Positions 1-42,406 of a DNA stretch of 42,406 nt are shown in pieces. The notes beneath the pieces are model-generated. The model was not told the origin of the DNA, did no database searches, and was given only the letters and a program-made list of their open reading frames with translations. Numbering within the stretch: the first letter of the stretch is position 1; every line of letters starts with the position of its first letter. A program made the translations under genes and the position numbers. The stretch spans positions 1 through 42,406 of the forward strand of contig JAFDEI010000031.1 of assembly GCA_019310425.1 (NCBI GenBank). The letters run 5' to 3'. This DNA is from Deltaproteobacteria bacterium. GTDB taxonomy: Bacteria; Myxococcota_A; UBA9160; SMWR01.

Positions 1-44
1 GCCGCGTCCCAGGACACAACACTAGCCCCGACCGGCAACAGGCA

Positions 45-1643
45 ATGCTGAAGATCTCTAGACTTTTCACCCGCGGCCTGCTCGCGTCGTTGCTGCTGAT
101 CGCAACTGCCTCGCCGCCCGCGTTCGCGGACGACATCGATGGCGGCCTCGATGACGTTCTCGGGGGCTTCGACGATGAGGAGCCGGAAGACGCTCTCGAT
201 GGTTTCGACGATGAGGATGGCGACGGAGAAGACGACGTCTTCGGGGGCTTCGACGATGACTTCGAGGCCAGCGGGGGCGACGATTCAGCGCCCCCGCTGG
301 ATCGGCTCTGGGAAATCACCGGAAGCCTCAGCCTCGGCGGTTCGGTCAACTACCTCGCGCACGAAGCATTCAAGGGGCCCGGCGAGACCACCGACTACAC
401 CGGCCTCCAGCGACTCCGCTCCCGCCTGAATCTCCAGGTCGACTTCGACCTGCCCATGGATTGGAAGCTGCGCATTGCGGGCTTTGCCTTCTACGACTGG
501 GCCTACCTGCTTAACGGCCGCAACGACTACAGCGACGAGGTTCTCGACCTGTATGAGTGGGAGGTGGATTTCCAGGAGTTCTACCTCCAGGGCAGCCCGC
601 TCGACGACCTCGACCTCAAAGTCGGGCGCCAGGTCGTGAACTGGGGACGTTCCGACAGCCTGCAAGTACTGGACGTGCTGAATCCGCTCGACAACCGCGA
701 GCCGGGCCTGACCGACATCGAGGATATTCGCCGCCCGACCAGCATGATCAAGGCCGACTACTACCTCGGCGACTGGTCGCTGTCGCTGATCGCGATTCCG
801 GAGCTCCGCTTCGACCTGATTCCGGTGGTCGGCAACGACTTCGCACCCGTCACGGAATCCATCGGCACCGCCGGATTCTTCGTGGCACCGCAATGGGAGC
901 CGAAGGTGAGCTTCAAGAACACCGAGTGGGCGGTCCGACTGATGGGGATCTTCTCGGGCTGGGACATCTCGTTCCACTACGCGAACCACTGGCTGAATTC
1001 ACCGTACCTCGACCCAGTCATCAATGTAATTCTGCGTCCCCCGCCGGACCTGCCGGATGTCTCGTTCGAGGGAACCAAGACGCGTTACAGCCGCGTCCAG
1101 ATAGCCGGCACCGGAGCGAACTACACCATCGGAAGCTGGCTCTTGAAGACCGAGTTCGCCTGGATCGACGGTACTCATTACACCACGAGCGAAGAGTTCG
1201 ACCTTTCGGCCCTGGGCCTGGACCTGGGCGTGGTCGACGTGCCGACCGGGACCGTTCGGAAGGACCGCCTCGACTTCATGGCGGGCGTCGAGTACTACGG
1301 CTTCAACAACACCAACATCGCGATCGAAATCGTGAACCGACACATCCTCGACTACCAGCGCAACATGCGCCCGATCTTCGGAGTTCGCGAGAATCAGGTC
1401 GAGACCGCGCTGCGCATCACCCGCAATTTCATGAACGAACGCCTCGACGTCACGTTGCTCGGAATCATCTTCGGCACCAAGGCCCAGGATGGCAGCATCG
1501 TTCGCGCCGAAGCGCGCTACGACGTAATGGACGGGATCGAAATCGGCCTGGGGATGGTTTTCTACCAGAAGGGCGAAACACCACTGTTCAGCAACATCGC
1601 GAGGAACGACCGCATCTTCTTCGAAGTGAAGTACAGCTTCTAG
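45..1643 (+). CDS. DUF1302-type outer-membrane beta-barrel protein
   Basis: A 532-residue exported protein. Residues 1-29 form a signal peptide (basic start, hydrophobic core, cleavage after AFA). Residues 30-80 are an extremely acidic linker with three GGFDDE/DGFDDE/GGFDDD-type repeats. The rest is a series of alternating aromatic strands (for example KVGRQVVNWGRSDSLQVLDVLNP) ending in an aromatic residue (KYSF), as in outer-membrane barrels. The VVNWG...LNP stretch and overall length match the DUF1302 family, which commonly sits beside DUF1329 proteins and MMPL/RND exporters. No such partner is visible because the window begins 44 bases upstream. A role in export or uptake of hydrophobic compounds is inference from that usual context. 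It converges on the next gene with only 8 bases between stops. Confidence 0.8.
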   Translation: MLKISRLFTRGLLASLLLIATASPPAFADDIDGGLDDVLGGFDDEEPEDALDGFDDEDGDGEDDVFGGFDDDFEASGGDDSAPPLDRLWEITGSLSLGGSVNYLAHEAFKGPGETTDYTGLQRLRSRLNLQVDFDLPMDWKLRIAGFAFYDWAYLLNGRNDYSDEVLDLYEWEVDFQEFYLQGSPLDDLDLKVGRQVVNWGRSDSLQVLDVLNPLDNREPGLTDIEDIRRPTSMIKADYYLGDWSLSLIAIPELRFDLIPVVGNDFAPVTESIGTAGFFVAPQWEPKVSFKNTEWAVRLMGIFSGWDISFHYANHWLNSPYLDPVINVILRPPPDLPDVSFEGTKTRYSRVQIAGTGANYTIGSWLLKTEFAWIDGTHYTTSEEFDLSALGLDLGVVDVPTGTVRKDRLDFMAGVEYYGFNNTNIAIEIVNRHILDYQRNMRPIFGVRENQVETALRITRNFMNERLDVTLLGIIFGTKAQDGSIVRAEARYDVMDGIEIGLGMVFYQKGETPLFSNIARNDRIFFEVKYSF

Positions 1644-1651
1644 TAACGGGA

Positions 1652-2743
1652 TCAGTCCGGGTATTCGAGGCGGACCTTGCGACTCTGGCAGCGCGACTGG
1701 CAGGTGAGCACCCAGCCTTCGGCCAACAGGTTCGGAGTCAGACAGTCGTTCACAGTCATCTTCACGTCGCCTTCGGCGAGTTTGGCCATGCAGCACGAGC
1801 AGTAGCCTTCTTCGCACGAGAAGGGCGGATCGAGGCCGGCACGCCTCGCCGCGGCAAGCACGGAATCACCTTCGCGGTACGGAACCTCGTGGGTCTTGCC
1901 GTCGAGAACGACGGTGATCGACTCCGGCGTGCCGTCCGGCACTGCGTCGGTGGCGACTTCGACCGGCACGGCATCGTCCCCGGGGTCGTGCGGCGAAACG
2001 AACCGCTCGACGTGGATCTTCCCGCGTCCGTTGACCCCGAGGTCGGCAAGCGCATGTTCGATGACATCCATGAACGGGCCGGGGCCACACAGGTAGAAAT
2101 CTCGCTCGAGATCGCTCGCGACGATTTCCCGAACCGCTTCCGCGCTGAGGAATCCGTCGCTGTCGTCGAAGCTGTAGCGGACCCGGAGGCGGCCGCTGTT
2201 CGCTTGCACGAGTTCGTCGATTTCCTGTTGGAAGATTACCGAACGCCGATCGCGGTTGGCATACAGAAGCGCGATCGATCGATCGCCGATCGCCAACGCG
2301 GTCTTGAGGATCGAAATCACCGGTGTGATCCCGCTGCCGCCCGCGAATAGCGCGATTCCGCGCCGCTCGGCGCCCAATACGAACAGCCCACCGGGCGGGA
2401 CGACCATGAGCGTATCGCCGACCTCCAGGCGGGTATTCAGCAGGTTCGAGATCCGGCCATCCTCGACGCGCTTGACCGTCACCTTGTGCTCGCCATCGGT
2501 GACAGGCGAGCTCGCGAGCGAATAGCTGCGGGTGAGCACCTTCCCCTCGTAGGGAATCTTGAAGCTCAGGAACTGCCCCGCCTCGTACCCAAAGGCCCGT
2601 GTCAGATCATCCGGGATCTCGAAAACGATCGAACGCGCATCGGGGATCTCCTCGACAATCTTCGAGACGCGCAGCTCGAAGCAATTCGCCGTCGCCTCCG
2701 CCCAATCGGAGTCCGATACACCTGCACTCTTCGGATCGATCAT
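1652..2743 (-). CDS. KshB/PaaE-type oxygenase reductase (FAD, NAD(P)H, 2Fe-2S)
   Basis: A 363-residue electron-transfer protein for an oxygenase. In order it has a ferredoxin-reductase FAD domain with RSYS at residues 72-75, an NAD(P)H domain with GGSGITP at 135-141 and CGP at 219-221, and a C-terminal plant-type 2Fe-2S domain with Cys310, Cys315, Cys318 and Cys348 (C-x4-C-x2-C-x29-C). The order FAD-NAD-ferredoxin and the length match the reductases of 3-ketosteroid 9-alpha-hydroxylase (KshB) and phenylacetyl-CoA epoxidase (PaaE). It would pass electrons from NAD(P)H to a Rieske or di-iron oxygenase in the cytoplasm. No oxygenase component lies in the window, so the substrate is unknown. It is the last gene of a minus-strand set, separated from the flavoenzyme upstream by a strong stem-loop. 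Confidence 0.88.
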   Translation of the reverse strand: MIDPKSAGVSDSDWAEATANCFELRVSKIVEEIPDARSIVFEIPDDLTRAFGYEAGQFLSFKIPYEGKVLTRSYSLASSPVTDGEHKVTVKRVEDGRISNLLNTRLEVGDTLMVVPPGGLFVLGAERRGIALFAGGSGITPVISILKTALAIGDRSIALLYANRDRRSVIFQQEIDELVQANSGRLRVRYSFDDSDGFLSAEAVREIVASDLERDFYLCGPGPFMDVIEHALADLGVNGRGKIHVERFVSPHDPGDDAVPVEVATDAVPDGTPESITVVLDGKTHEVPYREGDSVLAAARRAGLDPPFSCEEGYCSCCMAKLAEGDVKMTVNDCLTPNLLAEGWVLTCQSRCQSRKVRLEYPD

Positions 2744-2809
2744 TGGAATGGGACGCCTCAGCGTACGGTTCCGGATTCCCGCCGGGTCGAAAACGGGTGA
2801 GCAGCCTAG

Positions 2810-2835
2810 CGCATCCGCGCGGCTGCGCGGATGCG
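2810..2835. terminator. perfect 10-bp stem-loop between two minus-strand genes
   Basis: CGCATCCGCG at 2810-2819 pairs exactly with CGCGGATGCG at 2826-2835 around a six-base loop. It lies 7 bases beyond the stop of the flavoenzyme and 66 bases before the start of the reductase on the minus strand. There is no following T-run in either direction, so it is either a non-canonical terminator or a processing or stability element that could lower expression of the downstream reductase. Confidence 0.55.
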
Positions 2836-2842
2836 ACTTGCG

Positions 2843-4264
2843 TCAGGCCGCCCCACCCGATGTCGGTCCGGGCAGCAGCACGCCGGGGTTCAGAAGATCG
2901 TCGGGGTCGAGAGCGTGCTTGAGGGAACGCAACAGCGCGACTCCCGAGACACCGATCTCGTCGACCAGCCGATCGCGACGCACCCGCCCGATGCCGTGGT
3001 GGTGCGAGATACCACCGCCCGCAGCAACGGTGGCGTCCAGGGTGCGACGCCAGCACTCGCGATAGGTCGCTTCCATGTCGTCGCGATCCTCGGGACGCGC
3101 GAGGAAAGTGATGTACAGATTCGTTCCGGATCGGTAGCTGTGGCTCGAATGAGCGCTCGCGAGCAGGATTCCCGGTACCCCCTCGAGTGCGCCGATCGCC
3201 TGTTGGTACAGCTCCGCGACCCGCGACCACGGGCACGCGACCTCGATGGTGTCGAGGACGACCCCCTGCTCGAGGAACGGGCGGAAGCCGGGCACGTCGT
3301 TTCGCCTCTCGAACCACTTCTGCACGGCGGCGACATCGGCTTCGACTCCGCCGGCTTCGCGGCAGATCTCGCCGACCGCGGAATACTGCACATCGACGAG
3401 CGACGAGGGCCCCTCGTGCAGCAGGATCAACATCGCGCGGCCGGTCGGGCAGGCCTCGGGGAAGTGGCGTTCGGACTCACGAGAGTCGTACAACCGCACC
3501 ACGGGCGGACGCCATCCGGCTGCGATCATTCGGCGCACCGGCTCGATTCCTACTTGCAGACTCTCGAAGTGAAATGCCTGGCCGCGGCTCGCTTCCGGAC
3601 GTCGGCGCAGCGACAAGGTCACCTCGGTGATGACCCCGAAGACGCCCTCGCTTCCGAGAAAGACCTGTCGGAGGTCGGGGCCGACCGAGGCGCGCGGCGT
3701 CCTGCGTGTGCGAAGGATGCGGCCGTCGGGAAGTACCGCCTCGAGATCGAGTAGCATGTCCTCGATGTTCCCGTAGGCCGTGGAATACTGGCCGGAAGCC
3801 CGCGTCGCCACCCAGCCACCGACGGTCGACAGCCCGATCGACTGCGGCCAGTGGCCGATCGTCAGGCACTCGCGTTCCACCAGCCGTTCCGCCTCCATCC
3901 CGTTGGTTCCAGCCCGAAACGTTGCAGTCAGATCGTGGGGTTCGAGATGGAGCAACCCGGACAGCTCCCGTGTCGAAAGGACCACCCCACCCTCGGGCAC
4001 CACCACGCCACCACAGACGCCGGATCCGCCGCCGTACGGAACGACTGGGACACGCGCCTCACGACACAACCGCAGGGTCGCAACCACGTCGGCGGTCGAG
4101 CAGGCCTCCACCACCGCGAGCGGGTCCGGGCCCGGTCGGCCCTCGAGGTCGCGAAGATCAGAGACCACCCAGGTGTCGCGGCGATGCGCGGAAAGGACTT
4201 CGGAGTCGGTACGAACGACTCGCTCGCCGAGTTCCTTTCGAAGCGACGCTACGATGTCCTCCAT
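2843..4264 (-). CDS. alkyl-DHAP-synthase-like FAD-binding oxidase
   Basis: A 473-residue flavoprotein of the vanillyl-alcohol-oxidase fold. The PYGGGSGVCGG loop at residues 76-86 is the FAD pyrophosphate-binding motif. The stretches LSTVGGWVATRASGQYSTAYGN (146-167, paraphrased here by ends) and LGSEGVFGVITEVTL complete the FAD domain. The C-terminal domain carries SHHHGIG at 420-426 and LDPDDLLNPG at 452-461. The histidine cluster is the hallmark of alkyl-dihydroxyacetone-phosphate synthase (AGPS), which swaps an acyl chain for a fatty alcohol to make ether lipids. D-lactate/glycolate oxidases of the same fold usually lack it. The SDR gene upstream (30-base gap) could supply the ketone reduction that follows AGPS. 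Ether-lipid synthesis is an inference; a general FAD-linked dehydrogenase remains possible. Confidence 0.78.
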   Translation of the reverse strand: MEDIVASLRKELGERVVRTDSEVLSAHRRDTWVVSDLRDLEGRPGPDPLAVVEACSTADVVATLRLCREARVPVVPYGGGSGVCGGVVVPEGGVVLSTRELSGLLHLEPHDLTATFRAGTNGMEAERLVERECLTIGHWPQSIGLSTVGGWVATRASGQYSTAYGNIEDMLLDLEAVLPDGRILRTRRTPRASVGPDLRQVFLGSEGVFGVITEVTLSLRRRPEASRGQAFHFESLQVGIEPVRRMIAAGWRPPVVRLYDSRESERHFPEACPTGRAMLILLHEGPSSLVDVQYSAVGEICREAGGVEADVAAVQKWFERRNDVPGFRPFLEQGVVLDTIEVACPWSRVAELYQQAIGALEGVPGILLASAHSSHSYRSGTNLYITFLARPEDRDDMEATYRECWRRTLDATVAAGGGISHHHGIGRVRRDRLVDEIGVSGVALLRSLKHALDPDDLLNPGVLLPGPTSGGAA

Positions 4265-4294
4265 CTCGCTGCCTCCGTCAATGCAGACCCGGAG

Positions 4295-5023
4295 CTATTC
4301 TTCGGGATCACGGAGATCCAGCACCGCTCCGTTCGCATGCCCACCATCGAGTAACGCCCACAGATCGCCAGCGACGATGGCCGGATCGCGCAGTTCGCCG
4401 CTCTGGTGCAGTGCGACGAACTTTCCGACTTCCGGAAAGGCGCTGGTCGGCATCGCGCGGATCTGCTCCTGCATTTCGGTCGCGACGACTCCTGGAGCCA
4501 CCGAAAGGACGCGGCATCCTCCACCGCGGCGATCCTGCTCGGCGCCCGCGGCACGCACCCACTGGTCGACCGCGGCCTTGCCCGCCCCGTACGAAGTCCA
4601 GCCCTCATATACACTGGACGCGGCTCCGGAACTGATGAAGATCAGCCAGGCATTCGTGTTGCCCTTCGCGACCGCGCGCAGAAACGCGTCGCCCAGCACC
4701 TGCGGCGCGGCGCTGTTCAGCAGCACGTTGCGAAGGTATTCCCCGGCGTCTACTTCGCCCGCATAGCCAATCGGCTCGAGAGTTCCGGCGCTGTGAATGA
4801 AAATCACACGCTCACCGGCGAACCCCGGAATCTCGCGATCAAACAGTTCGTCGACGCGTCGCCACTCGGCCGGATCGGCGAGGTCCGCGGCGAAGTGCTC
4901 ACAGCCCGCACCGCCACGCCGGCTGATGTCGATCGTACGCGCGTCGTCGAACGGCTGAGCGCGCACAAGGGCGAGCCCGATCCCACTCGACGCACCGCTC
5001 ACGAAGACCAGGCTCTTCGACAT
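4295..5023 (-). CDS. short-chain dehydrogenase/reductase (SDR)
   Basis: A 242-residue classical-type SDR with an N-terminal Rossmann fold. SGASSGIG at residues 9-16 binds the dinucleotide, HSAG at 77-80 takes the place of NAG, and the catalytic set is Ser131/132, Tyr145 and Lys149 (SYGAGK). The length and motif spacing are normal for the family, which reduces ketones or oxidises alcohols with NAD(P). The ATG at 5021-5023 opens a minus-strand set with the AGPS-like flavoenzyme (30 bases downstream) and the oxygenase reductase. If the flavoenzyme makes alkyl-DHAP, this SDR is a candidate alkyl-DHAP reductase, but the sequence alone does not define its substrate. Its sequence also resembles sepiapterin/benzil-reductase-like SDRs. 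Confidence 0.85.
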   Translation of the reverse strand: MSKSLVFVSGASSGIGLALVRAQPFDDARTIDISRRGGAGCEHFAADLADPAEWRRVDELFDREIPGFAGERVIFIHSAGTLEPIGYAGEVDAGEYLRNVLLNSAAPQVLGDAFLRAVAKGNTNAWLIFISSGAASSVYEGWTSYGAGKAAVDQWVRAAGAEQDRRGGGCRVLSVAPGVVATEMQEQIRAMPTSAFPEVGKFVALHQSGELRDPAIVAGDLWALLDGGHANGAVLDLRDPEE

Positions 5024-5148
5024 GGTACGGAATCTAGCCTGATTCTCAGCCCGAAGTCGCGCGCCACACGCCAGCCAGGGCCCCGGAACGAGGGAAGATC
5101 ACCTATCCTCGGAGATCGACTCGTCGGGCACCGCATCGGGAGACGCAC

Positions 5149-6000
5149 ATGAACTCAAGCGCCGGCCGTCGGATCGTCGCCGTACCGCTGCTCGCCGCGC
5201 TACTCATTGTCGGCCACGGATGCTCTCGCGGTGAAGCAAGGCTCAGCACCGACGAGGCCCTGGAACTGTTAGCGCTGTCCAATATTTCGCCGCAATTCGG
5301 CGCTGTGCGTGAATTTCTGGATGCACAGATCGCGCAGCGCCGGACGACGTGGACACCCGAGCAGTTCGACATCGCAACCCGCGTGATCGGCGAGCGCCTC
5401 GCCGCGGAGAATCTGTCCCGTATGATCCTCGATCGCCTGGAAACACAGCCGGATCCGCCCTTCACGGACACAGTCCTCGAGTGGCTCCGGACACCCGAAG
5501 TCCGCCAGGTCCACGCGGCGGCCACCATCACCACGAACGCCGAGGCCGCCGCAGAACTCGGGGTCTTCATGGCCGTAGAAAACCGGATCCAACCGTCTGA
5601 CGAACGACTCGCGCTGATCGAGCGCTACGACCGGGCCGCTCGATGCTCGAGCAATTCCAGCAGTTCGCTGCGCCTGGCGATCTACGGAGCCGGGTTGATG
5701 TCGGATGCGCTCCTACCGAGCGACGCGCGCGCCGGGATCGATGCCTTGAGACGGTTCGCGGAACAGAAGAGCGAGTTGCTCGCGCCGTTCTTCGAGGAGC
5801 TGTCTGCGGTCACTCTGCAGTTCGCGTTCCGAGGCTTGTCCGACGCCGAGGTTGCGGCCGTCGTCGAACGCAGCGAATCCGAGCCGGTGCAGTGGTATTA
5901 CCGGACCCTGTCGAACGTGCTCCTCGACTCTCTCGAGGAGGTTTCGAGCAATCTTGGAGTTTCGTTCGTGGCCGCACTCGAATCGCAGCCAGACGCCTGA
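5149..6000 (+). CDS. predicted lipoprotein, mostly helical
   Basis: A 283-residue protein with a lipoprotein signal: a basic start, a hydrophobic stretch at about residues 9-22 and a lipobox ending at Cys25 (IVGHGC). The mature part is rich in Leu, Ala and Glu with amphipathic helical pattern and has no motif I recognise. GGGAG lies 7 bases before the ATG, supporting the start. The next gene, a ZIP transporter, begins 3 bases after its stop, so the two are almost surely cotranscribed and may be translationally coupled. An envelope role linked to metal handling is only a guess from that context. A divergent minus-strand SDR starts 125 bases upstream. Confidence 0.75.
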   Translation: MNSSAGRRIVAVPLLAALLIVGHGCSRGEARLSTDEALELLALSNISPQFGAVREFLDAQIAQRRTTWTPEQFDIATRVIGERLAAENLSRMILDRLETQPDPPFTDTVLEWLRTPEVRQVHAAATITTNAEAAAELGVFMAVENRIQPSDERLALIERYDRAARCSSNSSSSLRLAIYGAGLMSDALLPSDARAGIDALRRFAEQKSELLAPFFEELSAVTLQFAFRGLSDAEVAAVVERSESEPVQWYYRTLSNVLLDSLEEVSSNLGVSFVAALESQPDA

Positions 6001-6003
6001 CGC

Positions 6004-6747
6004 GTGGAAACGTTGGGATGGATCGTTGGAAGTGGGCTGGCGATGAGCGCGATCGCGCTGATCGGAGCCGTCACGATGGCTCTGTCGGAGAACACGCGGG
6101 AACGACTGATCCTCCCGCTCGTCGCATTCTCGGCGGGTTCGCTGCTCAGCGGCGCGCTGCTCCACATGATTCCCGAGGCCATCGAGCGATCCGGCGGGTC
6201 GTATTCGACCTATCTCTGGGTGCTGGTCGGCTTTACCACCTTCTTCGCGCTTGAACAGTTCCTGCACTGGCACCATTGGCATCATGACGCAACCGACCGA
6301 AAGAGCCCACTCAGCTACCTCATGGTGGCCGGTGACAGCATCCACAACTTCCTCGGCGGCGTCGCAGTAGCTGGCACGTTCCTGGTCGACGTCTCCCTCG
6401 GCATCACGACCTGGGTGGTCGCCGCCGCCCACGAGGTCCCGCAGGAGCTCGGAAAGTACGGCGTCCTGCTACACGGGGGCTGGAGCAAGAAGCGCGCCTT
6501 GCTCGTCAGCGTCGCGTCGTCGCTCACCTTCCTGGTGGGCAGCGTGCTCACCTACGTGGCCTCGGCAGGAACCGACGTAGCATTTCTGGTGCCATTTGCA
6601 GCCGGGAATTTCCTCTATATTGCCGCCTCTGATCTGGTCCCTGAAGTAAACAAGCACCACAGCATCCGAATCAACCTGCTGCATTTCTGGTCTTTCGTTG
6701 CCGGGATTGCATTGTTGCTCGCAATCAAGGAGTCTGCATGGCACTGA
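6004..6747 (+). CDS. ZIP-family divalent metal transporter
   Basis: A 247-residue inner-membrane protein with about seven to eight hydrophobic segments. The ZIP signature residues are present: HMIPE at 54-58 in one helix, DSIHNFLGG at 111-119 in transmembrane helix 4 and HEVPQELG at 143-150 in helix 5. These His, Asn and Glu residues form the binuclear metal site in this family, which imports Zn, Fe or Mn. A histidine-rich loop HWHHWHH at residues 88-94 precedes the metal-site helices and probably senses or collects metal. The start is a GTG at 6004, three bases after the upstream lipoprotein stop. No internal ATG gives a complete first helix. No Fur or Zur box is evident. Confidence 0.88.
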   Translation: METLGWIVGSGLAMSAIALIGAVTMALSENTRERLILPLVAFSAGSLLSGALLHMIPEAIERSGGSYSTYLWVLVGFTTFFALEQFLHWHHWHHDATDRKSPLSYLMVAGDSIHNFLGGVAVAGTFLVDVSLGITTWVVAAAHEVPQELGKYGVLLHGGWSKKRALLVSVASSLTFLVGSVLTYVASAGTDVAFLVPFAAGNFLYIAASDLVPEVNKHHSIRINLLHFWSFVAGIALLLAIKESAWH

Positions 6748-6920
6748 CCGGTGCCCCACCGCCGACATCCGGCCGATAGGGGCAAGACGAGCGCACAGTT
6801 TCCTGCTACTAATTGGATCTACCGGGTCGCTGCCTGCTGGCTTGATTCGCCCCTGGGGTCGCCGTCATAGACGTCTATCACCCCTACCTTCTGAGATGAA
6901 CCCGGTCCGTAAACACATCG

Positions 6921-6965
6921 ACCGAGCACCGAGCGGTTCGGTGCCGGTAAACGCCCTATAAGGGC
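6921..6965. other. two stem-loops in the leader of the small basic protein
   Basis: GCACCGA (6926-6932) pairs with TCGGTGC (6938-6944) around GCGGT. The stem extends by ACCG (6921-6924) with CGGT (6945-6948), leaving one bulged A. Directly after it GCCC-TATAA-GGGC forms a short hairpin at 6953-6965. They lie 45-89 bases before the ATG at 7010. They could end the ZIP transcript or form a regulatory leader for the next gene. There is no clear T-run. Confidence 0.45.
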
Positions 6966-7009
6966 ATGACATCCGCCGTCAAGGCAATAATGGGAGTGAA
7001 ACGCATTCC

Positions 7010-7258
7010 ATGGCCGCAAAGAAAAAGAAGAAGACGACAAAGAAGAAGAGCTCCGGTTGGGGCGGACGCCGCCCGGGCGCAGGACGCCCGCCTGGAACAG
7101 GCAAGGGGCCGTCTCCGGGCGCACGGATCAACCGGGTCGTCGCGATGCTCAGCAATGACGAATTGAAGGCCTTGAAGCGAATCGCGAAGCAGAAGAAGCT
7201 CCCGCTGGGAACCGCAGCCTACGAGATCATCGCGCGCACACTCAAACGTTCAAGCTGA
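7010..7258 (+). CDS. small, very basic DNA-binding-like protein (Lys tail, AT-hook-like, RHH-like)
   Basis: An 82-residue protein made of three parts. Residues 1-15 are almost all lysine, like histone H1 or HU tails. Residues 17-30 contain GWGGRRPGAGRPPG, which resembles an AT-hook (GRP core flanked by arginine) and is common in small phage and chromosomal DNA-binding proteins. Residues 40-80 (NRVVAMLSNDELKALKRIAK, then PLGTAAYEIIARTLK) have the strand-helix-helix pattern of ribbon-helix-helix repressors. It stands alone between a 262-base leader and a 681-base gene-poor stretch. A role as nucleoid protein or sequence-tolerant repressor is inference from composition and motif. I cannot name a known family. 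Confidence 0.7.
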   Translation: MAAKKKKKTTKKKSSGWGGRRPGAGRPPGTGKGPSPGARINRVVAMLSNDELKALKRIAKQKKLPLGTAAYEIIARTLKRSS

Positions 7259-7939
7259 TCCTCGACCATCGCAAGCACCGCTGAATTCGAGCAGCCGGTC
7301 GTCGGAATCATTGGCGTCCGGCCGCTCGCGTTGGCGCGGCAAGGCCCAAGGCCCAAGGCCGGCAGGCGGTCTCGCGCGGGGCTGCGGTTCGAAGGAGTCC
7401 CGACCGGAGTTTCGTCTCGCCTCGAGGCAGAATGACAGCAACAACAGCCACTTGGTTCCGATCAGATCCTCGAGACGCCGTCTCCTCTCGGAGAACGGCC
7501 CCGGTCAGGACTTGGAACGAATTTCACTTCGGGGCAGCCAAAGCAACCGGATAACGACCTCGAGGCCCACGGCGATCACTCGACCGTCGCGGGAACACTC
7601 TGATCGAAGCTAGAACACGCCCCCCGCTCCTATCCGCCTTATCGGCAACCTCGCGCGGAGATTGAACCCGGCCCCGGAGCGGGCCCCGGAACCACTGTGG
7701 GGACAATGCAACAGCGGGAATATTCGATGCCACCGGGAGAGGCGTAACCCTGCGGCACAATAACGGATAAACTGCGCGGCGAGAATGTTCGTCGAGCACA
7801 CCCGAGACCAGAGGACCCTGTGCGGTACGAGCTGAGAGTGTATTTCGACTCACTTGCGACCCGCGAGATCGGGGCCGGGTCGATCGGCTTCGAAATGCCG
7901 CGCGTGCCCGGCTGAGCGCGAAAACGGAAAGCGAGACCC
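7259..7939. other. 681-base stretch without a supported gene
   Basis: Several open frames cross this stretch on both strands, but none has recognisable domains or a good ribosome site. A short tandem repeat, AAGGCCC twice plus AAGGCC, lies at 7341-7360. The segment near 7670-7690 repeats GGCCCCGGA. A 31-codon frame starting with GTG near 7820 has no supported product. It may be regulatory sequence for the DUF35 gene or the debris of a lost gene, since the adjacent locus is also damaged. Confidence 0.5.
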
Positions 7940-8383
7940 ATGCCTGCCAACCACGAAACCAGTGCGCCCGATGCCATTCGAATCGCACGCCCCCGACCGC
8001 GGCCCGCCGTTACGCGCGACAATGCTTTCTTTTGGGACGGCGTACAGGCGGGAAAGCTGCTGATTCAGCGCTGCCGCTGCGAGCGACTGCGCCATCCGCC
8101 GGGCCCGATGTGCCCGAGCTGTCACTCGCTCGAATGGACCGCGATCCTCGCCAACGGCGACGGGCGGATCTACAGCTTCGTAGTCGCCCACCACCCGCCG
8201 GTCCCTCCGTTCGACTACCCGAACGTGATCGTCCTGATCGAGTTGGTCGAGGGCGTCCGCATCGTGTCGAACCTCATCGGCGTAGACCCGGTCCAGGTTG
8301 CAGTCGGCATGCCCGTTCGCGCCATTTTCCCCGAACTCGAGGCCGGCCGTCGCTTCCTGCAGTTCGAGCTGGTCGAGGAGTAG
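7940..8383 (+). CDS. DUF35 zinc-ribbon/OB-fold acyl-CoA-binding protein
   Basis: A 147-residue protein with an N-terminal rubredoxin-like zinc ribbon followed by an OB fold (residues about 65-145). FWDGVQAGKLLIQRC and RLRHPPGPMCPSC are typical DUF35 sequence. Family members bind acyl-CoA and partner with a thiolase-like protein, as ChsH2 does with the Ltp2 aldolase in cholesterol side-chain breakdown. Such a partner lies downstream at 8553. The usual zinc ligands are two CxxC knuckles; here the first is Cys45-Arg-Cys47 (CxC), one residue short, while the second is Cys58-x2-Cys61. GAGA-type purines precede the ATG. Function as the small subunit of an aldolase or thiolase complex is likely; the altered knuckle may weaken metal binding. 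Confidence 0.85.
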   Translation: MPANHETSAPDAIRIARPRPRPAVTRDNAFFWDGVQAGKLLIQRCRCERLRHPPGPMCPSCHSLEWTAILANGDGRIYSFVVAHHPPVPPFDYPNVIVLIELVEGVRIVSNLIGVDPVQVAVGMPVRAIFPELEAGRRFLQFELVEE

Positions 8384-8390
8384 CGCGCCG

Positions 8391-8509
8391 ATGGACTTCG
8401 CCTACTCGGAGGGTGAGACCGCCCCGTCCGCGGCCGCGGGCACCCGATCATGATTGACGACACCAGCCACGAACGCCTACGCGAACTCGATCTCTCGAAG
8501 ACATGGTGA
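8391..8509 (+). pseudogene. decayed N-terminal remnant of an acyl-CoA dehydrogenase
   Basis: Immediately after the DUF35 stop, an ATG at 8391 opens MDFAYSEGETA, which closely matches the usual first residues of acyl-CoA dehydrogenases (MDFAYSEEQ...), but the frame ends after 20 codons. In a second frame, from 8450, MIDDTSHERLRELDLSKTW resembles the next part of the same N-terminal helical domain (SHERLRELE...W) and then stops. The rest of the gene (over 300 codons) is absent. Gene order DUF35, acyl-CoA dehydrogenase, Ltp thiolase is common in lipid and steroid degradation clusters, so the remnant fits its place. The identification rests on short similarity recalled from the family. Confidence 0.5.
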
Positions 8510-8552
8510 TGCGAAAGGCCGCGGGCAGTGAGCCGCCCGTCTGGAGGACCGG

Positions 8553-9737
8553 ATGAGGTACGAGAACGACCTACGCGATCGCGCCGCGATCGTCGGGATC
8601 GGTGCAACCGAGTTCTCGAAGGATTCCGGCCGCAGCGAGCTGCAGCTCGCTCTCGAATGCGTCAGTGCCGCACTCGAAGACGCGGGACTCGAGCACTCGG
8701 ATGTCGACGGTATGGTGACCTTCACGATGGACAACAACCCTGCAGTCGAGGTGAACCGCTTCCTGGGAGGAGGCCACCTGACCTTCTTCAGCCGCATCCA
8801 CTACGGAGGCGGCGCCGCGTGCGCAACGGTGCAACAGGCCGCGATGGCGGTCGCTACGGGCGTTGCAGACACCGTCGTGTGCTACCGCGCAATGAATGAG
8901 CGGTCGCTGAATCGTTTCGGAACCGGCATTCAGGACATGCAACCGGAACCCACCACCGCGAGCGCCCACTTCGGTTGGTACGCGCCATACGGTCTACTCA
9001 CACCCGCGTCGTGGGTGGCGATGGTGGCACGTCGCTACATGGTCGAGTTCGGCGCAACTTCTGAGGATTTCGGGCGGGTCACGGTCGCGGCGCGTCGATT
9101 CGCGGCGACGAACCCGAAGGCATATTTCTTCGACAAACCGATCACGCTCGACGACCACCAGCGTTCACGCTTCATCGTCGAGCCGCTGCGACTGCTCGAC
9201 TGCTGCATGGAAAGCGACGGTGGCGTCGCAGTCGTGGTGACGAGCCTCGAACGTGCCCGCAATTTACGATGCAGGCCGGTCCGCATCTGCGCCGCAGCGC
9301 AGGGAGCGACGAACGAGCAGCAGATGATGACCGGTTTCTACGCAGATGACATCACCGGACTTCCCGAGATGGGGCTGGTAGCAAAGCAGCTATATGCCAC
9401 CGCGGGAATCGGCCCGGAGGATGTTCAGGCCGCGATCATCTACGACCACTTCACACCGTTCGTGCTGGCCCAGCTCGAGGAGTTCGGGTTCTGCGGGCGC
9501 GGAGAGGCGAAGGATTTCGTGAAGGACGGCCACATCGATTCCGGCGGCAGCCTGCCCATCAACCCGCACGGCGGTCAACTCGGGGAGGCCTATATTCACG
9601 GCATGAACGGAATCGCCGAAGCGGTACGCCAGCTTCGGGGAAAGGCGGTGAACCAGGTCGACGGTGCCGAGCACATGGTCGTCACCGCCGGCACCGGCGT
9701 ACCGACGAGCGCCTTGCTGCTCGGGGCCGACGGCTAG
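8553..9737 (+). CDS. thiolase-like lipid-transfer protein (Ltp/SCP-x type)
   Basis: A 394-residue thiolase-fold protein. Residues 8-20 (RDRAAIVGIGATEF) start the N-terminal half. GGGAACA places Cys90 near the nucleophile position. YDHFT at 297-301, GFC at 312-314 and NPHGG at 337-341 with His349 belong to the C-terminal half. The sequence is of the SCP-x/Ltp branch rather than a biosynthetic thiolase. Ltp2 members, working with a DUF35 partner, act as retro-aldolases that cleave the shortened steroid side chain. The DUF35 gene just upstream supports that pairing. A short decayed acyl-CoA dehydrogenase separates the two. Simple thiolase activity cannot be excluded. Confidence 0.85.
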   Translation: MRYENDLRDRAAIVGIGATEFSKDSGRSELQLALECVSAALEDAGLEHSDVDGMVTFTMDNNPAVEVNRFLGGGHLTFFSRIHYGGGAACATVQQAAMAVATGVADTVVCYRAMNERSLNRFGTGIQDMQPEPTTASAHFGWYAPYGLLTPASWVAMVARRYMVEFGATSEDFGRVTVAARRFAATNPKAYFFDKPITLDDHQRSRFIVEPLRLLDCCMESDGGVAVVVTSLERARNLRCRPVRICAAAQGATNEQQMMTGFYADDITGLPEMGLVAKQLYATAGIGPEDVQAAIIYDHFTPFVLAQLEEFGFCGRGEAKDFVKDGHIDSGGSLPINPHGGQLGEAYIHGMNGIAEAVRQLRGKAVNQVDGAEHMVVTAGTGVPTSALLLGADG

Positions 9738-9772
9738 GGCGCTGGCCCGCGGCTGCAGACCCGACCGCCCTG

Positions 9773-10750
9773 CTACGGACGATCCAACCCGGAGGTCCGC
9801 TTGAAACTCGTCGCGATCTCGCGAAACTGCGGCATGAATTCGTCGGCGCTCGCGGTGCCCACGAGCCCCTGAACGAGGTAGTAGCGCGCACCATCGCTCG
9901 CGAACGCCTGGTAGACGTCGATCGCCGTCCCGGAATCGCGATCCACGGCCTTCGCGACGATTTCATGCCCGCCCATGTCACCGAGCGCTACCGGACCTTC
10001 CGAGACGATCCGTGCGTCGCGCAGTTCCGGCATCTCGAACAACTGCGTTCGCGCAAATGTCGCGAGGTCGAACGGTTCGCCCCCTGCTTTCGTCGACCCC
10101 ACGAGCAGCAACGGCTCTTCGGGATCGAGCACTTCGCGATGACCACCCCGGGTGAGAACGATCATCTGCGGCAGACGATCGGAGACCTTGAGCAATTCGC
10201 TCTCGGAGACGGTGAAGCCGAGTGATGCGAAGATCTCGCTGATGATTCCGGGATCCCAGAGTGCGTTGAGCAGGATCTGCTCCAGCACGGGACCGACGCT
10301 CGGCGACAACTCCTTCGTCGTAGACGCGGTCAGCACGACCGAGAAATCTCCGGCACCGAATACGAGCATCCAACGACGAATCGTTCCCTCTGGAAACGTC
10401 TGATCGATCGCGTGCACGAAGAGCGCCGCGCGGCCGTCGACCACGACATTCTCGGAACGGAGTGTCCGCATCCCGCGCTCGGCAAGCGCGTACGGCATCA
10501 TCGCGGCACGCACGGACTCTATCCGTCGCGCAACCTCGGTGATCATCACCGAGGAAATTCGGTCGGACGCGACCAGGCCCGGGAAATCCTCGGTCAGACG
10601 AAATTCGTCCGGAATGATGAGGCTCACGCCCGTACGCGGAATCAGGGTATGGACGGGCGGGGGCGGCTTGCTCTGGCAGGCCACCCCCGCCGCAAGCGCG
10701 AAGAGGGCTGCGACAGCTCCCCACCGGACCGAAACGGTTCTACGGCGCAA
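9773..10750 (-). CDS. predicted lipoprotein with two similar domains
   Basis: A 325-residue envelope protein. After a basic start and hydrophobic stretch a lipobox LAAGVAC ends at Cys25. Two similar halves follow, at about residues 36-170 and 200-320. Each has a strand with an acidic-hydrophobic pattern, a GxxA/E-I/V turn, a VFGAGDFSVVLTAS-like or ARYYLVQGLVG strand and a closing helix (VLEQILLNAL, FMPQFREIATSFK). This resembles the DcrB/PsbP-like lipoprotein fold, but I cannot assign a family firmly. The TTG start at 10748-10750 overlaps the upstream quinone oxidoreductase stop by 11 bases and has AAGG six bases ahead, so translation is probably coupled. Confidence 0.7.
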   Translation of the reverse strand: MRRRTVSVRWGAVAALFALAAGVACQSKPPPPVHTLIPRTGVSLIIPDEFRLTEDFPGLVASDRISSVMITEVARRIESVRAAMMPYALAERGMRTLRSENVVVDGRAALFVHAIDQTFPEGTIRRWMLVFGAGDFSVVLTASTTKELSPSVGPVLEQILLNALWDPGIISEIFASLGFTVSESELLKVSDRLPQMIVLTRGGHREVLDPEEPLLLVGSTKAGGEPFDLATFARTQLFEMPELRDARIVSEGPVALGDMGGHEIVAKAVDRDSGTAIDVYQAFASDGARYYLVQGLVGTASADEFMPQFREIATSFKRTSGLDRP

Positions 10751-11714
10751 TGATCACCTTCCCGTAGGTCTTACGGGATGCCAGCGCATCGAGGGCCACC
10801 GATACGTCGTCGAGGCCAAAGGTCTTGTAGATCACCGGTTTGATCTTGCCCTCGGCGTACAGCGCGAAGAGCGCATCAAACGTCTCGCCCATCCGCGCCG
10901 GGTCGTTCACGGCGTGTGCACCCCAATGCAAGCCCGTCACCGCGATGTTCTTCAGCAGGATCCGGTTGACCTTCACCTCGGGAATGCGACCACTTGCGAA
11001 TCCAATCACGACCAGACGACCATTCCATGCGATGCACTTGAGCGATCGGTCGAAGACGTCGCCCCCGACTGAATCGTAGATCACGTCGGCGCCCTTGCCG
11101 TCGGTCAGCTCCTTCACCCGCGGAACGAAATCCTCCTCGTTGTAGTCGATGACCTCGTCCGCGCCGTTGCGGCGTGCGATCTCGAGCTTCTCGGCGCCGC
11201 CCGCAGTCGCAATCACGCGTGCTCCGAGCGCCTTGCCGATCTGGACCGCCGCCAGGCCGACGCCGCCGGCCGCCGCGTGCACCAGCAGATTTTCGCCCGG
11301 CTGCAGATTGCCGCGATCCACGAGGCCGGCGTACGAGGTCGGATAGACGATCGGGAGTGCGGCGCCTTCGGCGTACGACATGCCGCCCGGAAGTGGGTAT
11401 GTCGATGACGCAGGCGACAACGCAACCTCGGCGAAGCCACCGAGACCATTCGACGCGAAGACAGGGTCGCCAACCGCGAACTCCTCGACGCCCTCACCAA
11501 CCGCGCGCACGATCCCACCGATCTCGGCACCCGGAATGAACGGGAAAGGTGGCTTGACCTGGTATTTCCCCTGGATCATCAGGATGTCGAAGAAGTTGCA
11601 GCCCGCGGCGTGCACCTCGATCGAGACCGTCCCGGGGCGAACCTCGGGTTCGGGCACATCGGCGACTGTGAGTTCGCCAGCTTCCAGCCAGCGGTCGACG
11701 GTGACGGCGCGCAT
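10740..11714 (-). CDS. zinc-independent quinone oxidoreductase (MDR family)
   Basis: A 324-residue medium-chain dehydrogenase/reductase. The N-terminal GroES-like domain contains GCNFFDILMIQGKYQ and FPFIPGAEIGGIV, typical of NADPH:quinone oxidoreductase. The Rossmann domain carries the nucleotide-binding AAAGGVGLAAVQIGKALG at about 147-164, and the C-terminal helix ends GKVIIAP. The zinc-binding cysteines of alcohol dehydrogenases are missing. It likely reduces quinones or alpha,beta-unsaturated carbonyls with NADPH in the cytoplasm. The ATG at 11712-11714 has GGAAGG upstream. It is followed by an overlapping lipoprotein gene and is divergent from the M20 hydrolase, with a shared 104-base promoter region. 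Confidence 0.88.
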   Translation of the reverse strand: MRAVTVDRWLEAGELTVADVPEPEVRPGTVSIEVHAAGCNFFDILMIQGKYQVKPPFPFIPGAEIGGIVRAVGEGVEEFAVGDPVFASNGLGGFAEVALSPASSTYPLPGGMSYAEGAALPIVYPTSYAGLVDRGNLQPGENLLVHAAAGGVGLAAVQIGKALGARVIATAGGAEKLEIARRNGADEVIDYNEEDFVPRVKELTDGKGADVIYDSVGGDVFDRSLKCIAWNGRLVVIGFASGRIPEVKVNRILLKNIAVTGLHWGAHAVNDPARMGETFDALFALYAEGKIKPVIYKTFGLDDVSVALDALASRKTYGKVIIAP

Positions 11715-11818
11715 CGAAGCTTCCTTCCTGCTCGAGTGGACAGCGGGATTCTACCCGTTCTGGACGGTAGACTGTGCCGACCAGGACCGCGAATCGCCGA
11801 GAGGGATCGGAGTTTCCG

Positions 11819-13012
11819 ATGGACGCAGCGAGATTGAAGCGCGATGCCCGCGATGCAGTGGACGCGATGCGCCACCAGCTGCTGAACCTTTCCCACGCGA
11901 TCCACGCGAACCCGGAACTCTCGTTCGAAGAGCATCAGGCGGCTGCACTGCTCTCCGATGCAATCGAACAGGCCGGGCTCGAAGTCGAACGCAGCGCCTA
12001 CGGGCTCGAGACGGCCTTCTGCAGCAACTTCGGCGCCAATGACGGCGCCTGCGTGGCGCTGCTGGCCGAGTACGATGCGCTGCCCGGCATCGGCCATGCC
12101 TGCGGGCACAACCTGATCGCCACGGCCGGCGTCGGCGCCGGACTGGCACTCGCGCGCCTCGGCGATGCGCTGCCGGGGCGGATTCGAATTCTCGGCACAC
12201 CGGCCGAGGAGACCGGTGGCGGCAAGGAACTGATGGCGCGGTGTGGCGCTTTCGACGGGGTCGACGCGGCGATGATGATCCACCCCTCGGGGCTGAACCT
12301 CATCAACATGCCATGCATCTGCATGGCGGAGGTCGAGGTCCGTTACCGGGGAACTGCCGCACACGCGTCCGCGATGCCCGAGCGCGGCGTGAACGCCCTC
12401 GACGCTCTGGTGATCGCGTACCAGGCGATCGGCGCGCTGCGGCAGCACATCGCGCGCGACGAGCGACTGCACGGAATCATCAGCAACGGAGGCCAGGCGC
12501 CGAACATCGTGCCCGACCTCGCGATCGGTCGATTCTACGCGCGCGCAGTCGACGCCGAGCGACTGATCGCGCTGAAGCGCCGCCTCGAGGGCTGTTTCGA
12601 GGCCGGCGCCGCCGCGACGGGAGCGAAGCTGGAAATCGACTGGTGTGACGTCGACTACCGCGACATCCACTTCAATGCTCCGCTGGCCGAGTGCTTTCAA
12701 GAAAACGCCGAGCAACTCGGGCGGGAATTCTTTCCGGTGGACAAGCTCCCGTCGAATTTCCGGGGAAGCACCGATATGGGGAACGTGAGTTATCGCGTGC
12801 CGTCGATCCACCCCATGATCGCCTCGGCGCCGATTCACTGCACGATCCACAACCCCGAATTCGCGAAATGGGCCGGATCGGAAATGGGCGACTCGGCTGC
12901 GCTCGACGGCGCAAAGGCACTCGCGATGACTGCGATCGACTTTCTTTGCGACGAAGACCTCCAGAAGCGCTCGCGCAGCTGGTTCGAGGCGAATGCGACG
13001 AATGGCACGTGA
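11819..13012 (+). CDS. M20-family amidohydrolase/peptidase
   Basis: A 397-residue metal-dependent amidohydrolase. I chose the ATG at 11819 over an upstream GTG at 11774 because GGAG sits at 11809-11812 with a six-base spacer. Catalytic-domain motifs are HANPELSFEEH, AEYDALPGIGHACGHNL (Cys95-Gly-His97), the general-base pair Glu130-Glu131 (PAEETGGGK) and a late H-x-PSG. The small dimerisation domain follows (GTAAHASAMPERGVNALDA). The motif set matches the AbgB/PM20D2 branch, which cleaves N-acyl amino acids, dipeptides or p-aminobenzoyl-glutamate. No transporter is adjacent. The next gene overlaps its 3-prime end, so the two are coupled. Confidence 0.88.
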   Translation: MDAARLKRDARDAVDAMRHQLLNLSHAIHANPELSFEEHQAAALLSDAIEQAGLEVERSAYGLETAFCSNFGANDGACVALLAEYDALPGIGHACGHNLIATAGVGAGLALARLGDALPGRIRILGTPAEETGGGKELMARCGAFDGVDAAMMIHPSGLNLINMPCICMAEVEVRYRGTAAHASAMPERGVNALDALVIAYQAIGALRQHIARDERLHGIISNGGQAPNIVPDLAIGRFYARAVDAERLIALKRRLEGCFEAGAAATGAKLEIDWCDVDYRDIHFNAPLAECFQENAEQLGREFFPVDKLPSNFRGSTDMGNVSYRVPSIHPMIASAPIHCTIHNPEFAKWAGSEMGDSAALDGAKALAMTAIDFLCDEDLQKRSRSWFEANATNGT

Positions 13013-13595
13013 ACCCCTCTCGCAAGACACCTCGCGCCTTCAGCAGATCGACCCGGACGCGTGGATCGCACCGTCCGCACACCTGACGGGCAGGATCTCG
13101 ATCAGCGCGGGTGCATCGCTATGGCATAACGTCGTCGCGCGCGCGGAATGCCAGTCGATCTCGATCGGACGATTGAGCAACATCCAGGACTTCGTGATGA
13201 TCCACGTCGGCTATGAGTCGCCAACCCGCATCGGCGATTTCTGCTCCATCACGCACCACACGACGATCCACGGCTGCACGATCGAGGACGCCTGCCTGAT
13301 CGGAATCAACGCGGTCATCATGGACGACGCCGTGATCGGCAAGGGCTCGATCGTCGCCGGCGGCGCAATGGTGACCGAAGGCAAGGTCTTCCCCCCGAAC
13401 TCCATCATCGCCGGCGTGCCCGCGAAGGTGATCGGCGAGCGCGACAGCGCGCGTGCGAACCGCATGAACGCCTGGCTCTACCACTACAACGCCGAGGCCA
13501 CTCGCCGTGGTGAATTCCGCGCCTGGGAGGGCCCGGAGTTCGAGGCTTGGCGCGCGGCAAAGGAAAAAGAGGTGGACGAGGACCGCGACCGCTAG
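13002..13595 (+). CDS. gamma-carbonic-anhydrase-like hexapeptide-repeat protein
   Basis: A 197-residue left-handed beta-helix protein. Hexapeptide repeats run from about residue 25 to 140 (IAPSAHLTGRISIS, IGRLSNIQDFVMIHVG, IGDFCSITHHTTIHGC, IEDACLIGINAVIMDD, IGKGSIVAGGAMV). Three histidines at the expected metal positions are present: the His in MIHVG and the pair in HHTTIHG. The C-terminal helix folds back as usual. Members bind Zn, Co or Fe and may hydrate CO2, but many, such as CaiE and PaaY relatives, are thioesterases or have unknown activity. The ATG at 13002 overlaps the M20 stop by 11 bases; an ATG at 12993 is also in frame. Confidence 0.85.
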   Translation: MAREPLSQDTSRLQQIDPDAWIAPSAHLTGRISISAGASLWHNVVARAECQSISIGRLSNIQDFVMIHVGYESPTRIGDFCSITHHTTIHGCTIEDACLIGINAVIMDDAVIGKGSIVAGGAMVTEGKVFPPNSIIAGVPAKVIGERDSARANRMNAWLYHYNAEATRRGEFRAWEGPEFEAWRAAKEKEVDEDRDR

Positions 13596-13602
13596 CCCCG
13601 GG

Positions 13603-14274
13603 CTAGGGGCGGGGTTCGAGGCCTCGGAACAGCAGCGTGACCGAGGCCTCGATCGTGCTACGGCAAGCCTCCTCGGACGCCAGTCCGTTCGCCCACGAGA
13701 GCCGCACTCCGCTCGCGATGTGGAAGATCGCGCGAGCTGCCGCGAGCACGTCGAGGTCGGGCGCGAGGTCGCGCTTGCGGCCGACCTGGAGAATCTCGGT
13801 CAACAGCCCCACCGTACGATCGTTCAGCGTCAACACGCGACGCGCGACACGCGCCTCGGGGTAGGTCGTTGCGCGCAGTGCGATCACCGTGAGGTCGAGA
13901 TCGCGGGCGAGCATCTCGTGCTGGGCCGCAAAGAAACTGGCGATGCGTTCCCGGGTCGGAGCATCGCGATCGTCCTGTTCGCGGAAGCGGGTCCAAGCCT
14001 CCTCCTGCGTATCGGCGAGTTCGAGAATCAGCAGCTCGTGCTTGCTCTGGACATGGCGGTAGATCGAGCTCGCACCCATGCCCGCCCGCGCGCCGATGGC
14101 GCGCAGCGTGGCACCGTCGAATCCGCACTCGCGAAATAGCTCGCGTGCGGCGGCGCGAATCCGCGCGCGGCTGCGACGGCCGCGCGCGAGGCGGCCGTCG
14201 TCCGGACGGAGCGGAGCTCTGGGTCTGGGGACGGCGCGGTTCTCGAGGGTTGCGTCGGACACTTGTGCGAACAA
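13603..14274 (-). CDS. TetR-family transcriptional regulator
   Basis: A 223-residue regulator with an Arg/Pro-rich N-terminal extension, a TetR helix-turn-helix at about residues 34-86 (RIRAAARELFRECGFDGATL, then GMGASSIYRHVQSKHELL) and a helical ligand-binding domain. The frame begins with TTG at 14274; a GTG at 14262 is an alternative. The stop lies 7 bases from the end of the convergent carbonic-anhydrase-like gene. A palindrome TTCAA-N4-TTGAA lies just upstream of the start and is a good candidate for its own operator. It follows the DnaJ-like gene on the same strand. Ligand and targets are unknown, though TetR proteins in such genomes often control lipid catabolism. Confidence 0.87.
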   Translation of the reverse strand: MFAQVSDATLENRAVPRPRAPLRPDDGRLARGRRSRARIRAAARELFRECGFDGATLRAIGARAGMGASSIYRHVQSKHELLILELADTQEEAWTRFREQDDRDAPTRERIASFFAAQHEMLARDLDLTVIALRATTYPEARVARRVLTLNDRTVGLLTEILQVGRKRDLAPDLDVLAAARAIFHIASGVRLSWANGLASEEACRSTIEASVTLLFRGLEPRP

Positions 14275-14318
14275 GGTCGCAAAATTTCTGGCCTTTGTCA
14301 GCTTCAGCCGACAGATCC

Positions 14319-14332
14319 TTCAACTAATTGAA
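14319..14332. promoter_or_regulatory. TTCAA-N4-TTGAA palindrome upstream of tetR
   Basis: TTCAA (14319-14323), CTAA, TTGAA (14328-14332) is a perfect inverted repeat in an unusually AT-rich segment (14316-14350) between the DnaJ-like gene and the TetR gene. It lies 45 bases before the TTG start on the minus strand. Size and symmetry suit a TetR dimer site, so autoregulation is plausible. Binding is an inference. Confidence 0.45.
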
Positions 14333-14359
14333 TTTAAACAAGAAATATACCATCGACCA

Positions 14360-15319
14360 CTACTCGAAAGCCTTGCGGAGATCCGGGATGTCGAATTCGC
14401 TGCTGGCCTCGAGCCGCGACTTTGCGTCGTCCTCGAGGTCGCCGGGCACCTTGATCTGGATCACCGCGAACAGGTCGCCGGCCTGCCCTCCGGACGGGCT
14501 CGGAACCCCCTTGCCGCGCAAGCGCAACTTCGTGCCGCCGTCGGTTCCGGGCGGGACCGAGACCGTAATCCGCCCCGTCAACGTCGGAACTTCGACCTTC
14601 GAGCCGAGGACGGCCTCCTTGACCGTGATGGGCACGTCGATGTAGAGGTCGCGCTTCTCGCGCCGGAACAGCGCGTGAGGCCGCACGCGGATCCGCGCGA
14701 ACAGATCGCCCGGCGGTCCGCCGCCGTGCCCCTCGCCCCCCTTGCCGCGCAGACGAATCTGACCACCGTCGGCGACACCGGCTGGGATCCGAACCGTGAC
14801 GGTCTCGGTTCGGCTACCGCCGTCCGCAGTCGGGCGGTTGATCGTGAGGCGCTGCTCACCGCCTAGGGCGGCCTCGCTGAAGTCGAGTGAGAGCGTCGCC
14901 TCGAGATCCGATCCGGCACGACGCAACGGACCGCCGCGAAATCCCGCGGGCCCGCCGCCGCGCGAGAACAGGTTCGAGAAGAGATCCTCGATGCCCCCAC
15001 CGCCGGGTGCGCCGCCCGAAAAGCCGCTGAAACCGCCGCCGAAAGCCTCGTTCGCCTGTCGCGCACGTGCCGCGTCGAAATTCGGGTCGAGCGCGATCTC
15101 GCCGAACTCGTCGAAAGCGCTGCGCTTCTCCGGGTCGGAAAGCACCGCATTGGCCTCCGAGACGCGCTTGAAGCGCTCTTCGGCGACTTTGTCGTCGGGG
15201 TTCACGTCGGGATGCAACTCACGCGCGAGCTTGTGGTATGCGCGGCGGATCGCATCGCCGTCGGCGTCCCGCGAAACTCCGAGTACGGCGTAAGGGTCTT
15301 TTCGGGGGGCGTCCGCCAT
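14360..15319 (-). CDS. CbpA-type DnaJ (type II Hsp40) co-chaperone
   Basis: A 319-residue protein with a J domain at about residues 7-74, including HPD at 36-38, a Gly/Phe-rich linker at about 90-130 and the two-lobed DnaJ C-terminal substrate-binding region (SLDFSEAALGGEQRL, VRIPAGVADGGQIRLRGKG, VTVKEAVLG, VSVPPGTDGGTKLRLRGKG). The cysteine zinc-finger domain of DnaJ is absent, as in CbpA. It would bring client proteins to DnaK in the cytoplasm. The ATG lies 3 bases after the stop of the E2-like gene, so they are cotranscribed. No DnaK or GrpE is nearby, which is usual for CbpA-type genes. Confidence 0.92.
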   Translation of the reverse strand: MADAPRKDPYAVLGVSRDADGDAIRRAYHKLARELHPDVNPDDKVAEERFKRVSEANAVLSDPEKRSAFDEFGEIALDPNFDAARARQANEAFGGGFSGFSGGAPGGGGIEDLFSNLFSRGGGPAGFRGGPLRRAGSDLEATLSLDFSEAALGGEQRLTINRPTADGGSRTETVTVRIPAGVADGGQIRLRGKGGEGHGGGPPGDLFARIRVRPHALFRREKRDLYIDVPITVKEAVLGSKVEVPTLTGRITVSVPPGTDGGTKLRLRGKGVPSPSGGQAGDLFAVIQIKVPGDLEDDAKSRLEASSEFDIPDLRKAFE

Positions 15320-15322
15320 CGC

Positions 15323-16150
15323 TCAGACGGGCTCGCCGGTGGTCGTCAGGAGCTGCTCGGGATCCTCGATCCGCTTACGAATGCCCTCGAGCGTGTGATA
15401 CGAATAGAGGCCGTCCTCGATCCGCTCGTCGTAGGTCCATGCAATCGACATCTTGCGACCGTTCGCGCCCGGCTCGATCTTCCCCATCACGCCGAAGATC
15501 GACGCGGTCCCGTATTCCCAAAGGTGGTGAAAGCCGGCCGGATAGTCGATCGACCCGAGGTTCGCGACGAAAGCCGACGTGAACAACGGATCGCCGTCGA
15601 TCATCGATCGCGGCATCAGGCCCCGATTGTCGAGCCAAGCCAGCAGTGCCATCACGACCATGATCGCAAACCCGGGCAGCCGCACCGCCAATCCCATTTC
15701 CTTGTCGCTCGTCGTCTTCTTCCCCGAGCGACCGAATTGCAGCTTGTCGTAGATCGCATCGACCATCTCTTCGATCGTTTCGGTCGTTGGGTGAAAGCGA
15801 TTCTTGATGGTGAGCATCGGAGACCCGTCCTTGATCTCCTTCTTCGCGCTGAACGTGAGCCACTCACCATCGCGCTGCCACAGCTGCCGGGCCTTCACGA
15901 AGCGGTTCACTCCCGGCCGCAGGTACATCGCCTGCGAAAGCGACCGTAGGAACAGGTGGAACAGAGTGATCGGTCGGTCGGTCGGCCGATCGACGTTCTT
16001 CTTCGCGAGAAACTCGAGTGCCGCCTCGACCTCGACCTCCTGCATCATGTAGAAGACCGAGTCGTTCCGGCGCGGCGATATGTACGGCATGAACCGACGC
16101 ATCGTCGAGAGTTCTTGCACCAGGGTGGCGTCGGGGCGCCGTCCGAACAT
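15323..16150 (-). CDS. standalone E2-like acyltransferase domain, catalytic His replaced
   Basis: A 275-residue protein resembling the catalytic domain of 2-oxoacid dehydrogenase E2, of chloramphenicol-acetyltransferase fold, without lipoyl or E1/E3-binding domains. The region FVANLGSIDYPAGFHHLWEYGTASIFGVMGKIE fits the E2 core. The signature DHRxxDG reads DERIEDG at 241-247, so the histidine that acts as general base in E2 and CAT is Glu242. Residues 161-179 form a hydrophobic stretch that may insert in or lie on the membrane. GAGAGGA precedes the ATG. It sits 39 bases after the GNAT gene and 3 before the DnaJ-like gene. Classical acyl transfer is doubtful; a binding or scaffold role is inference. 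Confidence 0.75.
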   Translation of the reverse strand: MFGRRPDATLVQELSTMRRFMPYISPRRNDSVFYMMQEVEVEAALEFLAKKNVDRPTDRPITLFHLFLRSLSQAMYLRPGVNRFVKARQLWQRDGEWLTFSAKKEIKDGSPMLTIKNRFHPTTETIEEMVDAIYDKLQFGRSGKKTTSDKEMGLAVRLPGFAIMVVMALLAWLDNRGLMPRSMIDGDPLFTSAFVANLGSIDYPAGFHHLWEYGTASIFGVMGKIEPGANGRKMSIAWTYDERIEDGLYSYHTLEGIRKRIEDPEQLLTTTGEPV

Positions 16151-16189
16151 CGCGCTTCCTCTCAGGCGGGTCTCATCCGCCCGGCGATT

Positions 16190-16843
16190 CTACTGCGCTC
16201 GCGGCCCATTCGAAATCGCTACCGGAGTGGGGCGTTGCAAGCGCCAGATCGGCACGCCGAGCACTTCGATGCAACCGACCAGCTCGAAGCCGACACGCGC
16301 GTAGAACGGCAGATTCGACTCGCGGTCGGTTTCCAGGTAGGCCGGCATCCGACTGCCGTCGACGCGTTCGATCCAGGCCCGCAACAGCGCCGCCCCCACA
16401 CCCCGGCGCTGCAGCGGGGGGTCGACGCCGAGGGTGCCGAGATACCAGTGCGGCAAAGCGGGGTGGTGCGCCTGGAGCAGCTCGAAGACCTCTCCCCAGC
16501 GAGACGCAGCGCCCCAGCCCTGGCCCAGCAGGCAACGCAGCTGGCGCAACGGGCCGGGAGCGGGCAACGGGTAGGCGCCCGGCGGCACGGCGATCAGCCC
16601 GCCCGCGACACAGCCGCCGAGGCTGGCCGTGAGTGCTTCACCGTGGCGGATGGCCGACGCGAGCGAGGCCCGCATCCCGTGCAGGTTGCAACGCAGCCGG
16701 CGAGCGGAATCGGCCGAACCGACCACCGCGACGTTCAGCGGATTGTCGCGAAACGCCCGGGCAAGCATCCTGGCCGTGCTCTCGCGACGTGCCTCCGACA
16801 ACGTGGAGATCTCGATTGCGGCATTCGAAACGGCCGCGTTCAT
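16190..16843 (-). CDS. GNAT-family N-acetyltransferase
   Basis: A 217-residue protein with the GNAT fold. Motif A is visible as LGTLGVDPPLQRRGVGAALLRAWIE (given by its ends), whose QRRGVG binds the acetyl-CoA pyrophosphate. Motif B follows as LETDRESNLPFYARVGFELVG. The N-terminal part resembles proteins annotated as GNAT enzymes acting on small molecules or toxins. It probably transfers an acetyl or other acyl group to an amine; the substrate is unknown. It is in a same-strand run, 55 bases after the VOC gene and 39 before the E2-like gene, so it may share their transcript. Confidence 0.85.
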   Translation of the reverse strand: MNAAVSNAAIEISTLSEARRESTARMLARAFRDNPLNVAVVGSADSARRLRCNLHGMRASLASAIRHGEALTASLGGCVAGGLIAVPPGAYPLPAPGPLRQLRCLLGQGWGAASRWGEVFELLQAHHPALPHWYLGTLGVDPPLQRRGVGAALLRAWIERVDGSRMPAYLETDRESNLPFYARVGFELVGCIEVLGVPIWRLQRPTPVAISNGPRAQ

Positions 16844-16898
16844 CGCGGCGTCCCGACTCGTGCCACGGAAGCGAGGGGAGATCGCGTTGGCAATCGCT

Positions 16899-17342
16899 TC
16901 AATCGCCCGGCTGCTCCACCAGCTCGATCAACGCGCCGTCCGGGTCGGAAATGAACACGGCCTTCGTGTGTACAGCGGGAAGATCGATCCGAGTGTCATC
17001 CCGGACCTCGACGCCGGCTTCACGCAGCTCCTGCACCACCTCGTCGAGGTCGTCGACGCGCAACGAAAGATGCGTAAAGCCCAGCTGGTTCATCGGTCGC
17101 GGCGTGGGACCGGAGACCGGGCCGGGCTGCTGGTAGTGGAGCAGTTCGATCCGCAGGCCCTCGCGTTCGAGATAGACCGCTCGCAGTTCGACTTTCTCGA
17201 GTTGCAGCAGATGGCTCGCAGGCTCGCCCGAGACCTCGAGCTCATGCAGGTATCGGAAGCCCAGGACATCATGATAGAAGCGCAGCGACTGCCGCCAATC
17301 GGACACGCAGATGCCGATGTGGCTGACGCGGAGCCTTGCCAC
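16899..17342 (-). CDS. VOC-family (glyoxalase/dioxygenase) protein
   Basis: A 147-residue protein of two beta-alpha-beta-beta-beta modules. The first begins VSHIGICVSDWRQSLRFYHDVLGFRYL, the second FTHLSLRVDDLDEVVQELREAGV, and it closes with AVFISDPDGALIELVEQ. Metal ligand candidates are His8, the Glu in IELLHY, His in FTHLS and the Glu in LIELVE, the pattern of glyoxalase I and methylmalonyl-CoA epimerase. The start is GTG at 17340-17342, five bases after the CBS-protein stop, with GGAG about ten bases ahead inside that gene, which suggests coupling. It may be a lyase, epimerase or dioxygenase; context does not decide. Confidence 0.85.
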   Translation of the reverse strand: MARLRVSHIGICVSDWRQSLRFYHDVLGFRYLHELEVSGEPASHLLQLEKVELRAVYLEREGLRIELLHYQQPGPVSGPTPRPMNQLGFTHLSLRVDDLDEVVQELREAGVEVRDDTRIDLPAVHTKAVFISDPDGALIELVEQPGD

Positions 17343-17347
17343 CAGGC

Positions 17348-17893
17348 TCAGGCTCCTTCGCGGGCCTTCTGGGGTTTCACGCCTTCGAGTGGCGGCAGAT
17401 TCAAGACTTCACGTGGGAAATATTCGACGAGGAACTCGACCACGTCGCGAACCGAAACCACGAACGCCGGGCGGTACTCGTCGTCGACCACGGGGATGTG
17501 GCGAAAGCCGCCGACAGACATCTTGTTCAGCGCATAGGCAACGGTGGAACGAACCGAGAGCGTTTCGGGGTTCGGCGTCATCACTTCCTGCAGTGGCAAC
17601 TGCGCGGGATTGCGGCCGCGGTCGACGATCCGAAACAGCACATCGCGTTCGGTGAAGACTCCGTTCACCTTGCTCTTGACCGTGCCGTCGTCCGTAATCA
17701 CGACGCAACCGGTGTGATCGGCTTGCATCGCTCGCATCGCCTCGGTGACCGTAGACGTCATCGAAAGCACCAGAGGTTGGCGCGAACGCAGCACGCTCAC
17801 AGGCTCGTGGAGCAGCGAAGCGTCGAAGCTGCTGCCGACTCGCGATTCGCGGGACTCGAAATAGAGCTCGTCTCCCGGATGTGCCTCTCGCAT
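17348..17893 (-). CDS. CBS-domain pair protein
   Basis: A 181-residue cytoplasmic protein. I take the ATG at 17891-17893 because AGGAGG lies at 17901-17906 with seven bases between, although the frame is open further upstream. Two CBS domains span about residues 30-95 (STVTEAMRAMQADHTGCVVI, NGVFTERDVLFRIV) and 100-160 (MTPNPETLSVRSTVAYALNKMSVGGFRHIPVVD, VVSVRDVVEFL). The pair would form an adenine-nucleotide-sensing Bateman module. An N-terminal leader of about 25 residues and a polar tail have no domain. It begins the close-packed minus-strand run CBS, VOC, GNAT, E2-like, DnaJ-like, TetR. A second CBS protein is encoded at 20627. Confidence 0.88.
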   Translation of the reverse strand: MREAHPGDELYFESRESRVGSSFDASLLHEPVSVLRSRQPLVLSMTSTVTEAMRAMQADHTGCVVITDDGTVKSKVNGVFTERDVLFRIVDRGRNPAQLPLQEVMTPNPETLSVRSTVAYALNKMSVGGFRHIPVVDDEYRPAFVVSVRDVVEFLVEYFPREVLNLPPLEGVKPQKAREGA

Positions 17894-18046
17894 GCCGCTA
17901 CCTCCTGACAACCCGCCAATACCCCATTCTACCGACCCCGGCCGGGTGCCGTCCAGCCGCTTGAAACCCTTAGAAATCAATGGAAATCCGATGCCGGCCC
18001 TTGCGCCACGAGCGTCCCCGGCAGCTGAATCCCCACGGGGAAAGAG

Positions 18047-18721
18047 TTATTGATCGATCGACAGCAACTCGACTTCGAACTTCAGTGCCGCACCGGGCTT
18101 GATCAACCCGCCGGGTGCTCCGCGGTCGCCATAGGCGATGTCGGACGGACATACGATCGTCGCCTTGCCACCGACCTTCATCCGCTGGAGCGCCTCGGTC
18201 CAACACGGAATGACCCGGTTCAAGGCGAAGCTCGCGGGCTCGCCGCGTTTGTGACTGCTGTCGAAAACGCTTCCGTCCCGCAACGTTCCGGTGTAGTGGA
18301 CCGTTACGGAGTCGGTCACGGCCGGCTTCTCACCGGTGCCCTCGCTGGCTTCGAGATAGATGAGGCCGGATTCCGTGGTGCGCGCTCCCTTGACCGCGGC
18401 GGCCTGCTTCACGAAGTCACTCGACGCATCGCGCTCTTCGCTCGCCATCACCGCAAGCCGGGTTTCCACCAGTGCCTGAACCTTCTGGCCGTACTCGTTC
18501 GGTTCGACCGCGAGTTCGCGGCCTGCAAGCTGGTCGGACAGGCCCCGGTACAGGATCTCCGTTTCGCGCTCGGTCAGGCCCAGTGAGGGAAAATTCCGAC
18601 CCATCGCGATCCCCATCACGTAAATGACCTTGTCGTCGTCGGATTCCAGTTCGGGTGCTGCAATCGCGGCCGCGGGAACCGCGAGCGATACGGTGATCAG
18701 AAGATGGATGATGCCTCGCAT
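18047..18721 (-). CDS. exported FKBP-type peptidyl-prolyl isomerase
   Basis: A 224-residue protein. I choose the ATG at 18719-18721 because GGAGG lies ten bases ahead and it gives a signal peptide (residues 1-22, ending AIA before APELES). A helical FkpA/Mip-type N-terminal dimerisation domain covers about 26-110 (VIYVMGIAMGRNF, ILYRGLSDQLAG). The FKBP domain at about 120-224 has VTVHYTGTLRDGSVFDSS, VIPCWTEALQRMKVGGK and YGDRGAPGGLIKPGAALKFEVEL, keeping the aromatic Tyr, Phe, Asp and Trp pocket. It would speed prolyl cis-trans change in periplasmic proteins. The GW of the usual VIPGW motif is CW here. It is 153 bases from the CBS gene. Confidence 0.92.
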   Translation of the reverse strand: MRGIIHLLITVSLAVPAAAIAAPELESDDDKVIYVMGIAMGRNFPSLGLTERETEILYRGLSDQLAGRELAVEPNEYGQKVQALVETRLAVMASEERDASSDFVKQAAAVKGARTTESGLIYLEASEGTGEKPAVTDSVTVHYTGTLRDGSVFDSSHKRGEPASFALNRVIPCWTEALQRMKVGGKATIVCPSDIAYGDRGAPGGLIKPGAALKFEVELLSIDQ

Positions 18722-19023
18722 ACAGCAGTCGCCTCCGGGGTGGCCAGTGGATATTGGACCCCGCAGAGTAGCGTGTTGTTTGCCGCTGTCGGGCACTCCG
18801 ATGCACTCTGGCCCGATCTTGCCCGAATCACCCCAGATGCGTGAAAACGCCACACCTATTTCGACGCGATTTCACGAGATTCGCTGTGCCACGGTCGTAC
18901 CGGCGTGAGGACGAATGACGAACCGTAGAAGCTGCGCATCGAGGGATATCGGACGGCAGCTGCGGGCCGGATCGCCTATTCTCGTGAGGCCTGCGGACGA
19001 GCACGTCCGTCCCCCCTTCGGAG
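18722..19023. other. divergent intergenic region with a stem-loop
   Basis: This 302-base stretch separates the minus-strand FKBP gene from the plus-strand esterase and must hold both promoters. CGGACG (18994-18999) pairs perfectly with CGTCCG (19004-19009) around AGCA, followed by TCCCCCC, just ahead of the esterase. I see no convincing promoter boxes and no gene. Confidence 0.5.
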
Positions 19024-20604
19024 ATGGGCGTGAGACCCGAAGTCGAGACCGCACAGGGCCGGGTAGCCGGCGCCGAAGTGCGAGGAATTCGTGTGTTCCG
19101 CGGGATCCCGTTCGCCAGCCCTCCGCTCGGCGCGCGGCGCTTCCACGGTCCCGACGCACCGGAGCCCTGGACCGGAACCCTGGAGGCGACACGGCCGGGT
19201 GCGGTCGCACACCAGGCCAGTCTACCGCTGCTGTCGTTCATGAATGCCGGCGGCGCCCGCCAGTCCGAAAGCTGCCTGCATCTCAACGTCTGGACACCCG
19301 GCCTCGACGGTGCGAAGCGGCCCGTGCTGATGTGGCTCCACGGCGGCGGCTTCCTGATCGGCGCGGGATCCACGCGCGTCTACGACGGCCACAGTCTCGC
19401 CCAACGCGGCAACCTCGTCGTCGTCACATTCAACTACCGCCTCGGCGTGTTCGGCTTCCTGCACCTGAATGGCCTCGGCGGCGACGAATTCGCGGGCGCA
19501 TCGAATGCTGGAGTACGCGACCAGATCGCCTCACTCGAATGGATCCACGAAAACATCGAGCGGTTCGGCGGCGACCCCGACAACGTGACGGTATGCGGGC
19601 AGTCGGCGGGCGCAATGAGCATCGGCGCGCTCCTGGGCGCGCCCCGAGCGCGCAAGTTGTTCCACCGCGGGATCTGCCAGAGCGGTGCCGCGCACAACGT
19701 GATCGAACCCGAGCGCGCCAACGAAGTCGCCGAAATCTTCCTCGGCGAACTCGGCGGCCCACCGCGCACCATCGACGCACTCGCGAAGATTCCCGCCGAA
19801 CGCCTTCTCAAGGCACAGGGCGCGGTAAACCGCCGGCTCGCGAACCTGAAGGACATGATGTCGTTCCTGCCCGTAGTGGACGGCGACCTGATTCCCGAAC
19901 AGCCGATCAGCGCAATTCGCCGTGGCGCCGCACGCGACATCCCGCTGCTGATCGGAACCACTCTCGACGAGTGGAAGCTCTTCACCGCGATCGACTCTGG
20001 TCTACCCAGGATGGGGGAAGTGTCGCTGGCGGAACGCTTCCGCGATCTGCTGCCGGACGTGGCCAGCCTGGCTCCGGAGCACGAGGCCGCAGCTTGGCAA
20101 TACCGCGAAGCGGTCCGCCAGCGCGGCGGCAAGACCAGCGCATCCGAAGTTTGGAGCGCATTCCAATCGTCACGGGTCTTCCACTACCCGGCCTCGGTGC
20201 TGGCCGAAAGCCAGAGCAATGCCGGCGGAACCGCCTATGCGTACCTGTTCACCTGGCGCCCACCGGCATTGCGCCGGATGCTCGGCGCCTTCCATGGTAT
20301 CGACATCCCCTTCGTATTCGGGATTACCAGCCACCCGGTCGCCGCGCCCCTGACGGGGTTGGCGCCTTCGGCAACGCGGCTCTCGCGACGCATGCAGAAC
20401 GCCTGGGCGGCGTTCGCACGGACGGGCAGCCCCGCGCACCTGACGCTTCCGGACTGGGAGCCATACGACGCGAGCACACGTGCGACGATGGTGTTCGGGC
20501 GGGACTGCTACCTCGCCAACGCACCGCTCGAAGCCGAGCGCATCCTGTGGTCGCAGTGGAGCGGGATCGCGGGCCACGACGGCCGACAACCCCGACGCGC
20601 TTGA
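19024..20604 (+). CDS. type-B carboxylesterase
   Basis: A 526-residue esterase of the carboxylesterase/cholinesterase family, with normal length. GIPFASPPLGARRF and SESCLHLNVW mark the N-terminal part. HGGGF at 106-110 forms the oxyanion hole and GQSAG at 192-196 holds the nucleophile Ser194. The acidic residue is likely the Glu of TTLDEW, and GAFHGIDIPFVFG carries the catalytic-region His. No signal peptide is visible, so it is probably cytoplasmic. It would hydrolyse carboxylic esters of lipids or xenobiotics. The ATG at 19024 directly follows GGAG, so the in-frame GTG at 19030, six bases after that site, may be the true start. The CBS gene follows 22 bases later. Confidence 0.9.
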   Translation: MGVRPEVETAQGRVAGAEVRGIRVFRGIPFASPPLGARRFHGPDAPEPWTGTLEATRPGAVAHQASLPLLSFMNAGGARQSESCLHLNVWTPGLDGAKRPVLMWLHGGGFLIGAGSTRVYDGHSLAQRGNLVVVTFNYRLGVFGFLHLNGLGGDEFAGASNAGVRDQIASLEWIHENIERFGGDPDNVTVCGQSAGAMSIGALLGAPRARKLFHRGICQSGAAHNVIEPERANEVAEIFLGELGGPPRTIDALAKIPAERLLKAQGAVNRRLANLKDMMSFLPVVDGDLIPEQPISAIRRGAARDIPLLIGTTLDEWKLFTAIDSGLPRMGEVSLAERFRDLLPDVASLAPEHEAAAWQYREAVRQRGGKTSASEVWSAFQSSRVFHYPASVLAESQSNAGGTAYAYLFTWRPPALRRMLGAFHGIDIPFVFGITSHPVAAPLTGLAPSATRLSRRMQNAWAAFARTGSPAHLTLPDWEPYDASTRATMVFGRDCYLANAPLEAERILWSQWSGIAGHDGRQPRRA

Positions 20605-20626
20605 CCGCGGAGCGAGGACTCCGAAA

Positions 20627-21031
20627 ATGACCCGGAACATCCCCACGATCGAATCCGTCATGACGCCGCTCGTCTACGCCGTCGACATCGACGAAGCAGT
20701 CGAAGTCGCCGAAGACCTGATGATCGAACACAGCATCCGACACCTCGCAGTGATGGATGCCGACGCTCTCGTCGGCATCATCTCCGATCGCGACATCGCA
20801 TTCACCCCCAACTCCGCGGGGCTCGCCATCCGCTCGAAGCTCACGGTGCGCGAAATCTGCTCACTCGACGTCTACTCGGCCGAAGTCGGCGAACACCTCG
20901 ATCGGATCCTGCTCACGATGTCGGAACGTCACCTGGGCGCGACCCTGGTGACCCGGGACGGGGTAATCGCAGGTATCTTCACCACGACCGACGCCTGCCG
21001 CTGCTACGCCGAGTCGCTGCGCGGCGCCTGA
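20627..21031 (+). CDS. CBS-domain pair protein
   Basis: A 134-residue cytoplasmic protein consisting almost wholly of two CBS domains: SVMTPLVYAVDIDEAVEVAE to GIISDRDIAF at about residues 11-60, and VREICSLDVYSAEVGEHLDR to GIFTTTDACRCY at about 70-128. The ATG at 20627 has GAGGA eight bases ahead; the frame is open upstream inside the esterase gene but that part is not conserved in type. It follows the esterase by 22 bases and is probably cotranscribed. It may sense adenine nucleotides and control a partner protein. It is distinct in sequence from the CBS protein at 17348. Confidence 0.88.
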   Translation: MTRNIPTIESVMTPLVYAVDIDEAVEVAEDLMIEHSIRHLAVMDADALVGIISDRDIAFTPNSAGLAIRSKLTVREICSLDVYSAEVGEHLDRILLTMSERHLGATLVTRDGVIAGIFTTTDACRCYAESLRGA

Positions 21032-21081
21032 GAAGCCTCCAGGCAGGCCCCGGGGGCCCACGTTGCACGGTCCCTTCGTTT

Positions 21082-21101
21082 CGGGGAGAATTCGATTCCC
21101 G
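21082..21101. terminator. stem-loop after the CBS gene
   Basis: CGGGGA (21082-21087) pairs with TTCCCG (21096-21101) around an eight-base loop, with one G-T pair. It lies 51 bases after the CBS stop and before the aldolase gene. There is no T-run, so termination is a weak inference. Confidence 0.3.
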
Positions 21102-21201
21102 CTCCTGGTGGTCTCGCACCGCGGCGGATGGCCGTCCCCCACGGCGAAATTGGGCGAACCGGGTGACAGCCCTGCGCGCCTATGAACCCTCGAGAAGCTA
21201 G

Positions 21202-22188
21202 ATGGGAATTCCTCCGATGTATCGCAAAGAGATCAAGGTCCTCGACTGCACGATTCGCGATGGTGGGCTGATCAACAACTACCAGTTCGGTAACGACTTC
21301 GTGAAGACGGTCTACCGGGCCGCATGTGACTCCGGCGTCGACTACGTCGAACTCGGCAAGAAGCTGGCCGAGAGTGACGACTACACCCGCGACAAGTGGG
21401 GCCCCTGGAACTTCTGCGACGACGACGACCTGCGCGGCGTGATCGACTCCTACCCGACCGAGAATCCGCCCGCCGTGGCCGTGATGTACGACGTCGGGCG
21501 GGTCGACGTCGCCGCCCTACAGCCCGCCGACGCGAGCCCGATCGACATGATCCGGACGGCGTGTTATGTGGCCGACATCGACAAGGGCCTTGACCTGGTA
21601 AAACGAACCAAGGACCTCGGCTACGAAACGACGCTCAACATCATGGCACCGTCCGTCGCAATCGAAACCGACCTCGTCGAGGGGCTGAAACAGGTGAACG
21701 AGGTACCGGAATTGGATTTCCTATACCTCGTCGACAGCTACGGAGCATTCTACTCCGAGCAGGTGACCGCCTACGTGGAGATGTATCGCACGCACGCTCC
21801 CTCGAAGGAGCTCGGCTTCCACGCTCACAACAACCAGCAGCTTGCGTTCGCGAACACCCAGCAGGCGATCATCGACGGAGTGAACCTGCTCGATGCGACG
21901 ATCAACGGCATCGGTCGAGGTGCGGGGAACTGCAATCTCGAGCTGCTGCTCAACTTCCTGAAGAATCCGAAGTTCGACGTGCGTCCGATCTACAAAGCGA
22001 TCCAGGAGGCCTTCGTGCCGTTGCGACAGGAGATCGAGTGGGGCTACAACGACATCTACGGGGTCAGCGGAACGCTCAATCAACACCCCCGCGATGCGAT
22101 GAAGCAGCGAGCAAACACGAAGGTCCAGGACGATTGCTACGACTTCTACGTCGAGTCGAAGCGAATCGACGACGCCGGAGTGTCCTGA
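21202..22188 (+). CDS. DRE-TIM (HMGL-like) aldolase/lyase
   Basis: A 328-residue TIM-barrel metal-dependent enzyme. The start LDCTIRDGG at residues 14-22 is the DRE-TIM motif: Arg and Asp bind substrate and metal. HAHNN at about 208-212 supplies the metal-binding His pair, and INGIGRGAGNCNLE matches the conserved GxGxxxGN turn. These are shared by 4-hydroxy-2-oxovalerate aldolase, HMG-CoA lyase and homocitrate/isopropylmalate synthases. The usual aldolase partner, acylating acetaldehyde dehydrogenase, is not present, and the length is short for isopropylmalate synthase. It may be the orphan 4-hydroxy-2-oxovalerate-aldolase-like class of unknown substrate. An alternative ATG is at 21217. Confidence 0.8.
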   Translation: MGIPPMYRKEIKVLDCTIRDGGLINNYQFGNDFVKTVYRAACDSGVDYVELGKKLAESDDYTRDKWGPWNFCDDDDLRGVIDSYPTENPPAVAVMYDVGRVDVAALQPADASPIDMIRTACYVADIDKGLDLVKRTKDLGYETTLNIMAPSVAIETDLVEGLKQVNEVPELDFLYLVDSYGAFYSEQVTAYVEMYRTHAPSKELGFHAHNNQQLAFANTQQAIIDGVNLLDATINGIGRGAGNCNLELLLNFLKNPKFDVRPIYKAIQEAFVPLRQEIEWGYNDIYGVSGTLNQHPRDAMKQRANTKVQDDCYDFYVESKRIDDAGVS

Positions 22189-22221
22189 CAACGGATTGAA
22201 GCGCGGCAAGTCGGGGGAAGC

Positions 22222-23374
22222 TTGGAAGTTCGACCCGAAAGAACCGGCGCGGTGGACACCACCGTCGACGATCCCTGGCGCGGGGCCAACCCGCTCGACC
22301 CGGCCTTCCGCCTGGACCCGTACCCGGCGCTGAAGCGGCTGCGCGAAATCGAACCCGTTCACGAAACACCGCTCGGGATCTGGCGCCTCTCTCGCTACAG
22401 CGACTGCGTCCGCATGCTTCGAGATCTGCCCGTGGGCGTACGCCGCACGGACGGCACGCTGCCGGGCGTGGACGAATCGAAGCTCGAGAACGGTCTCTGC
22501 GCTCGAGCCCGCGGTCGATCGCATCGTCACGGAATGCCTCGACCGGATCGAGACGCGGCACGAGTTCGACGTGATCGCCGACCTCGCTCTGCCGGTCCCA
22601 GCGACGTTGATTTGCGAGATGCTCGGCGTGCCCCGGGGCGATCGCGACCGATTCACCGTCTGGACTGCGGAGGCAACCCACGGCCTCGCCGCACAGATTG
22701 CGCCACCCGACGTGCTCGATCGCGCGCGCCAAGCCGGCCTCTCGCTCGGCGCCTACTTCGAGAACCTGATCGAGGAGCGACGCGGCTCCCTGGGTGACGA
22801 CATCCTGTCCGGGATGATCCGAGCCGAAGAGGACGGCGATACTCTGAGCCACCAGGAGCTCATCTCACAGTCGATCGGACTCCTGATCGCGGGCTTCGAA
22901 ACGACCATCGGCTTGATCGGCAACGGCACGCGCCAGCTGCTGCTCCACCCGGACGAGCTCGCGAAGCTGCGCGCGGACCCGAGACTGATCGAGAGCGCGA
23001 TCGAAGAATGCCTGCGCTTCGACGGGCCGATTCCACTCACGCTGCGGATTCCACACCAGGACATCGATTTCGGCGAGCAGGTCATCCCGAAAGACAGCAC
23101 GGTGATGGTGCTGCTCGCCGCAGCAAACCGCGACCCGGAACGCTTCCCCGAACCCGAGCGCTTCGACATCACGCGCGATCCGAACCCCCACATCGCGTTC
23201 GGAGGTGGCACGCACCTCTGCCTGGGAACCCATCTCGCCCGCATGGAGGCGCGCGCTGCGATCGGCGGCCTGTTTCGCCGATTCCCGCGGCTCCAGCTCC
23301 AGTCCGAGACACTCGAACTCGGCCCATCGCTATTCCGCGTACCGGGGCGATTACCGGTCGCGATCGCAACCTGA
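22222..23374 (+). pseudogene. cytochrome P450, damaged by deletion and frameshift
   Basis: Two frames together encode a P450. The first (from a TTG at 22222 to about 22490) gives the N-terminal part, ending LPVGVRRTDGTLPGVDESKL. The second continues from about 22493 as VSALEPAVDRIVTECLDRIE and carries all later motifs: I-helix AGFETT, ExxR in EECLR, and the heme loop FGGGTHLCLG with its Cys ligand. What is missing is the C-helix segment that normally reads DPPDHTRLR, which binds heme propionate. Combined length is about 385 residues against the usual 400-420, so roughly 30 codons are lost and the frame is shifted. It is probably inactive unless the assembly is wrong. It resembles CYP107/125-like lipid or xenobiotic hydroxylases. 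Confidence 0.82.
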
Positions 23375-23448
23375 GTTCGGGCGGCGCTGGACGAATCGGC
23401 CCGGCTGGTCGACCATGGCGGACCGAGCCTCACCCTTGGTAGGAGCCA

Positions 23449-24591
23449 ATGATGTCCGCAGAAATCACGCCGTTTCAGATCCAGGTCTCCGAGGGTGAAC
23501 TCGAGGATCTCCAGCGCCGGTTGGAAGCCACGCGCTGGCCCGACGAAGAGCCCGTGTCCGACTGGTCGCAGGGCATCCCACGCGCCTACCTCCAGGAGGT
23601 GGTTGCGTACTGGCGCGAAAAATACGACTGGCGTGCGCGCGAAGCGCACCTGAACTCATTCGCACAATTCAAGACCGAAGTGGACGGACTCGGCATCCAC
23701 TTCATCCACGTCCGATCGCCGGAGGAAGACGCACTACCGCTCGTGATGACCCACGGCTGGCCGGGATCGATCGTCGAGTTCCTCAAGGTGATCGGCCCGC
23801 TCACGGATCCGGTCGCACACGGCGGCCGTGCCGAAGACGCGTTCCACGTCGTCTGCCCCTCGCTTCCGGGCTACGGATTCTCCGACAAACCGACCACCAC
23901 GGGCTGGGGCGTCTCCAAGATCGCGGACACCTGGGGCGCACTGATGCTGAGGCTCGGCTACGACCGGTACGTCGCGCAGGGGGGCGACTGGGGCGCGATG
24001 GTCACGACCTGCATCGGGGCACAGGATTCGGAGCACTGCATCGGCATTCATCTCAACATGCCGATTGCCCCGCCGACACCCGAGTCGATGGACAACCTGA
24101 CCGAATTCGAACAGGGCGCACTCGCGAGCATCAACGACTACGGCGAGCAGGGTAGCGGCTACTCGAAGCAACAGAGCACGCGGCCCCAGACCGTCGGCTA
24201 CGCCCTCGTCGATTCGCCCGCCGGGCAGGCGGGCTGGATCCTCGAGAAGTTCTACAGCTGGACCGACTGCGATGGTCACCCCGAAAACGTGCTGACCCGC
24301 GACGAACTACTCGACAACGTGATGCTGTACTGGCTCCCGGGGACCGGTGCGTCTTCGGCCCGGCTGTACTGGGAGAGCTTCAGCAGCCCACCGCTCGACG
24401 CGGTCGACGTCAAGGTCGGCGCGAGCATCTTTCCGAAGGAGATCTTCCGGAGCTCGGAGCGCTGGTTCAAGGCGCGTTTCCCGAACGCCGTCTACTTCAA
24501 CACACTCGAGAAGGGCGGCCACTTCGCCGCGTTCGAGCAACCCGAAACCTTCGTCGACGAGGTCCGCGCCTGCATGCGGCATATGCGGTAA
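23449..24591 (+). CDS. epoxide hydrolase (EHN-domain alpha/beta hydrolase)
   Basis: A 380-residue enzyme that opens epoxides to diols. Residues 6-110 form the epoxide-hydrolase N-terminal (EHN) domain (ITPFQIQVSEGELEDLQRRL, then WP-containing helix). The alpha/beta hydrolase core has HGWPGS at 102-107 for the oxyanion hole, QGGDWGA with the nucleophile Asp180, and KGGHFAAFEQPE with the base His358. A Tyr in SGYSKQQSTRPQT may activate the epoxide oxygen. TAGGAG lies just before the ATG pair at 23449. It follows the damaged P450 by 74 bases; a P450 that forms epoxides and a hydrolase that opens them would make a sensible pathway. It is a normal microsomal-EH-like length. Confidence 0.92.
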   Translation: MMSAEITPFQIQVSEGELEDLQRRLEATRWPDEEPVSDWSQGIPRAYLQEVVAYWREKYDWRAREAHLNSFAQFKTEVDGLGIHFIHVRSPEEDALPLVMTHGWPGSIVEFLKVIGPLTDPVAHGGRAEDAFHVVCPSLPGYGFSDKPTTTGWGVSKIADTWGALMLRLGYDRYVAQGGDWGAMVTTCIGAQDSEHCIGIHLNMPIAPPTPESMDNLTEFEQGALASINDYGEQGSGYSKQQSTRPQTVGYALVDSPAGQAGWILEKFYSWTDCDGHPENVLTRDELLDNVMLYWLPGTGASSARLYWESFSSPPLDAVDVKVGASIFPKEIFRSSERWFKARFPNAVYFNTLEKGGHFAAFEQPETFVDEVRACMRHMR

Positions 24592-24693
24592 CTCGGTTTC
24601 AGGCAGCCCGTGCCATTGGCGTGCGTAGCACTTCGTGCCAAGCTACGAGCCGGGCGGCTCTGCCCAACCCATCTCCAACGGTCGAGGTGAACG

Positions 24694-26963
24694 ATGCTCA
24701 AACGCGCTCTCATCGTCGTGTTGCTACTCGCCGCCGCACTCTACGCGGTCCTCTTCATTGCGGGCTCCGGCCTGCTGTCCGACAGCCCGAACGCCGGAAC
24801 GATCGAGGCGCGCGCGATAGACCCGTCCGTCGTCGCCGAGCGTGCCGAGCGTGTTCGGAAGGCGGGCGTGGCGATCGGCGTAGCGCAACCGAAGCAGATC
24901 CTGTTCGGCGACCTTCACGTCCACTCCACTTTCTCGTTCGATGCGTTCCAGATGAGCCTGCCGATGGCGCAGGGCGAAGGGGCGCACCCGGTCGCGGACG
25001 CGTGCGATTTTGCGCGGCACTGCGCCGCACTGGATTTTTGGTCGATCAACGACCATGGCATCGCACTCACACCGGATCGCTGGGCGCAGACGGTCGACTC
25101 GATCCGCCAATGCAACGAGGTCTCCGGTGACCCCCAGAACCCGGACACGGTCGCCTACCTCGGCTGGGAGTGGACGCAGGTCGGCTGGGTTCCGGAAGAG
25201 CACTACGGACACAAGAACGTGATCGTGCGCGATCTCGACGACGATTCGATCCCGGCCCGACCGATCACCGCGGGCCTGCCACCGGGAACACCCACAGCGC
25301 AGGAGGTTCTGCCCGCTACCGCCCTCGTGGGCGCGATGGCCGTCTCGGAGTGGAACAGCGGCGGTCCGGAGCTCGCTCGTTACGTCTCCGAGCTTGCCGA
25401 AAACGTGCCGTGCGAAGACGGCGTCCCTGTCCGTGATCTGCCGCTCGACTGCCAGGAGAACGCGACGACGCCGAAGATCCTGTTCGACAAGCTCGACGAC
25501 TGGGGTCACGAGACGCTGGTGATCCCGCACGGAACCGCCTGGGGCCTCTACACGCCGCTCGGCTCGTCGTGGGACAAGCAACTCGAACCCGGCATGCACG
25601 ACCCGGACCGCCAACGCCTCATCGAAGTATTCAGCGGCCACGGCAATTCCGAAGAATTCCGGCCCTACCGCGAGGTGATCTTCGACGACGACGGCTCGAA
25701 GAGCTGCCCGCCCCCGAACAAAAACTACCTGCCCTCCTGCTGGCGCGCGGGCCCTCCTGCTGGCGCGCGGGCGAGATCATCGAGTCACGCTGCCGGGGCG
25801 AGGGCGCCGACGCAGACGAGTGCGCGGAGCGAGCTGCAACGGCACGACAGTACTACGTCGACGCCTATCGCAATGGCGGCGGCAACGTCGTGCCGGGTGC
25901 GGTGCTCGCCGATTGGCAGGATTCGGGCCAATGCCGCGACTGTTTCCAGCCATCTTTCAACTACCGCCCGCGAAGCTCCGCCCAATACATCCTCGCACTC
26001 GGGCGAACCAGCCGCGACGAGGGCAGCGGCCGTTTCCGTTTCGGCTTCATCGCCGCCAGCGACAACCACTCGGCGCGACCGGGCACCGGCTACAAGGAGG
26101 TCAGCCGCCGCGAATTCACCGAGGCACGCTTCGCCGAGTTCCTGAATACGCCGATAGGCCGTAAGAAGAAACGCGAACCCGTCGCCCACGCCGAGCCGGC
26201 AACTCGTGAGTTCAGCACCGCGATCTTCACGATCTTCGAGACGGAACGAGCGGCGTCGTTCTTCCTGAACGGCGGCCTCGCCGCGGTTCACAGCCAGGGC
26301 CGAAGTCGCGAAGCGATATGGGAGGCGATGAAGAACCGTGAGGTCTATGGCACCAGCGGCCCGCGGATGCTGCTGTGGTTCGACCTGTTGAACGGCCCGG
26401 ATGGACGGCCGGTGCCGATGGGCGGCGAGGTGACGCTCGACGAGGCGCCGATCTTCCAGGTTCGCGCAATGGGCTCCTACGAACAGAAGCCGGGCTGCCC
26501 CGCCGACGCGGTCGACGCGATGTCGACCGACCGACTCCAGCGTCTGTGCCGGGGCGAGTGCTACAACCCGTCCGACCAGCGACGCGCGATCACCCGCATC
26601 GAAGTCGTACGTGTCACGCCGCAGCTGAGCGACAGTGAGGAGATCGGAGGCCTCGTCGAAGACCCGTGGCGGGTGATTCCGTGCCGCGGCGATGGAAACG
26701 GTTGCCGAGCCGCGTTCACCGACCCCGAGTACACGACGCTGGCCCGCGACGCGCTCTACTACGTGCGAGCGATCGAATCCCCCAGCCTCGCCGTCGCAGC
26801 CGATCCGATCGGCTGCACCCGTGACACCGCGGGACGCTGCATCGAAATTTCACCCTGCTCGGAGAAGCCGTACGAAGACGACTGCCTGGCCGAAACCGAA
26901 GAACGCGCCTGGTCCTCCCCGATCTTCGTGGACCGGCCGAACCCGGCACCGCCGGCCGGGTGA
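24694..26963 (+). pseudogene. DUF3604 protein, frameshifted by an exact 20-bp tandem duplication
   Basis: The intact gene would encode 749 residues. Residues 1-30 are a membrane-spanning or signal segment. FGDLHVHSTFSFDAF at 71-85 is a PHP-like metal-binding motif, and SDNHSARPGTGYKE marks the DUF3604 core; many paired cysteines suggest an envelope or exported location. The frame breaks where CCCTCCTGCTGGCGCGCGGG occurs twice in a row, at 25732-25751 and 25752-25771. Removing one copy restores NYLPSCWRAGEIIESRCRGEG across the junction and gives a multiple of three codons (2250 bases). Members are predicted metal-dependent hydrolases of unknown substrate. The gene is therefore either a recent pseudogene, a reversible on/off allele, or an assembly error. 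Confidence 0.88.
25732..25771 (+). repeat. 20-bp perfect tandem duplication
   Basis: CCCTCCTGCTGGCGCGCGGG is present in two adjacent, identical copies inside the DUF3604 gene. The insertion of 20 bases shifts the reading frame by two. Identity of the copies suggests a recent slippage event. Confidence 0.97.
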
Positions 26964-26975
26964 TCGACGAGCAAG

Positions 26976-28526
26976 TCAATCATCGCGGGCTTCGATCGAC
27001 ACGCGCTTCGGAGTGCCGGGAAGCGTCCCCAGGTTGGTAATGAGCCTGAGAGGCTCGTCCAGTCGACGTGTATTGAACAGGATGAAGTCGGGCAGCTCGT
27101 CCGCGTTTAGATCGCCGCCGCGGATCCGGCCCTCGGACGGAACCTTCTGGGTTGCGGCGATGCGAAAGCCCTTTTCGCGACTCCCCAGGTAGACTTCGAT
27201 CTTCGTACCGTCCGCTGCACCGAGGTAGTCGACGAAACCGTCGCCGTTCACGTCGTAGTTGATCGTCGGAACGAAACCCGCCGTCCGGGAGGTTTCGAAG
27301 TCGAGCTTCACAGCGAACTTCTTGGTGATCATCGGCTGCGGCTCCGCTGCGGGTGACGGGGATCCGGCCGGAGCCGGGGCGAGCGTATAGGCGTTCAACC
27401 AGGCGTCGAGCGCACGTTGAACGAAGATCTCGACCAACTCGAGAATACTGATCTTGATACCCATCCGGACGATCTCGAGCTGCCCGTCGCCGTCGAGATC
27501 GATCAACTGGTCAGCGGACAGCACCTCGGCGCTCTCGAAGGACGCGTCGGGTGTATCGAGATTCCAGCCGCGGCCGCGGTTGAAGTAGACGTAGCTGTTG
27601 GCACTCGCGTTCATCACACCACCCTCGGTCACCGACACCAGGAGATCGATCAGACCGTCACCGTCGATATCACGTCCGATGCAGCGCGCGGAGCCCGAGC
27701 CCCGAATGTGGTCTTCGAGCGAAATCCGCTCGAGAGCGATCTTCTGGTCCGGCGTACGCCCGAAGCTGCCGTCGGCGCGCCCGAAGAAGAGCCGCAGCTC
27801 ATGGCGTGAAGACGCCAGGATGTCGGGGCGTCCATCGCCGTCGATGTCCCCGATCGAAATACGCGGCGCGTCGAGGAATATCTGGATGTCGCTCTCGGTC
27901 AGCATCGGGCCGGGAGGTTGAATGAAGTAGTTCGCGCGTGCGCCGGAGCGGATGCGCGCCCGTAGCGCGCCGTCCGGCGACAAGAAGAAGGTCTCACCGA
28001 TCCCGGGCACGATCAACCACGGGGCCGGCCCGAATTCGAAGCGCGCGATCACCGTGCGATCGAGGCCACGCTCGTCGGATGCAGCGGCCATGGTGAGGTC
28101 TTCGGGGATCAGGGCCTCGCGCAGGCGCGCGACGAGTTGGCCGCCTTCGGCGCGCGAGAAGGAAAAGAGGCCGATACCGCGCGGCTGCAACAGCAACACC
28201 TCGTCGCCGGCCACGCCATCGACGTTCGCAATATCGTAGGTCGCCACCGAGCCGGGAATCGCGACTTCGAGATCGGGGCTCTCAGGGATCGTGCCGTCGG
28301 AATGCTGTAGGTACACACGAAAAAAGCGACGCTCCTTCGGCGGCATGTCGAAGACCACCGCCTGGAGCACATCGACGCGACCGTCGCCGTCGAGATCCGT
28401 GAGTTCGGCGGTCACCGTTCGCCCGGTGCTGGGAATCACCTGGACGCCGAACGGTTCATCGCCTGCGGAAGCCGAAAACGCCGCCATCCACAACACGATG
28501 GGAACAATCGCGAGAAGAGTTCGCAC
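26976..28526 (-). CDS. secreted FG-GAP/VCBS beta-propeller protein
   Basis: A 516-residue exported protein with a signal peptide at residues 1-21 (hydrophobic IVPIVLWMAAF, then ASA). It carries at least five calcium-loop motifs of the FG-GAP type: DLDGDGRVDVL at 44-54, DIDGDGRPDIL, DIDGDGLIDLLV, DLDGDGQLEIV and DVNGDGFVDYL, plus GGDLNADELPDFIL near the end. Such repeats form integrin-alpha-like beta-propellers that bind calcium and often adhesion partners or polysaccharide. No membrane anchor or sorting domain is visible at the C terminus. It converges with the DUF3604 gene, 12 bases between stops. Function as an extracellular or periplasmic binding protein is an inference. Confidence 0.88.
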   Translation of the reverse strand: MRTLLAIVPIVLWMAAFSASAGDEPFGVQVIPSTGRTVTAELTDLDGDGRVDVLQAVVFDMPPKERRFFRVYLQHSDGTIPESPDLEVAIPGSVATYDIANVDGVAGDEVLLLQPRGIGLFSFSRAEGGQLVARLREALIPEDLTMAAASDERGLDRTVIARFEFGPAPWLIVPGIGETFFLSPDGALRARIRSGARANYFIQPPGPMLTESDIQIFLDAPRISIGDIDGDGRPDILASSRHELRLFFGRADGSFGRTPDQKIALERISLEDHIRGSGSARCIGRDIDGDGLIDLLVSVTEGGVMNASANSYVYFNRGRGWNLDTPDASFESAEVLSADQLIDLDGDGQLEIVRMGIKISILELVEIFVQRALDAWLNAYTLAPAPAGSPSPAAEPQPMITKKFAVKLDFETSRTAGFVPTINYDVNGDGFVDYLGAADGTKIEVYLGSREKGFRIAATQKVPSEGRIRGGDLNADELPDFILFNTRRLDEPLRLITNLGTLPGTPKRVSIEARDD

Positions 28527-28639
28527 CGGCCGAATCTTAAGCCCCGACGCTCCCCGATGCTAGCGAGATAGGAGCATGAATCGCGAAACGCCTCACACGA
28601 TGATGCGGAAGCCTTGGCCGCGTTGCTGCCAACGTGCAG

Positions 28640-29587
28640 CTAACGCGTGTCGGATGAGGAGCCGATGCCCGCGTCTGTGCAGGCCTCATCGGCTTCGGGC
28701 CAGTGGTCGAGTAGTGCATCGAAGATCTCGTGGGAAGCCCCGAGTCCGCCGAGGTGTCCCTCTTCCGCGCGCACACGCAGCGTCGCCTGCGGAATCTTCG
28801 CCGCCATGTGCTCGCCGTGCGCAACCGGGACGATATTGTCCGCATCGCCATACCACATGTGGATCGGGACGCGGATCGCCTCGAGCGAGAAACCCCATTC
28901 GCGACCGAACAATATGGCGTCGAGGAAGGCCGCCTGCATGTGTCGCCGACTGCCGCGGAGAAGATCCTCCTGGAACATCTGCCGAATTGCGGGGTCGGCG
29001 AAGACGCGCTGATCGCCCGGGGGCATCATGCTCGCGAACAGATCCACCGCGCGGTCGGCAAAGGGCTCGAGCACGCGGACCAGATTGCGCATGATCGGGT
29101 CGAGCGGCTTGTGGGTGTAGGCGAAGATCGGCGAGAACCAGCGCGTGAGTGTCGAAGTACCACCCAACGCGGCCTCGGGACCGACCGCAGGCGCAACCCC
29201 GCCGAGCACCGCGACGGCGACGATCCGGCCGGCCAGTTCGTGCGCGCAAGCGAGCGCATAGGGGCCGCCACCCGAGAGGCCCACCACCGCGAAATGCGAG
29301 ACGCCGAGTGCGTTGCACAGCCACTCGATGTCGGCCGCCCACTCGAGCAGCGATGCATAGCGATGGGGCGTGGAGGCGCCGATACCGGGCCGCTCGACCG
29401 CAATCAGCCGCACGTCGCGCTCGTGAGCGGCCTCATGCGCCTCGGGGGGAATCTGCCGGCGCGCACCCGGGGTGCCGTGGAACCAGAGCATTGGCCGGCC
29501 GGTGGTCGGGCCGTACTCCGCATAACCGAGGTGGCGATCGTCTTCGAGAACGACGGTGCCTTCGAGCCGGGGCGGTCGAAGCGTCAT
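28640..29587 (-). CDS. alpha/beta-fold hydrolase
   Basis: A 315-residue hydrolase of the alpha/beta fold. HGTPG at residues 37-41 is the oxyanion loop, VGLSGGGPYAL at about 102-112 holds the nucleophile Ser105, and EEGHLGG near residue 286 gives the catalytic His. The Asp is likely in HMWYGDADNIVPV. It lacks a signal peptide. Substrate could be an ester, lactone or acyl-CoA intermediate; nothing in the sequence decides. It lies 59 bases after a truncated TetR gene on the same strand, and downstream of an acyl-CoA dehydrogenase, so all three may share a transcript. Confidence 0.88.
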   Translation of the reverse strand: MTLRPPRLEGTVVLEDDRHLGYAEYGPTTGRPMLWFHGTPGARRQIPPEAHEAAHERDVRLIAVERPGIGASTPHRYASLLEWAADIEWLCNALGVSHFAVVGLSGGGPYALACAHELAGRIVAVAVLGGVAPAVGPEAALGGTSTLTRWFSPIFAYTHKPLDPIMRNLVRVLEPFADRAVDLFASMMPPGDQRVFADPAIRQMFQEDLLRGSRRHMQAAFLDAILFGREWGFSLEAIRVPIHMWYGDADNIVPVAHGEHMAAKIPQATLRVRAEEGHLGGLGASHEIFDALLDHWPEADEACTDAGIGSSSDTR

Positions 29588-29646
29588 GGCAGGTGCCTCC
29601 GTGAAACCAGATTGAGGGGGGGGTGTAGCAGCGGTTTGCGCTTCCG

Positions 29647-29907
29647 TCAGAACTTGCGACTCATGCGTTCGATCCCGCCCAGAAAGAGGTCGGTGGCGAA
29701 CTCCGTGGCGGCATCGACGTCGGCGCGCGTGCGGACCCCGGTTGCGAGATCGGTCCGGCGGATGATGTCGCGTACGGTCGTGGCGCCGAAGCCGATCTCA
29801 CAGGAGGCCTCGCGCGCAGCCCGCAGAATCGCCGACCGGTTTCGCGAAGTGTTCTGCTCGCGTTTCCCTCCTTCGACGGCTCCCATTGCAAATCCACCGG
29901 ACGACAT
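29647..29907 (-). pseudogene. TetR regulator with ligand-binding domain deleted in frame
   Basis: An 86-residue frame that keeps only both ends of a TetR protein. Residues 20-57 are a full helix-turn-helix (SRNRSAILRAAREASCEIGF, then TTVRDIIRRTDLATG). The normal next residues (TFYNYFPDKE-type) are missing, and the sequence jumps at G57 to VRTRADVDAATEFATDLFLGGIE, which is the last helix of TetR proteins. About 100 codons are lost without a shift. The ATG at 29905-29907 has GAGAGG four bases ahead; a GTG lies three bases upstream. It might still bind DNA as a domain, but the dimer interface is mostly gone, so a non-functional gene is likeliest. It follows the acyl-CoA dehydrogenase by 69 bases. 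Confidence 0.78.
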
Positions 29908-29976
29908 CACGCCTCTCTTCCGACCTCGCGCCTCAGAGATCGAGACACCGCATCGACCTCCCCGCCAGAGTCGACG

Positions 29977-31188
29977 CTAGAGCTTCTCGGCCCCGACCAG
30001 GCCGAGCAGGTCGTTGCAGCCGTCCTCGATCATCGAGGCCCGGGCATCACGTAGCAGCTTCTCGACCGGATATTCCCGGCTCAACCCGTTCCCGCCGAAG
30101 ATCTGGAGTGCCTGGCTCGCGACCTCGAATGCGGTCTGGGTGCAGAACGTCTTGGACGCGATCGAGTACTGGACCAGCGGCGGCTGGGTGGAGTTGTAGA
30201 GCATGACGCGACGCGAGAGAGAACGCGCCGCCTCGACCTGGCTGAACATCCGGAACAGCTTCGATTTCACGTTCTGGTGCTGGAAGATCGGCACGCCGCC
30301 CTGCACACGCTGCCGCGAATATTCGAGCGCATGCTCGTAGGCCGCGCGCGCGACGCCGACGAAGGTCGTGCCCATGAAGGCGTTCGCGGTCGCGAGGACC
30401 AGCTCGACAATCGTGCTGTAGGCGTCTGATCCGACCACCATGTATTCGCTGGGAATCCGGACATCGTCGAAGAAGATCTCGCCCTGGTTGAGGGCGCGCT
30501 GCCCGAGCTTGTCGAGCGGCGCTCCGCGCGACACACCGAGCAGGTCGAGCGGAACGAGCGCAACACCACCGCCCTTGAAGCCCTGGCTCGGGTCGATGGT
30601 GCAGAACAGTGCCGCCACTGTGGCAATGGTTCCATTCGAAACCCAGGCTGCCTTCTGCCCGCGGATCACCCACTCATCGCCGTCCTTCGTCGCGATGCAG
30701 TTCGCCCGGATGCTCGGATCGCCAAAGTGCGGCTGATCGAACGCGAGCGTATCGCTGCCGTGATCCGGCTCGGTGATGGCCCAGCAGCCGATCTCGGGGC
30801 GTTCGGGCGAGGCAAACCGTTCGACGAGTTCGGGGCGGCCGACGAGCTTCGCGAACATGCCGGGGAAGCCCGCAACACCGAGGCTGATTGCGATTCCCGA
30901 ATCGCCCCAGCCGATCTCTTCGTTCACGAGATAGCGAATGCGTGCGGACGACATGGGGTCCACGCCCGCCTCACCGGATTCGAGCGCGTGCAGCCCGAGG
31001 TCCCGGTACTTTTCGAAAACCCGCCACAGCACGGAATCCTTCGCAATCACATCGGCGGGATCGTGCAGCCGGTCGAGTTCGATGCCGGCGGGGCGGACCA
31101 CCTCCTCGACGAACTTGCGGGTTACATCGCGAATTTCCCGCTCTTCGTCGCTGAGTCCGATTTCGATGTCGGGCATGGGAGTGGGCAT
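29977..31188 (-). CDS. acyl-CoA dehydrogenase
   Basis: A 403-residue flavoenzyme of normal length. The N-terminal helical domain starts IEIGLSDEEREIRDVTRKFVEEVV. The middle domain has CWAITEPDHGSDT for FAD and substrate binding and EWVIRGQKAAWVSNG. The C-terminal helices contain QALQIFGGNGLSREYPVEKLLRDAR, where the family FAD-binding GG turn lies, and RDARASMIEDG. The catalytic acid, usually a Glu in this last helix, may be Glu in IEDG. It oxidises acyl-CoA to enoyl-CoA, passing electrons to ETF. I take the ATG at 31188 over a GTG at 31224, since GGAGAA precedes it. A two-operator promoter lies directly upstream, so it is likely TetR-controlled. Confidence 0.92.
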   Translation of the reverse strand: MPTPMPDIEIGLSDEEREIRDVTRKFVEEVVRPAGIELDRLHDPADVIAKDSVLWRVFEKYRDLGLHALESGEAGVDPMSSARIRYLVNEEIGWGDSGIAISLGVAGFPGMFAKLVGRPELVERFASPERPEIGCWAITEPDHGSDTLAFDQPHFGDPSIRANCIATKDGDEWVIRGQKAAWVSNGTIATVAALFCTIDPSQGFKGGGVALVPLDLLGVSRGAPLDKLGQRALNQGEIFFDDVRIPSEYMVVGSDAYSTIVELVLATANAFMGTTFVGVARAAYEHALEYSRQRVQGGVPIFQHQNVKSKLFRMFSQVEAARSLSRRVMLYNSTQPPLVQYSIASKTFCTQTAFEVASQALQIFGGNGLSREYPVEKLLRDARASMIEDGCNDLLGLVGAEKL

Positions 31189-31206
31189 GAGGGGTTCTCC
31201 AAAACT

Positions 31207-31220
31207 TGACGCATCCGTCA
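31207..31220. promoter_or_regulatory. operator-like palindrome TGACG-N4-CGTCA, copy proximal to the acyl-CoA dehydrogenase
   Basis: TGACGCATCCGTCA is a perfect 5-4-5 inverted repeat 19 bases upstream of the acyl-CoA dehydrogenase ATG. On the minus strand it would cover the transcription start. An identical-class site lies 31 bases further out. The pair suits a TetR dimer pair. Which protein binds is not shown. Confidence 0.65.
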
Positions 31221-31223
31221 CCA

Positions 31224-31252
31224 ATTGAATAGCAGGATGACGGGTGCGTCAA
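31224..31252 (-). promoter_or_regulatory. candidate promoter of the acyl-CoA dehydrogenase
   Basis: On the minus strand a TTGACG -35 box lies at 31252-31247. TTCAAT at 31229-31224 gives a 17-base spacer; TATTCA at 31231-31226 is an alternative with a 15-base spacer. The -35 box is part of the distal palindrome, so a bound repressor would block it. Confidence 0.5.
31238..31251. promoter_or_regulatory. operator-like palindrome TGACG-N4-CGTCA, distal copy
   Basis: TGACGGGTGCGTCA is a perfect 5-4-5 inverted repeat, differing from the proximal copy only in the four-base centre. Centre-to-centre spacing is 31 bases, close to three helical turns, which would put two dimers on the same face. It overlaps the TTGACG -35 box and the start of a decayed receiver fragment. 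Confidence 0.65.
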
Positions 31253-31400
31253 ATTTGTCCGAATTCGGGCGACGTGATGATGCGGCTGCTGGCAAGCGAG
31301 GGCTGGAAGGTCCGCACGGCCGATGACGGCGCAGGGTCTCGAACTGGTCGCGGATACTCTGGCCGCAAAGCCGCCTACGCGCAGCTGGTCAAGCTCCGCT
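31244..31400 (+). pseudogene. possible decayed response-regulator receiver fragment
   Basis: One frame reads DVMMRLLASEGWKVRTADDGA, which matches the first helix and second strand of a CheY-like receiver domain. From 31335 a +1 shifted frame continues GLELVADTLAAKPP, as expected for the next helix. Together they give about 45 codons. No phosphoacceptor Asp, later strands or output domain remain, and the tandem luxR genes run antisense just beyond. It is probably the debris of a lost two-component gene. The similarity is short, so chance cannot be excluded. Confidence 0.4.
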
Positions 31401-32534
31401 TCGCGGGAAGGAAGCAGAGCCCGTGAGGACGAGCCGGATCAGATCACCCTGGCGGTTGGTGTCCGTCTTCGCGAACACATGCTTGAGCTGGGTGCGTACC
31501 GTGTTGACACTCACGCCGCGTTTCTCGGCCGCCTCAGCGAGGCAATAGCCCTCGGCGAGCAATCCCACCAGCTCAGATTCAGCAGGCGTGAGATCGTAGG
31601 CGGAGCCAATCGCCGTGGGAGTGATGCCCTGTCCGGTTTCGGGATCTCCGAAGATCAGGGAAATGATCGCATCTTCCGCGACGTCGCCCGCGGCAGCGTC
31701 GTCGAGCATGCCGATGAGCAGCGGGAAGGCCCGCTTGCCCGACGGGCGCGAAACCGCCATCAGACTCTCTCCATCCGCCGCGCTGCGCTTGCCCGCAATG
31801 AACTCCGAGAGAATCTCCTGCATGACCGTGTCGTCGCGCACGTTCATCGCCCGCAGTCCGTCGGGCCCGAGTGAAAAGCCGTCGTCGAGCGCGAGAATGC
31901 GATCCGCGGTGCGGTTGGTAACAACCGGACGCAGCTCGCGATCCAGCAGCACCAGGCCGATGGGCAGGCGGTCCATGACCCCGGCCAGAGCCACGCGTTC
32001 GTGCTGCTCACCACCCATGCGGCGATGCAGGCGGTAGGCGCAGGCCAGGTGGGGCGCCAGCACGTCGCAGAGCGCCCGGTCGGCCGGGCCGAGCGCCCGA
32101 CATCCGCGCCGCTCGAAAATCATGATCTCGGCCATCGGTTTGCCATTCGCGGACGCGAAGCAATAGCCGACGCCGCCGAGAGGAAGCAGCCCCTGCGGCT
32201 CCAGCCACTCGGCACAGAAGTCGCTGCCGGCGAGATCCTCGACGGACAACAGCTCGTTCATTGGCGTGAATCCGGTCTGGATCGCGCGGCTAGCGCCCGA
32301 GATCAACGGCAGCTGATTCCGACACGCCTCGGCGAGGACTTGCGAGGGCATCGGACGCAGGTGGGCCCGAAAGGACCAGACCGGAACCGCGAAACCGGGC
32401 AGCTGCAACACCAGAATGATCGCGGGCCCACCCAGCGCCACGGAGAGTTCATCGACAAAGTCCTGCCAGCGCTCGGGCTCGGACGCCGTTGCGTAGATCC
32501 GGTCGACCAATGCATGGGCGAGATCTGTGTTCAT
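31389..32534 (-). CDS. LuxR-type regulator with PAS-like sensor region (second of a pair)
   Basis: A 381-residue regulator. The ATG at 32532-32534 forms an ATGA overlap with the stop of the preceding LuxR gene, so translation is coupled; the frame is open further upstream but that part is antisense-like and not coding. Residues about 10-180 resemble a GAF/PAS-like sensor (QLPGFAVPVWSF, GVGYCFASANGKPMAEIMIFERRG), followed by a PAS-like segment (MDRLPIGLVLLDRELRPVVTNRTADRIL). The C-terminal HTH covers about 315-375: YDLTPAESELVGLLAEGYCL, then GVSVNTVRTQLKHVFAKTDTNRQGDL. No receiver domain and no autoinducer-binding motif are evident. It likely senses a small molecule or cell state and acts as a paralogue of the gene before it. 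Confidence 0.85.
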   Translation of the reverse strand: MNTDLAHALVDRIYATASEPERWQDFVDELSVALGGPAIILVLQLPGFAVPVWSFRAHLRPMPSQVLAEACRNQLPLISGASRAIQTGFTPMNELLSVEDLAGSDFCAEWLEPQGLLPLGGVGYCFASANGKPMAEIMIFERRGCRALGPADRALCDVLAPHLACAYRLHRRMGGEQHERVALAGVMDRLPIGLVLLDRELRPVVTNRTADRILALDDGFSLGPDGLRAMNVRDDTVMQEILSEFIAGKRSAADGESLMAVSRPSGKRAFPLLIGMLDDAAAGDVAEDAIISLIFGDPETGQGITPTAIGSAYDLTPAESELVGLLAEGYCLAEAAEKRGVSVNTVRTQLKHVFAKTDTNRQGDLIRLVLTGSASFPRSGA

Positions 32535-33613
32535 TCTTCCGCCATCGGGACGAAGCTGCGAAGCACGAGCTGCACGAGCTCGCCCTGCCGACTGGTTCCG
32601 GTCTTCCGAAACACCCGCTTGAGGTGGCTCCGCATCGTGTTGATCGAAACGCCTCTGGTCCGTGAGGCTTCTTCGAGTGTTTGACCGCGCGCCAGATGCT
32701 CGACCAGATCGGATTCGGCCTGCGTGAGGTTGTGAATGCTCCGCACCAGCTCGACCGCGGGCTCGACACCGCTGTCCGGATCGCTCACCAGGACACACGC
32801 CACGATGTCGCGGAGCGCTTCCCCGGGCAACAGTCGCGAGACCGAAACCGGGTAGGCGGCTTCGTCCGACGCGCGCTGCACGACCAGGGCGCCGCCCGCG
32901 GCGGCTTCGGCGGAGGGCGCGATTACTTCGTCGATCAGGCTCTGGAGGATCTCGTCGCTGTCCGGGTCTACCGCACTCAGAGCCCCGTCGACGAGTTCGA
33001 AGCCGTCGCACCGCCCGAGCATCCGCCGCGCGGCGCGGTTCCTGAACTCGACGTTCGCGCCCCCGTCGAGCAGCAGAATGCCGGCCGGCAGACGATCCAT
33101 CACCTCGGCCAGCGCAGTGTTCTGCTGTGATAGTTCGAGGAGATTCCGAATTGTCTCGTACGAACGGTCTAGATGGGGCGCCAGTCGGTCGACGAGCGCG
33201 CGCTGGTCGCTGCTGAAGTCGTCCTCGCCGCGCGTGCGAAACGCAATGACTGCCAAAGCCACACCACCACTGAGCGCGGCCGTAGTCAGGTGCACCAGAT
33301 TCGGAGCACCGGACTCCGCCTCGACGGAAATGAAGCCCAGCTGAGCCTGCCGTCGCGATTCGGCTGATCGCGCGATCGAATCGAGCAGCGCGTCGCCCTG
33401 ATGTCGGGCGGTGTCGGCATCGGCGCCGGCCACGATCAGCGGTTCGACGCCGGGCTCGTTCGGGGAATTGAGCCACAGCCAGACCACGCCCGCGTTGTCG
33501 AGCGCTGCCGACAGCTCGTCCGCAAGTTCCTGCGGGTGCACCTCTCCGACGGTCGTCGCGTAGATCAGGCGAATGAGGTCGAACCCCGTACGCATCACCT
33601 CCGCATCGTGCAT
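32531..33613 (-). CDS. LuxR-type regulator with PAS-like sensor region (first of a pair)
   Basis: A 360-residue regulator built like its neighbour. I take the ATG at 33611-33613, with GAGGA a few bases ahead, over an upstream frame extension. Residues about 1-180 form an N-terminal sensor region, followed by a PAS-like part (MDRLPAGILLLDGGANVEFRNRAARRML). The C-terminal helix-turn-helix is LTQAESDLVEHLARGQTLEE, then GVSINTMRSHLKRVFRKTGTSRQGEL. The two proteins share domain order and motif spacing but only moderate identity, so they are old duplicates. They could form heterodimers, which the ATGA overlap would favour by matching amounts. Targets are unknown; the structured intergenic region lies just upstream. 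Confidence 0.85.
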   Translation of the reverse strand: MHDAEVMRTGFDLIRLIYATTVGEVHPQELADELSAALDNAGVVWLWLNSPNEPGVEPLIVAGADADTARHQGDALLDSIARSAESRRQAQLGFISVEAESGAPNLVHLTTAALSGGVALAVIAFRTRGEDDFSSDQRALVDRLAPHLDRSYETIRNLLELSQQNTALAEVMDRLPAGILLLDGGANVEFRNRAARRMLGRCDGFELVDGALSAVDPDSDEILQSLIDEVIAPSAEAAAGGALVVQRASDEAAYPVSVSRLLPGEALRDIVACVLVSDPDSGVEPAVELVRSIHNLTQAESDLVEHLARGQTLEEASRTRGVSINTMRSHLKRVFRKTGTSRQGELVQLVLRSFVPMAEE

Positions 33614-33850
33614 TTCTGTCCTCAGATCCGGTGAACGCGGACCATGCGACCCCGCGGAACCGATTTGCTGCCGTCGCTTGGGGTCCGCTTCAGGTTTCAG
33701 GGTCTTACTGGCTCGAGAAAAGGAACTCACTCTCAGGCCTCGAGAAGCGCCCGTTCAGCGATTCGCCCTCTCCCGTCGATACCAGGAAGCTCCTCACCAC
33801 GCCACACGCGGTCAGTAGGGTTTTTACCAGAGTCGAAAGGAGGCCCGCCT

Positions 33851-33864
33851 CCCCCAAAAGGGGG
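33851..33864. repeat. CCCCC-AAAA-GGGGG hairpin
   Basis: A perfect five-base stem with an AAAA loop at 33851-33864, 238 bases upstream of the first luxR start. Short, but part of the dense hairpin region. Confidence 0.5.
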
Positions 33865-33884
33865 ATAGCGTCGACCAAATGAAT

Positions 33885-33910
33885 GGGGCCCGCTCGCGAG
33901 AGCGGGCCCC
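33885..33910 (-). terminator. very strong 11-bp stem-loop, terminator-like
   Basis: GGGGCCCGCTC at 33885-33895 pairs perfectly with GAGCGGGCCCC at 33900-33910 around a GCGA loop. GNRA-type tetraloops are especially stable in RNA. On the minus strand it lies 164 bases after the ackA stop and is followed by a weak T-rich run (ATTCATTT), so it probably terminates or insulates ackA transcription before the luxR pair. Confidence 0.65.
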
Positions 33911-33917
33911 AAGGCCG

Positions 33918-33948
33918 CTGAATCGAATTATGCGGTAATTCGAATCAG
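33918..33948. repeat. 13-bp inverted repeat with one mismatch
   Basis: CTGAATCGAATTA at 33918-33930 faces TAATTCGAATCAG at 33936-33948 around TGCGG. One position out of 13 does not pair. It is AT-rich compared with its surroundings, next to the strong GC hairpin. It could be a protein-binding site or a second RNA stem. Confidence 0.6.
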
Positions 33949-34074
33949 TCGGTCATACGAGAGACAGGCGGCACCGAGGTATCACCACCTCTCTGGCATA
34001 CCTGGGTAATATGAAAGGAAAGCCGCAGCCGTGCATCCCCTGAACAGAGGACGGAGAAACCTGAGAGACCGGCG

Positions 34075-35277
34075 TCATTGGCCTCGGTCGGGAGAGCCGG
34101 CGACGACCCCGAATGCCTCGCGTGCGATCGAGAGTTCCTCGTTCGAGGGGATCACGAACAGCGACACGGCCGAGTCGCCCGAGGAGACCAGAGCCTCGGA
34201 ACCGTCGCAGGCTTGGTTTGCGACCGGATCGAGCGACATCCCGAGGCCCTCGAGGCCTGTGAGGATGCGACGGCGAAGCCCCGCGCTGTTCGCGCCCGCA
34301 CCGCCCGTGAATGCCACCGCATCTGCACCGCCGAGAACGGCCAGGTAGGCGCCGATGTACTTGCGCGCGCGGTAGGCGAATACCTCGAGCGCGAGCTCGG
34401 CGCGCGCGTGGCCGGTCGCAGCCGCGCGTTCCAGCTCGCGCACGTCGCTCGACATGCCCGAGATTCCGAGCAGGCCGCTCTCGTGGTTGAGCAGTACCGC
34501 GACATCGCTCGCCGCGATGCCGAGATGCTCTACCAGATGCGCGAAGACGCCGGGGTCGAGATCCCCCGAGCGTGTCCCCATCACGAGCCCTTCGAGGGGC
34601 GTCATGCCCATCGACGTGTCCAGCGATCGGCCGTCCCGAATCGCCGCCATCGAGCAGCCCGCACCGAGATGACAGCTGATGATGCGCGAGTGCCCGTCTG
34701 CGCTCCCGAGCAGCTCCGCGACACGCTGCGCGACGTAGTGGTGCGAGGCGCCATGAAAGCCGTAGCGACGAATTCCATCACGTTCGTAGTACGAGTACGG
34801 GAGCGCATACAGGAACGCATACTCGGGCAAGGAGTGATGAAAGGCGGTGTCGAAGACCGCGACCTGCTGCGCTGCGGGATAGAGATTCGCGGCCGTTCGG
34901 ATACCCAGCAGGCAGATCGGATTGTGCATCGGCGCCAGCGGTGCGAGATCCTCGATCGCCCGCAGGGCTGCGTCGTCGATACGAACCGCCTCACGAAAAT
35001 GCTCACCGCCATGCACCACGCGGTGGGCAACGACATCCGGCTCCCCTGCATCGACCACCTGCTCGAACATCGCAGCTGCCAGCGCTTCGAGCGCACCCGC
35101 GTGCGTGGCGGCGTCGAGCGGTCGAGACAGACTCTGATCGGCGACCTCGCAGTGCAGTGTCGATTCCGGGCGGCCGATCCGCTCGACGGCTCCGCTGGCG
35201 AGAAGCTCCTCGCCAGCCATTTTGTAGAGACTGCTCTTGAGCGACGAGCTGCCGCAGTTGACGACCAGAATCCTCAC
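34075..35277 (-). CDS. ackA: acetate kinase
   Basis: A 400-residue enzyme, the usual length, that makes ATP and acetate from acetyl phosphate in the cytoplasm. I take the GTG at 35275-35277, which gives the family start VRILVVNCGSSSLK; the open frame continues upstream without similarity. ASKHA-fold motifs are HRVVHGGEHF, MHNPICLLGI, FDTAFHHSLPEYAFLYALPY, RYGFHGASHHYV, HLGAGCSMAAI and GMTPLEGLVMGTRSGDLDPG. It follows the aminotransferase by 61 bases on the same strand. Xsc, divergent from that pair, makes acetyl phosphate, so AckA here would complete substrate-level ATP formation. Phosphotransacetylase, more usual with Xsc, is absent from the window. Confidence 0.95.
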   Translation of the reverse strand: MRILVVNCGSSSLKSSLYKMAGEELLASGAVERIGRPESTLHCEVADQSLSRPLDAATHAGALEALAAAMFEQVVDAGEPDVVAHRVVHGGEHFREAVRIDDAALRAIEDLAPLAPMHNPICLLGIRTAANLYPAAQQVAVFDTAFHHSLPEYAFLYALPYSYYERDGIRRYGFHGASHHYVAQRVAELLGSADGHSRIISCHLGAGCSMAAIRDGRSLDTSMGMTPLEGLVMGTRSGDLDPGVFAHLVEHLGIAASDVAVLLNHESGLLGISGMSSDVRELERAAATGHARAELALEVFAYRARKYIGAYLAVLGGADAVAFTGGAGANSAGLRRRILTGLEGLGMSLDPVANQACDGSEALVSSGDSAVSLFVIPSNEELSIAREAFGVVAGSPDRGQ

Positions 35278-35338
35278 GGCCGGCCAGCCACGCCGCACGC
35301 GTTTCGAGTGGTCGGGATTTCGCCGCTGCCGATTCGCA

Positions 35339-36694
35339 TCAGCCGGTCGTGCGCGGCGAGTCATCAGTGGAGAGTTCCTCGAACAGCGCCGCTTCGATCG
35401 CGGATACCAGCAGATCCGCCTCCTCGTTTCCCAGTGTGAGCGGGGGCGCGAGGATCAGCACGTTCGAGCGATCCGGTGTCGCATTGGTGGTACGGCCGAT
35501 GATGACTCCATGTCGTGCACAGCTTGCAACGACCGCGCCCAGGAGTGCGGGCGCGAGCGGCTGCCGGCTCTCACCATCTGCGACCAACTCGATCCCGATC
35601 AGCAGGCCTTTACCACGGATGTCGCCCACGTTGGGATGTCGCGCCAGGTGCTGAAGCTTGGCCATCAACGCGCGGCCCATCTCGGCGGCACGCGCGACGA
35701 GCCCCTCGCGTTCGATGATCTCGATATTCCGGAGCGCAACTGCCGTCGCGACGGGATGGCCGCCGTAGGTGTTGATGTGCCGGAAGTGCCGGAGGTCTCC
35801 GGTCGCGCCCTGGAAAGCGTCGAAGACCTTGGACTTTGCAACGGTCGCGGCCAGCGGCATGTAGCCGCTGGCAATCCCCTTCGCGAGCGTCATGAGATCG
35901 GGCGTGACACCCCAGTGCTGGTGGCCGAACATCCTTCCGGTGCGGCCAAAGCCGGTGACGACCTCGTCGAGGATCAACAACACACCGTAGCGATCGCAGA
36001 TCTCGCGCACGCCCGGCAAGTAGTCGTCGGGCGGTACGAGTACGCCGCCTCCCGCGATGATGGGCTCCATGATGAACGCCGCTACGGTATCGGGGCCCTC
36101 GCGGAGAATCGTCTTCTCGAGCGCATCCTCGCAATCGCCGACTTCGCGATAGGGATCGGGTGCTTCGGTAAAGACGAAGCCCGGCACGAGCGGCTCGTAG
36201 CCGAATCGGCGCTCAGCCTGGCCGGTCGCACTCAGTGCGCCCATCGTGGCGCCGTGGTAGCCGCGATTGCGCGCGACGATCTTGAACCGGCCCGCCTTGC
36301 CGATCTGTGCCTGGTACTGCCGGGCAATCTTGAATGCGGCTTCATTCGCCTCGGAACCGCTGTTCGAGAAGTAGACCCTTCCGGGATAGCCGAGCATCTC
36401 GACGAGTTTGCTCGCGAGCCGAATCGCGGGCTCGTGGCTGAGCGTCATCGGCACGTACGCGAGGCGAGCCATCTGCTCACGCGCGACATCCGCGAGTTCT
36501 TCGCGGCCGTGCCCGACGTTTACGCACCAGAGCCCCGAAACACCGTCGAGCCAGCGCCCGCCGTTCGCGTCGTAGAGGAAGCTCCCGGAAGCACGCTCGA
36601 TCCGCCTGGGAGGAGTCGCCGCGAGCCCCCGATGCTGGAGCATCGGGTGCCAGAGACAAGCCAGGTCGAGGTCGATCAGCTCGCGGTCGTCCAT
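35339..36694 (-). CDS. class-III aminotransferase, probable taurine-pyruvate type
   Basis: A 451-residue PLP enzyme. I choose the ATG at 36692-36694 ([18 protein letters not shown]); the frame is open upstream into the divergent promoter. Motifs are [20 protein letters not shown] for cofactor phosphate, [31 protein letters not shown] with the PLP-binding Asp, and [18 protein letters not shown] with the Schiff-base Lys. Substrate cannot be read from sequence alone, but divergence from xsc and linkage to ackA point to taurine-pyruvate aminotransferase (Tpa), which makes sulfoacetaldehyde and alanine. Beta-alanine-pyruvate aminotransferase is the main alternative. No alanine dehydrogenase, taurine transporter or TauR-type regulator is in the window. 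Confidence 0.82.
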
Positions 36695-36899
36695 GGGGTC
36701 TACTGCCTCGCAAGCCTCGTCACGGCCATGCGCCAGAGTAACGCGTTTGGAAGCAATCGATTCCGATTGGAACCAGGCTGCTGGAAATTGCGGCGAAGCG
36801 ACTGAATCGAGGCCTGAATGCCCGGCCGGTATTCGTCCTCGAATAAGCGATATGGTCCCGGGCGGGCTGTGGGCCGAATCCACCCGGACGGAGAAAACG
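36695..36899. promoter_or_regulatory. shared divergent promoter region of the taurine genes
   Basis: This 205-base region lies between the aminotransferase and xsc starts and must drive both. AATCG (36755-36759) and CGATT (36764-36768) form an inverted repeat around ATTC, flanked by TGGAA direct repeats, a possible operator. No convincing promoter boxes stand out. The symmetry is consistent with one regulator controlling both directions. Confidence 0.4.
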
Positions 36900-38618
36900 A
36901 TGACACGCATCAGCGCGAGTGAAGCATTCGTCGAGACACTCGTGGCCCACGGGGTCACGGATGTCTTCGGCATCGTGGGCTCCGCCTACATGGACGCATT
37001 GGATCTCTTTCCCGGTGCCGGAATCCGCTTCATCTCGGTGGCCCACGAGCAGAACGCCGCCCACATGGCCGACGGCTATTCGCGTGTGTCGAATCGCCAC
37101 GGCGTCTGCATCGGACAGAATGGCCCGGGGATTACGAACTTCGTCACCGCAATCGCAGCGGCATACTGGGCCCACTCGCCCGTCGTCGCCATCACGCCCG
37201 AGACCGGCAGCATGGGGATGGGTCTCGGTGGCTTCCAGGAGACCGACCAGCTGCCGATCTTCTCGAAGATCACGAAGTACCAGGCCCACGTCAGTCGGCC
37301 GGAGCGCATCGCGGAACTCACCCACCGAGCGTTCACGATCGCCCAGCTCGAGCGCGGACCGACCCAGATCAACATCCCGCGAGATCATTTCTACGGCGAG
37401 TTCGACGCAGAGATCGCGACCCCCGCGCCGATCGAGCGATCAGCGGGCGGAAGCGAGAGCCTCGAAGCCGCTGCAGAACTCCTGGCGGGGGCGCGTTTCC
37501 CGGTGATCCTCGTCGGCGGCGGTGTGGTGATGTCGGGCGGGCAGGCCGAGGCGATCGCACTCGCCGAGCACCTCGGCGCTCCGGTGATCACGAGCTACCT
37601 CCACAATGATGCTTTTCCCGCGAGCCACCCCCTGATGTGCGGTCCGATCGGTTACCAGGGCTCGAAATCCGCGATGCGAATCGTCGCGCAGGCGGACGTC
37701 GTGCTCGCGCTCGGGTCGCGCCTCGGCCCGTTCGGCACCCTGCCGCAGTACGGTATGGAGTACTGGCCCGCAGACGCGAAGATCATCCAGATCGACAGCA
37801 ACGCGCGCGCACTCGGCCTGGTCCGACCGTTCGAGGTCGGCATCTGCGGCGACGCCAAGGCCGCGGCCGCGGAGATCTTGCGCCGCCTTTCGAAGCCCGA
37901 CCGCAAGGCACCGGTGCTCGACGGCGCGGCGGCGCGGCGCAATGAGATCGCCGACCAGAACCGCCGCTGGGAGACAGAACTCGACTCGTTGTCGAGCGCC
38001 GACGGCTCGCCGATCTCGCCGCGCCGATGCCTGCGCGAGCTCGAGAAGGCGCTACCCGAAGCGGCGATCGTATCCACCGACATCGGCAACATCTGCTCGG
38101 TCTCGAACAGCTACCTGCGCTTCGAGCAACCGAACAGCTTCCTCGCAGCGATGAGCTTCGGCAACTGCGGCTACGCGTTCCCGACCGCGATGGGGGCCAA
38201 GGTCGCAGCCCCCGATCGGCCCGTCGTCGCCTACGTGGGCGACGGCGCATGGGGGATGAGCCTGGCCGAAGTCATGACCTGCGTGCGCGAGCAGATTCCC
38301 GTCACCGCGGTGGTGTTCAACAACGGGCAGTGGGGCGCCGAGAAGCGCAACCAGATCGACTTCTACGACAACCGCTTCCTCGGCACCAACCTCGTGAACC
38401 CGAGCTTCGCCGAGATCGCACGCGCGATGGGTGCGGACGGCATTCGCGTCGACGCCCCCGACCAGGTAGGCGACGCGCTTCGACAAGCAACCAGCTCAGA
38501 CCGTGCGACAGTGCTCGAAGTGATGGTCACACAAGAACTCGGCGACCCGTTCCGCCGCGACGCACTCGCCAAGCCCGTGCGACTGCTCGAGAAGTACCGC
38601 GACTTCGGGACGTCCTGA
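36900..38618 (+). CDS. xsc: sulfoacetaldehyde acetyltransferase
   Basis: A 572-residue thiamine-diphosphate enzyme converting sulfoacetaldehyde and phosphate to acetyl phosphate and sulfite. I take the ATG at 36900, with GGAGA at 36890-36894 and a five-base spacer. The sequence follows Xsc closely: GIVGSAYMDALDLFPGAGIR, catalytic Glu50 in VAHEQNAAHMADGYSRVS, GQNGPGITNFVTAIAAAYWAHSP, GGFQETDQLPIFSKITKYQ and NIPRDHFYGEF. The ThDP-Mg motif begins VGDGAWGM (Gly447-Asp448-Gly449) and ends with NNGQWGAEKRNQ. Xsc is distinct from acetolactate synthases by these stretches. Divergent aminotransferase and ackA complete a taurine or sulfoacetaldehyde route. No sulfite exporter or dehydrogenase is seen. 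Confidence 0.93.
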   Translation: MTRISASEAFVETLVAHGVTDVFGIVGSAYMDALDLFPGAGIRFISVAHEQNAAHMADGYSRVSNRHGVCIGQNGPGITNFVTAIAAAYWAHSPVVAITPETGSMGMGLGGFQETDQLPIFSKITKYQAHVSRPERIAELTHRAFTIAQLERGPTQINIPRDHFYGEFDAEIATPAPIERSAGGSESLEAAAELLAGARFPVILVGGGVVMSGGQAEAIALAEHLGAPVITSYLHNDAFPASHPLMCGPIGYQGSKSAMRIVAQADVVLALGSRLGPFGTLPQYGMEYWPADAKIIQIDSNARALGLVRPFEVGICGDAKAAAAEILRRLSKPDRKAPVLDGAAARRNEIADQNRRWETELDSLSSADGSPISPRRCLRELEKALPEAAIVSTDIGNICSVSNSYLRFEQPNSFLAAMSFGNCGYAFPTAMGAKVAAPDRPVVAYVGDGAWGMSLAEVMTCVREQIPVTAVVFNNGQWGAEKRNQIDFYDNRFLGTNLVNPSFAEIARAMGADGIRVDAPDQVGDALRQATSSDRATVLEVMVTQELGDPFRRDALAKPVRLLEKYRDFGTS

Positions 38619-38705
38619 ACGCCCCATCGAGGTGAATCCTGCAGCATCGCCGAGCGGCACCCATGGGCCACGCGAAGGTCACTGGCGCTCGAAAGATCGT
38701 CCGAA

Positions 38706-40142
38706 TCATGCCTCGACGGCGGCTCCAGACGCACTCGTCTCGACTCCGGCAATCTTGGCGAGCTGCACGAACGACTCCTGGATCCGCGTGACGAAATCGG
38801 CGAGGTCGGGCACCAGGCCGAGGTCGGCGTTGAAACCCCAGCAGACATTGCCGTTGTAGCTGATGAGCGCAATCCCGAGCCCGACATTCGCGAGCAGCGG
38901 CACCTGTGGATACATCGCGAGCAGCTCGGAACCGAGCGTGTAGAGCGGAAACTGCGGGCCCGGCACATTGGTGACGATCGAATTCATGGTGCCGGAAGCC
39001 GCCTGCGCGCCGAGAGACACCAACGCGTTGGGCATGACGCCCATCATGCCGATGATCATGTCCGCACCCAACGCTTGATGCGAATCCTTGAGTTCCTGCG
39101 TCGTTTCGTGAATACGCTCGAGCTGCTTACGCGGGTCGGACTCTCCAACCGGAAGGCGCACGAGCCAACCCGAGACTCGATTCCCGAGCTTGCCGCGATC
39201 TTCGTCACTGCGAACGCTCACGGGTGCCTGGACACGGAAGTCGAGACCACTCGGGTCGATGCGGCGACGCATCAGGTAGCTTCGGAACGCACCCGTCACC
39301 ACGGTCAGCACGACATCGTTGACGGTGCACTTCATACCGCGCCGAATCGCCTTCACGTCTGCGAGCGGCACCTTCCACCAATCGAACAAGCGGTGCGGGC
39401 CGAGGGGACCGTTGATCGGCGTCGGCGAGGCGTAGCTGGACTGACTCGCAATTGCACTGCGCACCGCGCGGGTCCGCAGCATCAGCTCTTCGCGCAAGTT
39501 CTCGGTCTCACGCCGGAACTCCCGGAATCCCCGCAGTGCGCGGAGTGGCATGCCGAGCCGAATACGCGCGGCATCGCGAACGAGTTCCGACCCGGTCGGC
39601 TCGGGGCGCGGAATGTAACGGGGCCCCTCTTCGAGCTCTGTATCGGGCGTCAGACGCATCAGGATCTGCGAGATGTCGACGCCCGACGAACCGTCGATCA
39701 TGCAGTGATGAATCTTGCTGATCATCGCGAAGCGGTCACCCTCGAGCCCCTCCACCACCCAGATTTCCCAGAGCGGTCGGTCGCGATCCAACTGCTGCGC
39801 CATCACACGGGCAGCGAGCTTCTTGAGCTGTGTCTCGGAACCGGGCTTGGGGAGGCTGGTGTGCCGCACGTGGTAGTCGATATTGAAGTGGGGGTCGTCG
39901 ACCCAGACCGGATGCGCCTCGATCGGAACCCACTTGAGCTTCTGGCGATAACGCGGGATCCGGTGCAACACCGATTCGATGAAGTGCTTGAACCTGTCGA
40001 ACGCGACCCCGCCATCGTCGCTCGCGAGCGGCCCGAGTTCGAGGATCAGCGTCGAGGCGACGTGCATGTGGAGATTCGGCGTTTCCCAGAGTAGAAACGT
40101 CGTGTCCTGGCCGGAAAGTCGGTCGTAACTGTATCGTGCCAC
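38706..40142 (-). CDS. wax ester synthase/diacylglycerol acyltransferase (WS/DGAT)
   Basis: A 478-residue enzyme that forms wax esters or triacylglycerol from acyl-CoA. I take the GTG at 40140-40142, which has AAGGAG six bases ahead and gives the usual ARYSYDRLSGQDTTFLLWE start. The catalytic motif HHxxxDG is HHCMIDG at 145-151. PLWEIWVVEGL precedes it at about 123-133, and CTVNDVVLTVVTGAFR and SIVTNVPGPQFPLY are the conserved C-terminal elements. The length is normal for this membrane-associated family. It indicates storage-lipid synthesis or possibly lipid remodelling. The molybdoenzyme gene on the same strand ends 154 bases upstream, so they may be separate transcripts. Confidence 0.93.
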   Translation of the reverse strand: MARYSYDRLSGQDTTFLLWETPNLHMHVASTLILELGPLASDDGGVAFDRFKHFIESVLHRIPRYRQKLKWVPIEAHPVWVDDPHFNIDYHVRHTSLPKPGSETQLKKLAARVMAQQLDRDRPLWEIWVVEGLEGDRFAMISKIHHCMIDGSSGVDISQILMRLTPDTELEEGPRYIPRPEPTGSELVRDAARIRLGMPLRALRGFREFRRETENLREELMLRTRAVRSAIASQSSYASPTPINGPLGPHRLFDWWKVPLADVKAIRRGMKCTVNDVVLTVVTGAFRSYLMRRRIDPSGLDFRVQAPVSVRSDEDRGKLGNRVSGWLVRLPVGESDPRKQLERIHETTQELKDSHQALGADMIIGMMGVMPNALVSLGAQAASGTMNSIVTNVPGPQFPLYTLGSELLAMYPQVPLLANVGLGIALISYNGNVCWGFNADLGLVPDLADFVTRIQESFVQLAKIAGVETSASGAAVEA

Positions 40143-40164
40143 TCGGATCTCCTTCCCCGAACTC

Positions 40165-40193
40165 ACTGTCTCGCCAGCGCGCGACACTGTCAA
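40165..40193 (-). promoter_or_regulatory. candidate promoter of the WS/DGAT gene
   Basis: A consensus TTGACA -35 box lies at 40193-40188 on the minus strand. A 17-base spacer leads to a weak GACAGT -10 at 40170-40165, about 23 bases before the GTG. GACAGTGTC around the -35 is itself a small palindrome and GACAGTG recurs at the -10, so a repressor site is possible. Confidence 0.4.
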
Positions 40194-40296
40194 GTCACAT
40201 CGTGAATCCAAGACGCCGGCCTCTCGGTCGAAGCAGGCAGGAAAACCGAAGATCCAAGGGGGGGCCGCGGCGGCCGAACCTCGCCGTTGCCCGCAT

Positions 40297-42406
40297 TCAG
40301 GCCTCTCGAATCGGAGCCACGTCGACGCGTGTGTCGCGGTCGACCTGATTCGGTTCGTAGTGTGCGTAGCCCCATTTCAAGTGGCCGTAATCGCCGACGA
40401 GCTGCGTCACCTTGAAGGGGCTTGGAGCCAACTCCTGATGGCTCGTCCCGTTCCGAAACTGATACGGCTCCCAGCCGTGGTACATGTGCGCCTGACTGGG
40501 ACGGATGGCGGCGCTGAGCTTCGCACGCGCGTGGAATTCGGCGAGGTCGTTCCAGACCCGAACGAGCCCGTGGTCGCTGATCCCACGCTGCCTTGCATCA
40601 GCGTCGTTCAGGAAGATCACGGGCTCGCCGCGCTGAAGGCGCAGCATCAATTCTTGATCTCGCCACATCGAGTGAATGCTCCAGCGCGTGTGTCCGCCCG
40701 TGAGCGTGAACGGATGATCGCCTCCGGCCGCGGGCGGCTCTTTGTGGGTCGGGAGTTCCTCGCCGAGTTCCAGGAACCACGGGTGGTCGATGTAGAACTG
40801 CTGGCGCCCGGTGAGAGTCGGGTAGGGCTGCTTCTTCTCGACGAAGTCGCGCAGCGGAACGACCGGCTCCGCCTCGTCGTACTCGGAGTAGATGCCGGCA
40901 GTACCACCTTGAGGTCCGAGATTCGCCACCCGTTGCGCTCCACCCGCGCTGCGCAACGACGCGAGGTCCATCCCCCGCGACGGCCCCGAGACGCTCAGGA
41001 TGAACTCCGTGACCGCCTCCTGCGCATCGGGCCCGAAACGACCCCGGTCGCTGAAACGTCGGCCGAACTCGTGCAGCGAACTCGTGTCGCCGCGGAAACC
41101 CCGGACTTCTTCGACACCTCGCCGCTTTGCCGCAAGCGCGACGTGATCCGCGAGCCGCGAGAAGATCTCCCACTCGGGCTTGGATTCCGCGAGCGGCGGA
41201 GCCGCTGCATCGGCGAGCGTGACGTAGGGAACGAACGCCGCCAGGTACTTGATGCCGACCTTTTCGTACCAACCCGCAGCGGGCAGCAGGATGTCGGAGA
41301 AACGCGCGCTCTCGCTCATGCGGAAGTTCACATCGACGATCAGGCGGGCCTGCGCGAACAGGCTGTCGCGAATCCGCTCCCCCATCCGGCTGTGCCGCAG
41401 CACGTTCGAGCACATCGATACCACGATTTCGGGCGGCGGCGCATCAGGCGGCGGGCTTACGGGGAAGTGTCCCTTCGCGAGGGCCTCTTCGAGGTAGGGT
41501 GCAGCGCCGTTTGGCAGCCGCGGGTCGGCGTACTCGGCAGCGCATTCGACCGCCCCCAGGCCACCGTGCACCGCGTGGAAGATCGTGCTCGGAATGAACA
41601 TCGATTCGAACTCACCCGTGACGGCTTCGGAGTCGACGAAGGAGCGAGCCAGTGTCCACGCGAGCTGGAGCATCCCGAGACGCTCCTGCATCGCGATCAA
41701 CCCGAACCCCTCGAGGCCGAGGAATGCACCCGATCGCCAGCCACCACCGGCCTTGCCGAGGTTCCCGGTGAGCGACGCGAGCAGGATCTGCGAGCGCTGA
41801 ATCAGATCGGAATGGTAGTTCTTGCACATCCCCCACTGCGACAGGATCAAGGCGGCGGGAGCGCTGGCAAAGCGGCGCGCGAACCGGCGGATTACCTTCG
41901 CCTTTACCCCGGTGATCTCCGAAGCCCGCTCGGGTGTGAACTCGGCCAGGCGATCGCGAAGTAGCGAGAACACGCTGCGCACGTCCGCGTGGCTCCCGTC
42001 GGCCAGCTGCACCCGGGCCCGAACGTCCAGCGAGGGGCGGACCCCGGCGGGCAGCTCCAGCGTCGCATCGGGGCTTCCCGCACTGCCGGGCGCGAGCACA
42101 GGCGCGGCCGCAGCTTCGTCCCACAGCACGAAGACTTCGTCGCTGCCACCGTCGACGAGGTCGGCTTCACGCAGGAAGCGCCCGCCGTCCGAGTGCACGA
42201 GGAATGGCAGATCGGTCTGCTCCACGAGGAAGTCGCGCGCGAACAGATCTTCCTCGACCACGACGTGGCAGGCTGCGAGTGCGAGCGCCGCATCGGTGCC
42301 CGGCCGCGGCGACAACCAGAGGTCCGAATGGATCGCACTCTGGCAGTAGTCGGGCGTGATCGCGACGACCTCCGCGCCCCGATAGCGCGCCTCGTGGATG
42401 AAGTGT
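40297..42406 (-). CDS. molybdopterin oxidoreductase, ethylbenzene/steroid-C25-dehydrogenase-like, N-terminally cut
   Basis: The C-terminal 702 residues of a large DMSO-reductase-family catalytic subunit; the frame runs off the window, so the true start lies outside. The earliest visible part reads AITPDYCQSAIHSDLWLSPRPGTDAALA, a conserved molybdenum-cofactor stretch. Further elements are QWGMCKNYHSDLIQRSQILLA, NLGKAGGGW, VDVNFRMSESARFSDILLPAAGWYEK, GGHTRWSIHSMWRD and MYHGWEPYQF. The last two resemble type-II molybdoenzymes such as ethylbenzene dehydrogenase and steroid C25 dehydrogenase, which hydroxylate hydrocarbons with water; selenate and nitrate reductases are related. The iron-sulfur beta subunit, gamma subunit and chaperone would be expected upstream of the window edge or elsewhere. 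Substrate is inferred from similarity and context. Confidence 0.85.
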   Translation of the reverse strand, partial: HFIHEARYRGAEVVAITPDYCQSAIHSDLWLSPRPGTDAALALAACHVVVEEDLFARDFLVEQTDLPFLVHSDGGRFLREADLVDGGSDEVFVLWDEAAAAPVLAPGSAGSPDATLELPAGVRPSLDVRARVQLADGSHADVRSVFSLLRDRLAEFTPERASEITGVKAKVIRRFARRFASAPAALILSQWGMCKNYHSDLIQRSQILLASLTGNLGKAGGGWRSGAFLGLEGFGLIAMQERLGMLQLAWTLARSFVDSEAVTGEFESMFIPSTIFHAVHGGLGAVECAAEYADPRLPNGAAPYLEEALAKGHFPVSPPPDAPPPEIVVSMCSNVLRHSRMGERIRDSLFAQARLIVDVNFRMSESARFSDILLPAAGWYEKVGIKYLAAFVPYVTLADAAAPPLAESKPEWEIFSRLADHVALAAKRRGVEEVRGFRGDTSSLHEFGRRFSDRGRFGPDAQEAVTEFILSVSGPSRGMDLASLRSAGGAQRVANLGPQGGTAGIYSEYDEAEPVVPLRDFVEKKQPYPTLTGRQQFYIDHPWFLELGEELPTHKEPPAAGGDHPFTLTGGHTRWSIHSMWRDQELMLRLQRGEPVIFLNDADARQRGISDHGLVRVWNDLAEFHARAKLSAAIRPSQAHMYHGWEPYQFRNGTSHQELAPSPFKVTQLVGDYGHLKWGYAHYEPNQVDRDTRVDVAPIREA

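Follow-up and report, generated by a model that had tools for sequence, protein, structure and literature searches.

The two palindromes in front of an acyl-CoA dehydrogenase (ACAD) gene, within the 42,406-nucleotide stretch of DNA analyzed here (the window), most probably form a twin operator for a dedicated TetR repressor that ends the same operon, an operator that has probably been orphaned in the window's genome; we give this reading a probability of roughly 0.7. Two perfect TGACG-N4-CGTCA sites were found, 31 bp centre to centre, as originally predicted. The 5-bp arms are perfect in both sites, while the N4 core is itself non-palindromic. The features of the locus are as follows.

31247..31252, minus strand: -35 element TTGACG (inferred); TTGACG or TTGACA in 8/8 aligned promoters
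31238..31251: operator O1, TGACGCACCCGTCA as read on the minus strand, overlapping the -35 element and the spacer, perfect arms
31224..31229, minus strand: -10 element TTCAAT (inferred), 17 bp from the -35 element
31207..31220: operator O2, TGACGGATGCGTCA as read on the minus strand, over the expected transcription start, perfect arms
31197..31200, minus strand: GGAG, likely ribosome-binding site from its sequence, 8 nt before the ATG
29977..31188, minus strand: ACAD, 403 aa, with Pfam acyl-CoA dehydrogenase domains; heads the ancestral operon
29736..29737, minus strand: junction of an internal 366-bp loss in tetR, from abutting tblastn pieces and the anchor distance
29650..29910, minus strand: TetR remnant, ~86 aa, N-terminal part of the helix-turn-helix (HTH) region fused in frame to the C-terminal end

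The ACAD reading frame starts with the ATG at 31188. The first start in the ORF listing is a TTG at 31224, which would put one operator inside the gene; the ATG was preferred because it agrees with the N-termini of the orthologs, which are 77-85% identical to the window protein in the clade of genomes with TetR. The predicted placement of the operators on the -35 box and the expected transcription start held up, both in their positions relative to the inferred promoter elements and in their conservation at orthologous promoters. Palindromes that overlap the inferred core promoter elements in this way are as expected of a TetR-type operator. Since O1 lies on the -35 element and spacer and O2 on the expected start, the arrangement suits repression; it is the position of the sites that points to repression rather than activation.

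Orthologous promoters were aligned on TTGACG, and the clade comprises eight promoters including that of the window, a set picked after the motif had been seen. The element TGACR-N4-YGTCA occurs in 8/8 of these promoters (shuffle mean 0.02, maximum 1), so that the lack of conservation named in the original prediction as evidence against it was not observed. In the seven orthologous promoters the O1 element is found at the same place, with 0-1 mismatch in six and 3 in G063. The 31-bp double operator is present in the window and in G042 and G005, where no site departs from the consensus by more than 1 mismatch, and G063 also has the 31-bp spacing, with a perfect second site and the degenerate first site. 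These four exact 31-bp pairs span three families, and the spacing is kept in three genera other than that of the window. O1 alone, with O2 absent, is seen in G052, G058, G019 and G046. The -10 element reads TTCAAT in the four double-operator promoters and TTGAAT, TTGACT or TTGCAT in the other four, always 17 bp from the -35 element. Chance can be considered as the origin of the palindromes, as exact matches across the window's genome are about as common as those of a reversed control (10 vs 6), but it predicts no conservation where an element was found in all eight promoters, nor two sites within 45 bp at one promoter with a spacing kept in other genera, and we regard it as negligible.

The prediction had further held that the motif defines a regulon that could be found by scanning the genome for TGACGN4CGTCA. 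This part did not survive the scan. The window's genome is a metagenome-assembled genome (MAG) of 4,908,392 bp in 368 contigs, 91% complete, in which motifs were counted by pattern searches. Its 10 exact sites, set against the 6 of the reversed control, show no enrichment, the other outcome that the original prediction had named as counting against it, and the sites checked revealed no second promoter. The 8 sites other than the operator pair are scattered singly and all lie within likely genes, as judged by an ORF and codon-bias check; the nearest of them to a 5' end (L010) falls within the N-terminal region of a sigma-factor-like ORF. In the window, the operator pair is the only exact match, and the 30 matches with up to two mismatches are in no excess over a shuffle mean of 36.8. 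Thus, the signal consists of the exact pair and its location, not of a general excess. For KTGACRNNNNYGTCAY, a degenerate motif built on the ortholog promoters, the whole genome has 10 strand hits versus 4 in the control, with the ACAD promoter as the sole intergenic match. Across the exact, one-mismatch, two-mismatch (in the examined part of the list) and ortholog-derived scans no other clear promoter was found, and the 30 of the genome's 44 TetR loci that were scanned contained a single type-1 match, the known coding site on C231. We therefore rejected a regulon defined by TGACG-N4-CGTCA: as far as the sequence can tell, the motif is local to the ACAD promoter in its own genome, and the twin sites appear to be a real, conserved switch for this promoter alone. 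In the relatives, motif matches total near chance expectation, and intergenic ones were noted in G019, beside a nitric-oxide-reductase-like gene, and in G005, next to a hisF-like gene. The G019 site (L144, G019:C50:57684-57699), an intergenic TTGACGAGTCCGTCAT between nitric-oxide-reductase-like and Rrf2-like genes named by eye, lies 20 kb from the ACAD gene of that genome and could be due to chance.

The regulator is best sought in the operon itself. The ancestral operon runs ACAD, nitroreductase family, thiolase family and AMP-binding ligase, with the addition of a TetR gene in one clade; in every operon that was read this gene comes after the ligase, and in some relatives it is followed by a luciferase-like gene. 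PF00440 (the TetR_N HTH domain) scored above the cut-off in 3/3 TetR proteins scanned from orthologous operons. TetR is present in 7/7 relatives bearing the operator versus 0/12 with the operon but without the operator (Fisher 2e-5, uncorrected for kinship). In this count the TetR genes of G005 and G052 lie on a second contig, apparently a continuation of the operon; in G081 and G006, which also have TetR, the promoter of the operon was not readable. Since the window and the TetR genomes form one clade in the ACAD tree (support 98/93), the association, though strong, may reflect a single event. The original proposal of a TetR protein as the candidate regulator thus stands, and the TetR that ends the operon is the likely regulator of the operators. 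A separate observation concerns the window gene at 38706-40211, which shares a protein cluster with the gene that immediately precedes ACAD in L194 and L016.

From the sites, their spacing and conservation, the co-occurrence with TetR and the truncation as assembled, we infer a mechanism in which a TetR dimer would bind O1, on the -35 element and spacer, and O2, on the start, blocking RNA polymerase. The two operators are about three helical turns apart and therefore face the same side of the helix. Release of TetR would come from an intermediate of the pathway, probably an acyl-CoA, and TetR would be autoregulated, its gene being the last in the operon. In the window as assembled, the locus is reduced to ACAD and a TetR stump without a recognition helix.

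This stump, which the original prediction had missed, lies directly behind the ACAD gene, and none of the nitroreductase, thiolase and ligase genes is present at the window locus. With tblastn, the stump matches TetR residues 15-63 followed immediately by 186-213, and the distance between two conserved anchors is 36 residues in the window against 158 in five orthologs that were measured. This corresponds to an exact in-frame loss of 122 codons. PF00440 matched the remnant over positions 1-31 of 47, below the cut-off. The remnant lacks nearly all of the ligand domain as well as the GTFYNYF region, which we take to be the recognition helix of this TetR. In the 91%-complete MAG it is the only hit to this TetR family at E <= 1e-15, and no full-length member or intact regulator was found in the assembly. 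As only the stump was found, the switch may have lost its regulator; as the stump has no recognition helix, the operators are probably orphaned and ACAD is probably derepressed, unless a full TetR resides in the unassembled part.

Both operators are nevertheless perfect despite the broken repressor. This combination would be expected after a recent loss, but equally if the 9% of the MAG that is missing held a full copy or if the assembly were in error. The operators could still be in use if such a full TetR, or another of the 44 proteins with TetR_N matches in the genome, binds them. This alternative is compatible with the TetR-operator part of our reading and opposes the orphan part only. The perfect sites, the incompleteness of the MAG and the number of TetR proteins speak for it, while the lack of a second homolog at E <= 1e-15 in the assembly speaks against it, as does the thiolase at the end of contig C187. 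This thiolase is the closest copy in the genome, but it groups with that of G051, outside the TetR clade, so there is no sign of a displaced operon, and C187 was rejected as the site of one. On balance we consider continued use unlikely, at about one chance in four. Other paralogous thiolases and ligases are present on further contigs of the genome, with paralogous gene sets at L221 (G000:C237) and L220 (G000:C67); C237 carries all four enzymes, 54-67% identical to those of G019, without this operator.

The truncation might instead be an assembly artefact that hides a normal operon with a working TetR, which again would oppose the orphan part alone. The MAG is in 368 contigs, and the stump shows no decay: it contains no stops, and its differences from G063 over 73 codons are distributed 8/5/35 by codon position, a pattern resembling that between intact orthologs. 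A remnant of this kind is compatible with a recent loss, a constrained fragment or an assembly error alike. However, the loss of the middle genes and the loss of the TetR interior would both need to be artefacts, the internal loss comes to precisely 122 codons, and the junction shows no long repeat in the window sequence as assembled. We therefore hold an artefact to be improbable, and retain the orphaned twin operator as the preferred reading.

A different palindrome, which the original prediction did not mention, occupies the ACAD promoter of most relatives that have the operon without TetR. ATGA-N6-TCAT is found in 14/16 of the TetR-less promoters examined (shuffle mean 0.01), a descriptive count rather than a blind test, as the motif was already in view when the 16 were picked. 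In G047 and G023 the forms are imperfect, and G051, outside the 16, has no ATGA-N6-TCAT at its ACAD promoter. TGA-N6-TCA is the half-site spacing of CRP/FNR sites. A CRP/FNR-family gene is encoded in 12/12 of the TetR-less operon genomes versus 25/80 genomes overall, adjoins the operon in several, and in G029, G040 and G022 itself has TATGAT-N4-ATCATA upstream. In some relatives a -10-like element was seen by eye ~21 bp downstream of the palindrome, although not uniformly, and this distance would fit an activator bound near -41. The palindrome lies further upstream than the window operators, a position more in keeping with activation than with repression. Contigs labelled Chloroflexi or Anaerolinea (L017, L019, L023, L058) carry the operon with ATGA-N6-TCAT, through either transfer or mis-binning.

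In the window's genome, TATGAYNNNNRTCATA (the TATGA-N6-TCATA type) occurs 7 times versus 0 in the control, and none of the 7 is at the window ACAD promoter. The sites (L232, G000:C285, with L229, L230, L231 and L234) include one close to a CRP/FNR gene that has a hemerythrin gene divergent to it, and others that precede genes for PhyH, TetR, FAD-oxidoreductase and, as assigned by eye, a possible TorD-like protein. Together, these sites look like a real CRP/FNR regulon. This raises the question of whether a CRP/FNR-type protein binds the window sites (TTGACGNNNNCGTCAA), as it probably does the palindrome of the TetR-less relatives, given that these have a palindrome at the same promoter along with the CRP/FNR-family gene and that the window's genome has an ortholog. 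The half-sites in the window are, however, spaced as TGA-N8-TCA, not TGA-N6-TCA, and the N6 motif of this genome is found elsewhere than at the ACAD promoter. Such binding is very unlikely, and the TetR operator remains our interpretation of the window sites.

The TetR clade is nested in the tree within genomes of the CRP/FNR-site type, so the simplest reading is one swap to the TetR operator. This suggests a single regulator swap at the ACAD promoter, from a CRP/FNR-type site to a TetR operator. A fuller history is more tentative and, in our estimate, falls somewhat short of even odds: a single rewiring of this promoter within the bacterial class, in which a CRP/FNR-type site placed for activation gave way to a twin operator repressed by a TetR whose gene was added at the operon's end, followed in the window's lineage by an in-frame cut in the repressor that left both operators perfect, the switch being seen shortly after this loss. 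Among the TetR-type genomes, the CRP/FNR homolog of G019 (G019:C4:18664-19320) has one internal TGA, and no hit to this homolog was obtained at E <= 1e-30 in G005 and G058, possibly reflecting decay after the regulator swap.

The operon apparently changed its class of regulator; living relatives still display both the older site and the newer one, and the regulon of the older site is still present in the same genome. The locus also indicates that a palindrome can be perfect with no working regulator next to it. An unnamed TetR family is tied here to a specific candidate operator, giving a protein-DNA pair that lends itself to direct testing.

TetR control of an acyl-CoA operon is an ordinary kind of system. 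In a small literature search the literal motif had no match, itself weak evidence of novelty, and within that scope the TetR family, the operator and their history appear new. The CRP/FNR-type control that we propose for the relatives' operon also employs a palindrome upstream of the orthologous ACAD, with another half-site spacing and further upstream than the window operators. A PDB sequence search with the operon's TetR returned 3ang as the third-best hit (E 3e-11), which we take to be FadR (TTHA0101) of Thermus thermophilus, a TetR family protein. FadR of this species controls fatty acid degradation genes through the operator TTRNACYNRGTNYAA (PMC5597230), so that a sequence relative of the operon's TetR has an operator unlike that of the window. 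SbtR (TTHA0167) of Thermus thermophilus HB8, also of the TetR family, recognizes the consensus TGACYrnnyRGTCA (PMC7022988). This has the same TGAC-N6-GTCA geometry as the window operator, but with Y/R at the inner bases where the window has G/C; it is a likeness of operator geometry, which counts towards the TetR reading. The mycobacterial TetR family protein BkaR represses an acyl-CoA-related operon locally as well as its own gene, and a 16-bp palindrome, GTTA(N)T(N4)A(N)TAAC, occurs twice in the promoter region (PMC3920632). BkaR differs in its operator sequence and in being divergent from its main target, whereas the window-type TetR is last in the operon, but it exerts a similar twin-site, local control of an acyl-CoA operon.
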